A program made the position numbers and the translations under genes. From contig NZ_NHMP01000001.1 of the NCBI RefSeq assembly GCF_002221595.1, positions 62,001 to 126,000 on the forward strand: a stretch of 64,000 nucleotides of DNA, given 5' to 3'. Origin of the DNA: Turicimonas muris (GTDB lineage Bacteria > Pseudomonadota > Gammaproteobacteria > Burkholderiales > Burkholderiaceae_F). The notes beneath the pieces were generated by a model. It saw only the letters and a list, made by a program, of their open reading frames with translations, was not told where the DNA came from and did not search any database. Below are positions 1 to 64,000 of this stretch, in pieces; position 1 is the stretch's first letter, and every line of letters starts with the position of its first letter.

Positions 1-401
1 ACTTCTAGCTTATATTTCCGGGCAAGTGGTGCAAGAAGATCACGCAGGTAGCACTCTTCATCTAAATCGAAAGCTTCCGCTGCTTCCTCAATGTTTCCTT
101 TAGCATCTAGAAAGTAAGGAGAAACTTGCCAGAACTCTTTGGATATTCTTTGTCCGCCGAACCCTTCCCAAAGAAGAGGAGCATAAGGAATAAGGTTCTC
201 TTTTTTGGCAATATTCATCCATATCCACTGATCGGTGGCTATACCTTGAAGAGCTTCAGTTCCGAAAACGGGAAAACACGTTGGCTCGCTGAAGCCCAGG
301 CACATATCGCGAAGGGGGCCGGGAATAGCGGCATTGCCCAACTGGTTCCGTTCTTCTTCAGAAAGAAGTGCGTTTGGGAATAAAAATATACAAGAAGACA
401 T
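1..401 (-). CDS. Partial conserved protein, possibly phosphoglycerate-mutase-like (N-terminal part only)
   Basis: An open minus-strand frame starts at ATG 401 and runs off the left edge of the window for about 133 codons without a stop. The start reads MSSCIFLFPNALLSEEE, followed by a long stretch with good coding character (for example LLWEGFGGQRISKEFW). It is divergent from lolC, with 66 bases between them. In many Burkholderiales a poorly characterised protein related to the phosphoglycerate mutase family sits between recJ and lolC. The position and the short hydrophobic beginning fit that protein, but the family assignment is inferred from synteny and memory, not from a catalytic motif. 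Confidence 0.5.
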   Translation of the reverse strand, partial: MSSCIFLFPNALLSEEERNQLGNAAIPGPLRDMCLGFSEPTCFPVFGTEALQGIATDQWIWMNIAKKENLIPYAPLLWEGFGGQRISKEFWQVSPYFLDAKGNIEEAAEAFDLDEECYLRDLLAPLARKYKLE

Positions 402-467
402 TCCGCCATTCTAATAGCAGCCTTCTGCAAGTTAAAATGACTTTACCTCTACAGATGGAAAATTTTT

Positions 468-1742
468 GTGAAAAATTCTTTTATAAAAAAACTCCCTTTT
501 GAGTGGGCCGTAGGGCTTCGCTACACGTTTTCCATGCGCGGGAGCAGAAGGGATGGCTTCGTGTCTTTTATTTCCGGGATGTCGGTTTTATCGATTGCTG
601 TCGGTGTGATGGCATTGATCGTGGTTCTGTCGGTTATGAACGGATTTCAAAAAGAAGTACGCGACAAAATGCTTTCCGTTCTTCCGCATGCAGAAATTGT
701 TCATACAACTGCCCCGATTTCAGACTGGCAGGCATTGGCAAAAACAGTTGCATCAAAAAATAAAGAAATTATCGGTGCTGCGCCATATGTCAGAAGCCAG
801 GGGCTCCTCAGCAGCGGAGCCAACATTAAAGGGGTAGCCGTGACCGGTATTGAACCAAAGGCCGAGAAATCCGTCAGCAACGTGGCGACCGTGATGAGGG
901 TCGGCAAACTCTCTGACCTGAAGCCGGGCTCTTTCAATATCGTAATCGGCACGGATCTGGCCAGAAGCCTTGGTGTAGTTCCGGGTGACAAAATTTCTAT
1001 GATGGTTCCGCAGGGGCAATTCACCCCTGCCGGAATGGTTCCGAGAATGAAACAGTTTACGGTTTCCGGCGTGTTTTCTTCCGGCCATTATGAATATGAC
1101 AGCTCCATGAGTTTTATCCATTTGAATGATGCTGCTGCTCTCTACCGCACCGGCGGTCCTACGGGATTGCGGCTTAAATTGAAAGATATGCAGGAAGCTC
1201 CTGTGGTTGCCCGAAATTTGAATTCTCAGCTTCAAGACGGTTATTACGCTTTTGATTGGTCAAGACAAAACAGAAATTGGTTTGCAGCTGTGCAGGTCGA
1301 AAAAAGAATGATGGGTATTATCTTGTTTCTCATCGTTCTGGTCGGCGCTTTCGGTTTGGTTTCTTCTTTGGTGATGACGGTTAACTCAAAACGCAGCGAT
1401 ATTGCTATTCTCAGAACTCAAGGAGCGTCTCAGGGATCGATTATGAAAATTTTTATGATCCAAGGCATGTTTATCGGTTTTGTCGGCGTTGCAATCGGCG
1501 TGGGACTAGGTTTACTCATTGCTTTTAACGTCGAGTCAATTGTCAATATTATTGAAGCGATGTTTAACGTTCAGTTCCTGCCTAAGGATATTTACTTGAT
1601 TTCCAATATGCCGAGTGAGCCGAGAGCTGATGACATCATTCCGATTGCCGTATTTTCCTTCCTTCTCTCTTTAGCGGCGACTATTTATCCGAGCTGGCGT
1701 GCAGCAAGGATTCAACCGGCGGAGGCTTTGAGATATGAATAA
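468..1742 (+). CDS. lolC: Lipoprotein-releasing ABC transporter permease LolC/LolE
   Basis: Inner-membrane permease of the LolCDE machine that frees mature outer-membrane lipoproteins and hands them to LolA. It is 424 residues long, the usual length. Helix 1 lies near residues 35-60, a large periplasmic domain follows, and three helices lie near 280-300, 325-350 and 385-410. This is the FtsX/MacB fold, with a typical start region ([12 protein letters not shown]-like). The chosen start is GTG 468, because the nearby ATG at 455 is in another frame. It overlaps lolD by 8 bases, so the two are probably translationally coupled. Only one permease gene is present, as is common in betaproteobacteria, where it would form a homodimer. 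Confidence 0.93.
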
Positions 1743-2424
1743 ACTGGCAGTTGAAGCGGTTGACGTAAAGAAAACTTATACGGAAGGTAATTCCAAGGTA
1801 TCGGTGCTTAAGGGAGTTACCCTGACGGTTAAGGCCGGTGAAATCGTTGCCATTGTCGGAACTTCCGGTTCCGGAAAATCTACCTTGCTGCAGTGTCTCG
1901 GCGGCTTGGACGTGTTCGACAGCGGAAGAGTCATAATCGACGGGGAAGATCTGGGACATTTAGCTGAAAAAGAAAGAACGATTCTCAGAAACAGAAAATT
2001 GGGTTTCGTATATCAATTTCATCATCTACTGCCGGAATTCACGGCATTGGAGAACATTGCCATGCCTTTGCGTATCCGCAGGGATAAAACGGATTATGCG
2101 GAGAATAAGGCTCTTGAACTATTAGGGGTTATGGGCTTGTGGGACCGTAAGGATCACCTGCCGAGTCAGTTGTCAGGCGGAGAGAGACAGCGTGTTGCGA
2201 TTGCAAGAGCAACCGTCGGGGATCCGGTATGCCTTTTAGCAGATGAGCCAACAGGCAACTTGGATCAAGACACGGCTCTTTCTGTTTTTGACTATCTTCT
2301 CAAGTTAGCTAGGATGAAGCATACGGCAGTTGTTATTGTGACCCATGATATGGATTTAGCTCGAAGATGCGACCGCATTTTAAGACTGAAAGACGGGAGA
2401 ATTTCTGATGATTCGATTAGTTGA
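1735..2424 (+). CDS. lolD: Lipoprotein-releasing ABC transporter ATP-binding subunit LolD
   Basis: Cytoplasmic ATPase that powers lipoprotein release by LolC/E. It is 229 residues long, as expected. The Walker A motif GTSGSGKST lies near residue 43, the ABC signature [14 protein letters not shown] near 142, Walker B ([12 protein letters not shown]) near 165, and the switch histidine in VIVTHD near 200. It sits between lolC and the TatD gene with overlaps on both sides (8 and 17 bases), so the three genes form a tight operon. Confidence 0.95.
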
Positions 2425-3244
2425 TACCCATAATCATTTATTTGTTGATGAATTCACGAAGTCTCGGCAGGCTCTTGCCTCAGCCGTCGAACTTGCCGTT
2501 GATGCAGGTGTTTTTCAAATGCTTATTTGTGCAGGCGACTGGCGAAGTGTTTTGCGGACCCATACTGTCGCTGCTTTAATAAATGCCGGGTATGCTGCCG
2601 GTATTCATCCGCTTTCTTTCAATCCTAAAACTTATTGTACTGAGCATAATCTCATTAGAGATTTTATAGATCAGCACTTGGCCACTTCTACTCTTAGTGC
2701 AATAGGTGAGATTGGTTTAGATGGCACCATTACTGACAAGATTCCAATGGAATTTCAAGAAAAAGTCTTTTCAGATCAATTGAAGCTGGCCAGAGACTTC
2801 CAACTTCCTGTTAGTGTGCACGTCCGAGGAGCCGCGGATCTCGTAGCCAAGCATATTAGGCGGATCGGAATTGCAGGGGGCGCAGTTCATGCCTTTAACG
2901 GAAGCTTGGAACAAGCTAAGATCTTCATAAATTTAGGTCTGAAGCTGGGATATGGCGGAGCATGCACTTATTCCGGATCTTGCAGAATTAGAAAACTGCT
3001 CTCGGAGCTTCCGAAAGACGTCTTGGTTCTAGAGACCGACTGTCCGGATATGCCCTCCTCCATAAGAAGAGCGGAAAACCCGGAAGATGCTCACAGCATG
3101 CCAAGAGATCTTCGTATGTATGCGGAAGTGGCAGCCGAGCTCAGAGATGTCTCCGTGGAAGAAATTGCTGAGCAGACAACCAAAAATGCCTTTGGCGCAT
3201 TCCCAAAACTTCAGACGCTCGGCGCCGTCAAAAAAGTACCGTGA
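2408..3244 (+). CDS. TatD family metal-dependent hydrolase (DNase)
   Basis: A member of the TatD amidohydrolase superfamily, whose characterised members are metal-dependent 3'-5' DNases. It is 278 residues long. The N-terminal metal motif reads DTHNHL (residues 6-11). The glutamate of GEIGLD lies near 97, SVHVRGA near 137, HAFNGS near 161, and ETDCPD near 214. Position right after lolD is typical for Burkholderiales. The gene begins inside lolD, overlapping it by 17 bases, which suggests coupled translation. The exact substrate cannot be read from the sequence. Confidence 0.85.
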
Positions 3245-3329
3245 AAAGATTTATAGGCTTATCTTCTTAATTAATATAAAAAATCAGTCTTGTGATAATC
3301 CACAACAGCCAATAAAGAGGATTTATAAA

Positions 3330-3896
3330 GTGGACAAAATTCTAGTGACCGTGGCGGGACCGGACAGGGCCGGCGTCGTTTATTCCGTAGCTGAAGCTCT
3401 CAGTAAACTGAATTGCAATTTTGTTGATATGAGCCAGACAACTGTCGCCGATCAGTTTTCTTCCATCATGATCGTCAATAAGCCGAAGAACATTTCTAAA
3501 GAGAAAGTTCATAGCGAAATCGTCAAAATATTTGAAAAACGCGGTTTTAACATGTGGGTGGATGTTCTGGACTACCAGGCAGGTTCCGTTTTTCATACTG
3601 ACGGCGAACCATTTGTGGTTACTGTTGATGGGAAAAACGGCAAAGGTTTGCTCCTCGCTTTCACGCGTATCTTTTTTGAAGGTAAGATTAACATCGACAA
3701 CTTTCGTTCTATCAATCAAGAAAGCTTTGACGGTATTGAGAAAGTTTTGTTGGTATTTGAAATCACCGTCCCCTTTGATATTGATAGAAGAGCTCTTCAC
3801 AAAACCTTGTCTGACATCGCCAAAGAGCAAGGCGTTTCTTTGAGTATGCAGCATCGTCAAATTTTTGAAGCTATTCACAGAGTCTCTGTCGCTTAA
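3330..3896 (+). CDS. ACT-domain protein with two ACT-like halves (GcvR-like)
   Basis: A 188-residue cytoplasmic protein with an N-terminal ACT domain (ILVTVAGPDRAGVVYSVAEAL) and a second ACT-like half (residues about 90-175, EPFVVTVDGKNGKGLLLAFTRI). The reading frame opens further upstream inside the TatD gene, but GTG 3330 is the better start: AAAGAGG at 3314-3320 is well spaced and the ACT domain begins at once. Related ACT proteins (the UPF0237 type, about 90 residues) are usually encoded just before UPF0210/PFL-family genes, exactly as here. This copy is about twice that length. It probably senses a small molecule, perhaps an amino acid; the ligand is unknown. Confidence 0.8.
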   Translation: MDKILVTVAGPDRAGVVYSVAEALSKLNCNFVDMSQTTVADQFSSIMIVNKPKNISKEKVHSEIVKIFEKRGFNMWVDVLDYQAGSVFHTDGEPFVVTVDGKNGKGLLLAFTRIFFEGKINIDNFRSINQESFDGIEKVLLVFEITVPFDIDRRALHKTLSDIAKEQGVSLSMQHRQIFEAIHRVSVA

Positions 3897-3924
3897 CCAA
3901 TCTAAAGAATAATTAGGAACAAAA

Positions 3925-5298
3925 ATGCTTACTGAACGTGAAGTTATATCGACAATTGATATGCTGCGCAGCGAACACTTGGATGTTCGTACCGTCACTT
4001 TGGGCTTAAATCTTTTTGACTGCATCAGCGACGATTTCGGCACTTTCTCTTTTAAAGTGCGCACAAAGATTCATAAGTTTGCTAAGAACTTAGTCTCCAC
4101 CTGCAACGAAGTGGGAGATAGATACGGTATTCCCGTCGTCAATAAGAGAATTACGATTTCTCCGATCGGTACAGTCTGTGCAGGCTTCAGTCGCGACCAG
4201 ATGGTTAAAACATGCCAGCTTCTCGATGATTGTGCCAAAGAGGCTGGTGTTGACTTCTTAGGAGGCTTTGGTGCCCTTGTAGAAAAAGGCATTACTCCGG
4301 GCGAAAGAAATCTTATCGATGCATTGCCTGAAGCATTAGCTACAACATCCCGCGTTTGCTCTTCCATTAACGTCGGAAGCACACGGGCCGGCATTAATAT
4401 GGATGCTGTGAAGTTAATGGGTCATAGAATTTTGGATGTTGCCGAAGCTACTGCCGATCGGGACGGCTTAGGCTGTGCCAAGCTGGTTGTATTCTGCAAT
4501 ATTCCTCAGGATGTTCCGTTTATGGCCGGTGGGTATCTCGGCGTAGGCGAAGCTGACGCCGTTATCAGCGTTGGCGTTTCCGGCCCCGGCGTTGTTAAGA
4601 AAGCTATCGACCGTGCAGTAAAGCGTGAAGGCGAAAATCTCAATATTTCTGAAATTGCAGAAATCATTAAAACAACCGCTTATAAGGTGACCAAAGTAGG
4701 TCAGCTGATTGGTTCTGAAGTCGCCCAAAGAATGAATCTGCCATTCGGTGTCGCCGATCTCTCTTTGGCTCCGACTCCTGCTATCGGTGATTCTGTTGGT
4801 GAAATTTTCCAAAGCGTTGGGTTAAGCTCCATCGGTGCCCCCGGCTCTACAGCCGTCTTGGCAATGCTAAATGACGCTGTAAAGAAGGGCGGTGTGTTTG
4901 CCTCATCCCAAGTCGGCGGTTTATCCGGTGCCTTTATTCCCGTCAGTGAAGATGCGGCTATTGCCGCAGCGGCTTCCAGCGGCAAGCTCACTCTTGAGAA
5001 GTTAGAGGCTATGACTTGCGTATGCTCCGTTGGTCTCGACATGATTGCTATTCCGGGTTCAACACCGGCTGATATCATCTCTGCGATTATTGCTGACGAA
5101 ACGGCAATCGGCATGATTAACGCCAAGACAACTGCGGTCCGTTTGATTCCCGTTCCGGGCAAGACCGTCGGAGAAAGAGCTGAGTTCGGCGGCCTGCTCG
5201 GAGGAGCCGATATTATGCCGGTCCAGCAAGGAACTGCTGCAGACTTTATTAATAGGGGTGGTCGTATTCCTGCCCCGATTCATTCTTTCAAGAATTAA
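3925..5298 (+). CDS. PFL family protein (UPF0210/DUF711)
   Basis: A 457-residue protein of the UPF0210 family, sometimes named PFL-like because of a fold related to pyruvate formate-lyase. The N-terminus [25 protein letters not shown] and the repeated glycine-rich motifs ([31 protein letters not shown]) are typical. No glycyl-radical motif is seen at the C-terminus. It follows the ACT-domain gene by 28 bases and precedes a RidA-like gene by 12, so the three are probably one transcript. The biochemical role of the family is not established; the ACT partner suggests ligand control. Confidence 0.85.
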
Positions 5299-5310
5299 TA
5301 GTCAGAGAAA

Positions 5311-5661
5311 ATGAGCGAAATTAAGCGTATTCGAGTTAATAACCGGTTCAGCGAGGCTGTTGTTCATGGCGGCATCGTTTATATTTCCGGACAGGTTGAC
5401 TTGTCTGCTGCCCGCACAGCGCGCCAGCAGACTAAAAATGTTTTGGCCATAATTGATGAATTGCTTGCAGAAGCGGGGACTGATAAAAGCCGCTTACTTC
5501 GCGCTTTTGTCTATTTGGCCAATATCGGTGATCTTCAAGATATGAACAAAGAATGGGAAGCGTGGGTGGTACCCGAAAGTACTCCTGCCAGGACAGTGGC
5601 TCAATGCGAACTTTCCAGCCCTGCCTTTTTAGTTCAAGTTTCAGCAGAAGCTGCACTCTAA
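5311..5661 (+). CDS. RidA family (YjgF/YER057c) protein
   Basis: A 116-residue protein of the RidA superfamily, which forms trimers. The characterised branch hydrolyses reactive enamines and imines made by PLP enzymes. The sequence shows the family pattern: VVHGGIVYISGQVDL near residue 17, FVYLANIGDLQDMNKEWEAWV, then TPARTVAQCELSSPAFLVQVSAEA at the C-terminus. The arginine of PARTVAQ corresponds to the conserved substrate-carboxylate-binding arginine. It ends the ACT/PFL operon, and a terminator-like hairpin follows at 5687-5720. Which RidA subfamily it belongs to is not certain. Confidence 0.85.
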   Translation: MSEIKRIRVNNRFSEAVVHGGIVYISGQVDLSAARTARQQTKNVLAIIDELLAEAGTDKSRLLRAFVYLANIGDLQDMNKEWEAWVVPESTPARTVAQCELSSPAFLVQVSAEAAL

Positions 5662-5686
5662 GACTAATCCGCTGGTAAGAAAATGG

Positions 5687-5720
5687 CTCCATAGGTGAAA
5701 ATCTGTGGAGTTATTTTTTA
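5687..5720 (+). terminator. Rho-independent terminator after the RidA gene
   Basis: Arms CTCCATAG (5687-5694) and CTGTGGAG (5703-5710) pair over 8 bp with one G-U pair and an 8-base loop. The tail TTATTTTTTA follows. Confidence 0.7.
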
Positions 5721-5866
5721 CTTTATTTTGATTTGTACGTTTGTTTAGGACAAATTAAAAGATTTCGACAACTAATTGGCCATAATTTAGAATTGACCGA
5801 ATTATGAGGAAGACAGATTCTGTATCAGGTCTGTTTTTGATAAAAAGATTTTAAGTAGGAAATAAA

Positions 5867-7966
5867 ATGGAAGAGTCGAATCCTCCGTTATCTCTGGCTG
5901 ATGTCAGAAGAATCATTGAACCGCTTTACGAGGGACAGGTACTTTTTACGGGAGAGCCCGTGATGTCTCATGCAGAAGGTGTGGTCGACATTCTTCGCGG
6001 AATTAGAGACGATGACGATTTATTGGCTGCCGGTTATCTTTTCTTTGTCTGGGATCAGCTAAAAAATCCTAAAGAATGGCTGACTAAACATTTTGGTCGT
6101 CACGTTTGCGAGCTAGTTACTAATCTGAAAGTTGTTTTGGATGTGAGCGAGAAAGCTCGTTCGCGTGAGGGCGAAGCAAAAATCAGTGAGCAACCGGAAG
6201 CTGTCAGAAGACTCCTTCTCGCTCTTTGTCAAGATTTGCGGGTTGTTCTTCTCAGACTTGCCTCAAGACTTCAAACACTTCGTTATTTTGCCGCTACTAA
6301 GGCTCCGGGCGCTGAGGAGTATGGAGCCGAAACATTAGCGTTGTATTCTCCGCTGGCTAACAGGCTTGGTATTTGGCAGATGAAATGGGAGTTGGAAGAT
6401 CTTTCTCTCCGTTTTACTAAACCAAAAGAATTCGCTCAAATTGCAGTAGCTTTGGAAGAGACAAGAGAGGAGAGAGTTGCCTCCATTCAAGAGGCGGTTA
6501 AACGAATCCAAAAACTTTTAGTTAAAAACGGCATTCAAGCCTCTGTCAGCGGCAGACCTAAGCATATTTATTCCATTTGGAAGAAGATGTGCAAGAAGAA
6601 TCTTAAGTTTGAGCAGCTTTATGACGTCAGAGCAGTTCGAATCATTGTCGACTCCGTTGAGAAGTGCTATGAAACACTTTCTCTCATTCAAGAAAACAGC
6701 GAAGTTCTCTCTAAAGAGTTCGACGATTACATTGCCAAACCAAAACCAAACGGCTATCAATCCTTGCATACGGTGGTAGTCGGTTCGCAAGGTAAGCCAT
6801 TGGAAATCCAGATTCGTACGCGCGCAATGCATGAGTTCGCCGAGCTTGGTGTGGCTGCTCACTGGCGCTATAAAGAAGGTTCTAAGCGAAAAGCAGGAGA
6901 AAATGAAGAAGACCGGGTTGCATGGCTCAGACAAATGCTTGCTTGGAAGTCTGATGTTCAGCAAACCCCGACTCCGGATAAACTCAAAGATGAGCATATT
7001 TATGTTCTTACTCCACAGGGGAAGGTCTTAGATTTGATTGCCGGCAGTACGCCGATTGATTTTGCCTACCATCTTCATACAGAGCTGGGTCACCGTTGTC
7101 GCGGCGCAAAGGTTGATGGTGTAATGGTTCCGCTTAACACGAAGCTTCAAAGCGGTCAGACCGTTGAGATTATAACCGTGAAGGTTGGGGCACCTAGCAG
7201 AGACTGGCTTAATCCTGAACTTGGCTTTGTTGCTTCTCCTCGCTCCCGCACAAAGGTGCGTCAATGGTTTAATGCTCAAGAAATGGAGCAAGCTATTACT
7301 GCGGGCCGAGAAAAGATTGACAAAGATCTTGCCCGTTTAGGCAAAACAGCGGTTAAGTTGGAAGAACTGGCAAAGAAATTAGGCTTTGACAGCGTAGATG
7401 AGCTTTGCTTAGCTGCAGGTAAGGATGAATTAGGTCAAAAAGCCATTGAAAACGTCCTGGCGCCGCGAGTAGAGGAAAAACAAGAAGAGACAGTCGCCAC
7501 AACTAAGAAAACAGCTCATCACGATAAAGGAAAGGTTCTCGTTGTCGGAGTGGACTCTCTTCTGACTCAGTTAGCAAGATGCTGCCATCCGGTTCCTCCG
7601 GATCCTATTGTCGGGTTCGTGACAAGAGGACGTGGAGTGACAGTACACCGTGCAGACTGCCCCAATATCAGAAATCTTGATGATGAAGGCCATGACAGGC
7701 TTATTGAAGTGTCTTGGACAACTGATACCGATGTAAGCTACCCTGTTGAGATTTTGATTATTGCTATTGAACGTGTCGGTTTGCTAAGGGATATTTCTGA
7801 AGTATTTTCGAAGGAAAAGCAGCCGGTAGTTGCTATGAACTCTTCAAGAAACAAAGGAGACTTGCATTTCAACTTTACTATTGAGATTAAGAATTCGGAG
7901 GATTTGAAGAGAACCTTGAATGCACTTCGAGAAATTAAAAACGTGGTAAGTGCACGACGAAAATAG
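5867..7966 (+). CDS. relA: RelA-type (p)ppGpp synthetase
   Basis: Long RSH enzyme (699 residues) that makes the alarmone (p)ppGpp from ATP and GTP/GDP on stalled ribosomes. The N-terminal hydrolase-like region (about 20-180) lacks the catalytic HD pair: where active enzymes read HDxxED it reads YLFFVWDQ. The synthetase domain is intact (RPKHIYSIWKKM near 231, FDDYIAKPKPNGYQSLH near 285, EIQIRTRAMHE near 313). TGS (about 377-440), a helical region with a CCHP zinc-finger-like stretch, and a C-terminal ACT/RRM domain follow. This pattern is that of RelA rather than the bifunctional SpoT, so a separate SpoT should exist elsewhere. It is transcribed alone, with a good terminator after it. Confidence 0.9.
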   Translation: MEESNPPLSLADVRRIIEPLYEGQVLFTGEPVMSHAEGVVDILRGIRDDDDLLAAGYLFFVWDQLKNPKEWLTKHFGRHVCELVTNLKVVLDVSEKARSREGEAKISEQPEAVRRLLLALCQDLRVVLLRLASRLQTLRYFAATKAPGAEEYGAETLALYSPLANRLGIWQMKWELEDLSLRFTKPKEFAQIAVALEETREERVASIQEAVKRIQKLLVKNGIQASVSGRPKHIYSIWKKMCKKNLKFEQLYDVRAVRIIVDSVEKCYETLSLIQENSEVLSKEFDDYIAKPKPNGYQSLHTVVVGSQGKPLEIQIRTRAMHEFAELGVAAHWRYKEGSKRKAGENEEDRVAWLRQMLAWKSDVQQTPTPDKLKDEHIYVLTPQGKVLDLIAGSTPIDFAYHLHTELGHRCRGAKVDGVMVPLNTKLQSGQTVEIITVKVGAPSRDWLNPELGFVASPRSRTKVRQWFNAQEMEQAITAGREKIDKDLARLGKTAVKLEELAKKLGFDSVDELCLAAGKDELGQKAIENVLAPRVEEKQEETVATTKKTAHHDKGKVLVVGVDSLLTQLARCCHPVPPDPIVGFVTRGRGVTVHRADCPNIRNLDDEGHDRLIEVSWTTDTDVSYPVEILIIAIERVGLLRDISEVFSKEKQPVVAMNSSRNKGDLHFNFTIEIKNSEDLKRTLNALREIKNVVSARRK

Positions 7967-7989
7967 AATTCGATTTTTGAATTACTTTT

Positions 7990-8012
7990 AGCCCGCTTTA
8001 CGCGGGCTTTTT
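7990..8012 (+). terminator. Rho-independent terminator after relA
   Basis: A perfect 7-bp stem, AGCCCGC (7990-7996) with GCGGGCT (8002-8008), has a 5-base loop and is followed by a T tract. It lies 24 bases after the relA stop. Confidence 0.85.
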
Positions 8013-8209
8013 ACAGCCGTTGCACAGCGAGCTTGCTGCCGACAGTTAGAGAAGAAAAGCAGAGTTTTTGCTTATTTCATAGAAAATATTGTCTCAAAAC
8101 CTCAAAAAAATTCTTAAATCTTCGCTCCTACAATCCTTAAAATGCAAGAATGTGTAAAACCGTCAATTGTAAAACAAATAGTTATGAACGGTCTAGAAAA
8201 ATTTTCTCA

Positions 8210-8230
8210 TTTTGACTTGCCAAGTCAAAA
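8210..8230. repeat. 21-bp perfect palindrome over the tRNA-Val promoter
   Basis: The arm TTTTGACTTG (8210-8219) and its exact reverse complement (8221-8230) flank a single central C at 8220. The palindrome covers the inferred -35 element of the tRNA-Val promoter (8217-8222). It could be an operator for a dimeric regulator. The single-base centre makes an RNA hairpin less likely than a protein-binding site. Confidence 0.6.
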
Positions 8231-8245
8231 AACTACTGGTATAGT
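8217..8245 (+). promoter_or_regulatory. Putative sigma-70 promoter of tRNA-Val
   Basis: A -35 element TTGCCA (8217-8222) and a -10 element TATAGT (8240-8245) are separated by 17 bases. The -10 element ends 12 bases before the mature tRNA, a fitting distance for a tRNA promoter. Confidence 0.6.
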
Positions 8246-8257
8246 TCAAACCTCTTC

Positions 8258-8334
8258 AGGCACATAGCTCAGCTGGTTAGAGCATCACCTTGACATGGTG
8301 GGGGTCGTTGGTTCGAGTCCAATTGTGCCTACCA
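8258..8334 (+). tRNA. tRNA-Val (anticodon GAC)
   Basis: A complete cloverleaf: acceptor AGGCACA pairs with TGTGCCT, the D arm is GCTC/GAGC, the anticodon arm is TCACC/GGTGG with loop TTGACAT (anticodon GAC), and the T arm is GTTGG/CCAAT with loop TTCGAGT. The discriminator is A and the CCA end is encoded. It has its own promoter and is followed by a terminator. Confidence 0.97.
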
Positions 8335-8342
8335 AGATTCCG

Positions 8343-8378
8343 TCCGCAGGCTTTCAGGAGCTTGCGGATTTTCATTTT
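8343..8378 (+). terminator. Terminator after tRNA-Val
   Basis: A 10-bp stem, TCCGCAGGCT (8343-8352) with AGCTTGCGGA (8359-8368), has one G-U pair and a 6-base loop. The tail is TTTTCATTTT. It may also serve the convergent LysR gene that ends at 8426. Confidence 0.8.
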
Positions 8379-8425
8379 GCGCAAAGTATGCGGCATTGTC
8401 TAGCCGGAAATTTTCCTCGAAAAAT

Positions 8426-9337
8426 TTAAGCCGATGGGAGATTTCCTGAGTTTTTCAGCATGTCCCAAACGAATTCTGCGGCTTTGAACAGGGAACGGTT
8501 TTTCTTTCTAACAGCAACATGTCCTGCTGCTCTTTCAGGCTTTACCGGAAGAAATTTCAGACCAGGCTTTCCACGATTGATGAAAGATCCTTCTACGCAA
8601 AGAAGGGAACCGAAGCCGGCAGTTACCATTGAAAGTGCGTTAGAAGGTAAGTTATGGTACGCCGCAACCTTAAGTTTTTTTTCAGGGACATGAAGCCAAC
8701 TGGCGATTTCGTCTAATACGATATAGCGCCTTGGGAGGATGAGAGGCAATTGGCTGACTTCCTCATAAGTAAAATGAGTTTTTCCTTCAGAGATATCAAT
8801 TTCTCTGACTACAAGACCCCATCGATCCCTACTCGGGATGGGAGTTTGAATGTACTTGGCACTTTCCACCGGTTCTAAGAGAACGCAGATATCTAGTTTG
8901 TTTTCATCTAAAGAGCGTTTTAAATCATCGCTGTCGGCGGAGTAAATTTCAAAGCAAACGTGCGAGTAATCTCGTGTAAATTCCCCGATCTTCTCAGTAA
9001 GAAAATCCATGGCCGAACTTTCGACGACTCCAATCCGAACAATTCCTCGCAAGAAATCTCCTTTTTCAGAGAGTTCGCGTTTGGCTTGGTTTGCAAGAGC
9101 AAGAATTTCTTCAGCCCGATGTAAAAAGAGATAGCCGCTCTCAGTCAGAGTCAGGTTGCGAGTGCTTCGATTAAGCAGTTTCGTACCAACCTCTTCTTCT
9201 AATTCTTGGAGCTGACGAGTTAAAGCCGGTTGAGAAATAAAAAGCGCTTCGGAAGCTCTCGTAATGTTTCCGAGCTTGCAGATCGTAATAAAAGACCTGA
9301 GGACACGTAAATCCATATTCAAGTTCCATTCATGCAC
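8426..9337 (-). CDS. LysR family transcriptional regulator
   Basis: A 303-residue LysR-type regulator. The N-terminal winged helix-turn-helix (about 8-66) contains ITRASEALFISQPALTRQLQELEEEVGTKLLNRSTRNLTLTESG-type residues, followed by a linker helix and a periplasmic-binding-protein-like effector domain. It may start at M1 (9337) or at M8 (9316), where MDLRVLRSF matches the usual LysR start; neither has a strong ribosome site. It is divergent from the flavodoxin genes across an 80-base gap holding an inverted repeat (9349-9370), so it probably controls that operon and its own expression. The inducer is unknown. Confidence 0.9.
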   Translation of the reverse strand: MHEWNLNMDLRVLRSFITICKLGNITRASEALFISQPALTRQLQELEEEVGTKLLNRSTRNLTLTESGYLFLHRAEEILALANQAKRELSEKGDFLRGIVRIGVVESSAMDFLTEKIGEFTRDYSHVCFEIYSADSDDLKRSLDENKLDICVLLEPVESAKYIQTPIPSRDRWGLVVREIDISEGKTHFTYEEVSQLPLILPRRYIVLDEIASWLHVPEKKLKVAAYHNLPSNALSMVTAGFGSLLCVEGSFINRGKPGLKFLPVKPERAAGHVAVRKKNRSLFKAAEFVWDMLKNSGNLPSA

Positions 9338-9348
9338 AGATTTTATTA

Positions 9349-9370
9349 AATACTATTATAAATAAGTATT
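9349..9370. promoter_or_regulatory. Candidate LysR-box operator
   Basis: AATACT (9349-9354) and AGTATT (9365-9370) form a perfect 6-bp inverted repeat with a 10-base AT-rich spacer. This contains the T-N11-A type core expected for LysR regulators and lies between the divergent LysR and flavodoxin genes. Confidence 0.45.
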
Positions 9371-9426
9371 GGATATAAAAGAAGAGAATTTATAAAATTT
9401 GTTTATCAAATTAAAAGGTGATGGAC

Positions 9427-10413
9427 ATGAACAAACAGCTTTGTATCTCTTCAGCCGCAGTACTCTCGTTAACGACTCTTCTTATGTGTTCTTTGGTACA
9501 AGCCAAAACTGCTGTCGTATATTTCTCTAAATTTGAGAATTCAGTGAGTCCAACCGTGGACTCGGTAACTCAAGCCTCTTATCATCCTTCTTCCAAGCTC
9601 GGCTCATCAGCTTATGTTGCTAACATCATTGCCAAAACCAACTCAAGCGATGTGTATCCGATTAGAGTGAAGAGTCCGTATCCGGATTCTTTTGAAGAAA
9701 CGATTGAACGAAATCATAGTGAACAGAACCGGGGTACTAGACCAGAGCTTATTTCCGTACCTGATTTAACTCCTTACGATACGATCTATTTAGGATTTCC
9801 GGTCTGGAATATGAGAGTCCCCCAAGCGGTTGTAAGCTTTTTGGCGACAGAGAATCTTAAAGGTAAGCGTGTGATTCCGTTCTGTACTCATGACGGTTAT
9901 GGCTGTGCATCTGCTTTTGGTTCCTTAAACCGATTCTTGCCTCAAAGCCAAGTAGAAAAGGATGGATTTCAATTATCCTCAGCAGATTTGGATTCCGCTC
10001 CGACTAGAGTTTCGGCTTGGTTAAAACGCTTTGTTCCGGATGCACAAGCATCTTCTCTTAGAAAAATTTCATGTACCGTGGGAGGCAGAAAGCTAACCAT
10101 AGAACTGAACAATACTCCCGAGGCAATGGAGTTTTACCGGCAGCTTCCTCTGAAAGCACGCATGGGAGAATTTGGCGGACGGGAGTTTTATGGACCGATG
10201 CCCGGCAAAATCAACGCGGTTTCTAAAGGTCAGTACACCTTTGAAGATGGCACTTTAACTTATTGCCCAACAAACGATACAGTTGCGATTTTCTATGCTC
10301 AAAGCACTCGGCCGCATTTGAGTATGGCCGTTTATCCAATGGGCAAAGTCACATCAGATCTGTCTGTTTTTAACGAACTTAAATCCTACGAAGTCTTTGA
10401 ATTCACGAAATAA
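9427..10413 (+). CDS. Exported flavodoxin-fold protein fused to a cyclophilin-like domain
   Basis: The protein has 328 residues from ATG 9427, chosen because AAGGTG lies 6 bases upstream; in-frame starts at 9418 and 9421 are alternatives. Residues about 1-27 form a signal peptide (hydrophobic core LSLTTLLMC, likely cut after VQA). Residues about 28-200 resemble the Flavodoxin_4 family: TAVVYFSKF, a long insertion replacing the usual short phosphate loop, YDTIYLGFPVWNMRVPQAVVSFL, and VIPFCTHDGYG. Residues about 215-328 resemble the cyclophilin-like fold often fused to such flavodoxins (FGGREFYGPMPG, GTLTYCPTNDTVAIFYAQ). It is probably a periplasmic FMN protein. It is first in the operon; the electron partner is not known. 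Confidence 0.75.
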   Translation: MNKQLCISSAAVLSLTTLLMCSLVQAKTAVVYFSKFENSVSPTVDSVTQASYHPSSKLGSSAYVANIIAKTNSSDVYPIRVKSPYPDSFEETIERNHSEQNRGTRPELISVPDLTPYDTIYLGFPVWNMRVPQAVVSFLATENLKGKRVIPFCTHDGYGCASAFGSLNRFLPQSQVEKDGFQLSSADLDSAPTRVSAWLKRFVPDAQASSLRKISCTVGGRKLTIELNNTPEAMEFYRQLPLKARMGEFGGREFYGPMPGKINAVSKGQYTFEDGTLTYCPTNDTVAIFYAQSTRPHLSMAVYPMGKVTSDLSVFNELKSYEVFEFTK

Positions 10414-10423
10414 GAGGTTCGTA

Positions 10424-11032
10424 ATGTTCAAAATCGCAATGCTGATTTTAATTCTGCTTCTTGTGAGCATGAATGTGGTCGAGGAAGAAGCGCATGAATA
10501 TTTAGCCTTTTTTGCTGCTGCTGTTTTCGTGTGTCACGCTGCGGCTCAGAAGTGGTGGTTTTCCGCTGTCTGTCCGAGGTTTGGCATGGCCCTGAGGATT
10601 AAAAGCCTTTCTGTAATTGCCTTAATGATTGTATTTTTGTTCACGATGATCTCAGGAGCTCTTCTTTCCAGGTACGCCCTCCCTATGCTGAGAGTCAAAA
10701 CAATACAAGCACTGATGATCGACGTGCATCATAGCCTGGGCATGGTTTTTCTCTTACTTTCTTTTTTTCACTTTGGCGTACACCTTTCGATAGAGAAGAT
10801 CAAAGCAATAGGGATAGTAAAAGTCGGTTTTGTTACCTTGGGAATGCTTGTTTTATACATCGCTTTGCATTGTCTGCCGGACTTTGTATACAGCGACTTC
10901 GAGATGAATATGGTCGATTTGCTCCGAAATTATGATTCTGGACTTTTTCTGGTCACCCTTGTTCCGTTTATCTCGGTATTCCTTGGGCTTCTTTTGAACA
11001 CACTGCCAATTTGGAGGGCCAACAATGTTTAG
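10424..11032 (+). CDS. DUF4405-like integral membrane protein, probable haem-b binder
   Basis: A 202-residue inner-membrane protein with about five helices (roughly 3-20, 25-45, 58-82, 103-122 and 132-150, plus a C-terminal one near 172-192). ATG 10424 is preferred over an upstream in-frame TTG because AAGAGG sits just before it. Histidines occur in pairs near helix ends: H24 and H38, H102/H103 with H116 and H120. This arrangement is typical of DUF4405 and other cytochrome-b-like membrane proteins. Lying between exported flavodoxins, it could pass electrons between the quinone pool and a periplasmic flavoprotein. That role is inference. Confidence 0.6.
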   Translation: MFKIAMLILILLLVSMNVVEEEAHEYLAFFAAAVFVCHAAAQKWWFSAVCPRFGMALRIKSLSVIALMIVFLFTMISGALLSRYALPMLRVKTIQALMIDVHHSLGMVFLLLSFFHFGVHLSIEKIKAIGIVKVGFVTLGMLVLYIALHCLPDFVYSDFEMNMVDLLRNYDSGLFLVTLVPFISVFLGLLLNTLPIWRANNV

Positions 11033-11648
11033 GCGACACTTCATTCTTTCCGCATTAGTTATGCCGGCTTTTCCGACGATTGTCTTGGGATCCGGACGGA
11101 AGATTCTCGTAGCCTATTACTCCTGGTATGACAATACGTTCCAAGAACAGATTAGACCATCGGACATCGACGCAACGACTAGCGCGAGTCTACAGGCTCC
11201 GGGTCAAGTTACGATGGCGGCCAGATGGATAGGAGAGGCGACTGCTGCACAAGTGATCCCTATTTTGGCCAAAGAGCCGTATCCGGTGAATTACGACGAC
11301 TGCTTAGACCAGGCCATTGACGAAAAAACGCGTAAATATCGTCCGGCATTATCCAGCCGACAACTTTTTCCTGAATTTGATTTTCTTTTTCTTGGGTTCC
11401 CAAACTGGAGCTATACCTTGCCGATGACAGTCTGCAGTTTCCTGGAAATGCTTCCGGCTAAAGGAAAAATCATTGCTCCGTTTTGCGTTCATGGGACAGG
11501 AGGACTGGCTCGAACAAGCGCAGAACTTAGACGGTGCGCTCGGAACGCCAAAATTCTTCCGACTCTTTCCATTAACCGAGACGATTTAGCACATTCAGAA
11601 CAAACAGTTAAAGAGTGGGCCTTGTATGCATTAAAGCAAACTTTCTAG
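11025..11648 (+). CDS. Exported flavodoxin-fold protein with Tat-like signal
   Basis: A 207-residue protein that overlaps the preceding membrane gene by 8 bases. The N-terminus MFRRHFILSALVMPAFPTIVLG has an RR pair ahead of a modest hydrophobic stretch, as in twin-arginine signals, which suits export with FMN already bound. The mature part follows Flavodoxin_4: KILVAYYSWYDNT, then an insertion ending TTSASLQAPGQVTMAARWI, FDFLFLGFPNWSYTLPMTVCSFL, and IIAPFCVHGTGG. It is a second, diverged flavodoxin in the operon. Its redox partner is unknown. Confidence 0.75.
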   Translation: MFRRHFILSALVMPAFPTIVLGSGRKILVAYYSWYDNTFQEQIRPSDIDATTSASLQAPGQVTMAARWIGEATAAQVIPILAKEPYPVNYDDCLDQAIDEKTRKYRPALSSRQLFPEFDFLFLGFPNWSYTLPMTVCSFLEMLPAKGKIIAPFCVHGTGGLARTSAELRRCARNAKILPTLSINRDDLAHSEQTVKEWALYALKQTF

Positions 11649-11664
11649 CACAAAGGAGAAATCA

Positions 11665-12204
11665 ATGAATCGCAGAAGTATCTTACAAACTTTCTTAACG
11701 GGCTTTCTTTCCGCTTCGATTACGTCTTACGCCGCTGGAAAGGATCTTAAAAGTCTCATTGTCTTTTATTCAAGATCTGGGCATACGGAGACTTTGGCAA
11801 ACACTTTAGCGAAGCTAACCGGAGCCGAAACTATAAGAATCGAAAGCACATCTCCCTATCCGACAGATTATGACGCAACAATCGAACGCTTTAAAGCTGA
11901 GCGTGCGGCAAACACTCTTCCGGCTATTTATCCGATTGAAAAAGATTTAAATAGCTATGACGTAATTTATATCGGCTCGCCTACGTGGGGAGGACATCTG
12001 TGTTATCCAATTCAGAGGTTTCTTCAAGACACGAAGCTCCGAGGAAAAACTCTAATGCTGTTCACATCTCACGGCGGCAGCGGAGAAGCCTCAACTTTGG
12101 ATGATCTTCAGCGACTGGCGCCGGGAAATCAATATCGCAATATTGCATTTTACGGCAGCGGATTTGGTGCTTCCAAGCAATTCAAACATTGGCTTTCTAT
12201 CTAG
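11665..12204 (+). CDS. Exported flavodoxin with Tat-like signal
   Basis: A 179-residue protein preceded by AAAGGAG. The N-terminus MNRRSILQTFLTGFLSASITSYAAG has the RRxxLxxF arrangement of a twin-arginine signal. The mature protein is a compact Flavodoxin_4 domain with a canonical phosphate loop (SRSGHTETLA near residue 35), a YDVIYIGSPTWGGHLCYPIQRFL loop and LFTSHGGSGEAS. It is the most regular of the three flavodoxins and lacks the long insertion. It lies 16 bases after the second flavodoxin. Confidence 0.8.
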   Translation: MNRRSILQTFLTGFLSASITSYAAGKDLKSLIVFYSRSGHTETLANTLAKLTGAETIRIESTSPYPTDYDATIERFKAERAANTLPAIYPIEKDLNSYDVIYIGSPTWGGHLCYPIQRFLQDTKLRGKTLMLFTSHGGSGEASTLDDLQRLAPGNQYRNIAFYGSGFGASKQFKHWLSI

Positions 12205-12213
12205 GGAGAATTC

Positions 12214-13239
12214 ATGATGAACAAACTTCGATATTTTGCTCTTTGCTCAGCTGTGGGCTTCTGTGCGGCCGGAGTAGCGGCTGCGCAAACCGTTGCCGAC
12301 GGTATTAATGTTTTGGGATCAACTTCTGTAAAATTCGCATCCGGACCGGAAACAATCGCAGGTAATTTGTACCTTCCGGCAAATTACGATGCTTCACAAA
12401 AATATCCGGCTATCGTGGTGAGTCATCCGTGGGGCGGCGTTAAGGAACAAACTGCAGGTCTCTACGCACAAAGATTAGCGAAAGAAGGTTTTGTCATTTT
12501 GGCCTATGATGCCTCTCATTATGGAGAAAGTACCGGCACACCAAGAGATTACGAAGATCCTTCAGTACGGCTGAGAGATATCAGAAGCGCAGTGAGCTTC
12601 CTAGAAAATCGTCAGGAAGTAAGGACCGGAGCGGTGGACACCTTAGGTATTTGCGCCGGAGGCGGTTATACCTTGCATGAGGCGCAGTTCGATCCTCGGG
12701 TCAAAGCGACGGCCGCTGTCGTAGCCTACGATATCGGGGGAGCGGCCCGGCACGGAATCGAAGGATCTGAGGTCTCTTCTGAGCAGTTCTAAAACACATT
12801 GAAAGCTGTTGCCGACGAATGGAGTCGTATTGAAAAAGGAGAAAAGCCGAAGGTTTTTCCGTTGCTCCCGGATAAAAAGGACTGGACGGATAAGACCGAT
12901 GACTTCACAAAAGAAGCCTTTAGTTACTATCGAGAGAAGCGCGGAGCCTCTCCCAATGCATCCAATAAATTCCATTTTGCAACGTTAGGCTTGTTCGCGG
13001 GGTACTATCCGCTTGAACACATGGAGGCGATTTCGCCGAGGCCAGTCCTAATTATCGCTGGAGAAAAGGCACAGACGCTGCGCTTCAGCAAGGAAGCTTA
13101 CGAAAAAGCAAAAGAACCAAAAGAGCTAGTCGTGGTTCCTGGAGCCTCTCACTTTGCTATGTATGACAAAGAAGAATTTGTGGCGCCTACCGTTGCAAAA
13201 TTAGCCGATTTCTTTAGAAAGAACCTGATTAGCAAATAG
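12214..13239 (+). pseudogene. Alpha/beta hydrolase (dienelactone-hydrolase type), interrupted by an in-frame TAA
   Basis: A single frame runs through both halves, interrupted only by TAA at 12790-12792 (codon 193 of 341). The first part has a signal peptide (cut near AAAQT), the oxyanion region SHPWGGVKEQ and the nucleophile elbow GICAGGG, with cysteine at the nucleophile position. The second part carries PRPVLIIAGEKA and the catalytic-histidine motif GASHFAMYD. Both sides of the stop look normal for the family, so a CAA, AAA or GAA codon probably became TAA. It is likely a recent pseudogene, unless readthrough or a sequence error is involved. A restart at TTG 12799 would give only the C-terminal half. 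Confidence 0.75.
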
Positions 13240-14309
<1,070 letters not shown>

Positions 14310-14562
14310 GCGTATTTCAGGAAAAATCTTAAGGACTTTCGCAAGAGTGCTGAAACTTTTATCAGTTACTGCCGGAGACCTTGTTCTTCAGGAAGGAGGG
14401 GCGAACAACGGATTTTGCCGGCAGGAACTGTTTACTTATGAATAAGAAAACAAAAAGGTCAACAGCAGAGAAGTATTTTTACTAGAGATTTTCCATTGCA
14501 TCGAACACAACTACAGACACTCCGGCCTCGGTTGGTTCTAAAGACGGGAAATGGAAATATTG
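14310..14562. other. Intergenic stretch with no recognised gene
   Basis: This stretch lies between the convergent frameshifted reductase and the PNPOx-family gene. It contains a GGAAGGAGGGG run near 14391-14401 with no start codon at a useful distance. A distant inverted repeat, CTGCCGG near 14367 and CCGGCAG near 14417, is also present. No convincing gene or RNA was seen. Confidence 0.5.
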
Positions 14563-15069
14563 CTATTTTTTCTCGCGGAGTTTTTGGCCTGCAAGCCGCA
14601 CTTCTTCTAGAGCCTGCTTTCCGGTCATGCATTCAATGACAAGCGCGTACACTTCTACATATTGCTTCGAAGACTGAATCTCGTCTTCATTGTCAGGAAT
14701 CCCGAAACAAAATTTTTCAGCCAAGGCTCGTAATGCTTTGACTTTTTCTTCTTCGGTCTCAATTTTTTTGAGGTGCCCCCAAACGATCACGCTTCTGAAA
14801 TCGTTGGCTCGCAGAGAAGGTACTACGAAGCTCTGATCAACCACACAAAAACTGGTTTTAGAGGTTCGCTTAAAACTCTCAGATTTATAGCCTTTGGGCC
14901 GGCCGTGAAAAAATATCTTGTCACCATGCCGAACGAAGCTCACAGGAACGGTATAGATATAGCCGTCATCTCCGTTTAAACCGATGACTCCGTGAATGTT
15001 CCTGTCCAGTATGGCTTTACATTCTTCAATACTTAGTACTTGTTTATTTCGAACGATGTCTTGTCTCAT
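14563..15069 (-). CDS. Pyridoxamine 5'-phosphate oxidase family protein (NimA-like)
   Basis: A 168-residue split-barrel flavin-binding protein. The N-terminal LSIEECKAILDRNIHGVIGLNGDDGYIYTVPVSFV pattern, then IFFHGRPKGYKSE and TSFCVVDQ, is typical of the small PNPOx-like family that includes 5-nitroimidazole-resistance (Nim) proteins and flavin reductases. The start ATG overlaps the stop of the upstream MocR gene (TAATG), so the two are translationally coupled. The actual substrate and cofactor (FMN or F420) cannot be read from the sequence. Confidence 0.75.
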   Translation of the reverse strand: MRQDIVRNKQVLSIEECKAILDRNIHGVIGLNGDDGYIYTVPVSFVRHGDKIFFHGRPKGYKSESFKRTSKTSFCVVDQSFVVPSLRANDFRSVIVWGHLKKIETEEEKVKALRALAEKFCFGIPDNEDEIQSSKQYVEVYALVIECMTGKQALEEVRLAGQKLREKK

Positions 15070-16580
15070 TAGTAGGCTCGATTAAGAAAGTTTGTAATGC
15101 CGTCTCTTAGCTGACGGTAGCTATCAGTCAATATCTGTTCAGAGAAATGTGCATATCCTAAAATCAAACCGGACTGAGGTTTCTCCTTCACATAACAGGG
15201 GGAGAGAGGTCGGCTTTCTATATGATAATTTTGTCGTAAATAGAGGTTTAGCTCGACATCATTTATTTTTAACTCGGGTTTGAAGATAAAGGTTAAATGC
15301 GTACCGCCGGTATTTGCTTCCAGAGCTCCAAACTGGCTTAGAAGAGATTGGATGCATTGGACGGAAGTTTCGCGCCGCTTTTGATACATTCTTTTGAGTC
15401 TTCTGATATGAGCCTCATAGAAGCCGCCCTCAATAAATTCTGTAAGGATTACCGAGTGGACCTCACTCGAATGTCTGAGGGTCAGCATTTTTATGCCTTC
15501 AATGATCGGGATTAATTGTTCAGGAACAACAATGTATCCCATGTTGAACCCAGGATATATCGTTTTAGTAAAACTTCCCATGTAAATGGTTGAGCCAGTT
15601 TTATCTAAGGATGCAATGGCTGGGTTGGGTTCGTCAGCGGTAAAGAGTTCGGTATCGTAACCGTCTTCTAAAATCCACTTTCCGCAAGAATTTGCCCAGT
15701 CGATAAGTTCTAGTTTCCTCTCCAGACTCATCAACTGTCCTGTCGGATACTGAAAGCTCGGTGTGACGATTACAGCATCCAGCTCTTTATCGCTAGAAAG
15801 CTGATTGATACAGATACCATTCTCGTTTGCCGGAATAGGAATAGGACGGTGCCCTAAAAATTCAACTAAATCACGATGAGGCCTGAAGCCGGGATCTTCA
15901 ACTGCGATTTTGGCGCCTTCACTAAACAGAGCTTGTAAAGCTAAATAAAGGTCTTCCTGAACCCCGGATGTGATAATTACTTGAGAACCGGAACAATTGA
16001 TTCCTCTGCTTCTTCTCAACAAATCAGCAATGACTTTTTTAAATGGCCGATAGCCGCCCGGTTCTGCGTAGGCATTGTGCATCCAGGGGCTTTTTGAAAC
16101 TCTTCCCACGATTGTTGTCCAGTCTTTTCCCGGGAGGCTTTCCATGTCAGGCGCAATAAGAGCAAAAGGTACTTCCTTTTGTACTGGAAACTGTAAAGCC
16201 TGTTTTGCAATTTCAGTTTTAACTGGTAATTTGGGTTTTTTTATGTTGTTGGACAATGTTGCAATGGAAGATTTATGTAAATCCAAATCAATTGCGCATT
16301 CACTGACAAAACAACCCCGGCCTTTCTCACTGAATATCCATCCTTCTTCTAATAAGCGCTTGTAAGCCTGCGTGACTGTCGTACGAGACAGATTCAGCAT
16401 AGCACTTAAAACTCGAGAAGACGGAAGTTCATCACCGCTTTTTAAAAAACCTTCGGAAATCAGATTTTCGATTTTCTTTGACAGTTGATAATAAGCCGGA
16501 GGAGATTCTTTCTCCTTGTTTATCCGGATAATCTGAAAACATGGATTAATGGCTTGGGTCATAAAAATCTGTGTCAGCAA
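15069..16580 (-). CDS. MocR/GntR-type regulator with aminotransferase domain
   Basis: A 503-residue regulator with an N-terminal GntR-type winged helix (about 27-95: GDELPSSRVLSAMLNLSRTTVTQAYKRLLEEGW) and a fold-type I aminotransferase-like domain (about 135-500). PLP-binding features are visible: PSFQYPTG near 274, EDGYDTEL near 305, and the Schiff-base lysine K339 in SFTKTIYPG. Known MocR regulators of this type sense PLP or GABA. M7 (16562) is an alternative start. Its operon partner is a PNPOx-family protein, so vitamin B6 or flavin homeostasis is a reasonable but unproven theme. Confidence 0.85.
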   Translation of the reverse strand: MLTQIFMTQAINPCFQIIRINKEKESPPAYYQLSKKIENLISEGFLKSGDELPSSRVLSAMLNLSRTTVTQAYKRLLEEGWIFSEKGRGCFVSECAIDLDLHKSSIATLSNNIKKPKLPVKTEIAKQALQFPVQKEVPFALIAPDMESLPGKDWTTIVGRVSKSPWMHNAYAEPGGYRPFKKVIADLLRRSRGINCSGSQVIITSGVQEDLYLALQALFSEGAKIAVEDPGFRPHRDLVEFLGHRPIPIPANENGICINQLSSDKELDAVIVTPSFQYPTGQLMSLERKLELIDWANSCGKWILEDGYDTELFTADEPNPAIASLDKTGSTIYMGSFTKTIYPGFNMGYIVVPEQLIPIIEGIKMLTLRHSSEVHSVILTEFIEGGFYEAHIRRLKRMYQKRRETSVQCIQSLLSQFGALEANTGGTHLTFIFKPELKINDVELNLYLRQNYHIESRPLSPCYVKEKPQSGLILGYAHFSEQILTDSYRQLRDGITNFLNRAY

Positions 16581-16650
16581 ATAACTTCCAACTTAGAATA
16601 ATCAGAAAATATTATCAAAGCACTCGGTGCTTTTGTTTAACAGCAATGTG

Positions 16651-16689
16651 AGAAAAAACTGAAACGAAGCATAAAACTTCGTTTCAGTT
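16651..16689 (-). terminator. Strong terminator of the multihaem cytochrome gene
   Basis: Twelve-base arms (16658-16669 and 16677-16688) pair perfectly around a 7-base loop. Read on the minus strand, a run of six T follows. It lies about 10 bases beyond the cytochrome stop codon. Confidence 0.9.
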
Positions 16690-16698
16690 AAAGATTGC

Positions 16699-18390
16699 CT
16701 AGCCTTTGATCGCCTTATTAGCTTCGGTTGTGGCTGTTCTTAATTTCTTGATAACTTCGGAGGAAGTCTTTTCGAACCCTCTCGGATCATGAACTCCTTC
16801 CGAATAGTCACTGAAGTACCAACCTCTAGTGTGTAAATACAGACTGTAGGCGTCTTGAAGTTCTTTGTATTGAGTTTCCGGTATCTTAACGTCGCCATTC
16901 TTGGCTTGTACTAGCAGTTTTCTAGCGGCAGCGCCGTACCGTTCGAGTCTTTCTTTATGGATACGGTATCTTTGTTGGATAGTTGCAACCATGTAAGCTG
17001 CTTGACCTTCACTCCAGTTGTCTCTGTTCGGATTGCCGTGGCAGTCGCTGCGGGCGCATGTGTTCTTGTATTTAAGGCTCGGTAAGCTCGGCTGGTGTTC
17101 CAATTTACCGTTTTCTTTTTTCGCGAAATGGCAGTCAGTGCAGCCTACTCCGGCTTTACCGTGTGTGGAACCAACAAGTGTTTCCATGTGATAGTGGTCA
17201 GTAGAAACCTTCTTTACACCAGTTTCTTTGTCAATACCATTATGCAGTCCTAAGCCTCTGACAATATTCCAACGCTCGATTGGATTGGCCGCAAAAAACG
17301 TTCCCACGGACCATCCTTCTCGATCAATCGCCTCTTTGGGATGAGCAAGCTGGCCGTCGGAATCTTTGTAGAAAGTTTCAGAACGATTGTGTCCTTGGTG
17401 GCACTGTCCGCACATATAGTTTGAATTGGCTTTTTCCAAAATGGCAATCTTTCTCGGATAGCCTCTTACACCCATATTGAAAACTTCAATCTTCGGATAA
17501 CCTGTCTTGCCGGCATTCTTTTGATAGTTGTAGTCCTTGAAGTCCTTATGGGTCATGGCTTCTATCAAGTGATCAAAAACAATTCTTGGTTCGGCCGAGT
17601 GAGGATCATGACAGGTAATGCAGTTAAAACTGTTGTTGACGGTCTTCAATACTTTGTGATCCGGATCATTGAAAGCTAGAGGAGCTTTCGGATGTTTCTT
17701 TCCGAGGTATGCAAAATCCATCATATTGTCGCTAGTTTTGCATTTAAGACAGTCGGAACGGCCCATAATCTCTCTTCCTTTGTGCGGGCGCCATGTTAGG
17801 GACAGAGTTTTTGACGGCTTAATGGCATCACCTTCTTGAGGTCTGGTGTCAATTAAAGCCTCCCACATAGGAGCTCCGGGCTTGGACATGTCCTTATAAA
17901 AGTCTTTGTATTCATAGCGACCGTCAGAACGAATGTTTGCTAAATCTGTGACGATGCTTGAGTGAAATCTAGGCAAACGATATTGAATGTCGCGGAAGGA
18001 GTTATCGCCAGCGATATCTCTAATGACGGAATACGTCTGAGGTTTATTGTTCAAAGCCCACTGATAGTGGTACTTGGGATCCATAATGTCTTTGTGCTGT
18101 TCCTGGTGACACTGACCGCAGGCCGCATATTCAAAGTGGGTCGTGGGGCGATTGTCTGCGCTCGGGGCTTTTAAGTGGTTTGCTTCGATATCATGGCAGG
18201 AGGTGCAGTTTAAATTTTTGTGGGCACCTCTGGTGGATAATGTTTTAATGGCCGTACTATGACAACCAAAACATTGGTTCTTGTCTATTTCTTTTAAGAA
18301 ATTTGAATTTGTCGTATTGTCAGCAGCAAAAACCGATGTAGCAAGTAACATGGAAAAGCTTAATAAGGTAGTGGTCGATAGAAATTTCAT
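16699..18390 (-). CDS. Multihaem cytochrome c, octahaem nitrite-reductase-like (CxxCK catalytic motif)
   Basis: A 563-residue secreted periplasmic cytochrome with a signal peptide (about 1-22, VFA/AD). Haem motifs begin at C40, C62, C91 (all CxxCH), C214 (CLKCK, lysine K218 as haem ligand), C257, C327, C417 (CxxCH) and C445 (CARSDCH, a CX4CH). The CxxCK haem marks ammonia-forming nitrite reductases. As motif four of eight it matches octahaem nitrite reductases (the Thioalkalivibrio type) rather than pentahaem NrfA, where it is motif one. HGKAGVGCTDCH near 410 resembles the NrfA active-site segment. It probably reduces nitrite (and perhaps hydroxylamine or sulfite) to its end product. No nrfH-like donor or dedicated haem lyase lies beside it. 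AAGGAG precedes the start. Confidence 0.82.
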   Translation of the reverse strand: MKFLSTTTLLSFSMLLATSVFAADNTTNSNFLKEIDKNQCFGCHSTAIKTLSTRGAHKNLNCTSCHDIEANHLKAPSADNRPTTHFEYAACGQCHQEQHKDIMDPKYHYQWALNNKPQTYSVIRDIAGDNSFRDIQYRLPRFHSSIVTDLANIRSDGRYEYKDFYKDMSKPGAPMWEALIDTRPQEGDAIKPSKTLSLTWRPHKGREIMGRSDCLKCKTSDNMMDFAYLGKKHPKAPLAFNDPDHKVLKTVNNSFNCITCHDPHSAEPRIVFDHLIEAMTHKDFKDYNYQKNAGKTGYPKIEVFNMGVRGYPRKIAILEKANSNYMCGQCHQGHNRSETFYKDSDGQLAHPKEAIDREGWSVGTFFAANPIERWNIVRGLGLHNGIDKETGVKKVSTDHYHMETLVGSTHGKAGVGCTDCHFAKKENGKLEHQPSLPSLKYKNTCARSDCHGNPNRDNWSEGQAAYMVATIQQRYRIHKERLERYGAAARKLLVQAKNGDVKIPETQYKELQDAYSLYLHTRGWYFSDYSEGVHDPRGFEKTSSEVIKKLRTATTEANKAIKG

Positions 18391-18442
18391 TTATTTCTCC
18401 TTGTTCACAAAACCATTTTATTAAGGCCGGTTAAGCTTTCTG

Positions 18443-18463
18443 ATACCACTTTGAATCTGGTAT
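18443..18463 (-). promoter_or_regulatory. Inverted-repeat operator candidate for the cytochrome gene
   Basis: ATACCA (18443-18448) and TGGTAT (18458-18463) form a 6-bp inverted repeat with a 9-base spacer, 53-73 bases upstream of the start codon. One half contains TACCACT, which fits the NarL/NarP heptamer TACYNMT. The other half fits poorly. A role in nitrate/nitrite control is speculative. Confidence 0.3.
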
Positions 18464-18740
18464 TAATGTCCACTTTTAGGTTTTTCCCAGGATTCCGTAG
18501 CTGAAAGAGTGGGAGGAAAGATGAATACTCAAAAAAGTTCTAAGAGTGCAGACATCGGAGATGGAGAGGAGAGTTTGGTATTCAGAGGCCGAGGACGATT
18601 GGCCAAGAATGAAACTCAATTCTGAACTAACGAAGACAAAAAGGTTCTCGAAGCGAGTAAAAAAATAAATAGATAACTCTCTTTTATCCGTAATCGGACT
18701 TACAAGAAAATTCTGAGAGATATGGAAAAGAGGAGAAGAA

Positions 18741-18760
18741 AGGTTACAAGGCGGTAACCT
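18741..18760 (-). terminator. Terminator after tRNA-Pro
   Basis: A 7-bp stem AGGTTAC/GTAACCT has a 6-base loop. On the minus strand it is followed by a T/C-rich tail. It lies 13 bases beyond the tRNA end. Confidence 0.6.
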
Positions 18761-18772
18761 GTTGAATTTAAA

Positions 18773-18849
18773 TGGTCGGGGCGGCGGGATTCGAACTCGC
18801 GACCCCTTGCACCCCATGCAAGTGCGCTACCAGGCTGCGCCACGCCCCG
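18773..18849 (-). tRNA. tRNA-Pro (anticodon GGG)
   Basis: Read on the minus strand: acceptor CGGGGCG pairs with CGCCCCG, the D arm is GCGC/GCGC, the anticodon stem is CTTGC/GCAAG with loop ATGGGGT (anticodon GGG), and the T arm is GCGAG/CCCGC-type with loop TTCGAAT. The encoded ACCA end is present. It lies just downstream of the merR-like gene on the same strand. Confidence 0.97.
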
Positions 18850-18876
18850 ACTGAGAAAGCGAATATTACACCAAAA

Positions 18877-19272
18877 TCACTTGTTGCGCAAAAACTCCGC
18901 AGTCTCTTTTAAGTTAGAAGAAATTTCTTGGAGCTCACGAATCATTTCTTTTGAAAGCATTTGAGAAATGGGAGGAGCAGCCAGCGGCGCAAGCTCTTCT
19001 GGAACCCCCTCTCTCTCTTTTTTCAGCTCAGAAATAACGCCTTCAATAGATAGGCCTTTGCCGTATCTTAGCTCCCGGATTTTACGGACCAGCAAAATGT
19101 CTTGAGGCCGGTACCTTCTTTGATTTCCTCTTCGAATAGGCCGAAGAGCAGGGATTTCAGATTCCCAAAACCTAAGAACATCTTGACGGACACCGCAAAG
19201 AGTTACCGCTTCGGAAATTTTGAAAAATTTCTTTTCCGGTGGAATACGCGGTAACTCCGGGAGCTTTGCCAT
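18877..19272 (-). CDS. MerR family transcriptional regulator
   Basis: A 131-residue protein with an N-terminal MerR winged helix (about 17-85: [29 protein letters not shown], then [19 protein letters not shown]). A short charged C-terminal helix follows. There is no cysteine cluster of the metal-sensing kind. The position directly after ihfA is typical of the pheST-ihfA-merR cluster of betaproteobacteria. Its target is unknown. Confidence 0.85.
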
Positions 19273-19276
19273 AGTC

Positions 19277-19651
19277 TTACTTAGCTAATTTGCTCTCGAT
19301 AAGCTCGCTGTTGGCCTCCACCATGTCTCTTAATTTCGGACTTGTGTGGAAAGTCACAACTCTGCGGGCGGTAATGGCAATTTCTTTACCGGTCTTGGGA
19401 TTCCTTCCAGGTCTTTCCGGTTTGTCCCTTAATTGAAAGCTTCCGAAGCCTGAGAGCTTGATTGATTCGCCTCTTTCTAGACAGGCGCGGAGCTGATCAA
19501 AAAAGAGATCGACAATGTTTCTTGACTGTCTTTTGGAATAGCCGAATTCTTGGGTAAGAAGCTCGGCTAAATGCGCTTTAGTCAAGGTTTCATCAGGTCC
19601 AAGACCGGTAGAAAAGGTAGCGAGATCCTCGCTATCGTAAATTTCTGTCAT
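19277..19651 (-). CDS. ihfA: Integration host factor subunit alpha
   Basis: DNA-bending protein, alpha subunit of the IHF heterodimer. It is 124 residues, slightly longer than the roughly 100 of E. coli because of an N-terminal extension of about 20 residues. The core reads [16 protein letters not shown]-like, [41 protein letters not shown], with the beta-arm proline in RPGRNPKTG. It lies between pheT and the MerR gene, as in many proteobacteria. Confidence 0.93.
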
Positions 19652-19669
19652 TGTTGTCCTCTAAAAATA

Positions 19670-22087
19670 TTATTTTCTAAGAGAAGCGCCTTTTGCTTCT
19701 AAAGTCTCAACTAAAGCAGCAACTGCTTCTTCAATTTCGTTCTCTTCAAGAGCTTCTTGATTAGCTTGCAGTTTAATAGCGAAAGCTAAACTCTTCTTGC
19801 CTTGCATTTCGGTGTCTTCCTTTTTCGGTTTGTAGACGTCGAATAGGTCGAAAGAGGCCAACGAAAGCAGTCTGGGGTCGGTCTTAGATGCTTTCTTAAC
19901 GGCATCAAGTAATTCCTGAACAGGAACCTTATCATCAACCCAAACTGCCAAGTCTCTTAAAATCGGCTGTTGTTTTGGAATGCCTTTATAGCTCGGAACA
20001 TCTGTCTGCATCAAGGCAGTGGCATCTACCTCAAAGACGACGGGTGCATGCGGCAGATTGTACTGCTGAAGAATCTTCGGATGAATTTCACCAATAAAAC
20101 CAATCTGTTCGCCGTTAAGCATTACTTTGGCAGTACGCCCTGGATGAAGAGCAGGGTGCTTGTACGGTTCAAAACGAAGCTTCAGCGGGAAAGCAAAGGC
20201 TTCCAGAACGCCTTTTAAGTCGTAGAAGTCAACCAAGCGCTTTTCCTGACCCCATTGAGCCGGAGCGGCAGCACCGTAAGAAAGAGCGGCAAAGTGAACT
20301 GGCTGTTCAACGCCTTGTACGGAAGAGTCGGAACCTTTGATTTCGTCATTCTTCCAGAATACACGGCCGTATTCGAAGATGTTCACTCTTTCTGCCTTGC
20401 GGTTTAGATTGAAAACCAGATTGTCAATTAACCCGGAGATCATCTGAGTGCGCATGACATTCATTTGGCTTGCGATCGGGTTTAACACCTTGATGACGTC
20501 TTCTTTTTCAGTAAAGAGGGTATCAGCCTTGTCTTCAACGAAAGAGTAGTTAATTAATTCCTGGAAGCCCAAGCCTGCAAGTTTGCAGCGGAGCTGATGA
20601 CGAGTACGGGTGTCTTCCGGCTGTTCCTTCATTTGAATGCGTGCAAGCGGAGGAACTTCAGGAAGAGCTTCATAGCCGATCAAGCGGGCAACTTCTTCAA
20701 TCAAATCTTCTTCAATTTCAATATCGAAGCGGTAAGAAGGAGCAGTTACGGTGAAGACGCTGTCTTCTTTCACATACGGGAAGTTAAGATTTTTCAGGCA
20801 CTGTTCCATCTGGTCATCGGTAATATCAATGCCGATGACTTTACGGCAGCGATCAGCACGCATCTTAACTTGCTTGGTCTCAGGCAATGCAATGACTTGA
20901 TCGACGACAGGTCCGATCTTCGTTTCGGGCGTGCCGCAAATTTCTACTACCAGCTTTGTGATGTATTCCAAATGTTCAGGATTGCTTGCGAAATCAACGC
21001 CTCGTTCGAATCTATAAGCGGCATCGGTAGAGAAGTTTAATTTTCTGCATCTGCCCTGAATTGAAGTCGGCCACCAGAAAGCGGCTTCTACAAAAATGTT
21101 TTTAGTATCGAGGGAGATGGAAGTACCTTCTCCTCCCATGATGCCGGCAATGGCTTCAACGCCGTTGTCATCGGCAATCACGCCGAAATACGGATCGATA
21201 TCGACGGTCTTTCCGTTAAGAAGTTCGGCTTTTTCGCCTTCCTTGCCCCAACGGACAACGAGTGGCCCGTTGATTTTGTCCAGGTCAAAGAAGTGAGTGG
21301 GACGGCCGAGTTCGAGCATCACATAGTTTGAGATGTCAACTAAGGCTGAAATAGAGCGCTGACCCGATCTTTCAAGACGGTCTTTCATCCATTGCGGAGT
21401 TGGTGCTTTGGCATTCAATCCGGCGATAATACGGCCGGAGAAGCGGCCGCAAAGCTCGGGTGCTTCAACCTTAACTTCTTTGGTGCAATGGCAAGTCGGT
21501 TCAACCGGAGAGAAATCCGGAGTTGTCATTTCAGCACCCGTCATGGCACGTAAATCGCGTGCAATGCCGAGAATGCTGAGAGCGTCGCCTCTGTTCGGAG
21601 TCAGCTTAATTTCAATCTTCTTGCCGTCCAGATGGGCGTACTTGCGAATATCTTCGCCGACAGGAGCATCAGCCGGGAGGATCCAAAGGCCTCTGTGATC
21701 TTCATCAATTCCGAGTTCACGGGAGGAACAAAGCATACCGTTGCTGACTTCTCCGCGAAGTTTGGATTTTTTAATCTTGAAATTACCCGGCAATACAGCG
21801 CCGTCAAGTGCACATGGAACTTTGACTCCGGGCGCAACGTTTGGGGCTCCGCAGACGATTTGAATTGGCTCGCCTTTGCCAGTGTCTACTGTACAGACGT
21901 GAAGCTTATCTGCGTTAGGATGCTGATCGACGGTCAGTACTTGAGCAACAACAACACCATGAAAGTCAGGAGCAATGGAATCCATGCCTTCAACTTCCAA
22001 ACCGCCCATGGTTAACTTTTCACATAACTGTTTGCTGTCAAGATCAGGATTAATGTAATGGCGCAGCCATTCTTCTGAAAATAGCAT
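19670..22087 (-). CDS. pheT: Phenylalanyl-tRNA synthetase beta subunit
   Basis: The beta chain of the alpha2-beta2 synthetase that charges tRNA-Phe. It is 805 residues long. An N-terminal EMAP-like tRNA-binding domain (about 40-150, VVAQVLTVDQHPNADKLHVCTVD) is followed by the B3/B4 editing region (RFSGRIIAGL, YVMLELGRPTHFFD), the B5 domain and the catalytic-like domain. A C-terminal anticodon-binding fold (about 710-805) completes it. It follows pheS by 17 bases. Confidence 0.97.
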   Translation of the reverse strand: MLFSEEWLRHYINPDLDSKQLCEKLTMGGLEVEGMDSIAPDFHGVVVAQVLTVDQHPNADKLHVCTVDTGKGEPIQIVCGAPNVAPGVKVPCALDGAVLPGNFKIKKSKLRGEVSNGMLCSSRELGIDEDHRGLWILPADAPVGEDIRKYAHLDGKKIEIKLTPNRGDALSILGIARDLRAMTGAEMTTPDFSPVEPTCHCTKEVKVEAPELCGRFSGRIIAGLNAKAPTPQWMKDRLERSGQRSISALVDISNYVMLELGRPTHFFDLDKINGPLVVRWGKEGEKAELLNGKTVDIDPYFGVIADDNGVEAIAGIMGGEGTSISLDTKNIFVEAAFWWPTSIQGRCRKLNFSTDAAYRFERGVDFASNPEHLEYITKLVVEICGTPETKIGPVVDQVIALPETKQVKMRADRCRKVIGIDITDDQMEQCLKNLNFPYVKEDSVFTVTAPSYRFDIEIEEDLIEEVARLIGYEALPEVPPLARIQMKEQPEDTRTRHQLRCKLAGLGFQELINYSFVEDKADTLFTEKEDVIKVLNPIASQMNVMRTQMISGLIDNLVFNLNRKAERVNIFEYGRVFWKNDEIKGSDSSVQGVEQPVHFAALSYGAAAPAQWGQEKRLVDFYDLKGVLEAFAFPLKLRFEPYKHPALHPGRTAKVMLNGEQIGFIGEIHPKILQQYNLPHAPVVFEVDATALMQTDVPSYKGIPKQQPILRDLAVWVDDKVPVQELLDAVKKASKTDPRLLSLASFDLFDVYKPKKEDTEMQGKKSLAFAIKLQANQEALEENEIEEAVAALVETLEAKGASLRK

Positions 22088-22104
22088 TCTTTTTCCTCTG
22101 GACG

Positions 22105-23121
22105 TTAGTTAAATTGCTGAAGGAATCTGAGGTCGCCTTCAAAGAAAAGTCTTAAGTCGTCAATGCCGTAGCGGAGCATTGTCAGTCTTTCTAAGCCGGA
22201 GCCGAAAGCAAAACCAATGTATTTTTCCGGGTCAAGACCGAAGTTTCTGACAACATTCGGATGAACTTCGCCGGCACCGCTGATTTCAAGCCATTTACCT
22301 TTTCTTGGGCCGCTTGTGAACATCATGTCGACTTCAGCGCTAGGTTCTGTAAAGGGGAAGTAGCTCGGACGGAATCTGACAATAAGGTCTTCGGTTTCAA
22401 AGAAGCGGCGAAGGAAATCTACATAAACTCCCTTGAGATCAGCAAAGCTGATGTTCTCTTCGATCCAAAGTCCTTCAACCTGATGGAACATCGGAGAGTG
22501 AGTAGCGTCGGAGTCAACGCGGTATGTTCTTCCAGGAGCAATAACCTTAATTGGCGGCTTGTTCTGGCGGGCATAACGGACCTGCATCGGAGAAGTATGC
22601 GGACGTAAAGGCATCTGTTTGCCTGTTTCGTCAATCATGTCAACGTAGAACGTATCCTGCATGCTGCGCGCCGGATGGTTTGGGGGATTGTTCAGGGCGG
22701 TAAAGGTGTACCAGTCAGTTTCTATCTCAGGACCGTCAGCAACTTCAAAACCGATGGTTCTAAAGATTTCCTCTACTCTCATCCAGGTCTTCATTACAGG
22801 ATGAATACCGCCGATCCCCTGTGTACGGCCCGGAAGTGTGATGTCGATTGCTTCGGCAGAGAGTCTCTTTTCTAACTGGGCGGCAGCAAGTTCTTCCCTT
22901 CTTTGATTGAGAAGTGCTTCTACAGCCTGCTTCGTCTTGTTGATGGCTGCTCCTCTTTCTCTTTTTTCTTCGTGAGAGAGTTTGCCCATTCCTTTGAGAA
23001 GCTCAGTTAATTGACCGTTCTTGCCGAGAAACTTTGCCTTGGCGTCTTCCAAAGAAGCGGTCGTTTGGGCTTCTTGGAATGCTTGCTTGGCAGATTCAAC
23101 TATTTGATTGAGGTCTTCCAT
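22105..23121 (-). CDS. pheS: Phenylalanyl-tRNA synthetase alpha subunit
   Basis: The catalytic alpha chain of PheRS. It is 338 residues long. An N-terminal coiled coil (about 1-95) precedes the class II core: motif 2 ([22 protein letters not shown]), motif 3 ([22 protein letters not shown] near 307). It follows rplT at a distance of 116 bases and lies just upstream of pheT. Confidence 0.97.
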
Positions 23122-23237
23122 CTTTTGAACACAAAAAGTTAACTTGAAAAAAAGAAAAGCCTGGAGAAGATAAATTCACCAGGCCTTTGCTAGGATAGAT
23201 TTCGGACTAAGCCGAAAAATTTTATACAGTTGCTGTA

Positions 23238-23594
23238 TTAGGCGAGACTAGCCTTGGCCTTTTCAACAATAGCAGCAAAACCTTCTTTGTCGAAAATAGC
23301 CATGTTAGAGAGAACCTTACGGTCAAGCTCGATGCCGGCTTTCTTCAAACCGTTCATGAACTTGCTGTAGCTCAATCCGTTAGCTCTTGAACCAGCATTA
23401 ATACGTGCAATCCACAAGCGGCGGAATACGCGCTTCTTGTTGCGGCGGTCACGATAAGCATACTGACCGGCTTTCATGACAGCCTGTTTGGCTACACGAT
23501 AGACATTGTTGCGACGGAGAGAAAATCCCTTCGACAATGCAAAAACTTTTTTATGACGGGCTCTAGCCGTTACACCACGTTTTACTCGAGGCAT
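23238..23594 (-). CDS. rplT: 50S ribosomal protein L20
   Basis: Ribosomal protein L20, 118 residues, the normal length. It starts [23 protein letters not shown] and contains [23 protein letters not shown]. In E. coli L20 also represses the rpmI-rplT message. It is encoded 15 bases after rpmI. Confidence 0.98.
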
Positions 23595-23609
23595 TCTATT
23601 CTCCTTCTA

Positions 23610-23807
23610 TTAAGCGTAAGGCATCATGCGGCGGATTTCTTTAACATCCGACTCATTGATGGTTACCATACCGCGCAAATGACGTTTGTTCTTTGTCGTG
23701 CGTTTTGTGAGAATATGACGCTTTGTTGCGTGGGCACGTTTGATGGAGCCGCCAGAGCGTACTTTGAAGCGCTTGGTAGCTGCCTTTTTGCTTTTCATCT
23801 TTGGCAT
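23610..23807 (-). CDS. rpmI: 50S ribosomal protein L35
   Basis: Ribosomal protein L35, 65 residues. It is very basic, with the family start [19 protein letters not shown] and the [22 protein letters not shown] core. A promoter-like sequence and a structured leader lie upstream. Confidence 0.98.
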
Positions 23808-23908
23808 TTTGCCGAGATCCTTATTATTTGATGATTGCAGGCGTCTCTCCGACGGAGAAATCTTGTTAGCCTGATTTCACTTATCGTCCCTATTCAGAAC
23901 AGGGCGCA

Positions 23909-23938
23909 ATGATACACTAAAAAAACAATAATTTACAA
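23909..23938 (-). promoter_or_regulatory. Putative promoter of rpmI-rplT with structured leader
   Basis: On the minus strand a -35 TTGTAA (23933-23938) and a -10 TATCAT (23909-23914) are 18 bases apart. The roughly 95-base leader contains two short hairpins (CCCT/AGGG near 23885-23903 and TCTCC/GGAGA near 23850). Leaders of this operon are the site of L20 autorepression in enterobacteria; here that is inference. Confidence 0.45.
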
Positions 23939-23984
23939 GGAAAAATTAATGTTCCTAGTAACAATTGTTATTTTCAAAAACTAA

Positions 23985-24007
23985 GGAGAGCAGAAACCCT
24001 GCTCTCC
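23985..24007 (-). terminator. Terminator after infC
   Basis: A perfect 9-bp stem, GGAGAGCAG (23985-23993) with CTGCTCTCC (23999-24007), has a 5-base loop. On the minus strand the tail is TTAGTTTTTG. It lies about 10 bases beyond the infC stop. Confidence 0.85.
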
Positions 24008-24016
24008 GGTCAATTC

Positions 24017-24538
24017 TTACTTCTTTTTCTTCGGAGCAAGAACCATAATCATCTGACGACCTTCTAATTTTGGAAAAGACTCGACTTGTGCAATGTCTGC
24101 CAACTCTTCCTTTACGCGGTTAAGAAGGTCGTTGCCGAACTCTTGATGAGCCATTTCACGGCCGCGGTATCTAAGAGTGACTTTGGCCTTGTTGCCGTCT
24201 CCGATGAAGCGCTGCAAAGCTCTAAGCTTAGTCTGGAAGTCATTTTCATCTGTCTGAGGACGGAACTTAACTTCTTTGACCTGAATAACTTTCTGCTTGG
24301 CTTTGGCTTCTTGAGCCTTCTTTTGCTCTTGATAACGGAACTTGCCGTAATCCATCAAGCGACAAACGGGAGGACGTGCATTATGCGCGACTTCAACCAG
24401 GTCAACACCTGCCTCTTCTGCCATGGCTAATGCCTGAGAGGTTTTGACGATACCAATCATGTTACCGTCAACCCCGGTCAAGCGTACTTCAGGAACACGG
24501 ATCTCGCCATTGATCCGGTGCGTGCGTTCTTGAGCTAT
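24017..24538 (-). CDS. infC: Translation initiation factor IF-3, AUA start
   Basis: IF-3 selects the start codon and keeps ribosomal subunits apart. The frame from the first ordinary start codon (TTG 24481) would miss the conserved N-terminus. Reading from ATA 24538 gives 173 residues beginning with [21 protein letters not shown], the proper IF-3 N-domain. GGAG sits about 6 bases before ATA. Infrequent start codons (AUU, AUC, AUA) are known for infC and allow IF-3 to repress its own translation. The C-domain ends [13 protein letters not shown]. It lies 16 bases after thrS. Confidence 0.93.
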
Positions 24539-24554
24539 TTTTGTCTCCGGTTAG

Positions 24555-26477
24555 TTAATCATTTTGTCCGTTACGGCGTTCTTCAACGTCTTTTTGGACA
24601 AGTTTAATAAATTCTTCGGTAGTCATTACGCCCAGGTCTTTACCGCCGCGTGCCCGGACTGAGACTTTACCTTCAGCCTTTTCTTTAGCTCCCACAACAA
24701 CAATATAAGGAAGTTTTTGAAGGCTAAGTTCGCGAATCTTATATGTAATCTTGTTATTGCGCAAATCTGCTTCAGATCTGATGCCGGCTTTTCTGAAGGT
24801 CTCTACCAGTTCTTTTGCGTAATCAGCCTGCTCATCGGTAATGTTGGCGATACCGACCTGAACCGGGGCAAGCCATGTCGGAAGCAAGCCGGCATAGTGC
24901 TCAATCAGCATGCCGATGAAGCGCTCCATACTGCCCAAAATAGCGCGGTGAAGCATAACCGGGACTTTGTGCTCATTGTCCTCCGTTACATATTCAGCAC
25001 CGAGTCTGCCGGGCATCTGGAAGTCAACCTGGATTGTTCCGCACTGCCAAGATCTGCCTAAAGAGTCTCTGAGGTGGTATTCAATCTTAGGACCGTAAAA
25101 TGCGCCTTCACCTTCGAGAATGTCGAACTTAATGCCTGCCCGATCCAGAGCGGTCATCAAAGCTTTTTCGGCCTTATCCCAGCTGGCGTCGTCACCGATT
25201 CTCTTTGCAGGACGAGTAGCTACCTTGTAAGAAATGTCATGGAAGCCGAAGTCTGCATAGACCTTTTTAACGAGATCGCTGTAGGCGATGCATTCGTCAA
25301 GAATCTGATCTTCAGTACAGAAAATATGGCCGTCGTCCTGAGTAAAGCCGCGGACACGCATCAAACCGTGCAAAGAACCTGAGGGTTCGTTGCGGTGGCA
25401 AGCCCCGAACTCGCCATAGCGGAGAGGCAAATCACGATAGGAGCGAACAGTGTTGTTGAACAGCTGGATATGGCCCGGACAATTCATCGGTTTGAGAGCG
25501 TAGTAGCGGTTTTCGGACTTAGTTGTGAACATATTGTCCTGATACTTATCCCAGTGGCCGGAACGTTCCCAAAGAGATCTGTCTAAGAGCTGAGGAGCCT
25601 TGACTTCCATGTAGCCGTTTTCTTGATAGACATTGCGCATATACTGTTCAACTTGCTGCCAAAGAGCCCAGCCCTTGGAGTGCCAGAAAATGAGACCCGG
25701 AGCTTCTTCTTGGAAGTGGAAAAGATCCAATTCCTTACCTAAGCGGCGGTGGTCGCGTTTTTCTGCTTCTTCAAGCATATGCAGATAGTTGGCCTGTTCG
25801 TCTTTCTTGGCCCATGCAGTACCGTAAATACGCTGAAGCATTTCGTTGTTGCTGTCGCCTCTCCAATAGGCGCCCGCAATCTTCATTAGTTTGTGAACTT
25901 TCAAACGGCCTGTGCTCGGTACGTGAGGGCCGCGGCAAAGGTCAACATAGTCACCCTGACGATAGAGAGAAATTGCTTCATTAGTTGGAATTGAAGCAAT
26001 AATTTCTGCTTTGTAATCCTCACCGATGGACTTGAAAAATTCGACAGCTTTGTCTCTTTCCATTTCTTCGCGGACGATGGGAAGATCTTTCTTCACTAAT
26101 TCGTCCATCTTCTTTTCGATGACAGGAAGATCTTCCATGGTCAAAGGACGGGGGAGAGAGAAGTCGTAGTAAAAGCCGTTTTCGATAACCGGTCCGATTG
26201 TGACTTGTGAGCTCGGGAAGATTTCCTTGACCGCCTGAGCCATCAAGTGAGATGTGGAGTGGCGAATGATGTCCAAACCTTCCGGATCTTTATCTGTGAC
26301 AATAGAAAGTGTTGCGTCTTCTGTAATTGGGTAGCTTGTGTCAACTAACTTACCGTTTACTTTACCGGCGATCGCAGCTTTAGCTAAGCCTGCGCCAATT
26401 GATGCGGCAACCTCTTTAACAGTTACCGGACCTTCAAACTCTTTCTTAGAGCCGTCAGGCAATGTAATTGAAATCAT
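24555..26477 (-). CDS. thrS: Threonyl-tRNA synthetase
   Basis: Class II synthetase for threonine, 640 residues, as expected. It has an N-terminal TGS domain (about 1-60) and an editing domain with [16 protein letters not shown] near 74 and [11 protein letters not shown] near 182. The catalytic core carries [10 protein letters not shown] near 333 and zinc ligands C334, H385-region and H511-region. The anticodon domain is about 535-640 ([20 protein letters not shown]). It heads the thrS-infC cluster. Confidence 0.98.
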
Positions 26478-26747
26478 TCAAAAAATCTCCGTAGTTATTA
26501 GTCTGGAACGCGCTTGAATTTATTCGTATTACAGGGAAGCGCTTTCCGCACATTTTATCGATTCTAAGCCAAAAGACTTATCTTAACCGTTGAGCAACTA
26601 GGAGTTTTTGTTTCTTCTGTCTTTTTTGCTTACGAATTGGTGTGCACCGCAAAGCGCTATATACCTCATTTGGTACGCAAGAACCCCCACTCACTGCTGT
26701 GAGGTCTACTCTGGTCATCATCGTAGAAAAACGTTAAGAGGAAAATT

Positions 26748-27173
26748 ATGGATTTGGCAAATCAAAAATCTCATGCAAAGGTCAACGGAGAAAAGAATCT
26801 TGTTACCGGCCGTAAGGGTTTGGCCCGCAATATCCGTGCATTAGAAGAGCTTCCGAAGAAAGACAGACTCGATATCGTAAAAAGAGGTGTCGTGTTTGTA
26901 GTTTATCACTGGGACGGTGAGCTTCATTTCGGACCGGCTCGTTGGCTCGGCTACGGCAAAGGCCGCAAGAGCAATGACCGCGCCATTATCGCTGCAAACC
27001 GCATTAATAACATTTTTGGTGTGGAAGGCCCCGAAAAGAGTGACAAGCTTGAAAAGGCTTTAACAGCTTACTGCAAGGCTCTCGGCGGAAAACCTGTGAG
27101 AGAACAGCATAAGTTCTGGAAGAAAGATTGCATTAAAAAGATTGATGCGATGCTGGAGCAATTAGACAATTAA
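26748..27173 (+). CDS. Unknown basic cytoplasmic protein, 141 residues
   Basis: I do not recognise a family. AAGAGG precedes the start at good distance, and the codon use looks normal. The protein is rich in Lys and Arg, has no signal peptide or membrane helix, and has a central block VVFVVYHWDGELHFGPARWLGYG followed by KSNDRAIIAANRINNIFG. The C-terminal half is helical and charged. It stands alone between thrS and the convergent DUF4186 gene. A nucleic-acid role would fit the charge but is not shown. Confidence 0.65.
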   Translation: MDLANQKSHAKVNGEKNLVTGRKGLARNIRALEELPKKDRLDIVKRGVVFVVYHWDGELHFGPARWLGYGKGRKSNDRAIIAANRINNIFGVEGPEKSDKLEKALTAYCKALGGKPVREQHKFWKKDCIKKIDAMLEQLDN

Positions 27174-27190
27174 TTACTCAAGTTTTTGAA

Positions 27191-27229
27191 AAAAGGAGAG
27201 GCTAAAGAAGCGGCAGAGTCTCTCCTTTT
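27191..27229. terminator. Bidirectional terminator between convergent genes
   Basis: AAAAGGAGA (27191-27199) pairs with TCTCCTTTT (27221-27229). T runs follow on both strands. It overlaps the 3' end of the DUF4186 gene. Confidence 0.75.
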
Positions 27230-27609
27230 TTGATCCTTCTTTTGCGAGGTTCTTTTTGCAAATTTTTTGCTATCCACTCCAGAAGAACTCTGACGATGTA
27301 CTCAACTTCTTCGTCAGACAATTCTCTATGTTTTGGGATGTCGTGCCATTTCAGAAGGCAGCCCCGGCAACAGCATCCTGTTGCATGCTGAGCAACGAAA
27401 ACCGGGTGCCCTTTGACCGGTGTTTGCTTGCCGTCCTTTAGAGGTTCTTCGGGAGCTAGCCGTTTGATAATTAAATCATGAGCATGCTGACGCAAAACCT
27501 CCGGTCCTTTCATTTCTGCAAATAACTGATCATCGTAATTGAGGCGAAATTTGCTTCTAAATTTCGAGCGTGCCAATTTTTGGAAAAGATTATCAAGATC
27601 GGTATACAT
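27202..27609 (-). CDS. DUF4186 family protein
   Basis: A 135-residue protein matching DUF4186 in overall pattern: KFRSKFRL near 16, LRQHAHDLIIKRLAPEEPLKDGKQTPVKGHPVFVAQHATGCCCRGCLLKWHDIP in the middle, then a helical YIVRVLLEWI. The conserved histidines and the CCCRGC cluster suggest metal binding. Function is not known. It converges on the gene at 26748. Confidence 0.75.
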   Translation of the reverse strand: MYTDLDNLFQKLARSKFRSKFRLNYDDQLFAEMKGPEVLRQHAHDLIIKRLAPEEPLKDGKQTPVKGHPVFVAQHATGCCCRGCLLKWHDIPKHRELSDEEVEYIVRVLLEWIAKNLQKEPRKRRIKKGETLPLL

Positions 27610-27692
27610 ACATTAGAAAGAAGAGTTGGAACTAGAATACTAACTTTGCCGTAGGCAAGACATATTGGAAATTGTAGAAAAAGGTAATCGCA

Positions 27693-28469
27693 ATGGCTTG
27701 TATTAACTTCCCATCTCCGGTTTTTGGGCCTATCCACTCCAGAAGGTTAGGGACCTCACTAGGTCTGAATTTGCTCCCGGAGGGCGGAAAGCTCTGTTCT
27801 TTTGACTGTATCTATTGTGAGTGCGGTTTTAATAAAGACAATAGAGAAAATACAAAGCTCCCTTCCCGAGAAAAAGTGAGGACGGTTCTTGAGAAAAAAC
27901 TAATACAGCTTACCCAAGAAGGAGTTGCTCCCGATGTCTTTACCTTTGCAGGCAATGGAGAGCCGACAAGTCACCCTGACTTTGAAGAAATCGTTGGAGA
28001 TGTAATCGAACTGAGAGGCAAATACTTCCCGAAGGCTAAGATTTCAGTTTTGAGCAACTCTACCTTCATTGCAAAACCGCACGTATTTAGAGCATTGAAA
28101 AGAGTTGACAACAATATTCTGAAGTTGGACACCGTAAATGAGGAGTTCATCAAAATGGTGGACCGTCCGAATTCTTCGTATGACTTGAAGAAAACGATCG
28201 AGAATCTCAAGAAGTTCAACGGGGATCTGATCATACAAACAATTTTCCTCAAGGGAAGAACACAGGGAAAAGAAATAGACAATACAACTGAAGAATTTAT
28301 TGCCCCCTGGATCTCGACACTCAAAGAAATTCAACCGAAAGAAGTCATGATTTATACCCTTGCTCGCGAAACGCCGGCACCGAATTTAGAAAAAATTTCG
28401 AAAGAAAAAATGGATAAAATCGGGCAAAGATTAAAAAATGAGGGTTTTCGAGTAAGTATTTCCTATTGA
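27693..28469 (+). CDS. Radical SAM protein
   Basis: A 258-residue radical S-adenosylmethionine enzyme. The cluster motif CSFDCIYCECG (CX3CX2C, near residue 32) binds the [4Fe-4S] centre. FAGNGEPTSHPDF near 88 is the GGE-like SAM-binding motif. The start FGPIHSRRLGTSLGLNLLP is typical of a compact radical SAM family with no accessory cluster domain. The substrate is unknown and neighbours give no hint. It is divergent from the DUF4186 gene, with 83 bases between them. Confidence 0.85.
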   Translation: MACINFPSPVFGPIHSRRLGTSLGLNLLPEGGKLCSFDCIYCECGFNKDNRENTKLPSREKVRTVLEKKLIQLTQEGVAPDVFTFAGNGEPTSHPDFEEIVGDVIELRGKYFPKAKISVLSNSTFIAKPHVFRALKRVDNNILKLDTVNEEFIKMVDRPNSSYDLKKTIENLKKFNGDLIIQTIFLKGRTQGKEIDNTTEEFIAPWISTLKEIQPKEVMIYTLARETPAPNLEKISKEKMDKIGQRLKNEGFRVSISY

Positions 28470-28572
28470 ATTTGCTAATAAATTGTAAGAAACGGGGTGG
28501 TCTTTTTCTGTGTCATTTAGCTGTCACAATCGATTCATAGAATGAAATTATTAACATCGATTAGGAAACAAA

Positions 28573-28743
28573 ATGCCACAGACACTGCCCACCAAGAAAA
28601 GTTTGGTCTTAGCTGGTGCATCGCTTCAATTAATCGCATTAGCAAGCCGAAAGGGCTCTGAAATGTTGAGAGAGAAGGGCAAAGAAGCGTTAAATAGTGC
28701 TTCCAAAGCTCAGCCGCAGATGCATAAGCCGGCAGCAGCCTAA
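28573..28743 (+). CDS. Small unknown protein, 56 residues
   Basis: A short ORF with AGGA about 8 bases before ATG 28573 and a strong terminator just after its stop. These suggest a real single-gene unit. The product starts MPQTLPTKKSLVLAGASLQ and has one mildly hydrophobic helix (about 10-25), then a basic amphipathic stretch (SRKGSEMLREKGKEALNSA) and an Ala/Pro tail. It may be a membrane-associated small protein. No family recognised. Confidence 0.5.
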   Translation: MPQTLPTKKSLVLAGASLQLIALASRKGSEMLREKGKEALNSASKAQPQMHKPAAA

Positions 28744-28757
28744 CTTTAAGGACAGAC

Positions 28758-28792
28758 GAAAAAACCGCGGAAAGAGAATCTGCGGTTTTTTG
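28758..28792 (+). terminator. Terminator after the 56-residue gene
   Basis: The sequence AAAAAACCGCGGA, a 9-base loop region and TGCGGTTTTTT form a GC stem flanked by A and T runs. This is a classic bidirectional Rho-independent terminator. Confidence 0.85.
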
Positions 28793-29068
28793 TTTACGGA
28801 CGGAAACAATAATAACCGGCTTCGAGTAACCGCCGCTCTTGTTCTATCCAAGAGGATAAAAAATCTGAGAAAATTCTTTCTCATGAGAAAATGCAGAGCC
28901 GTTCTCATCTTGAATTCCGAGCGGAAAGCAGAATTAACCAGTCTATTTTCCAAAATAGCTTGTGAATCCAACGTCAATACTTTGTCTTTTTTGACGGAAC
29001 ATAGTTGTCCGAAGTTAACTGACAAAGAAAGTTTGCAATGGCTCTAATTTCCAAAGAAGAACATAAAA

Positions 29069-29818
29069 ATGCATATTCTTATTTCGAACGATGACGGATA
29101 TCTGGCTCCGGGAATTCAAGAACTGGCCCGAGCAATGAAGAAATTTGGAAAAGTAACGATCGTTGCGCCTGAAAGAAATCAAAGCGGGGCAAGCAATTCG
29201 TTGACGCTTCATTTGCCTTTGCGCATTCAGCAGCTTCAGGAAAATCTTTATTTTGTTACCGGGACCCCGAGTGACTGTGTACATATTGCCATGACCGGTC
29301 TGCTTCCCGAAAAGCCTGACTTAGTATTGAGCGGCATTAACTGCGGCCAGAATATGGGAGATGACACCCTGTATTCGGGAACCGTTGCCGCCGCCATGGA
29401 GGGATACCTTTTCGGTTGCCCGTCATTTGCCTTCTCTCAGGTAAAGAGCGGGTGGTCATACTTAGACAGCGCCGTGCGCGTTGCTGAGATCATCGTCGGA
29501 GACTACATCAAGAATCCTTTGAAATCCCCGTTTTTGCTGAATGTGAATATTCCCAACATGTATTTTGAAGAGTTGTCGGGAGTTATTGTCACAAGGCTTG
29601 GCCGACGTCATTCAGCCCAGCCTGTGGTTGAACAAATTAATCCGAGAGGGGAAAAGATCTACTGGATGGGCCCGGCCGGGGATGCAAAGGACAATGTGTA
29701 CGGCACAGATTTCTGGGCAGTCGATCATGGCTACGTCAGTATGACTCCGCTTCATATGGATATGACTGATTATTTCCAATTGGAAGAGGTTCGCACCTGG
29801 TGGAATAAAAATAAGTAG
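29069..29818 (+). CDS. surE: 5'/3'-nucleotidase SurE
   Basis: Metal-dependent nucleotidase/exopolyphosphatase of 249 residues. The N-terminal metal site is ILISNDDGYLAPGI (D8, D9). PERNQSGASNSLTL near 35 and LVLSGINCGQNMGDDTLYSGTVAAAMEG near 88 are family signatures. In related bacteria surE is followed by pcm, nlpD and rpoS; here only nlpD follows. Confidence 0.96.
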   Translation: MHILISNDDGYLAPGIQELARAMKKFGKVTIVAPERNQSGASNSLTLHLPLRIQQLQENLYFVTGTPSDCVHIAMTGLLPEKPDLVLSGINCGQNMGDDTLYSGTVAAAMEGYLFGCPSFAFSQVKSGWSYLDSAVRVAEIIVGDYIKNPLKSPFLLNVNIPNMYFEELSGVIVTRLGRRHSAQPVVEQINPRGEKIYWMGPAGDAKDNVYGTDFWAVDHGYVSMTPLHMDMTDYFQLEEVRTWWNKNK

Positions 29819-29907
29819 TAATTTCTCCCGCTTTTTAGATGATCGAAAATGGATAAATTTGGTACCATTATCGTTTATGTCTGCCCAGGTTCCAAGAAGG
29901 TAATTAA

Positions 29908-30660
29908 ATGAAGTTCCGTAAGTTGTTTGCGCCAGTAGCAATGGTTTTGATTATTTCAGGTTGCTCATTCTCTGGAAAATCTCAGGCGCCTATTGTGGAA
30001 GGACCTACCTCTACTACGGTCTATACCGTTCAACCCGGAGACACTTTGTATTCTGTTGCCCGTCGTTACGGTGTCGATCCGAAGGCCGTAGCCAGAGAAA
30101 ACGGAATGACAAATCCGAATCAGCTGAGAGTTGGACAGCGTATTCGACTGTCAGTCAATTCCTCTTCTTCTGCGATAGCACAGATTCAGGCGGCTGAGAA
30201 AGCTTCTTCAACTACAGCTGCCGCACCGGTGGTCAAACAAAGCCAGGCGGAGGTTGCGAAAGCTGAGCCTGCAGCAAAGACAACTACAACGGCTTCAACT
30301 TCCGGAACATTTATGTGGCCGGCACAGGGAAATATCGTCAAGAGTTTCGGCCCGAATAATAAGGGAGTGGATATTTCCGGTAAGGAGGGAGATTCAGTTG
30401 TTGCTTCTGCTGACGGTAAGGTCATTGTCGTTGGCAACATGACAAACTTAGGAAATTTGGTCATTGTTCAGCATAATTCCACTTACGTTACCGCCTACTG
30501 TCATCTCAAGAATATTCAAGTAGCACAAGGAAATATGGTTAAGAAGGGGCAGAAGATCGCAACTATCGGAAAGACCGATTCAGAAGCCCCGAGAGTCCAT
30601 TTTGAAATTCGTAAGCTTGGCAAGCCGCTGAACCCGGTAGAAATGCTTCCTACCAAATAA
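29908..30660 (+). CDS. nlpD: NlpD-type lipoprotein (LysM plus degenerate M23 domain)
   Basis: An outer-membrane lipoprotein of 250 residues that activates cell-wall amidases at division. The lipobox is LIISGC (cysteine near residue 19). LysM occupies about 32-76 (VYTVQPGDTLYSVARRYGV). The M23/LytM domain lies about 130-250. Metal ligands are replaced: NNKGVDISG where active enzymes have HxGxD, and PRVHFEIR where they have HLHFEIR. It should therefore be an activator, as NlpD is, not an enzyme. It sits between surE and rlmD. Confidence 0.88.
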   Translation: MKFRKLFAPVAMVLIISGCSFSGKSQAPIVEGPTSTTVYTVQPGDTLYSVARRYGVDPKAVARENGMTNPNQLRVGQRIRLSVNSSSSAIAQIQAAEKASSTTAAAPVVKQSQAEVAKAEPAAKTTTTASTSGTFMWPAQGNIVKSFGPNNKGVDISGKEGDSVVASADGKVIVVGNMTNLGNLVIVQHNSTYVTAYCHLKNIQVAQGNMVKKGQKIATIGKTDSEAPRVHFEIRKLGKPLNPVEMLPTK

Positions 30661-30688
30661 TTAAGCAACGCTTTATTTCAAACAAAAA

Positions 30689-30708
30689 CGGAGGGACATA
30701 GCCCTCCG
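30689..30708 (+). terminator. Hairpin after nlpD
   Basis: CGGAGGG (30689-30695) pairs with CCCTCCG (30702-30708) around a 6-base loop. The T tail is weak, so termination is only probable. Confidence 0.5.
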
Positions 30709-30870
30709 GAAACCGATTTTCTGTGGAACGGAAAGTCGGTAAGATTATCCTGCTGGACGGAATATTGAATAAGTATTACCGTTTGGTTTTTAGTGAAGAC
30801 CGTTACAGTTATTACTCGAGTCCTCTGCTTCCTATCCCGAATAGATTAGAGGCGATTTCCGGAGAATGCT

Positions 30871-32325
30871 ATGAAAAAGCAAAAAGTTCGTGACAAATTT
30901 ATTGTCACCGTGGATTCATTAGATCAGGAAGGCCGAGGTGTCTCCCGACGGGAAGGGAAGGTTGTCTTTATTGAAGGCGCTCTCCCCGGAGAGGAGGTTG
31001 AGTACGAAAGAATACGCAATAAACAGGCCTTTGAGAGCGGTATTGCTACTCAGATTTTTAAAGAGTCCTCTTTGCGAGTTGCCCCCCGATGTCCGTACTT
31101 CGGCATGGCTGACGGCAGCTGCGGCGGGTGTGCTATGCAGCATTTGGAGCCGCGCGCACAAGTAGCTGTCAAACAAAAAGTCCTCATGGATTCCTTAAAG
31201 CATATCGGCCGAGTCAAACCGTTGCGTATTCTTCCGCCGATCTTCGGACCGGAATGGCATTATCGTCATCGGGCGCGTTTGTCAGTCAAGGATGTTTTAA
31301 AAAAGAATACGGTTTTGGTTGGTTTCCACGAAAAACGCTCAAGTTTTATTGCAGATATGAAATCCTGCAAAATCCTTCCTAAAAAAGTAAGTGATTTGCT
31401 GGTGCCTTTGCGCGATCTCATTAGTTCTTTGAAACTTCGTCAGAAAATTCCTCAGATTGAAATTGCTGTTGCCGGTGAACACACTGCCTTAGTGTTGAGA
31501 GTTTTGGAGACACCTTCGCAGGAAGATGAAACAAAGCTCAGAGACTTCCAGAGACAGTATGGTGTCGAATTCTGGTATCAGCCGAAAGGTCCGGATACTG
31601 TTTTTCCAATGGATCCGGAAAACCTTAATAATCTGAAGCTTGTGCATTCTGAAACCGGCGTTACAACGGTCTTTAAGCCTACAGATTTCACTCAAGTTAA
31701 TCACGCGTTAAATGACGTCATGATTACCCGTGCACTTCGTTTACTTAAACTCCGGACAACAGACAAAGTGGCTGACTTCTTTTGCGGTCTCGGCAACTTT
31801 ACTTTGCCGATTGCCACAAAGTCTGCGAAGGTATTTGGTATTGAGGGCAGTGAACAGCTTGTTAAGAGGGCTGAAGCCAGTGCGGTCGCTAACGGGCTCG
31901 CTGATAAAGCTTCCTTCAGAGAGCGCAATTTATTTACTTGGACGTTAGAAGATTGGACAGCCTTGTGGAAAGAAATGGGAGGTATCGATAAGGTGCTGAT
32001 AGATCCTCCGCGTGACGGTGCTCAAGCATTGTGCACTTCTTTGGCTGAGACTTCGGAGCGGCCGGAAAGAATTGTGTATGTCTCCTGCAGTCCTGCAACA
32101 CTTGCCCGAGATTGCAATATCCTCGTTAACGAAGGCGGCTGGGTGTTGAAAGCAGCCGGAATCATGAATATGTTTCCGCACACCGGACATGTTGAGAGCA
32201 TTGCATTGTTTGAACAAGGATCGTCTGAGGAGCTTGAGCTTTGCAAAATAAAGAAAGCAGAAAAGCCGGAAGAATCAGTCGAGGAAGAAAGCAAACCAGA
32301 TAATGAAGGAAATCCTTCCGAGTAG
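30871..32325 (+). CDS. rlmD: 23S rRNA (uracil-1939-C5)-methyltransferase RlmD
   Basis: SAM-dependent rRNA methyltransferase, 484 residues. An N-terminal TRAM domain (about 5-65) is followed by iron-sulfur cysteines (CPYFGMADGSCGGCAMQHL near 73-91, with CKIL further on). The Rossmann core has DFFCGLGNFTLPIA near 307 and the motif DPPRDGA near 375. The catalytic nucleophile lies in VYVSCSPATLARD near 402. It carries an acidic C-terminal tail of about 25 residues (EEESKPDNEG-like) beyond the usual end. Confidence 0.95.
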   Translation: MKKQKVRDKFIVTVDSLDQEGRGVSRREGKVVFIEGALPGEEVEYERIRNKQAFESGIATQIFKESSLRVAPRCPYFGMADGSCGGCAMQHLEPRAQVAVKQKVLMDSLKHIGRVKPLRILPPIFGPEWHYRHRARLSVKDVLKKNTVLVGFHEKRSSFIADMKSCKILPKKVSDLLVPLRDLISSLKLRQKIPQIEIAVAGEHTALVLRVLETPSQEDETKLRDFQRQYGVEFWYQPKGPDTVFPMDPENLNNLKLVHSETGVTTVFKPTDFTQVNHALNDVMITRALRLLKLRTTDKVADFFCGLGNFTLPIATKSAKVFGIEGSEQLVKRAEASAVANGLADKASFRERNLFTWTLEDWTALWKEMGGIDKVLIDPPRDGAQALCTSLAETSERPERIVYVSCSPATLARDCNILVNEGGWVLKAAGIMNMFPHTGHVESIALFEQGSSEELELCKIKKAEKPEESVEEESKPDNEGNPSE

Positions 32326-32347
32326 TAAGAAATAAGACGGGGAGATT

Positions 32348-32881
32348 GTGCACACTACAGTTTTGATCCAGGCTATCGTTCAGACATTAGCTTTTTTTGC
32401 CGTGGTTATTTTTGTACCTGCAATTTTCTTTAAATGGATAGTTAAGAGTTTGTCGCGGGGATCTGCGATTTTGTGTTCTATCTTTTCTCTCTTCTTGCCC
32501 GTGCTGATCCTAAGCAATAACTACCTCGAAATCCAACAAGTGGTAGAAATGGGGGCAGCATGGGGGCTTCCGTACGTTGTTGAGTTTTCGTCTGCAGCAT
32601 GGGCCTTTACTTTAGGTTCGGCGGCCGCATCGTTAGTTGTGGTCATTCAGCTGATTCAGGGCAGAGGGAAAAAGATAGGAATAAATATCCTAGGTTTTAT
32701 GTGCCTGAGCGCCGCATTGAGCCTGCTTGGTCTCTTCGGCGTGCCCTCCGTTTTTTATGGCGGTTCGGTTGATATGAACCTGGCGAATACCTTCTTTGTT
32801 TTTGAGCTTCTTATCACTTTATTTTTCTCAGGGGTTTATTTTGTTTTTTCCGATAAATCTAGAGAAGTCTACTGGTCATAA
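32348..32881 (+). CDS. Unknown membrane protein, five helices (1 of 3)
   Basis: A 177-residue protein starting at GTG 32348, with GGGGAG upstream. Five hydrophobic segments lie near 6-30, 38-58, 84-104, 110-136 and 145-168. It has no recognised domain. It is the first of three consecutive small membrane-protein genes of similar size and helix count, 22 bases after rlmD. Confidence 0.65.
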   Translation: MHTTVLIQAIVQTLAFFAVVIFVPAIFFKWIVKSLSRGSAILCSIFSLFLPVLILSNNYLEIQQVVEMGAAWGLPYVVEFSSAAWAFTLGSAAASLVVVIQLIQGRGKKIGINILGFMCLSAALSLLGLFGVPSVFYGGSVDMNLANTFFVFELLITLFFSGVYFVFSDKSREVYWS

Positions 32882-32957
32882 AGCTTGACTGATGCACGTT
32901 TTCACTAGAAATCTAACAAAAGATGTCCGATAATAGATCTTAAAAAATGGAGGAATA

Positions 32958-33560
32958 ATGGAAGAAAGCGGTGTTTTTGAGTATTGGTTTGCGTTGATAT
33001 TTGCTTTAGGTTTTTGCGTTTGGTTCCCGGCTTATGTCATTAAAACCAAGGGCCGGGGAATTCCTTTGTGGGGCCTGGCTTTTTGCATCGTTTTTTTATT
33101 TCTCATTCTTCCCCTAATCAATGTCGGAATTGCACAGGAATCTCTGCCTTTCGTATGGAATACCATGTTTGAAGGGATCGCCGGGGAGCGTCCTCACATC
33201 GTTCAACAAGTAACGATGCAAGCCGGCTCCCTTCACAGAAAGGCTTCTCTAGATCAAGTCTTTCTTCTAGTTTGCGGAGCCTTCCTTTTGGTTAGCGTTG
33301 TTCAAAGCGTCATGGCAGCTTGGATGCTGTATGTGCGTCATAATAGAAGAAGTCTGTTTCGGGCCATCCGTTTTATGTGGTGTTCCGCACTAATGACAGT
33401 CTGCGCAGCCAGTATTCTCCCCTTTCTCTTCTTAGGCAAACTTGGTGAGCCTATCGTTTATAACTGTGCTTTATATATCTCAGTCTATATCGCAATTCTT
33501 CTGGGAATTACTGCGTATATCAGATTCTGTCCGGAAGTAGCTAAGTTCTACCCGTCTTAG
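32958..33560 (+). CDS. Unknown membrane protein, five helices (2 of 3)
   Basis: A 200-residue protein preceded by GGAGGA. Hydrophobic segments lie near 9-28, 37-59, 101-126, 138-160 and 172-188. A hydrophilic loop at about 60-100 (EGIAGERPHIVQQVTMQAGSL) separates helices two and three, and basic RHNRRS follows helix three. No family recognised. Size and layout resemble the genes on either side. Confidence 0.65.
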   Translation: MEESGVFEYWFALIFALGFCVWFPAYVIKTKGRGIPLWGLAFCIVFLFLILPLINVGIAQESLPFVWNTMFEGIAGERPHIVQQVTMQAGSLHRKASLDQVFLLVCGAFLLVSVVQSVMAAWMLYVRHNRRSLFRAIRFMWCSALMTVCAASILPFLFLGKLGEPIVYNCALYISVYIAILLGITAYIRFCPEVAKFYPS

Positions 33561-33572
33561 TAAGTCTTTTTG

Positions 33573-34097
33573 ATGCTTCTGCATTTTGATTCAAATGACT
33601 ATTTTGTCATTGGAGGAGCTTTGCTCCTCTTGGTGTTCATTGCCTATTTCCTGCGACAGAGGTTCCCGAGTAAACAGAGGTATCTGAAGTTTGCAGCTGC
33701 TTTGACGCTTATTGTCAATCCGCTTCTTTTGATTTGTTTCTTCGCAAAAATATTTTTCTTTACAGAAAGTTATCCAAGAACCGTACTTAACAGCTGGGGG
33801 TACGTTAAGGCATCCGGCACAATCTCGATACTGTGCGAAATGATGGCCGTCTACCTCATTTATCTTCTCTTTCAAAACAATCCCCAGGGATCCACAATGA
33901 AGACCTTGACCATGTGGTTTTGTATCAACGCTGCAGGAGCAGCCTTGTGTCTTTTAGAAGCACCCAAGCAGGTCTGGCCTTTGTCTTTTGCGTCTGTGAC
34001 CTCTTATTCCCTGCCTGCCTTGATTGCATTTGCTTTAATTAATCTTGCTGTTTTTCTTTATTCCGTCTTTCAGTTCAAAAAAACGAAGCATTCCTAA
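33573..34097 (+). CDS. Unknown membrane protein, five helices (3 of 3)
   Basis: A 174-residue protein. ATG 33573 is preferred to the TTG immediately before it. Hydrophobic segments lie near 10-28, 40-65, 85-103, 113-130 and 145-168. It lies 12 bases after the second membrane gene and so is in the same transcript. No family recognised. Confidence 0.62.
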   Translation: MLLHFDSNDYFVIGGALLLLVFIAYFLRQRFPSKQRYLKFAAALTLIVNPLLLICFFAKIFFFTESYPRTVLNSWGYVKASGTISILCEMMAVYLIYLLFQNNPQGSTMKTLTMWFCINAAGAALCLLEAPKQVWPLSFASVTSYSLPALIAFALINLAVFLYSVFQFKKTKHS

Positions 34098-34357
34098 GGT
34101 AAGGTGGCGAAGAAACTGAGGCCGAATTGAAAAACGATAATGACAGAGTCCATTTACGGATGAGAGCCTGACAAACTTGTTCCAAATGTTTGCTTTTTCT
34201 CTAAATGCGACTGATGTGAAATTGCGTTATTTTGTGCGTGATAAAATCGAATAATTGTCAATAGTGGCAAGATTTTCTTCTCCTAGAGAAGGTTTATGCT
34301 TCCGGAGACCCAAGAGGTCGAAGGTTTTTGATTTTTTAATATTTTATAGAGTAAGAA

Positions 34358-34783
34358 ATGGCTGTAGAACGCACACTTTCTATTATTAAACCTGATGCAG
34401 TAGCTAAAAACGTTATTGGTCAAATTTACACAAGATTCGAAAGCAACGGTCTTAAGATTGTCGCTTCCAAGATGAAATGGTTGTCCCGTCAGGAGGCCGA
34501 AGCTTTCTATGCAGTTCACAAAGAAAGACCTTTCTTCAAAGACCTCGTTGATTTCATGGTTTCCGGTCCTGTTCAGGTTCAGGTTCTTGAAGGCGAAAAC
34601 GCCATCATGAAAAATCGTGAATTGATGGGCGCCACAGATCCGAAGAAAGCCGCTAAGGGCACTATCCGCGCTGACTTCGCTCAAAGCATCGACGCTAACG
34701 CCGTTCATGGCTCTGACAGTCCTGAAACAGCCGCTGTTGAAATCGCATTCTTCTTCCCACAGATGAATGTTTATTCTCGCTAA
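34358..34783 (+). CDS. ndk: Nucleoside diphosphate kinase
   Basis: Exchanges the gamma phosphate between NTPs and NDPs. It is 141 residues, the normal length. [15 protein letters not shown] at the start binds nucleotide. The phosphorylated histidine lies in [12 protein letters not shown] near 115. It heads the large housekeeping cluster through purA. Confidence 0.98.
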
Positions 34784-34794
34784 TTGAGGGAATA

Positions 34795-35940
34795 ATGTCA
34801 GTCACTTCAGAAAATAAACCCAAAACAAACCTTTTAGGACTCGATCAAGAGGGCCTGAAACAGTTTTGCGATTCTTTAGGTGAGAAGCCGTTCCGGGCTG
34901 TCCAGCTCGAAAGATGGATTCACCGGAGGGGAGCTAAGACTTTTGATGAAATGACTGACCTCGCCAAATCTTTCAGGGCCAAACTCAGTCAGATTGCTGA
35001 AATCAAAGGCCCTGAGATTTTGCGCGATAAAATTTCTGCTGATGAAACACGCAAATGGCTCGTCGATGTCGGAAACGGTAATGCCGTTGAAATGGTATTT
35101 ATTCCTGAATCCAATCGAGGCACCTTGTGCATTTCTACGCAGGCCGGATGTGCAATGAACTGTTTGTTCTGTTCAACCGGCAAACAAGGTTTCAACCGAA
35201 ACCTGACGACTGCCGAGATTATCGGTCAGCTTTGGCATGCCGAACATACCCTCAGACAGTCTCGCGGCATCAATGATGAAAATGAGAGAGTTATCTCCAA
35301 TGTTGTTTTAATGGGCATGGGAGAGCCTCTTCAGAATTTAGATGCCGTCGTTCCCGCACTTAACCTGATGCTTGACGATCATGCTTACGGCTTATCCCGA
35401 CGCCGAGTGACGGTTTCAACCTCCGGACTCGTCCGTCAAATCGATAAACTTGCAGAAAGATGCCCTGTTGCGCTTGCTGTGAGCTTGCACGCTCCTAACA
35501 ATGAATTGCGCGACAAGATCATGCCGGTTAACAAAAAGCATCCTATTGAAGATTTATTGGCAGCTTGCCAAAGATACCTTAAAGTCGCTCCGAGAGATTT
35601 CATCACTTTTGAATACATCATGATCGGAGGCGTTAACGACTCTTCAAAACAAGCTAAAGAGTTAGTAAAACTTGTTGAAAAGGTACCTTGTAAATTTAAC
35701 TTAATCCCCTTCAATCCTTTCCCGGGTTCCGGACTTGAGAGAAGCTCAGAGGAAAACGTGAAGGCTTTCTCCTCAATTCTTAACGATGCCGGAATTGTCT
35801 GCACCGTGAGAAAAGTTCGAGGAGATGACATAGATGCCGCCTGCGGTCAATTAGCCGGTGAAATTAAAGACAGGACTAAATTGGCTGAGAAACGTGCACA
35901 GAGACAAATATTGATTAAAGAAATAACGAAACCACAGTAA
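34795..35940 (+). CDS. rlmN: Dual-specificity 23S rRNA/tRNA methyltransferase RlmN
   Basis: Radical SAM enzyme that makes 2-methyladenosine at 23S A2503 and tRNA A37. It is 381 residues long. The cluster motif is [20 protein letters not shown] near 118. [14 protein letters not shown] near 178 binds SAM. The methyl-carrying cysteine lies in [12 protein letters not shown] near 345. It follows ndk by 11 bases. Confidence 0.96.
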
Positions 35941-35957
35941 ATAGGCTGGAGATTTAA

Positions 35958-37154
35958 ATGACTGAACAACACAATTTAGAGCAGCAACAACCAGAACAAA
36001 AAGCCGCTACTCAGTCAAATATACCTGAATACGGAAAATTGTTGACAGAGGCTCGTGAGTCTAAAGGTCTTTCTGTTGAACAGGTTGCTTCACAGCTTAG
36101 ACTTTCCGCTAAACAGATCATTGGTCTTGAATCCGGCGACCCTTCAGCTTTTGCCTCTGTGGTTTACACAAGGGCCCATCTGAGAAGCTATGCTCGTTTG
36201 CTGGGCCTGGATGAGGCCAAGATTATCGATCTCTTCAGTAACTCCTTAGCTACAGAAGACAGAGATCAAAAGGCTTTGATTCGTAAAACAACCTCCGGGC
36301 TACGCCCTTACCAAGAAGAAACAACTAAAAACGGAAAAGGCAAAGGGATCGGCTGGATTATTTTCTTAATTGTGGTTGCTACCGTTGCCTATATGGGATG
36401 GCGTTACATGAATCCGAGTTTTAATCTTCAGGAAGTTAAGTCTTCTCTGAACTTTATGAACTCAACGGATAAGCCGGCAGTTGAAGCTAATGCGGACACA
36501 TTCAAGACCGCTGTCGACGAAAAAAATCCTACAACTGACGCACACAAGAAGAAAGCTGAAGAACCAAAGCCGGTTGCTGCAGAAGAGTCTAAGCCGACTC
36601 CTAAGCAAGAAACAATCTCTGCTAAAGCTGAGACCGGTGCTCCGGCTGCCGCAACTGACGGTTCTACAGCGGTTCCCTCCCAGACACCTGACGGCAAGCC
36701 TATAACTCAGGTCGGCAAGACTCCGGAGGAACGTGCCCTTGAAGCAAAAGTTATGGCTGAACATAACCAGCAGCTCGAAGCGCAAAAGAAGGCAGAGGAA
36801 GCCAAGAAGGCGCCAGTTGCTCCTGAACCGGCTGCTCCCGTTACTTTGAAATTGGTTCAGAACGAAAATGGTTGGTCTACTACGCTGCCGAAAGCTTCAA
36901 GCACCCAACCTGTAAACATTAAATTCAGTGCTACTGACGGTGACTGCTGGTTCGGTATCTATGTTAACGGCAAACTTGTCGACAACACTACTCTTAAGCA
37001 GGGAGAGACTAAGGACTTTTCACACCCGCTGCCTTTCCGAGTTACTGTCGGCAATAAGTTCCGAGCGAAAGTCTCACTTAATGGCAACCCGGTTGACTTA
37101 GCAAGCTCTTCCAGATCGGGCTCTGTATCTTTCCAGGTGTTCACTGCTAAATAA
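35958..37154 (+). CDS. rodZ: RodZ-type cytoskeletal/helix-turn-helix membrane protein
   Basis: A 398-residue single-pass protein: an N-terminal HTH_25 domain (about 25-95, LTEARESKGLSVEQVASQLRLSAKQI), a transmembrane helix near 132-152 (IGWIIFLIVVATVAYMGW), a long Lys/Ala/Pro/Glu-rich linker (about 165-290) and a C-terminal DUF4115 domain (about 300-395, GDCWFGIYVNGKLVD). In other bacteria RodZ links MreB filaments to the cell-wall machinery. It is encoded before ispG, a position conserved in proteobacteria. Confidence 0.88.
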   Translation: MTEQHNLEQQQPEQKAATQSNIPEYGKLLTEARESKGLSVEQVASQLRLSAKQIIGLESGDPSAFASVVYTRAHLRSYARLLGLDEAKIIDLFSNSLATEDRDQKALIRKTTSGLRPYQEETTKNGKGKGIGWIIFLIVVATVAYMGWRYMNPSFNLQEVKSSLNFMNSTDKPAVEANADTFKTAVDEKNPTTDAHKKKAEEPKPVAAEESKPTPKQETISAKAETGAPAAATDGSTAVPSQTPDGKPITQVGKTPEERALEAKVMAEHNQQLEAQKKAEEAKKAPVAPEPAAPVTLKLVQNENGWSTTLPKASSTQPVNIKFSATDGDCWFGIYVNGKLVDNTTLKQGETKDFSHPLPFRVTVGNKFRAKVSLNGNPVDLASSSRSGSVSFQVFTAK

Positions 37155-37160
37155 TTTGAA

Positions 37161-38390
37161 ATGACAAAAACAAAAAACGGGCCCATGACAGTTAAATGGG
37201 CCAATAACGTGGTTCTGCTCGGGGGAGGCAGCCCAGTTGTTATTCAATCAATGACCAATACGGAAACCGCGGACGTAGACGGTACAGTCAAGCAAATTAT
37301 GGAGCTTGCCGATGCAGGTAGTCAGTTGGTTAGAATTACTGTCAACACGCCCGCCGCTGCTCAGGCAGTTCCTCTTATTCGTCAAAAGCTGGATGCAGCC
37401 GGATATTTCGTTCCTTTGGTAGGAGATTTTCATTACAACGGCCATAAGCTTCTAAGCGATTATCCGGAATGTGCCCGTTCTCTTTCAAAGTTCCGAATCA
37501 ACCCGGGTAATGTCGGCAAGGGCGACAAGCACGAACAAAATTTTAAAACATTAATTGATTTGGCCATCAAATATGATAAGCCAATCCGCATAGGAGTTAA
37601 CTGGGGGTCGCTGGATCAGAATCTTCTGGCCAAAATGATGGAAGAAAATAACCGTCAGCCAAATCCGGAAAATTCCGGGGAGATTCTTCGCAGGGCTCTT
37701 GTCAAAAGCGCTATCGACAGTGCTGATGAGGCAGTTCGTCTAGGTATGCCGAAAGAGCAAATTGCAATTTCCGCTAAAGTCAGCGGGGTTCGTGAATTAG
37801 TCGATATCTACCAGAAACTCGATCGACTGTGTCCTTACTCATTGCATCTCGGCTTGACGGAAGCCGGGATGGGTTTAAAGGGCACTGTGTCCTCTACGGC
37901 GGCTCTTTCTATTCTTTTATCTCAGGGCATCGGCGATACAATCCGCGTCTCTCTGACGCCGGAACCCGGACAAAAGCGTTCTGCGGAAGTAGATTTGGCC
38001 TGTGAGATTGTTCAGTCCTTAGGGTTGAGAAATTTTGAGCCGAAGGTTATTTCTTGTCCCGGCTGCGGTAGAACGAGCAGCCTACTTTTCCAAGAGCTGG
38101 CAAAAGAAACACAGAGCTATTTGAAGCAGCAAATGCCTAAGTGGAGAGGAAAATATCCCGGCGTTGAAAACATGACGGTTGCCGTAATGGGATGCGTCGT
38201 CAATGGTCCGGGAGAGAGCCGACATGCAAATATCGGCATCTCGCTGCCCGGCAGCGGAGAAGCTCCGGTTTCTCCGGTCTATATCGACGGAAAGAAAGTT
38301 TGCTCTTTAAAGGGAGAGCAAATGGCTTCTGATTTCAAAAAATTAATAGATAATTATGTCCAAACAAAGTTTGGAGCAAATCAGGATTAA
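37161..38390 (+). CDS. ispG: 4-hydroxy-3-methylbut-2-enyl diphosphate synthase (IspG)
   Basis: Iron-sulfur enzyme of the MEP isoprenoid pathway, converting MEcPP to HMBPP. It is 409 residues long. [19 protein letters not shown] near 31 starts the TIM barrel. NPGNVG near 116 is conserved. Cluster cysteines lie in [10 protein letters not shown] near 297 and [11 protein letters not shown] near 341. It follows rodZ by 6 bases and hisS begins 2 bases later. Confidence 0.97.
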
Positions 38391-38392
38391 AA

Positions 38393-39676
38393 ATGGCAAA
38401 AGATAAAATACAAGCAATCAAGGGCATGGCTGACATGCTCCCGGAGGACACTCCTTATTGGGATAAGTTCACACAAGCCGTAGTTGAAGCTGCCCAAGAA
38501 TACGGCTATATGCAGATCAGAACTCCGATTCTTGAACAAACTCGTTTGTTCAAGCGCGGTATCGGTGAGGTGACTGATATTGTTGAAAAAGAAATGTACT
38601 CCTTTGTTGATTCTCTGAACGGAGATGAGTTGACCATGAGACCGGAGAATACAGCTTCCGTGGTCCGTGCCTGTATTGAACATAATTTGCTTTATGATGC
38701 ACCTCGCCGTCTTTGGTATATGGGGCCGATGTTCAGACATGAACGTCCTCAGAGAGGCCGTTTGCGCCAGTTCCATCAGTTTGGTTTGGAAGCTCTTGGC
38801 TTTAAAGGTCCTGACGTGGATGCCGAACAGCTCTTGCTCGTTAAAAGAGTTTGGGACAAGCTTGGCATTAAAAATGTCTGGCTGGAATTGAACTGTCTCG
38901 GACAGTTTGCAGAAAGACAGGTCTATCGTGAAACTTTAATTAAGTACTTCGAAGCTCACAAAGAAATCTTGGATGAAGAAGCTCAGAGAAGGCTTTATAC
39001 CAATCCGTTAAGAATTCTCGATACAAAGAACCCGGCAATGCAGGAGTTGGTTGAGAATGCACCGAAGTTAATGGACAGTCTTGGCGAAGAGTCCAAAGCA
39101 TTTCTTAAGAGACTCACAGATATTTTAGAAGCGGAAGGAATTGACTACCGCATCAATCCCCGCCTAGTCAGAGGTTTGGATTACTACAACTTGACGGTTT
39201 TCGAATGGGTTACTGATAAGCTTGGAGCACAGAGCACCGTTTGCGGCGGCGGCCGTTATGATCCGTTAATTGGTATGCTCGGCGGAAAAGAAACCCCGGC
39301 ATGCGGTTTTGCCATGGGCATTGAAAGAATTATCGAATTGATGAAAGAAGAGGGTATCGCTCCGTCTTATAAAGAATGCTCCGTTTACGTAGCTTGGAGC
39401 GGCGAAGACTCCTTCCTGTTTGCTTTGCGTACCGCTGAAGCCCTCAGAAATAAGCAAATTAGCACGATCCTTCATTCCGGTTCCGCTAAGTTTGCTAACC
39501 AGATGAAGAGAGCCAATGCTTCCGGTGCTGATTTTGCTGTCATTATCGGAGAAAGCGAAACACAAGAGAAGATGGTTTCTATCAAGCCGCTGCGCGAAAA
39601 CTTGAAAGATTACGGCCAGCAGTTGAAGATGACTGTTGAACAGGCTGTTGAATATTTAGCTGAACAAACTCGATAA
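38393..39676 (+). CDS. hisS: Histidyl-tRNA synthetase
   Basis: Class II synthetase, 427 residues. [16 protein letters not shown] at the start, motif 2 ([27 protein letters not shown] near 103-129), the histidine A signature [15 protein letters not shown] near 262, and motif 3 (GFAMGIERI near 305) are all present. A C-terminal anticodon domain closes it. Confidence 0.98.
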
Positions 39677-39691
39677 AGAGAAAGGTCACAT

Positions 39692-40318
39692 ATGGCATAT
39701 GATTTAGAAGAGCAAGAGTCCCTATCCGAAATTAAAGCCTGGTGGGAGAAGTGGGGGACTTTGATTCTCACTATTGTCACGGTTGCCTGCTTGGCTGCTG
39801 CCGGTATGCGCGGGTGGCAATGGTATCAAATGAAGCAGTCTGCCGATGCGGGTTCTCTCTACAGCTTGATGATTCAAGCCAATAACAATAAGGATCAGCC
39901 GAGAGTTCAAAATATTGCTTTAAAGCTTCAGGAAGACTACGATGGGACAGCATTTGCCGGTATGGGCGCTTTATTGGCGGCTTATACTGCAGAACAACAC
40001 AATAAAGCCGGTGAAGCTATCAAAGATCTTCAATGGGTTATTGATTCCAAAGACTATCCTGAACTGCAAACTGTCGCTGCTGTCCGTTTAGCCGGCATTT
40101 ACATCGATCAAGGCTCTTACGAGCAGGCTTTAAATCTTCTGAATTCTATTAAGAATCCGGATGCTGAAAAAGCATTAGTCGAAGATAGAAAAGGCGATGC
40201 TTATATTGCGATGGGCAATAAAGAAAAAGCAAAAGAATGCTGGACGGAAGCTTTAAGAGCGTGCACCACTACAAATCCGTTAGCCAAGATTATTGAGATT
40301 AAGCTTCAGGCTTTATAA
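39692..40318 (+). CDS. YfgM-like tetratricopeptide protein (UPF0070)
   Basis: A 208-residue inner-membrane anchored protein. The cytoplasmic N-terminus YDLEEQESLSEIKAWWEKWG is the family signature. One helix lies near 22-40 (LILTIVTVACLAAAG), and the rest is helical TPR-like repeats facing the periplasm. In E. coli YfgM works with the PpiD chaperone near the Sec translocon. It lies between hisS and bamB, the usual place. Confidence 0.88.
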   Translation: MAYDLEEQESLSEIKAWWEKWGTLILTIVTVACLAAAGMRGWQWYQMKQSADAGSLYSLMIQANNNKDQPRVQNIALKLQEDYDGTAFAGMGALLAAYTAEQHNKAGEAIKDLQWVIDSKDYPELQTVAAVRLAGIYIDQGSYEQALNLLNSIKNPDAEKALVEDRKGDAYIAMGNKEKAKECWTEALRACTTTNPLAKIIEIKLQAL

Positions 40319-40330
40319 AGAGAATAAAAC

Positions 40331-41446
40331 ATGAAAAATTTTTCCTTGACCCTGGCAGCAGCCGCACTGGCAGCTGTTTTAGTCGGATGTTCCTCTCCCA
40401 AGCATGAACCGGCGGAATTAGTATCGTTTACGCCCGCTATCAATGTCTCCGAAGTTTGGTCTGTCAGCATGCCGAACGCTGACGGATTCTTAGTCCCCGG
40501 TCTTTTTGACGAATCCGTCTGGGTTGCGGGCGGCAAAGAATTAGTCCGCTTAGATGCCAGAACCGGAAACAAAGAGTGGACCGCTTCTTTTGATTCTCCG
40601 GTTGTAGGAGGGGTAGGAACTGACGGGTACAACACCGCCGTGGGATTGGAAAACGGTGAATTGGTTGTTTTAAATGCAGAAGGAAAAGAGGACTGGAAGA
40701 GCAAACTGACCAGTGAACTTGCCGGACCTCCCGTCATCACCAACGGTTTGGTTATTGTTAGAACTAAAGATATGAGAGTCTCCGCTTTCGAGGCCTCTTC
40801 CGGGGAACAGCAGTGGACTTTCCAGAGAAATCAGCCCGCTTTGACTGTTCGTGTACCCATTTCCATGACTGCACGTGATAACTTCTTATTTGTTGGTCAG
40901 CCTAACGGAAACGTGGTTATTTTAGACGTCAATAACGGACGTCCTGTTTTTGAATTCCCGGTAGCCCAAGCCAAAGGAATAACGGAAGTCGAACGCTTGA
41001 TTGATGTGGTTGGTGCCCCTGTATTAAACGCTGATATGCTTTGTGCAGCCGCTTATCAGGGTGCCGTAACTTGCATTAACAGCACGAACGGACAGATGAT
41101 GTGGACACAGAATGTCGACGCCATTGCAGGTCCGGCAGTTGACGAAGACAACGTCTATGTGGTTGATGTCACAGGTGTTGTCAGAGCCTACTATCGTGAA
41201 AGCGGAGAACTTCGCTGGGAAAATAAAACCATGACTTACCGCGGACTCAGTGCTCCGGTCATTATGCCGGGAACCGTTGCTGTCGGCGATAATGAAGGTT
41301 ACGTTCACCTTCTGTCACCGAGAACAGGCGAAGAAATAGCCAGAACTCGTTTAAGCGGGCCAATCGTTACTAAGGCACAAAGTTTTAGTGCCGGTGCGAT
41401 TTTCCAGACAAGTAAAGGAGATGTAGCTTACTTAGCTACGAGATAA
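40331..41446 (+). CDS. bamB: Outer-membrane assembly lipoprotein BamB
   Basis: Lipoprotein subunit of the BAM complex that inserts beta-barrel proteins. It is 371 residues long. The lipobox is AAVLVGC (cysteine near residue 20). The remainder is an eight-blade beta-propeller with PQQ-like repeats such as [21 protein letters not shown] and [31 protein letters not shown]. It lies between yfgM and der. Confidence 0.95.
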
Positions 41447-41451
41447 CAATT

Positions 41452-42783
41452 ATGCTGCCTGTTGTTGCATTGGTTGGCCGCCCGAATGTCGGCAAGTCAA
41501 CTTTATTTAACCGCCTCACAAGATCTAGGGACGCTTTAGTCGCAGATTTCCCCGGTTTGACAAGAGATCGCCATTACGGAGAAGGCCGAGTCGGCGAGAA
41601 GCCTTTTATTGTTGTCGATACCGGCGGTTTTGAACCGATTAAGACTGAGGGCATCGTCAAAGAGATGACCAACCAAGCTCAGCTGGCTGTCGAAGAGTCC
41701 GATATTATTTTCTTCCTAGTAGACGGAAGAAGCGGCCTAATCCCGCAGGATCAGCGCATTGCGCAAAGTCTAAGAGAAAGTGGCAAGCCAACTTATCTTG
41801 TCGTCAACAAAGCCGAGGGCATGTCAGAAGTTGTGAAATCCGAATTCTATGAGCTTGCTTTAGGTGAGCCGTATCCGATTTCCGCAGCTCACGGCGAGGG
41901 CGTACGTGCCCTGGTCGATATGGCATTGGAAAAATACCCGACTGAAAAAGAAATCGAGAAAGACGGCGACTTTGCGCACAAAATCAGAGTCGCCATTGCC
42001 GGCAGACCAAATGCAGGAAAATCAACGTTAATTAATGCTCTTATCGGAGAGGAAAGACTTATTGCGTTCGATATGCCGGGGACAACCCGCGATGCTATTG
42101 AAGTTGAATTCCAGTACAAAGATAAGGACTACATTCTTATCGATACAGCTGGTTTGAGACGCAAAGGGAAAGTTTTCGAGGCAATCGAAAAATTTTCCGT
42201 CATTAAGACGCTGCAGGCGATTGAAAAATCGAACGTTGTTGTTTTGCTACTTGACGCAAAAGCCGGGATTTCGGAACAGGATGCCAACATTGCCGGTTAT
42301 ATTCTTGAAAGCGGCCGTGCTCTAGTCATTGCTATTAATAAATGGGATGACATCGGTGAATATGAAAGAACACGAGTCAGGGAAGAATTTGAACACAAGA
42401 TTCACTTTTTGAAGTGGGCCAAGAGTCTTTACATCTCTGCTTTATATAAGAGGGGCTTAGGTAATCTTCTGACTGCCGTTAATGAAGCTCATGCAGCAGC
42501 TTTCGTTAAACTCTCTACACCGAAGCTGACACGTGCGTTGATTGAGGCAACCACACGGCAGCTGCCGCCGAGAGCCCGCGGAGGCCGTCCTAAGATGCGT
42601 TATGCTCACCAAGGGGGCATGAATCCGCCAGTGATCGTAATTCATGGAAATGCATTGCAGGACGTGCCGGAAAGCTACAAGCGGTACTTGGAAGGGTTTT
42701 TTAGAGAAAAATTCAATCTTAAAGGCACGCCTTTACGCATTGAATTAAGAACAAACAAGAATCCTTACGCTCAAAACGATTAA
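41452..42783 (+). CDS. der: Ribosome-assembly GTPase Der (EngA)
   Basis: Double-GTPase factor needed for 50S maturation. It is 443 residues long. The first G domain has GRPNVGKST near 9 and DTGGF near 56. The second has GRPNAGKST near 183, [11 protein letters not shown] near 230 and NKWD near 296. A C-terminal KH-like domain follows (about 350-440). It starts 5 bases after bamB. Confidence 0.98.
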
Positions 42784-42870
42784 TATAGTAAATATGTAGA
42801 AAGCTTCTCTCCTACAATCTTTTATAGCATTCTTTTTATTTTGTGCATTGCACACACGGAGAAAATAAAT

Positions 42871-43107
42871 ATGACAAAGGGGCAATTATTACAAGACCCG
42901 TTCTTAAACAGTCTTCGCAAAGGAAAAATTCCCGTTTCAATTTACTTGGTCAACGGCATTAAACTACAAGGACAAGTCGAATCATTTGACCAGTATGTCG
43001 TTCTTTTGAGAAATACCGTTACTCAAATGGTCTATAAACACGCGATTAGTACTATTGTTCCGGCTAGAGCAGTGCCGCTTGCCGGTGAACAGACAGAAGC
43101 CGAATAA
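42871..43107 (+). CDS. hfq: RNA chaperone Hfq
   Basis: Hexameric RNA-binding protein that pairs small RNAs with mRNAs. It is 78 residues from ATG 42871, with GGAGAA upstream; a frame opening at 42841 adds nothing family-like. Sm1 reads [36 protein letters not shown]. Sm2 contains the YKHAIST motif near 55. A short Glu-rich tail follows. hflX begins directly at the next base. Confidence 0.98.
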
Positions 43108-44265
43108 GTGGATTTTCAGTATGAGAAGGGGGCTGACGGCCCCCAAAAAGTTTGGCTTGTAGTGGTAACGCTGGCTCGCCAAATTCACAAAGATGCCGCA
43201 GAAGAACTGACTGAATTAGCTCGTTCCTGCGGCTATGATGTTCAAGGGATCACGGAAGCAAAAAGAGAGAAGCCTGATCCGAAAACCTTTCTCGGCAGCG
43301 GGAAGATTGAGGAAGTGGCGCAGCTTGCCAGAGATTCCGGAAGCACCATTTTAATTTTCGACGTTGTCCTTTCTCCCGCACAGCAAAGAAATATCGAAAC
43401 CACGACAAAACTTGCTGTACTTGATCGCACAAGTCTAATTCTTGAGATTTTCCGTCAAAGAGCTAAAACAAAAGAGGGGCGCCTGCAGGTTGAACTTGCG
43501 CGTCTGACGCATTTGTCTACCCGATTGGTTCGCGGCTGGACTCACTTAGAAAGACAGAGAGGCGGTTTATCAAAAACCGGAGGCCCTGGGGAAAAGCAGA
43601 TTGAACTTGACCGAAGAATGATCAGCGTTCGAATTAAAGCCCTCAAAGAGCAGCTCAAGAAGCTTGAAAAACAGCGCAACACCCAAAGAAAGTCAAGGCA
43701 AAGAGGTCAGATTCTGACTGTTGCTTTAGTGGGCTATACCAATGCGGGAAAATCTACGCTGTTTAACCGTCTAACCAGAGGCGAGGTCTATGCGGCTGAC
43801 CAGTTGTTTGCTACGTTGGATCCGACGGCAAGAAGATGCTTCGTTGATGAAAATACGGAAGTTGTTCTCAGCGATACCGTTGGATTTATCCGAGGCTTAC
43901 CTCACCAATTAATTGAGGCATTCAAATCCACCTTGGACGAAGCGGCTCAAGCAGATTTGCTTTTGCATGTAGTGGATTCTTCCAGTCCGGCCCGGGAAGA
44001 ACAAATTGCCGAGGTCAATAAAGTTCTTAAAGAAATCGGTGCGGATAAAGTTTCTCAGCTGATGGTCTATAACAAAATAGACAAAGAAAGCAACGATCCT
44101 TTCCTTACTTTTGATGATAAAGGACGTCCGAAAGCCGTTGCTTTGAGCGCCGTGACCGGAGCAGGGATTGATTTATTGAGACAGGCTATCGCTAAGATTG
44201 CCAATACTGAAGAAGAGCCGGAAGAGGAAGATGACGAAGATTGGCTTAAAGAGTTTGAGCCATAA
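43108..44265 (+). CDS. hflX: GTPase HflX
   Basis: Ribosome-associated GTPase that splits stalled 70S ribosomes. It is 385 residues. The start is GTG 43108, immediately after the hfq stop. The N-terminal HflX domain contains DPKTFLGSGKIEEV near 52, and GGLSKTGGPGEKQIELDRR near 152 is a family signature. The G domain has GYTNAGKSTLFN near 211, DTVGFIRGLPHQLIEAF near 259 and NKID near 327. An acidic tail EEPEEEDDEDW ends the protein. Confidence 0.96.
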   Translation: MDFQYEKGADGPQKVWLVVVTLARQIHKDAAEELTELARSCGYDVQGITEAKREKPDPKTFLGSGKIEEVAQLARDSGSTILIFDVVLSPAQQRNIETTTKLAVLDRTSLILEIFRQRAKTKEGRLQVELARLTHLSTRLVRGWTHLERQRGGLSKTGGPGEKQIELDRRMISVRIKALKEQLKKLEKQRNTQRKSRQRGQILTVALVGYTNAGKSTLFNRLTRGEVYAADQLFATLDPTARRCFVDENTEVVLSDTVGFIRGLPHQLIEAFKSTLDEAAQADLLLHVVDSSSPAREEQIAEVNKVLKEIGADKVSQLMVYNKIDKESNDPFLTFDDKGRPKAVALSAVTGAGIDLLRQAIAKIANTEEEPEEEDDEDWLKEFEP

Positions 44266-44389
44266 ATGTATCTTCTTGTAACGGAAAATTAAAAGAATCA
44301 ATCTGTTGCAAGCGGATTTTTTCAGTAATGATAAAATTTTGCCTCTAGAATTCTATTAATAACTTATTTTTTTATAAGGACTCAAAGAG

Positions 44390-45886
44390 ATGTCTTTGAA
44401 TGACCCCCACTGGGGCCGAGATAGTTCTGATAAAGAACCAAAGAAAGAAGAAACAAAAAATACTTCGAATTCCACCGACACTGAAGAAGACGGCTTTAAA
44501 GAGCCTGAACTTCGTCGTCCTATTGAAGATAAAAGAGAAGAAAAAAAATTCAAGCAGGCACTCGGACAGGAAAACGATATCGAAGAGCTTTGGAAAGATT
44601 TTAACGACAAGCTCTCCGGAATCTTAGGTCAAAAATCCAAGCGTCCTCAAGATCGAGGTCAAAACGGTGTAAATTTTAACTGGAATGATTCGGATGATGA
44701 CTCCAATGAGCCGCCTCCGCGAAAGGATCATCCTTTCCAAGCAGACCAAGGCGGCCACGGCACTAATGGCGGCAACGGGGGCAATGGCGGCGGATTTGGA
44801 TTCCCCGGCACCAGAATGCCTCAGTCTGCTTCCGGATCCGGCTATGGCTTTGCTTTGGCGGCGTTGCTGATTGCTGCCGGCGCTTGGTTGTCCTCCGGCT
44901 TCTACATCGTTCCTGAGGGTCAGCGAGGCGTGGTTACGACTTTCGGCAAGTACACTGAAACTACTAATGCAGGTTTCAGATGGCATCTTCCTTATCCCAT
45001 TCAGGATGTGGAGCTTGTTGACGTTAGTTCCGTCAGAAAAGCTGAAATCGGTATGAAAGGTACAACCCTCCGTTTGAAAGAAGCTTTAATGCTGACTGAT
45101 GACGAAAACATCGTAGACGTAATGTTTAACGTTCAGTACCGCATTAAAGACGGTCCCGGAGCCGAAGAGTTTCTTTTCCGTACACGCGATCCGATGGGAT
45201 CGGTTATCCAGACTGCTGAATCTGCCATGCGTGAAGTCGTAGGTAGAAAGAAAATGGACAGTGTTTTATTTGAAAGCAAGCAGGAAATTGCCGAGGAGGT
45301 TAAGAAGCTGATGCAGGAAATGCTGGATCGCTATCACAGCGGTATTCAGATTCTTTCCGTTGCTATTCAGAATGCACAGCCGCCGGAACAAGTTCAGGCC
45401 GCCTTTAACGATGCTGTTAAGGCCGGTCAGGATCGCGAACGTCAAATCAATGAAGGCGAAGCTTACGCTAACGACGTGATTCCAAAGGCAAAGGGTTTGG
45501 CTGAAAGACTGCGCCAGGAAGCAGAAGCTTATAAGTCTCGTGTTGTTTCTCAGGCAGAGGGTGATGCTTCACGTTTTGATCAAGTGCTCAGTCAGTATGA
45601 AAAAGCCCCGAAGGTAACACGCGATCGTATGTATGTAGATACGATGCAGCAGGTGCTTAACAATACGAAGAAGATTCTTGTGGACAGCAAGAGCTCCAAT
45701 AATTTGCTTTATCTTCCGTTAGATAAATTGGTTCAGCAAGCAGGATCTGCTCAGAACTCTGCCGTTGCTGCTCCTGCTGCTGCAGAAACTTCTTCTACAG
45801 CAAGAGAAGCACAGCCTCAGCCTTCGGTTGAAGCAACTCCGATTGCCAATTACGTTTCCCGTCCTCTTTCCAGGACAATAAGATAA
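44390..45886 (+). CDS. hflK: FtsH protease modulator HflK
   Basis: Membrane protein that with HflC forms the cage around the FtsH protease. It is 498 residues. The cytoplasmic N-terminus is charged (about 1-115) and then Gly/Asn-rich (GGHGTNGGNGGNGGGFG). One transmembrane helix lies near 148-168. The SPFH/band-7 domain follows (about 170-400: VPEGQRGVVTTFGKYTETTNAGFRWHLPYPIQ). The C-terminus is Ala/Pro-rich. hflC starts 16 bases later. Confidence 0.95.
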   Translation: MSLNDPHWGRDSSDKEPKKEETKNTSNSTDTEEDGFKEPELRRPIEDKREEKKFKQALGQENDIEELWKDFNDKLSGILGQKSKRPQDRGQNGVNFNWNDSDDDSNEPPPRKDHPFQADQGGHGTNGGNGGNGGGFGFPGTRMPQSASGSGYGFALAALLIAAGAWLSSGFYIVPEGQRGVVTTFGKYTETTNAGFRWHLPYPIQDVELVDVSSVRKAEIGMKGTTLRLKEALMLTDDENIVDVMFNVQYRIKDGPGAEEFLFRTRDPMGSVIQTAESAMREVVGRKKMDSVLFESKQEIAEEVKKLMQEMLDRYHSGIQILSVAIQNAQPPEQVQAAFNDAVKAGQDRERQINEGEAYANDVIPKAKGLAERLRQEAEAYKSRVVSQAEGDASRFDQVLSQYEKAPKVTRDRMYVDTMQQVLNNTKKILVDSKSSNNLLYLPLDKLVQQAGSAQNSAVAAPAAAETSSTAREAQPQPSVEATPIANYVSRPLSRTIR

Positions 45887-45902
45887 GAGGAAGAAAGAGA
45901 AC

Positions 45903-46781
45903 ATGAGAAAAGTAGTAACCTTATTTTTAGTTTGTATTGTTTGCGGTTTTTTTGCCAAAACTTGTCTTTATACCGTCAACGAACGTGAATATGCTCTCGT
46001 ATTCATGCTTGGTGAATTAAAAGAAGTGATTTCTAAACCGGGCCTGCACTTCAAGCTTCCTTCTCCTCTGCAGAATGTGGTTTACTTGGACAATCGTATT
46101 TTGACGATTGATACTCCGACGGCTGATTTGGTTCAGACCAGTGAAAAAAAGAACTTGATGATTGATTCTTACGTTAAATGGCGTATCAACAATCCTCGTT
46201 TGTACTGGGTTTCTTTTCAAGGCAGCGAAAGAGCCGCCGAAGACCGCGTTTCATCTTTGATGAGAGACGTTCTAAACCAGGCCGTCAACAGAAGAACGGT
46301 TAACGACATTACTTCCCGCGACAGAGCCAAAGCAATGGCAGAAATCTCCGAGGCTCTTCAAAAGAGAGTAGAAGGTTTAGGCATTGAAGTGGTTGATGTT
46401 CGCCTTAAGAGAGTGGACTTTACGCCTGAAATTTCCGAATCTGTTTACCGCCGTATGGAAGCAGAACGTAAGAGAGTAGCTAGCGAGGAACGTTCAAAGG
46501 GTGCTGCTGAAGCCGAAAAAATTAAGGCTGATGCCGACCGTCAGAGAACCGTTATTTTGGCTGATGCCTATAAAGATGCTCAGCAAATCAAAGGTTCGGG
46601 CGATGCTAAAGCTAACGAAGTTTATGCTAACGCATTCGGTAGGGATCCTGAATTTGCAAAATTCTACCGTTCTCTCGATGCCTACCGTTCTTCTTTCTCT
46701 AAACCCACGGATATGATGGTAGTCGATCCCTCTAGTGAATTTTTTGATTATTTGAAAAACTCCAAGGGCGAGAAGAATTAA
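45903..46781 (+). CDS. hflC: FtsH protease modulator HflC
   Basis: Partner of HflK, 292 residues. The N-terminal signal-anchor lies near 4-22 (VVTLFLVCIVCGFFAKTCL). The SPFH domain follows (VNEREYALVFMLGELKEVISKPGLHFKLPSP). A helical region AERKRVASEERSKGAAEAEKIKADADRQR and FYRSLDAYRSSF near the end are typical. Confidence 0.96.
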   Translation: MRKVVTLFLVCIVCGFFAKTCLYTVNEREYALVFMLGELKEVISKPGLHFKLPSPLQNVVYLDNRILTIDTPTADLVQTSEKKNLMIDSYVKWRINNPRLYWVSFQGSERAAEDRVSSLMRDVLNQAVNRRTVNDITSRDRAKAMAEISEALQKRVEGLGIEVVDVRLKRVDFTPEISESVYRRMEAERKRVASEERSKGAAEAEKIKADADRQRTVILADAYKDAQQIKGSGDAKANEVYANAFGRDPEFAKFYRSLDAYRSSFSKPTDMMVVDPSSEFFDYLKNSKGEKN

Positions 46782-46799
46782 TTTAACTAATTCATAAAA

Positions 46800-46988
46800 A
46801 TGAAAGTCCTTCTTTGTGCAATAGGTTTTTGCTTAGTGCTGGAAGGACTTTTTCCATTGTTGGCTCCGGATGCGTGGAAAAAGTACCTTCTTGAGTTGAG
46901 TTCAATTTCTAGTAAAAAAATCAGAACAGTTGCCTTTGTCGGTGTAGTCTTAGGTTTGGCTGTCGTTTGGTCAGTTGAGTTGTTTTAG
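46800..46988 (+). CDS. DUF2065 family small membrane protein
   Basis: A 62-residue protein with two helices (about 3-22 and 42-60) and a central PDAWKKYLLEL stretch, matching DUF2065. The family is often encoded between hflC and hisZ/purA, as here. Function unknown. Confidence 0.85.
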   Translation: MKVLLCAIGFCLVLEGLFPLLAPDAWKKYLLELSSISSKKIRTVAFVGVVLGLAVVWSVELF

Positions 46989-46998
46989 AAAGGAATAT

Positions 46999-48162
46999 AT
47001 GTCAGTTTGGTTATTGCCAGAGAATATCGCCGACATGCTTCCCCGGGAGGCGAGAGAAATAGAAAGATTAAGAGAGACATTTCTGAAGCTGACGAAGTCT
47101 CACGGATGTGAGATGGTTAAACCTCCAATGATTGAGTATGTAGACTCACTCTTGACCGGAACCGGAAACGATTTAGATTTGAGAACCTTTAAGATCGTCG
47201 ATCAATCATCAGGCAAAATGCTTGGCTTCCGCGCTGATATGACACCTCAAATCGCTCGTATCGACGCCCATATTTTGAATCGAGAAGGAATTAGCCGTTT
47301 AAGCTATGCGGGTTCCCTTCTTCATGCCCGACCTCTTCATCCCGTAGCTTCCAGACAACCGTATGTAGCCGGCGTGGAGCTGTTCGGATCCACATCAAGT
47401 GCCAGCGATATCGAGGTTCTGAACCTCGCATTGGAGTGCTTGAAGGCTTTTGGTCTTAAAGATATCCATTTGGATATCGGCCACGTTTTTGTTGTTAAAG
47501 CCATTGTCGAAAGAGATCCGAACTGTGAAAAGGTTATGCCAAAGATTCTTTATGCTTTGAAACATAAAGACCGCAGTGCTCTCGAAGAATTATCCGGTGT
47601 CATTGAAGATTCAACGATTGACGCATTAAGAAAAATTATGCGTATGTTCGGCGGGATCGAGGTTCTGGATGAAATTGAAAAAGAATTCAGCGATTATCCG
47701 CTGATTCTCCAAACTATCGAACAGCTTAAGTGGATCGCAGACCGCTGCATTGCCGACAAGCTGAGCTTTGATTTCTCCGACGTTCACGGTTATCAATACT
47801 TGACCGGCATTACTTTCGGCGTCACTATCCCTCAGCGGTATCAGGCAGTCCTCAGAGGAGGACGCTACGACAGCATTGGGGCTAAATTCGGACGCAATCG
47901 TCCCGCAGTCGGATTTACGTTATATTTGCGTGAGATCGCCCAAGTTCTTCCTACAAAGAGACCTTATGCCGTAATGGCTCCTTGGGACGATGGGGACAAG
48001 GCTTTAAACGAAGCGATTAGAAAATTAAGAGAAGAGGACAGAATCGTTGTTCAGATTCTTCCTGAAGACAGGATTGAGAGTCTTGAAGAGTCCTTCAGAC
48101 TGGATGAAGAGTTAATCAAAGAGGACGGTGAATGGAAGGTCGTTCGCCGATATACAAAATAG
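46999..48162 (+). CDS. hisZ: ATP phosphoribosyltransferase regulatory subunit HisZ
   Basis: A HisS-like protein that lacks synthetase activity and activates short-form HisG, the first enzyme of histidine synthesis. It is 387 residues from ATG 46999, chosen because AAAGGA lies upstream and VWLLPENIADMLPREARE is the usual start; an in-frame start at 46975 overlaps the previous gene. Motif 2-like FRADMTPQIARIDAHIL and GGRYDSIGAKFGRNRPAVGFTLYLRE are present. Its presence predicts a short HisG elsewhere. Confidence 0.93.
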   Translation: MSVWLLPENIADMLPREAREIERLRETFLKLTKSHGCEMVKPPMIEYVDSLLTGTGNDLDLRTFKIVDQSSGKMLGFRADMTPQIARIDAHILNREGISRLSYAGSLLHARPLHPVASRQPYVAGVELFGSTSSASDIEVLNLALECLKAFGLKDIHLDIGHVFVVKAIVERDPNCEKVMPKILYALKHKDRSALEELSGVIEDSTIDALRKIMRMFGGIEVLDEIEKEFSDYPLILQTIEQLKWIADRCIADKLSFDFSDVHGYQYLTGITFGVTIPQRYQAVLRGGRYDSIGAKFGRNRPAVGFTLYLREIAQVLPTKRPYAVMAPWDDGDKALNEAIRKLREEDRIVVQILPEDRIESLEESFRLDEELIKEDGEWKVVRRYTK

Positions 48163-49470
<1,308 letters not shown>

Positions 49471-49512
49471 TTTTTTAATATAAAGGGCCCGAAAGGGCCT
49501 ATGGGAACTTAG

Positions 49513-50049
49513 ATGAAAGATCTTCATGTATCTTGGGATGAGTATCATAAGCTGATTGAGACTTTGGCCTATGTCGTTAACGACAGCGGCTGGAAGTTCG
49601 ACTCTCTTCTGTGTTTATCTAGAGGAGGCCTTAGACCCGGCGATATTCTTTCAAGAATCTTCGATATGCCTTTGAACATTTTGGCAACCAGCTCTTACCG
49701 AGAAGCTGCCGGTACGGTTCAGGGTGAGCTTGATATTGGTCAATATATTGCGTCGAGCCGACCGGACTCTCTGAAAGGAAAAGTCTTATTGGTAGATGAC
49801 TTGGTTGATTCGGGCCTTACTTTCAAGAAAGTTACAGAACATCTTAAAACCAGAGTTCCTGCTATTACTGAGGTGAGAACGGCTGTTCTTTGGTGGAAAA
49901 AATGCTCTCAAGTTAAACCTGACTACTACGTCCAGTTCCTTGAAGATAATCCTTGGATTCACCAGCCGTTTGAAGTGTATGACACAATGCGTCTTGGACA
50001 ATTGGAAGAAAGAGTCAAAGACTACAACTTACTGAAGCCAGCTCCGTAA
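49513..50049 (+). CDS. Phosphoribosyltransferase
   Basis: A 178-residue type I phosphoribosyltransferase. The PRPP motif is VLLVDDLVDSGLTFKKV near 97, and CLSRGGLRPGDILSR near 35 binds pyrophosphate. It is probably a purine (hypoxanthine or xanthine/guanine) salvage enzyme, which fits its position after purA. The exact base cannot be read. Confidence 0.85.
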   Translation: MKDLHVSWDEYHKLIETLAYVVNDSGWKFDSLLCLSRGGLRPGDILSRIFDMPLNILATSSYREAAGTVQGELDIGQYIASSRPDSLKGKVLLVDDLVDSGLTFKKVTEHLKTRVPAITEVRTAVLWWKKCSQVKPDYYVQFLEDNPWIHQPFEVYDTMRLGQLEERVKDYNLLKPAP

Positions 50050-50068
50050 GAGAGTCACCTAATAAAAA

Positions 50069-50112
50069 AACTGCGGCAAGATTTAGTCCTTCTAAGTTTT
50101 CCGCAGTTCTTT
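50069..50112 (+). terminator. Terminator after the phosphoribosyltransferase gene
   Basis: AACTGCGG (50069-50076) and CCGCAGTT (50101-50108) form a perfect 8-bp stem around a long loop. CTTTT follows. Confidence 0.75.
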
Positions 50113-50131
50113 TCATTTAAGAGAATTAGAA

Positions 50132-50647
50132 ATGAAGGTTATTGATTTTGTCGGGTTCTCCGGCAGCGGCAAGACGACATTGGTGGAACAGTTGGTGACA
50201 ATTTTCTGTAATGCCGGATTTGGTGTAGCGGCTATAAAGAGTGCCCATCATGACATTCAAGTCGATAAGCCCGGAAAAGATTCGTATCGATTTCAAGCTG
50301 CAGGTGCTCAGCAGGTAATAGTCAAAAATGACTCAGGCTGGGCTATGATGAAGAGAACTCCCCTGAAACCTGCTACGCTCAAAGAACTTGTGTCGAAGTT
50401 AGATCCTTGCGACTTAGTTCTGGTAGAAGGATTTAAAAAAGAAGACGATGCGGATTTACGCCTGGAAGTGTGGAGACCCGGAGTAAAGGAAGAGCCGGCA
50501 ATCTACACTCAAGATAAAGGAATACAGGCTGTGCTGACGGATGCGGACTCTATCGCAGGATGCGAGATCCCTGTTATTAATTTGAATAATCCTCGTCTTA
50601 TTGCACGTTTTATAGCAGATAAATTGAATTTGAAATCGAGGTTTTAA
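50132..50647 (+). CDS. mobB: Molybdopterin-guanine dinucleotide biosynthesis protein B
   Basis: GTP-binding adaptor of molybdenum cofactor synthesis, 171 residues. The phosphate loop is GFSGSGKTTL near 8. AIKSAHHDIQVDKPGKDSYRFQAAGA near 35 and LVLVEGFKKE near 99 are family signatures. Its stop codon is directly followed by the moeA start. Confidence 0.93.
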   Translation: MKVIDFVGFSGSGKTTLVEQLVTIFCNAGFGVAAIKSAHHDIQVDKPGKDSYRFQAAGAQQVIVKNDSGWAMMKRTPLKPATLKELVSKLDPCDLVLVEGFKKEDDADLRLEVWRPGVKEEPAIYTQDKGIQAVLTDADSIAGCEIPVINLNNPRLIARFIADKLNLKSRF

Positions 50648-51841
50648 ATGCTCACTGTTGAAGAAGCTCTGCAAGAGATCTTACGAAATGTTCATCCTGA
50701 AGCAGAGACTGAAGAGATCGTTACTCTTTATAGTGCCGGTAAGATTTTAGCGGCTCCTGTCGTTTCTCCCATTCAAGTTCCTCCTTTAGATAACTCTCAA
50801 ATGGACGGCTATGCTGTCAGATCTTCTGAATTTGCTGACGGAAGACTTGAATTTCCAGTCTCAGAAAAGATTTATGCGGGTCATATGGGCAAACCTCTTA
50901 AGGAAGGCTCGGTGGCCAGAATTTTCACAGGCGCCCCGATTCCGGCTGGTGCTGACGCTGTGATTCCTCAGGAAGAAGCAACTGAAACCGGAGAAGGTAC
51001 GGTAAGGTTTGAAAAAGCTCCGAAAGCCGGCGCTTGGATCAGAAAAGCCGGCTGCGATATTGAAATCGGCGACGTCATTCTTAAAGCAGGAGATCGTTTG
51101 ACTCCGGCCGCTTTAGGTGTTGCGGCTAGTGTGGGTACTTCTACCGTTCAGTGCTATCGTCCGATTAAAGTTTCTCTATTCTTTACCGGCGATGAACTGT
51201 CGATGCCCGGAGAACCTTTAGTTGAAGGCGGAATCTACAACTCTAACCGATTTGTTTTGAGAGGGCTTCTCCATCAGTTAGGGTGCGATGTGGTTGATTA
51301 CGGCAACGTTCCAGACAGCTACGAGGCAACTTTGGATGCTTTTAGAAAAGCGAGCCGCAAATCAGATTTGATTTTAACTAGCGGCGGAATGAGCGTCGGA
51401 GAGGCCGATTATATTAAGCCTGTGGTTGAAGCCTTAGGTCACATTGATATGTGGAAGATTGCCGTTAAGCCTGGGAAACCCGTTGCTAAAGGAGAGGTGA
51501 ACGGCGTTCCTTTCTTAGGATTGCCGGGTAACCCGGTTTCTTCTTTAGTGACATTCTTGATTTTTGCTCAGCCTCTGATCCTCAAGCTGTCCGGTCGAAG
51601 AGACATTGAGGTGAAGTCGTACAACCTGCCGCTTGACTTTGATTGGAAGGGCGGTTCCCGCAGAGAGTTCATCCGCGTACGCCGCAATGAGAACGGTGCT
51701 TTAGAAGCTTATCGAACTCAGAACTCATCGGTTCTGACTTCGTGCCTATGGGCCGACGGTCTGGCTGACATTCCTGCGAATGCCGACCTGAAGAAAGGAG
51801 ATTTGGTTCGCTACATTCCATTCAGTGGGTTCAGTCTTTAA
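50648..51841 (+). CDS. moeA: Molybdopterin molybdenumtransferase MoeA
   Basis: Inserts molybdate into adenylylated molybdopterin. It is 397 residues. PPLDNSQMDGYAVRS near 39 holds the essential aspartate. FTGAPIPAGADAVIPQEE near 97, LTSGGMSVGEADY near 242 and GLPGNPVSSLVTF near 293 are all typical. Confidence 0.96.
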   Translation: MLTVEEALQEILRNVHPEAETEEIVTLYSAGKILAAPVVSPIQVPPLDNSQMDGYAVRSSEFADGRLEFPVSEKIYAGHMGKPLKEGSVARIFTGAPIPAGADAVIPQEEATETGEGTVRFEKAPKAGAWIRKAGCDIEIGDVILKAGDRLTPAALGVAASVGTSTVQCYRPIKVSLFFTGDELSMPGEPLVEGGIYNSNRFVLRGLLHQLGCDVVDYGNVPDSYEATLDAFRKASRKSDLILTSGGMSVGEADYIKPVVEALGHIDMWKIAVKPGKPVAKGEVNGVPFLGLPGNPVSSLVTFLIFAQPLILKLSGRRDIEVKSYNLPLDFDWKGGSRREFIRVRRNENGALEAYRTQNSSVLTSCLWADGLADIPANADLKKGDLVRYIPFSGFSL

Positions 51842-51855
51842 GAGAGGGAATTGCC

Positions 51856-52311
51856 GTGAAAATTTCCGTTCAAACAGAAGATTTTGATGTTCAAAAAGAA
51901 TATGCCAAGCTCAAAGCTAATCCGCACGCCGGGGCAGTCGTGATGTTCGTGGGAAATGTCAGAGACATTAATGAGGGTTGTACGATTGAAAAAATGTCTC
52001 TTGAACATTATCCTGGGATGACTGAAAAGTCTTTAACCAAGATTGTGAAAGAAGCTCAAGAACGCTGGCATATTCAAGATGCGACAGTCATCCACCGGGT
52101 TGGAGATTTAGAAATTAACGACCAAATCGTTTTTGTCGGAGTCTCGGGCGGCCACAGAGGAGAATGCTTCGATGCCTGTGAGTTCATCATTGACTACCTT
52201 AAAACAGAAGCTCCTTTCTGGAAGAAAGAAACCATCGACGGCAAAGGTAAATGGGTTGATGCCAGAGAAAGCGACGATGAAGCGATGAGCAAGTGGAATC
52301 TTTGTAAATAG
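51856..52311 (+). CDS. moaE: Molybdopterin synthase catalytic subunit MoaE
   Basis: Large subunit of molybdopterin synthase, 151 residues, GTG start. GAVVMFVGNVRDINEG near 26, LEHYPGMTEKSL near 49, IHRVGDLEINDQIVFVGVSGGHRGECFDACEFIIDYLKTEAPFWKKE through the middle hold the substrate-binding arginines and lysines. The sulfur-carrier partner moaD is not next to it, so it must be elsewhere. Confidence 0.95.
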   Translation: MKISVQTEDFDVQKEYAKLKANPHAGAVVMFVGNVRDINEGCTIEKMSLEHYPGMTEKSLTKIVKEAQERWHIQDATVIHRVGDLEINDQIVFVGVSGGHRGECFDACEFIIDYLKTEAPFWKKETIDGKGKWVDARESDDEAMSKWNLCK

Positions 52312-52337
52312 AAGACTTCTGTACTATCGTCTATTAC

Positions 52338-52365
52338 GCCTCGGAATACCGAGGCTAATTTATTT
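52338..52365 (+). terminator. Terminator after moaE
   Basis: GCCTCGG (52338-52344) and CCGAGGC (52349-52355) form a perfect 7-bp stem with a 4-base loop. TAATTTATTTT follows. Confidence 0.8.
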
Positions 52366-52476
52366 TGGTTTCAATTGACTTTACTGCTATTTCTTTTACT
52401 TCAAAATTAAGTGTGAATTCTGTGACGGTCCTAAGTATTTCCTGGAACTCTCTCATTCATGAATAGAGCGACGCTG

Positions 52477-52505
52477 TTGAAATAATATTTAGTTAGCGAC
52501 ATAAA
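52477..52505 (+). promoter_or_regulatory. Candidate heat-shock (sigma-32) promoter of clpB
   Basis: TTGAAA (52477-52482) is followed after 14 bases by CGACATAAA (52497-52505), a partial match to the sigma-32 consensus CTTGAAA / CCCCATNT. It would leave a 5' leader of about 125 bases. The match is imperfect. Confidence 0.35.
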
Positions 52506-52636
52506 AATTAAGACTGAAATTGCTCAAAATAAGGGTTATACGAACACTTTACTCTCGGAAATGTTGACAATGAAATTTAGTAAAAGCGGAATGTCCGCAT
52601 TTCCTTTTAATAAGGGAAGGGAGTCTTAACAAACAT

Positions 52637-55228
52637 ATGCGTCAAGATAAATTTACAACGCGCTTTCAAGAGCTTCTGGGGCAAGCCCAGACAATGGCTG
52701 CTGATCATTCTCAGCAGTACATTGATCCCGTCCACGTTCTGAAAGCTGTCTTAGAGGACACTGAAGGAACCGGAAAGAGCTTGCTTGAAAGGGCCGGCGT
52801 CCGAGTTGGGGAACTTAGAACGCTTGTCGACAAGGAAATAAACAAGATTCCCGAGGTTTCGGGAGCAGCAAATAATGTGCAGGTCAGCCGTGAACTCATG
52901 ACTGTTCTGAACGAAATGGATAAAGAAGGCCAGCGTCTTGGCGATGAGTATTTATCCACCGATCTATTTTTATTAGTTTTATGTGACAGCAAATGCGCAG
53001 CCGGCCGCATTGCACGTGAGGCTGGGTTGACCAAACCAGCCTTGGAAAATGCAATTATGGCTATGCGAGGAGGAGAGAAAGTGGACAACCCTGATGCTGA
53101 AAACAACCGTGAAGCTCTCAAGAAATATACGGTTGATTTAACGGAAAGAGCTAGAAACGGCAAGCTTGATCCTGTCATCGGCAGAGATGATGAGATCCGC
53201 CGCGCCATGCAGATTCTGCAGCGCAGAAGCAAAAATAATCCTGTCTTAATCGGTGAACCGGGTGTTGGTAAAACAGCCGTTGTCGAAGGACTCGCTCAGC
53301 GTATTGTTAACGGAGAAGTTCCTGATACCTTACGCCATAAGAGAGTTCTGAGCTTGGATATGGCCGGTTTGTTAGCCGGTGCAAAGTACCGTGGTGAATT
53401 CGAAGAAAGACTCAAAGCTCTTCTGAAGGAAGTTGTAGCCGAAGAGGGCCGCATTATTCTCTTCATCGATGAAATTCATACCGTAGTCGGCGCCGGGAAG
53501 ACAGACGGCGCTATGGATGCCGGCAATATGCTTAAACCGGCTCTGTCGAGAGGCGAACTGCACGTTATCGGCGCAACAACCCTTGATGAATACCGTAAAT
53601 ACATTGAAAAAGATCCTGCTTTGGAAAGAAGATTCCAGAAGGTTATCGTTGATGAGCCAAGCGTTGAAGATACCATCGCTATTCTCCGCGGTTTGCAGGA
53701 AAAATATGAAGTTCACCATGGCGTAGAAATTACGGATCCGGCTATTGTTGCCGCTGCGGAACTTTCAGCTCGCTACATCACCGACAGATTTCTACCGGAT
53801 AAAGCCATTGACTTGATTGATGAGGCGGCAGCCCGCATCAAGATGGAAATTGACTCTAAGCCAGAAGAACTCGACAAACTTGACCGCAGACTGATTCAGC
53901 TGAAGATTGAAAGAGAAGCCGTCAAGAAAGAAAAGGACGAAGCTAGCTTGAAGCGTTTAGAAGCTCTTGAAGAAGAAATTAAGAAGCTCGGACGCGAATA
54001 CTCTGACTTGGAAGAAATTTGGAAAGCTGAAAAGAGTGCAGCCCTTGGTTCTCAGAACATCAGAGATGAAATTGACAAATTGAAGACCAAGATGGAAGAA
54101 CTCCGTCGTCAAGGTAAGTACGAAGAATTGGCTTCTATTCAGTATGGCCAGCTTCCGGAACTTGAAAAACGTCTGCTGAAAGAAGAAGACGCAGAACATA
54201 AGGCTTATGAAGAAAAGCCCAAACTTTTGAGAACACAGGTTGGTGCAGAAGAAATTGCTGATGTTGTTTCTCGTGCCACCGGAATTCCTGTTTCCAAGAT
54301 GATGGAAGGCGAAAGACAGAAATTGCTTGATATGGCCGAACATATCGGCAAGAGAGTCGTCGGCCAAAAAGAAGCAGTACAGAAGGTTGTCGACGCTATT
54401 CTGCGTTCTCGTGCCGGTTTGGCTGATCCTAACAGACCGTACGGTTCTTTCTTGTTCTTAGGACCGACAGGCGTTGGTAAGACAGAATTGACGAAAGCCC
54501 TAGCCGAATTCCTCTTTGATACTGATGAGGCAATGATTCGTATCGATATGAGCGAGTTTATGGAGAAGCATTCCGTTGCTCGTTTGATTGGTGCGCCTCC
54601 GGGATATGTAGGTTATGAAGAAGGCGGCTATTTAACAGAAGCCGTCAGAAGAAAACCATACAGCGTTATTCTTCTCGATGAAGTAGAAAAGGCCCATCCG
54701 GATGTCTTCAATATTCTTCTGCAAGCCCTTGATGACGGCCGAATGACAGACGGTCAAGGCAGAACGGTTGACTTCAAGAATACCGTTATCGTCATGACTT
54801 CAAACCTTGGTTCTCAGGAAATCATGAACCGCCAAGGCGAGGATCCGGTTGAAATCAAAGAGGCCGTAATGGAACAAGTCAAGAAACATTTCAGACCCGA
54901 ATTTATCAACAGAATTGATGAAATCGTTGTCTTTAATGCCCTTGATGAAAAAGCCATTAGAGAAATCGCAAGAATTCAGATCCGCAAACTGGCTAAACGT
55001 ATGGAAGCTCAGAATATCGGTCTTGAAGTCAGCGATGCTGCATTGGATGAAATCGGCAAGGTCGGCTTTGATCCGCTGTTCGGCGCACGTCCGTTAAGAA
55101 GAGCTGTTCAGGAATACTTGGAAAACAAGATTGCTATCAATCTTCTGAAGGGACAATACGCTCCTGGTGATATCGTAGATGTCGATTACCAAGACGGCAA
55201 ATTTATCTTTTCGAAGAAAGCCGTATAG
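52637..55228 (+). CDS. clpB: ATP-dependent disaggregase ClpB
   Basis: Hexameric AAA+ chaperone that pulls proteins out of aggregates with DnaK. It is 863 residues. An N domain (about 1-145) precedes AAA-1 with [15 protein letters not shown] near 206. The coiled-coil M domain (about 405-525, very Lys/Glu-rich) follows. AAA-2 has [16 protein letters not shown] near 605 and [14 protein letters not shown] near 677. The length and the M domain distinguish it from ClpA and ClpC. GGGAGTC lies about 15 bases before the start. Confidence 0.98.
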
Positions 55229-55241
55229 GCGGTAGAAGCTC

Positions 55242-55258
55242 GGGAGGGCACTCCTCCC
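55242..55258 (+). terminator. Weak terminator-like hairpin after clpB
   Basis: GGGAGG (55242-55247) pairs with CCTCCC (55253-55258) around a 5-base loop. No T tract follows. The larger hairpin of the insertion sequence end (55277-55322) may do the actual terminating. Confidence 0.4.
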
Positions 55259-55276
55259 TATCCTAATCAAAGAAAG

Positions 55277-55322
55277 GGGCTGTTGCAAAATTCCCTCTTC
55301 CTAAGAGGGATTTTCACAGCCC
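55277..55322 (+). repeat. Long hairpin at the IS left end
   Basis: GGGCTGT (55277-55283) pairs with ACAGCCC (55316-55322). AAAAT/ATTTT pairs inside that, and CCCTCTT/AAGAGGG forms the inner stem with a 3-base loop. Near-continuous pairing covers about 46 bases and includes the terminal repeat. It could stop transcription entering from clpB, shielding the transposase. Confidence 0.65.
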
Positions 55323-55407
55323 TTCTTCTATTGACAAAAAGTATTCTATATAAGAATTATCCCGTTGATTTAAAAGCAAACAGAGGGAATCGAACCCCCT
55401 GCATGCT

Positions 55408-55443
55408 ATGGTGAAGTGTTCTATACCAAAGACACTTACCATG
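55408..55443 (+). promoter_or_regulatory. Hairpin over the transposase start codons
   Basis: ATGGTGAAGTGT (55408-55419) pairs with ACACTTACCAT (55432-55442) with one bulged G, around a 12-base loop. Both candidate start codons (55408 and 55441) are inside the stem, so mRNA folding could hide them. Similar start-site hairpins limit translation of other transposases. Confidence 0.5.
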
Positions 55444-57090
55444 GCCTATTTTACCGTTTCTGAGGACTTGCTTTTTTATGCCTGTCCCCTTCCGCTATCT
55501 GAGCGTAAAAAACTTGACGCATATTTGTTACTTTTAGAGAAATCATCTGCTGGAAAATACTTAAAGCAGATAAACTTCGATTCTGAGCCTGGCAGACCAA
55601 AAATCGACCAGTGCCGACTCTTTGCTGCGGTTCTATATTGCTTTGCCCTTGGTAAAGCCTCTCTCCGAGAAATGGAGACGGCCTGCTTCACGGATCTAAG
55701 AATCATTTACTTAATCGGGGACGTCCAGCCAAGTGCAGCGAGTTTCTCTCGGTTCGTCACAAGTTTAATTCCAAATATGCCTGCTATTTTTGCGACAATA
55801 ATGAAGCGCATCTTTTCCGAATGCGGGAAAGATATGGACACGCTCTATTTGGACGGAAGCAAATTTGAAGCCAACGCTAACAAGTACAAATTTGTTTGGA
55901 AACCCACGACTCTTCATCTTCGACTAAGTGAGAAAGTGGCTAACCTATTGAAATTAATGCATCTAGAGGAAGGTCTGCCCAACGAAGGAGTTATTCCGGC
56001 AAAAACTATTATGAAAAAAATAGAAGATGCAGAAAAAATATCTTCAACCCTCATAGGTGGTGGTGAAAAGGCTCTTTTAAAAATGAAATCTCAGCTTTCT
56101 CAGTACCTAATAAAATCAATTGAGTACGAAGAGAAAAAAGCTATCTGCGGAGAATCTAGGAATTCTTACTACAAAACCGACCACGATGCTACTGCCATGT
56201 GCCTGAAGGAAGATTACTACAGTGGGTTAGGTAGCCAAATGCATGCTGCGTATAACACCCAAATCTTAGTGAGTAACGGTTTTATCGTTACGTACTACGT
56301 GTCACAAGACAGAACCGATGCGCGTACTCTTGCGCCAACATTAGACCAATTCTTCCAATGGTACGGAATTTATCCCAAAAGAGTTTGCGCAGACGCAGGC
56401 TATGGAAGTGTTAACAATTATGAATATTGTGAACAGAAAGGAATCCAAGCCTTCATCAAATACACAGCCTGGAACGGTGAAAAGACTGGAAGAAATCCTG
56501 CCACTTATGAGTACATCGATACACAAACTATCCGGTGTTTGGGAGGGCGCGTGGGAGAAAGAATACAGTGTCCCGAGGGCTATTATTCCAAGGCGGACTA
56601 TGCTTTCTTCCTGGTCAAAAGCTGCGCTAAATGTGACTTTGAGGGCTATTGCAAACGCTTCTTAAAAAGCAAATCGAAAAGAAGCCGGATTTTTGAAATT
56701 CAACCACGTTGGGTCCAGTTGAAGCAACAAGCTAGAGACAGACTTCTGTCTCCCGAAGGCATAGAAATCAGAGTTAATAGGAGTTGTCAGGTTGAAGGTG
56801 CCTTCGGAGTAATTAAGCAGAATATGGACTACAAAAGGTTCAGACGACGCTCGATGGGAAGGGTAACAGTCGAGTTCGCCTTGACTTGCCTAGGGATGAA
56901 TATAAGAAAATATCTTAGGTTTGCAATGTCCGGCGTGCTCCCGTTTTATTGGGTTGCTCCTGAAAGTTTAAAGGCAGAAACTTTCAAAACTCCATCAGCA
57001 AAAAGAATAAAAAACCGAATGGAAAAGAAGCGAAAACTACAACCTAACGAGATAGCTAAAAAGGGGTATAGGAGAAAAGGGAAGTACTAA
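55408..57090 (+). CDS. IS1182 family transposase (DDE)
   Basis: A 560-residue transposase. An N-terminal DUF772-like domain (LDAYLLLLEKSSAGKYLKQINFDSEPGRPKIDQCRLFAAVLYCFALG) precedes the DDE core: D in TLYLDGSKFEAN, D in VCADAGYGSVNNYEY, E in QVEGAFGVIKQ. DHDATAMCLKEDYYSGLGSQMHAAYNTQ is the family block. A late CAKCDFEGYCKR cysteine cluster is typical. ATG 55408 gives the longest product; ATG 55441 is a second possible start. The two lie in opposite arms of a hairpin. The gene looks intact. Confidence 0.92.
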   Translation: MVKCSIPKTLTMAYFTVSEDLLFYACPLPLSERKKLDAYLLLLEKSSAGKYLKQINFDSEPGRPKIDQCRLFAAVLYCFALGKASLREMETACFTDLRIIYLIGDVQPSAASFSRFVTSLIPNMPAIFATIMKRIFSECGKDMDTLYLDGSKFEANANKYKFVWKPTTLHLRLSEKVANLLKLMHLEEGLPNEGVIPAKTIMKKIEDAEKISSTLIGGGEKALLKMKSQLSQYLIKSIEYEEKKAICGESRNSYYKTDHDATAMCLKEDYYSGLGSQMHAAYNTQILVSNGFIVTYYVSQDRTDARTLAPTLDQFFQWYGIYPKRVCADAGYGSVNNYEYCEQKGIQAFIKYTAWNGEKTGRNPATYEYIDTQTIRCLGGRVGERIQCPEGYYSKADYAFFLVKSCAKCDFEGYCKRFLKSKSKRSRIFEIQPRWVQLKQQARDRLLSPEGIEIRVNRSCQVEGAFGVIKQNMDYKRFRRRSMGRVTVEFALTCLGMNIRKYLRFAMSGVLPFYWVAPESLKAETFKTPSAKRIKNRMEKKRKLQPNEIAKKGYRRKGKY

Positions 57091-57144
57091 CTCGAAAAAC
57101 ATCGAATTTTGCAACATCCCCTTTCTTTGAGATGGTTCAGTAAG

Positions 57145-57372
57145 CTAGGCAGTTTCTTTTTCGTTATCCGGATCGCCGGTTTTCAGGCTGTTCTGCAGAT
57201 GCTGCATGGAAAAAACAGCGGAGTTAACGAGGCGCACTGTATCGCCTTCAATGATGAATGTCACACTTTCATGGTGACCGCTATGAACACCGAGAACGTC
57301 TAATACGTATTTGGGAATCGTTACTTGTCCATTGACCCATACTAACGACGTAGCGGCAAAAGAGTTAGACAT
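57145..57372 (-). CDS. AbrB/MazE/SpoVT-like DNA-binding protein, orphan antitoxin candidate
   Basis: A 75-residue protein with a swapped-hairpin AbrB-type domain (about 8-52: SLVWVNGQVTIPKYVLDVLGVHSGHHESVTFIIEGDTVRLVN), then a short acidic helix. AAGGAGGG sits before ATG 57372. Such proteins are often antitoxins encoded just before a toxin. Here the space downstream, where a toxin would be, is the insertion sequence, 15 bases after the stop. No toxin gene is seen on the other side of the element. It may instead be a solitary regulator. Confidence 0.7.
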   Translation of the reverse strand: MSNSFAATSLVWVNGQVTIPKYVLDVLGVHSGHHESVTFIIEGDTVRLVNSAVFSMQHLQNSLKTGDPDNEKETA

Positions 57373-57642
57373 AACGCCCTCCTTGATTTTGGTAACTACC
57401 TCAACCTAAACAGCTATGAGGTAGGGTGTCTCTCGGGCTGAGAGAGGAGAGAAAGACAAAGTTAAATTACTAATGCGAAAATCTTGAATTTCTCCTTTAC
57501 CTGTCTTGATATTAAGGGATATCCCCGAATATGAACAAATAAAAGTACCAATTTGAGTGATAGCTTTTTTCGATGAAAAAGGTGCTTTGTCAAGGGTGGG
57601 TCGTTTGGATTTTGAGGTGTGCTACGGATAAAACGTTGAGCG

Positions 57643-58755
57643 TCAGAACTCCAAGAATGGCAGTAGCTCCTCTTGCTCAACTTCCAGAGGAGAGCCGATT
57701 CCTATTCCAATTAATCGAACTTTTTTGCTCAAATCGAGTTTAGAGAGCAACTCTAAGGACTCTTCATAAATTTCTTGAGGGTCCTCTAAGATGTGGTCGA
57801 AGGTGTGAGAACGGGAAAATGTTTTGAAGTCACTCATTCTCACTTTTAATGTCAGTGAGAAACCTCTGAATTGACGTCTGGTCATTCTTTCTTTGAGCTG
57901 ACAGACGACTCTGGAAATTCCTTCCTGTATGTCTGACAGGTCAGAAAGGTCTTTGGAGAACGTGATTTCAGCGCTGACTTGTTTGCGGATGCGATTGACT
58001 CTAAGAGGACGCTCATCGATTCCGCGGGCATAGTTGTAGTAGCTAAGACCGGCTTTGCCAAATTGTTCGGTTAGAAAAAATAAGGATTGTTTTCTGAGGT
58101 CCGAACAGGTGTGAATATTCAGAGAGTCCATCTTTTTCTGAGTGACAGGTCCTACACCCCATATAGCTTTAACGGGGAGCTTGTCAATGAAATTTTGTGC
58201 TTTAGCCGGATGAATAACGAATAAGCCGCCGGGTTTTTTCCAATCGCTTGCAATCTTAGCCAAGAACTTGTTGTAGGAGACGCCGGCCGAGGCTACGAGG
58301 CCAACTTCTTTTCTGATATCTTTTTTGATTGCTTTTGCACAGTCAACGCCGAAACGAAGGCCCAACCTGTTCTGCGTGACATCTAAGAAAGCTTCGTCAA
58401 TGGAGACAGGTTCTATCAGCTCGGTGTATCTGCGAAATATCTCGAGAATATTTTCAGAGGCCTCTTTGTAGGCTTCCATCCGTCCTTCAACAAAGATAAG
58501 GTTTGGGCAAAGTTTGGCGGCAAGATGAGAAGGCTGTGCCGAGTGAACACCGAATTTTCTGGCTTCGTAGCTGCAGGAAGCAACGACTCCTCGTGCTTTA
58601 TTAAGGCCTACGGCAATCGGCAGACCCACAAGAGAAGGATTATCTCGCTGTTCTACGGACGCAAAAAAGGCATCCAAGTCAATGTGAAGAATCTTTCTGT
58701 ACTTATTCCAAACCGGTGAGTAAGGATCGATTTTCGTATCCGAAGACTTCTTCAT
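57643..58755 (-). CDS. dinB: DNA polymerase IV
   Basis: Y-family translesion polymerase of 370 residues. The palm has HIDLDAFFASVEQRDNPSL near 24 and the catalytic VSIDEAFLDVT near 118. VVASCSYEARKFGVHSAQP near 57 and SAGVSYNKFLAKIASDWKKPGG near 156 are family motifs. The little-finger domain is complete. A C-terminal EELLPFLEF may bind the sliding clamp, though it is not a canonical clamp box. No clear LexA site was seen upstream. Confidence 0.95.
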   Translation of the reverse strand: MKKSSDTKIDPYSPVWNKYRKILHIDLDAFFASVEQRDNPSLVGLPIAVGLNKARGVVASCSYEARKFGVHSAQPSHLAAKLCPNLIFVEGRMEAYKEASENILEIFRRYTELIEPVSIDEAFLDVTQNRLGLRFGVDCAKAIKKDIRKEVGLVASAGVSYNKFLAKIASDWKKPGGLFVIHPAKAQNFIDKLPVKAIWGVGPVTQKKMDSLNIHTCSDLRKQSLFFLTEQFGKAGLSYYNYARGIDERPLRVNRIRKQVSAEITFSKDLSDLSDIQEGISRVVCQLKERMTRRQFRGFSLTLKVRMSDFKTFSRSHTFDHILEDPQEIYEESLELLSKLDLSKKVRLIGIGIGSPLEVEQEELLPFLEF

Positions 58756-58795
58756 ATTTAACGAGGATGCCGCTTTTTCTCAGTCCTTTCCGAGA

Positions 58796-60064
58796 TTAGA
58801 TGCCGTTAGTTTTGGTTAACAGGTTCTTGTAGAAATTAACAGCAATGGAAAGAACTTCTTCGTCGAAGTCGAAGAGGCGCTGGTGGTGACCGGCTTTCAG
58901 AGTAGAACCGAACACGATGAATGTTCCCTTGCCGCCATGAGACTGGACTCTGCGCAGGAGGATCGTTGCATCTTCGCTGCCAAGCTTGAGATCCAGATGC
59001 TGTACATTTTCGGCTCCGACAGTTTTAACAGCAGCTTCTTCAGCGATGGCGATGGCTTCCGGATCAGGATTAAATTCAGTGGCTTCGCCGGCCTTGTCGA
59101 TTTTCAATTCGCAGCCGTACATATCTGCTGCGCCTTGCAGGCGGCGAATAGCTTCTTCTCTCATCAAAGCGTTAACTTCTTCGGATTCACCTCTGACTTC
59201 CAGCTGCATGAAAGCATTAGGAGCTAAAACGTTTCTGCCTTCTCCAGCTCTTAGAGTACCGACATTCAACGCGGATACCGGACCGATCGGTCTTGGAAGA
59301 GCATGAATAGCAAGAGCAGCGGTAGCTGCTGCCAACAGAGCATTCTTGCCTTTTTCCGGGTTGGCACCAGCGTGAGCCGCAACGCCTGTGAAAGTAGCAT
59401 CCAGTTTTGTTGTAGCGAGGAATTCGCCCGGGACGGCAGAGATAATTCCGGTATCAACACCAAGGCCGAGATGGTTGCCGAACAAGAAATCAACATCGTC
59501 CAGGACGCCGCTTTCAGCGATTGGTCTTGCACCGCGGACGCCTTCTTCTGCCGGCTGGAAGAGTACTTTGATTGTTCCGCAAAGTTTGTCCAGGTTCTCT
59601 GCAATCCAGCTGCAAAGGCCAACTCCCATTGTCAGATGGCCGTCATGGCCGCAGGAATGCATTCTGCCCGGATTCTGGCTGCTCCATCCTTCAGCGAAGG
59701 GTCTATGCTGAGGCTCTTGAGCTTCAGAAACTTCAACACAGTCGATGTCGAATCTAACGGCAATGACAGGTCCCGGACGTCCTGTTTTGAATACGGCGAC
59801 GGTACCGGTATAACCTTCCATTTTGTCTAGAAGTTCTTGAGAGACTCCTTTAGCTTGAGCAGCGGCAAGTGCGGCTTGAACTGCAGCAGGATTTCTGCCT
59901 GCAATGAATTCGGGGTTGATGATTTGTTTGCCGACCAGCGGTTCGACACCCATAGCTTTAAGTCTTTCAACGATTTTTGATGTTGTGACAAATTCACACC
60001 AACCAGGTTCCGGGAAAGAGTGGATTTCTCTTCTTAGGGCAACCATGTCATTTAAGCTATACAT
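58796..60064 (-). CDS. M20 family amidohydrolase (AbgA-like)
   Basis: A 422-residue zinc peptidase/amidohydrolase. The start ALRREIHSFPEPGWCEFVTTSKIVERL and metal ligands in MHSCGHDGHLTMGVG near 133 and QPAEEGVRGARP near 170 place it in M20D. The long insertion (about 40-95) and overall pattern resemble AbgA, the subunit of p-aminobenzoyl-glutamate hydrolase, though no AbgB partner is adjacent. AAGGAG precedes the start. A paralogous gene lies 66 bases upstream. Confidence 0.85.
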   Translation of the reverse strand: MYSLNDMVALRREIHSFPEPGWCEFVTTSKIVERLKAMGVEPLVGKQIINPEFIAGRNPAAVQAALAAAQAKGVSQELLDKMEGYTGTVAVFKTGRPGPVIAVRFDIDCVEVSEAQEPQHRPFAEGWSSQNPGRMHSCGHDGHLTMGVGLCSWIAENLDKLCGTIKVLFQPAEEGVRGARPIAESGVLDDVDFLFGNHLGLGVDTGIISAVPGEFLATTKLDATFTGVAAHAGANPEKGKNALLAAATAALAIHALPRPIGPVSALNVGTLRAGEGRNVLAPNAFMQLEVRGESEEVNALMREEAIRRLQGAADMYGCELKIDKAGEATEFNPDPEAIAIAEEAAVKTVGAENVQHLDLKLGSEDATILLRRVQSHGGKGTFIVFGSTLKAGHHQRLFDFDEEVLSIAVNFYKNLLTKTNGI

Positions 60065-60130
60065 TTAGAGTTCTCCTTACTTAATAGTTTTAAGAAAGAT
60101 TAAGGAATTTAATAAGTCTAAAGAAGGTGT

Positions 60131-61360
60131 TTAATTTCTTCCAGTCTTATCTTCTTTTGTTGCAAGATAGGCCAGTCTTTTTACGGTCAATTCAATAAAG
60201 AAGGCAGCAGCCAGCGGGATTACCTTATCGTTGAAGTCATAAGAAGGATGATGAAGAGGCTGAGTATGTTCTTTATCTCTGACACCGATTAAGAACATTG
60301 TTCCCGGAACAACTTCCTCATATTCGCTGAAGTCTTCACTAATCATGGTCGGACTTAAAGCCGGGAGCACATTTTCTTTTCCAAGAAGTTCTTCAGCGGT
60401 CTTAACGGCAAATTCAGTACATTCTTTGTCGTTAATCACCGGGCCCGTCAGTCTGTTATACGAAACCTCGAAGTCCAAGTTATGGGCATAAGAAATGCCT
60501 TTTACGATTTCATGCAAACGCTTTTCCGCAAAGTCTCTTACGGCCGGAGAAAAGGTTCTGACGGTACCGACCATTTCAGATTTAGCCGGGATGATGTTAT
60601 AAGAAGTGCCGTTGCCGGAAACTACGGAACAGACGGACAGAACGATAGATTCCAAAGGATCGACATTGCGAGAAACGATGGTTTGGAGAGCCTGATAAAT
60701 TTCGGTTACCGCCGGGAAAGTATCAATTCCTAAATGAGGGCGTGCGCCGTGAGTTCCTTTGCCGAACAGAGAAATTTTGAAGTAATCGGCTGAAGCCATT
60801 AGAGCGCCGATTTTAAAGCCTATGCTTCCTAAATCCAAGAAAGGCTCGTTATGTGCACCGTAGACTTCTTGGATATCATATTTTTGAAAAATTCCGGACT
60901 CAACTACGCTCTTGGCACCGGAGACCGATTCTTCGGCGGCTTGGAAAATACAAACCACTCTTCCCGGAAAATCGTTGTGAGAGTGGAGATAATCGGCAGC
61001 TGCTAATAACCATGTTTGATGTCCGTCATGGCCGCAAGCGTGACATCTTTCAGTAATTTGGCTTTTCCATGCGTTTGTGCTTGCATCCTGCAAGGGAAGA
61101 GCATCGATGTCTGCGCGCAAAGCAATAGTAGGACCAGGTCGGTTTCCGTCTATAACGGCGATAAGACTTCCCCGAGATACTTCAGTATCAACAGAGAAAA
61201 TATTTTTTGCATTGAGAAATTCTTTGATAGCTTGGACGGTATTAGAGGTTTCAAAATCTATTTCCGGCTGAGAATGGATTCGACGTCGATAAGAGGTTAG
61301 TTCTTGTTGTTGTTTCTTTATTTCTTGGAAGATGGAAGAATCGTAAAGCTGGTTTGACAT
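60131..61360 (-). CDS. M20 family amidohydrolase
   Basis: A 409-residue M20D amidohydrolase. ELTSYRRRIHSQPEIDFETSNTVQAIKEFL near 17, ERCHACGHDGHQTWLLAAADYL near 104 and FQAAEESVSGAKSVVESGIF near 138 give the usual metal sites. It lacks the AbgA-like insertion of its neighbour and is closer to hippurate/N-acyl amino acid hydrolases. The two genes probably form an operon for using acylated amino acids; substrates are unknown. Confidence 0.85.
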   Translation of the reverse strand: MSNQLYDSSIFQEIKKQQQELTSYRRRIHSQPEIDFETSNTVQAIKEFLNAKNIFSVDTEVSRGSLIAVIDGNRPGPTIALRADIDALPLQDASTNAWKSQITERCHACGHDGHQTWLLAAADYLHSHNDFPGRVVCIFQAAEESVSGAKSVVESGIFQKYDIQEVYGAHNEPFLDLGSIGFKIGALMASADYFKISLFGKGTHGARPHLGIDTFPAVTEIYQALQTIVSRNVDPLESIVLSVCSVVSGNGTSYNIIPAKSEMVGTVRTFSPAVRDFAEKRLHEIVKGISYAHNLDFEVSYNRLTGPVINDKECTEFAVKTAEELLGKENVLPALSPTMISEDFSEYEEVVPGTMFLIGVRDKEHTQPLHHPSYDFNDKVIPLAAAFFIELTVKRLAYLATKEDKTGRN

Positions 61361-61473
61361 TTATAACACCCAAATAAAATAAACGGATGAGATTTTTAAC
61401 TGTTGATCTTCTAATGATAAAGCTCGAAGGTCATTAATGGAATGTTTTCTTTGGAGCGGGGAGGTAAATAGAA

Positions 61474-61617
61474 ATGGCTAGTGTCCAGGAGGAGTTCAGT
61501 GGAAGGCATCAGTTTTACCAGAGCAGATGTCAAACTATATTTGAAATGTATCTTTCGTTTACATTCGATAAGTTAGAAAAATATGTACAAAATCAAGATA
61601 AAACAAACCGCCTCTAA
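61474..61617 (+). CDS. Possible small protein, 47 residues
   Basis: A short ORF with an excellent ribosome site (GGGGAGG, 9 bases before ATG 61474). The product is hydrophilic and starts MASVQEEFSGRHQFYQSRC. It is divergent from the amidohydrolase pair. No family recognised and no terminator right after; it may be chance. Confidence 0.35.
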   Translation: MASVQEEFSGRHQFYQSRCQTIFEMYLSFTFDKLEKYVQNQDKTNRL

Positions 61618-61686
61618 TCTAAGCTTGTGGTACGGGAGATCTTAGCGAAAGAGCTAAAATGAAATGAATTATTAGGAGCGAGCATC

Positions 61687-61941
61687 ATGTGTGTGGGACT
61701 TCCGCCGTCGCCTGAAGAGTTAGAGAAGATGGCACGTGCAAATCGCAAATACGATGAAATTTTCAGAGCAGAACATCCATTTCTGTCGCTTTTTAATAAT
61801 CTTCTCTATGTTTTATTTGTGGGTGGCTTTTTTTCTTCTCTGGCTATGCTTTATGGTTTACTGGTTGTTCTTTTGCCCGTAAGGATGAACATTTATTTTT
61901 TACTTGTTTATAGCGTTCAGCTACAGCCGAACTTTGCTTAA
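61687..61941 (+). CDS. Small unknown membrane protein, 84 residues
   Basis: AGGAG lies before ATG 61687. The N-terminal third is charged (PSPEELEKMARANRKYDEIFRAEHP), then two hydrophobic segments follow (about 34-58 and 62-78). No family recognised. A minus-strand frame overlaps its end but has no good ribosome site. Confidence 0.45.
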   Translation: MCVGLPPSPEELEKMARANRKYDEIFRAEHPFLSLFNNLLYVLFVGGFFSSLAMLYGLLVVLLPVRMNIYFLLVYSVQLQPNFA

Positions 61942-62186
61942 ACCTATCAACAATTGGCTCACTCATCCATTCCGTGACGCCAGCGCCTTTTAATGATTCG
62001 AGATGATGCGAAATAGATGTGATAGGCAATCTCCTTCCAACTGTTTTTCAACCTTTTATGTAAGTGTTTTTAACTCTTAGCTTTAAAAACGAAAATGGCT
62101 GAAAAATCCAACAAATAAGGGCTTTTTTGTTTTACTTAGGAGGATTGATTTTTTTGCAGATATGCAGGAAAGGAGAAAGAGTTTTG

Positions 62187-62209
62187 TGGTGGCCCGAGCC
62201 AGAACTGAA
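62187..62209 (-). other. tRNA 3'-end fragment, probable prophage attachment site
   Basis: On the minus strand these 23 bases read TTCAGTTC, CTGGC-type stem, CGGGCC acceptor strand and a terminal ACCA. This looks like the T loop, T stem, acceptor stem and CCA end of a tRNA, closest in my recollection to tRNA-Phe(GAA) of proteobacteria. The rest of a tRNA is absent. Temperate phages commonly integrate into tRNA 3' ends and leave such a copy at one border. It lies between host genes and the prophage lysis genes. Confidence 0.5.
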
Positions 62210-62273
62210 TGGTATTGATACTCAAGGTATTTAAAAGTAAAGTTTATTTTGCCCCCGACTTTGACCCCGAGCT

Positions 62274-62310
62274 GAAAAAAAAATAAAGGAGTTTTTTATG
62301 TCTCCTTTAT
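62274..62310 (-). terminator. Terminator of the prophage late operon
   Basis: ATAAAGGAG (62283-62291) and CTCCTTTAT (62302-62310) form a perfect 9-bp stem. On the minus strand a run of about nine T follows. Confidence 0.8.
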
Positions 62311-62354
62311 CTGTGTCAATCCTAAAAAAACATTTAAAGAAAAATAAACGGACG

Positions 62355-62375
62355 GCCCCAAAGTTTTATTGGGGC
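62355..62375. terminator. Hairpin at the end of the second Rz1 gene
   Basis: GCCCCAA (62355-62361) pairs with TTGGGGC (62369-62375) around a 7-base loop that contains the Rz1 stop codon. A T-rich tail is present on the plus strand; on the minus strand the T-rich part begins only after 6 bases. Confidence 0.5.
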
Positions 62376-62593
62376 TTTTGTCTACCGGTGATTCTCTGCG
62401 CAGAATTTAACTGATCTTGCAAGTCTTTCCGCAAGCTCTTGAGTTTCGATTCTGCCTCGGAGACATCTATTAAGCCCTCGATTGGCGTTAGCTCCGGACA
62501 TTCTCTCAATGTTTGCGAGTTGCTGGCGCATCCGGTCAAGCTCAGTACGGCGAGCAGACTCATCAATGCGTAGTTGAGCCAGAGCAATTGCAT
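62366..62593 (-). CDS. Rz1-like outer-membrane spanin lipoprotein (second copy)
   Basis: A 75-residue lipoprotein encoded in another frame largely inside the second Rz gene. The frame is open further upstream, but ATG 62593 gives a proper signal: MQLLWLNYALMSLLAVLSLTGC with lipobox LTGC. The mature part is short and Pro/Leu-containing (ECPELTPIEGLIDVSEAES). With the Rz partner it would fuse the inner and outer membranes at the end of lysis. It has exactly the length of the first Rz1. Confidence 0.75.
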   Translation of the reverse strand: MQLLWLNYALMSLLAVLSLTGCASNSQTLRECPELTPIEGLIDVSEAESKLKSLRKDLQDQLNSAQRITGRQKPQ

Positions 62594-62768
62594 CGCTTTT
62601 TTGCTTGGCTTTGAACTCTTGAACAACGCTCTGGAGCGTTGCGATTTGAGAACGGGCATTCTTCAGTTCCTCGGTTTCTTTTGCTTGATAGTAGCCAGCA
62701 GAATAAGCTGTAACGAGCGAAACAATACCGCCGGCTACAACCATAAATATTTTTAATTTCGTGAGCAT
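62382..62768 (-). CDS. Rz-like inner-membrane spanin (second copy)
   Basis: A 128-residue i-spanin with an N-terminal signal-anchor near 8-26 (FMVVAGGIVSLVTAYSAGY) and a long helical periplasmic part beginning ETEELKNARSQIATLQ. The same block EELKNARSQ occurs in the first Rz, so the two are paralogues. The start overlaps the end of the NrdD-like gene by 16 bases. The Rz1 partner is nested in its 3' half. Confidence 0.78.
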   Translation of the reverse strand: MLTKLKIFMVVAGGIVSLVTAYSAGYYQAKETEELKNARSQIATLQSVVQEFKAKQKSDAIALAQLRIDESARRTELDRMRQQLANIERMSGANANRGLNRCLRGRIETQELAERLARSVKFCAENHR

Positions 62769-62932
62769 GGACAGGCTTTTTCTTCAGTGAAATATTTTCT
62801 GTCTGCAAATTCTCCCTTCTTTCCAATATTGAAACTATCAATCGGACGGTGGTAACCCATAACACGAGTCCAGACTTCGCATTTAGTTCTTTCTGAATTT
62901 TTAATATCGTAAGTTTGTAAGTCTTTATCCAT
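62753..62932 (-). CDS. Stand-alone NrdD C-terminal (glycyl radical) domain-like protein
   Basis: A 59-residue protein from ATG 62932, with AAGGAG 9 bases upstream; the frame is open earlier but this start is clear. The core RVMGYHRP (R23-P30), then FNIGKKGEFADRKYF, matches the C-terminal glycyl-radical segment of anaerobic ribonucleotide reductase NrdD (RVxGY, N-x-GK-x-x-E, x-x-R). Gly26 would be the radical glycine. Cysteines at 18, 54 and 56 could bind a metal. The catalytic barrel is absent. Short proteins of this kind are often annotated as NrdD in phages. It starts one base after the first Rz1 stop and overlaps the second Rz. Confidence 0.7.
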   Translation of the reverse strand: MDKDLQTYDIKNSERTKCEVWTRVMGYHRPIDSFNIGKKGEFADRKYFTEEKACPCSRN

Positions 62933-62933
62933 T

Positions 62934-63161
62934 TTATTTATCTCCTTGGAAATTCTCATTGAAGTGCTTTTCGGCAATACTCAATAATTCCTCTTGCCTC
63001 AAGAAGTAACTTTCTACTCTCTGATTCCAATCGGAAACATTGAATTGCGATTCGAGATTCGGAGGTTTTGGCTCGTTTTTCAAGACTATTGACTCGTTGG
63101 CGCAACCGCTCAGAGTCAGAACGAGCAATAGACTCAGACTTACGAAGATCAGCCATGGCAA
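62934..63161 (-). CDS. Rz1-like outer-membrane spanin lipoprotein (first copy)
   Basis: A 75-residue lipoprotein nested out of frame in the first Rz gene and extending 22 bases past it. No ATG lies before the signal, so TTG 63161 is chosen: it gives MPWLIFVSLSLLLVLTLSGC with lipobox LSGC. The mature part contains EPKPPNLESQFNV. The stop is one base before the NrdD-like start codon, so translation is probably coupled. Confidence 0.72.
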   Translation of the reverse strand: MPWLIFVSLSLLLVLTLSGCANESIVLKNEPKPPNLESQFNVSDWNQRVESYFLRQEELLSIAEKHFNENFQGDK

Positions 63162-63336
63162 TATTCCAGTCTTTTTGTCTTGTTTCGTACTCTTGTATTG
63201 TTTGTGTAAGTTGCGATACTTGCGAGCGAGCATTTTTTAACTCTTCCGAATTTTTACCTTGATTCAAACCCAAAAAATAAGCGCAGAGAACTAATAAAAT
63301 TCCTGCGCTTGCTTTAACTAAAGATAAGATATTCAC
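62956..63336 (-). CDS. Rz-like inner-membrane spanin (first copy)
   Basis: A 126-residue i-spanin. The signal-anchor lies near 7-24 (VKASAGILLVLCAYFLGL) and a long charged helical region follows (NSEELKNARSQVSQLTQTIQEYETRQ), ending with a Cys-containing segment. The start codon overlaps the end of the lysozyme gene by 4 bases. Gene order lysozyme-Rz-Rz1 is the classic lambdoid-type lysis order. Confidence 0.8.
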   Translation of the reverse strand: MNILSLVKASAGILLVLCAYFLGLNQGKNSEELKNARSQVSQLTQTIQEYETRQKDWNIAMADLRKSESIARSDSERLRQRVNSLEKRAKTSESRIAIQCFRLESESRKLLLEARGIIEYCRKALQ

Positions 63337-63848
63337 ATTAAGGCAACCTCCGCTTTTCTTCTATTCATTAAGCCGTTAACAACTTCATACATAATGCGCC
63401 TGTGCTCGTCTCTCAGAATATTTCCATTCTTATCTTTCATTTTTTGTTTTGCGAAAGATAAAAATCCTTTTTTTGCTTCTTCAATCTTTCCGGCATTAAG
63501 CAGTTCTAATGTTTTAGATTTTGCAACCGCACCAACACCGACATTAAAAGCCAAATCCAGTAAAGCTATGTATTGACCCTCTGTTAACTTGCAAGTTACG
63601 TATTTAGATAACGCCTCGGCGTGCTCAGTCAAATCATCTTTTAAATATTTATCGGCTTGTTGTTTAGTGATTGTTTGACCCGGTTTTACGTTCTTTGTAT
63701 GTCCATAACCAATGGTTAAAGTATTAGCAGAGCATTTATAAGCCTTAAGCCTTAATCCTTCCCACTCTTTAACAAAATTTTCCGCAACTAACGGGTTCCA
63801 TTGCGAAAAAGGTAATTTTTCTTCTTGGTTACTTGTTGAATGATTCAT
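63333..63848 (-). CDS. Phage lysozyme (T4-type, glycoside hydrolase family 24)
   Basis: A 171-residue endolysin that cleaves peptidoglycan glycan chains. The catalytic motif fits E-8aa-C-5aa-T: E29 region EGLRLKAYKCSANTLT, with cysteine in the place taken by aspartate in T4 lysozyme. TIGYGHTKNV follows, and LLDLAFNVGVGAV near 95 is typical. There is no signal or membrane anchor at the N-terminus (MNHSTSNQEEKLPF), so release should need a holin, which is not seen in this window. Confidence 0.9.
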   Translation of the reverse strand: MNHSTSNQEEKLPFSQWNPLVAENFVKEWEGLRLKAYKCSANTLTIGYGHTKNVKPGQTITKQQADKYLKDDLTEHAEALSKYVTCKLTEGQYIALLDLAFNVGVGAVAKSKTLELLNAGKIEEAKKGFLSFAKQKMKDKNGNILRDEHRRIMYEVVNGLMNRRKAEVALM

Positions 63849-64000
63849 TATGTTGTCCCTTTAGATAAGAAATATCTTTTTTTATTGTTTCGATAACGGA
63901 TTGAATATTCTCTAGTTTCTTTAGATTTTCACTGTTTTCTGCTGCTTTTTTATTCAGCTCATTAATCTGTAATCGCTGGATAGCCGTTTCATTTTCAAGA
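63829..64000 (-). CDS. Partial phage coiled-coil protein (C-terminal part only)
   Basis: An open minus-strand frame enters from beyond the right edge and stops at TAA 63829-63831. The visible 56 residues are strongly helical and charged (RLQINELNKKAAENSENLKK, then SVIETIKKDISYLKG), a likely coiled coil. It overlaps the lysozyme start by 20 bases, so it belongs to the same lysis operon. It could be a holin-associated protein such as XhlA; that is a guess from position and shape. Confidence 0.6.
   Translation of the reverse strand, partial: LENETAIQRLQINELNKKAAENSENLKKLENIQSVIETIKKDISYLKGQHNESFNK

Follow-up and report, generated by a model that had tools for sequence, protein, structure and literature searches.

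The stretch of DNA analyzed here (the window; 64,000 nucleotides of a Turicimonas muris contig) carries, between two pairs of phage spanin genes, a gene for a 59-amino acid stand-alone glycyl-radical protein. The locus thereby raises the question of what a phage could gain from encoding the radical loop of an anaerobic ribonucleotide reductase (RNR) without the rest of the enzyme. The class III RNR of the host is split and has a small glycyl-radical subunit of its own, and we consider it likely that the phage gene is a second copy of this subunit; its activation, docking and part in the upkeep of the dNTP supply are what we infer from sequence comparison.

The gene occupies positions 62753-62932, where a sequence-only reading of the window had correctly placed it, and lies on the minus strand, which that reading had left unstated. 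The translation of 62932-62753 includes EVWTRVMGYHRP and FNIGKKGEFADR. Its ATG (62932-62930) lies 8 nt from a Shine-Dalgarno sequence, AAGGAGA (62941-62947, minus strand), which falls within the final part of the Rz1-like ORF upstream, and because of this Shine-Dalgarno the ATG is favored over a TTG that would open a longer frame of 74 amino acids. The Pfam profile NRDD (PF13597) matches the protein with 32.2 bits (E 6.3e-8), exceeding the curated cut-off of 26.2 bits, at profile positions 532-562 of 562 only. This C-terminal match and a glycine within an RVxGY loop identify an NrdD-type radical domain without the catalytic barrel, as had been proposed. Four NCBIfam NrdD-type models likewise match at their C-terminal ends (best E 9.5e-7), all far under the full-length cut-offs of those models, and PHROG 4132, a family of unknown function, matches with an E value of 7.5e-8. 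NRDD was the only Pfam match; PF01228, the pyruvate formate-lyase (PFL)-type Gly_radical family, gave none up to E 10, and no PF01228 protein was found in the host genome. Membership of the GrcA/PFL group is thus ruled out, and the lack of a PF01228 protein in the host also speaks against PFL as the partner of the phage protein.

A search of solved structures with the 59-residue protein alone matched nothing. A one-piece relative from Sanguibacter aligns with the Thermotoga maritima NrdD structure to its end (EVWTRVMGYHRPVSSFN over EYMRIVGYLVPVSAFN). As described for the T. maritima enzyme, the last barrel strand is followed by a zinc ribbon and then by the C-terminal loop, which bears Gly621 and dips into the barrel (PMC4493059). 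The alignment predicts that Gly26 of the window protein (in RVMGY; codon at 62855-62857, minus strand) takes the position of the radical glycine and that the chain break falls between the zinc ribbon and the radical loop. AlphaFold left the radical loop unplaced both in the small protein (mean pLDDT 67) and in a one-piece relative, L170 (mean pLDDT 80, loop below 50).

In the genome of the window, NRDD is found in three places, namely a barrel (profile positions 2-529), a separate ORF just downstream of it (531-562) and the window gene, which sits in a prophage on a different contig from the barrel/NrdG locus. The host locus opens with a 692-amino acid ORF (677 from the second ATG) that contains the ATP-cone and barrel and ends soon past the zinc-ribbon motif; there follow a stop, a 57-amino acid radical-motif ORF in another frame, and NrdG. 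The class III RNR of this host is naturally split into an ATP-cone/barrel protein, a 57-amino acid radical protein and NrdG. Over residues 9-58 the window protein shares 80% identity with the host 57-amino acid protein (E 4.2e-24), and by this similarity it is a second copy of the host's small radical subunit. It is encoded by a separate ORF in a cell that also holds NrdG and a barrel lacking the radical domain, but does not itself adjoin the barrel and NrdG, as the host's own 57-amino acid gene does. The sequence-only reading had envisaged a GrcA-like repair of host NrdD, of which one part stands, in that the host anaerobic RNR is the likely partner, whereas the other does not, since host NrdD is not a one-piece enzyme and its radical domain is separately encoded. 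It follows from this separate encoding that the phage gene would supply one more copy of a regular subunit, whose replacement would not depend on a cleaved enzyme. Class Ia NrdA and NrdB are also present in the host, so that dNTPs need not rely on class III, a point that counts against our preferred explanation.

A sample of the family yielded NRDD matches in 43 of 67 genomes, with a separate radical match in 40 of these 43; two small radical genes were counted from the listing in 12 of the 67. In the phylum draw, NRDD matched in 47 of 299 genomes. A separate radical gene was present in 12 of the 299, in each case alongside an NRDD match ending short of the radical domain, and in none of the 33 one-piece genomes or the 252 genomes without NRDD, an association that is not a set of independent trials because the genomes are relatives. 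The remaining matches comprised G247, in which the match runs through stops and reads as barrel, stop and radical ORF, and one weak partial match. Frameshifting or sequencing error as the source of the split is ruled out on several grounds. A stop lies between barrel and radical ORF in all five of the 12 whose DNA was read (the host's own, G187, G228, G324 and G307), and the 10 loci compared that include a barrel end have both an intervening stop and different frames; in G012 and G307 the two ORFs share a frame, yet a stop separates them. The radical gene may also be distant from the barrel, as in G324 (about 9.5 kb away) and in G045, G048 and G035, where NrdG directly follows the barrel and the sole radical gene found is elsewhere and must therefore act in trans. 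At the G307 locus (L213, 1-2500) the NrdD is of a different type, with the loop RRITGYLVG, and its radical loop is also a separate ORF after a stop; this difference in the loop suggests more than one origin for the split.

Among named genome contigs, at least 562 relatives of the window protein were confirmed. The best 80 of these included 68 with the barrel as a separate ORF on the locus, four one-piece proteins, five with NrdG and no barrel detected on the locus, and three with neither. The five barrel-less loci with NrdG are alphaproteobacterial (L124, L132, L136, L146 and L155; four titled Holosporaceae and one Alphaproteobacteria), and in them the small gene lies beside NrdG. Within the family, one genus (L194, L195, L198, L199 and L203) has a second, unlinked small gene that stands among chromosomal genes, near ORFs that by eye resemble an M20-type peptidase and a transporter, with no evident prophage. 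The one-piece NrdD of an alphaproteobacterial MAG (L145, 3-1679) ends in two tandem radical loops.

In this host and in many other bacteria, NrdD is divided just past the zinc ribbon, which stays on the large chain together with the ATP-cone and the barrel, whereas the radical loop alone is left to a peptide of some 60 residues. The small subunit is probably held non-covalently, in which case phage and host copies could exchange. Host NrdG would place the radical on Gly26 of the phage protein, the loop of which would dip into the host barrel like the C-terminus in one-piece NrdD, and while the phage grows its copy would raise or refresh that half of the enzyme which is oxygen-fragile, allowing dNTP synthesis to continue. 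Oxygen is described as cleaving class III RNR at the radical (PMC3019208), and a detachable radical part would for that reason amount to a cheap fuse, of which the phage would supply extras. In its broadest form, to which we give slightly less than an even chance, this idea holds that many bacteria possess a throw-away 60-residue radical subunit that spares an 80-kDa enzyme, and that phages carry only the fuse. A narrower form of the preferred explanation, that the phage protein matters only once oxygen has cleaved the host small subunit, is a tentative one that we regard as possible but doubtful. The same oxygen cleavage is in its favor, YfiD and the T4 protein Y06I are reported to act in this way on PFL (PMC8683613), and a small subunit that stands alone is easily swapped; against this, sequence cannot separate damage repair from dosage, and the family genomes with two small genes already hold a second copy.

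The surroundings of the gene bear on when it would be expressed. The minus-strand order is lysozyme, spanin pair A, the radical gene and spanin pair B. The phage lysozyme, or endolysin (63333-63848; E 1.5e-36), is followed by an Rz-like inner-membrane spanin (62956-63336; best PHROG Rz-like spanin E 4.3e-5) with a nested Rz1-like lipoprotein (62934-63233), which matched no PHROG at E 0.01 and is for that reason named from its nested position and a lipobox-like stretch only. Downstream lie a second Rz-like inner-membrane spanin (62382-62768; best PHROG Rz-like spanin E 6.2e-4) and its nested Rz1-like lipoprotein (62366-62659; E 0.007). As the sequence-only reading had noted, the gene is placed between the spanins and coupled on both sides: the stop of the pair A Rz1-like ORF (62936-62934) sits 1 nt before its ATG, and its 3' end shares 16 nt with the pair B Rz ORF, whose ATG is at 62768. 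The prophage extends past the window, further proteins scanned there including a baseplate J-like protein, a major capsid protein (at cut-off), an integrase (window-equivalent 95560-96849), one DUF3383 protein and two without a match. Pairs A and B (62366-63336) are paralogous, pair A resembling the spanins of the G050 and Succinivibrio prophages and pair B the G001 phage spanin, and the cassette looks as if it were recombinant.

A late position in a lysis cassette fits dNTP supply poorly, and no promoter above chance accounts for earlier expression (the region holds four promoter-like sites, and shuffled sequence gives an expectation of 3.6), which again weighs against the preferred explanation. 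Late expression would suit a decoy that binds up the barrel or NrdG of the host so that less dNTP is made there, perhaps to the advantage of a phage that uses DNA breakdown products, and the 20% of residues 9-58 that differ from the host copy could be read in the same way. The phage protein, however, keeps the glycine as well as the RVMGY, RP, N, GK, E and R positions and is under purifying selection, and a decoy would have no need of a radical glycine; we regard this alternative as very unlikely. A lysis position also occurs in a few related prophages, the order being lysozyme, small gene and B-like spanin in the same-genus genome G001, lysozyme, A-like spanin, one other gene and small gene in G050, and lysozyme, A-like spanin, small gene and integrase in a Succinivibrio MAG (L107). 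As a general rule for phage copies this position is ruled out by the varied neighbors of the viral copies, which, among the families listed, include portal, terminase, tape measure, head-tail, integrase and endolysin proteins with few members each.

A scan of viral contigs with the window protein confirmed 68 loci, with small-gene frames mostly of 50 to 150 amino acids and a few longer; a barrel lay within the fetched flank of only one (L076). After 12 near-duplicates were dropped, 56 viral records were searched whole. All 56 hold the small gene and 55 show no barrel, the exception being the record of L076, with a barrel and a separate small gene; since many records are fragments, a missing barrel is a statement about the records. 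Among the viral records, hosts are assigned for the Sutterellaceae-type prophages only. In a wider viral scan 377 stretches were confirmed, and 80 of them were retained. The window gene is thus a host-type metabolic gene carried in phage genomes and a candidate auxiliary metabolic gene. No NRDD barrel was found in the genome of the Succinivibrio MAG, which counts against the rule unless that genome is incomplete or mis-binned. Among 50,697 isolate phage records, tblastn gave three matches: ANMV-1, one within an 810-amino acid open frame and one within a 1,758-nt annotated class III RNR gene, the latter two of which look one-piece. With ANMV-1 as query, only ANMV-1 itself and one of these two were matched. 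Several viral copies (L024, L033, L036, L055, L058, L066 and L075) have a Cys-rich N-terminal extension, and in L055 the NRDD match starts at profile position 513, near the zinc ribbon.

Conservation among these copies has to be read with the search in mind. EVWTRVMG served as the scan seed, and its invariance is therefore circular in the first viral scan and in the named-genome scan. Eight of the 80 kept viral stretches lack the WTRVMGY seed and were found through a downstream pattern. All eight keep the glycine, so that the check set beforehand, conservation of this residue in homologues, came out in favor of the sequence-only reading. The window copy has a dN/dS of 0.06 against the G001 phage copy and 0.19 against the G050 copy (36 aligned codons), silent sites being saturated or nearly so in five of the seven window-copy comparisons listed, and over 59 distinct viral sequences mean pN was 0.24 and mean pS 0.88 (0.30 and 0.90 once the seed octapeptide is removed), with values of up to 0.69 in single pairs. 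These substitution patterns indicate that the window copy is under purifying selection, at most an indirect sign that it may improve phage growth. They bear on the alternative that it is a captured host gene hitchhiking with no present use to the phage, an idea consistent with the widely differing neighbors among viral records and with a copy (L070) cut by a stop at codon 30. The low dN/dS of the window copy, the 377 confirmed viral stretches, the same cassette neighbors in prophages of several species and a coupled start with a good Shine-Dalgarno all argue against it, and we consider hitchhiking unlikely. A sequence similar to that of L070 stays open in L043 (record G378), and G378 contains one further match, a weak one in which two TGA codons occur.

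If the preferred reading of a phage-borne second subunit is true, the gene would illustrate how an enzyme killed by oxygen can be repaired cheaply, and would be among the smallest genes through which a phage could influence dNTP supply; if the fuse reading holds as well, one tiny phage gene would sustain anaerobic dNTP supply in the host, as a glycyl-radical spare part whose enzyme is not PFL. A natural two-chain class III enzyme, present also in the laboratory strain Cupriavidus necator H16, and viral versions of its detachable chain make the idea readily testable. Public annotation can name a 60-residue peptide 'nrdD', by which both the split and the phage copies are hidden. In the accessible text of the open-access literature, no description was found of a class III RNR with a separate radical gene, or of phage copies of such a gene.

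Several known systems share part of this arrangement. GrcA/YfiD of E. coli and Y06I of phage T4 are, like the window protein, small stand-alone glycyl-radical proteins that serve a larger radical enzyme, and Y06I is also phage-borne; theirs, however, is a PFL-type domain that rescues a one-piece PFL, whereas the window protein matches only NRDD and has a partner that lacks the domain by design. One account names these two, both for PFL, as the only validated glycyl-radical spare parts, those for other radical enzymes being possible but not validated (PMC8683613). In the nrdD/nrdG operon of C. necator H16 plasmid pHG1 the order is similarly split, with a 676-amino acid barrel, a 66-amino acid protein named nrdD and NrdG, but unlike the window copy this system is a cellular one, complete in itself and carried by a plasmid. 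The original paper on that operon is reportedly that of Siedow in 1999. NrdDG is described as essential for complete denitrification in this strain (PMC2864759). The ANMV-1 virus 'nrdD' (KP703175), a name that stands in a figure legend (PMC4372165), is likewise a virus-borne radical domain without a barrel; the protein has 144 amino acids and differs from the window protein in a radical loop of another NrdD type, a Cys-rich N-terminal part and its origin in an archaeal virus. The split class II RNR NrdJa/NrdJb is also an RNR in two chains (PMC9669993), but it has no glycyl radical and is cut elsewhere. Introns or endonucleases likewise leave some phage nrdD genes in several coding pieces (PMC3653736; PMC12363816); in those phages, however, the barrel and the rest are present and the gene is interrupted, whereas the window phage holds the radical loop only.
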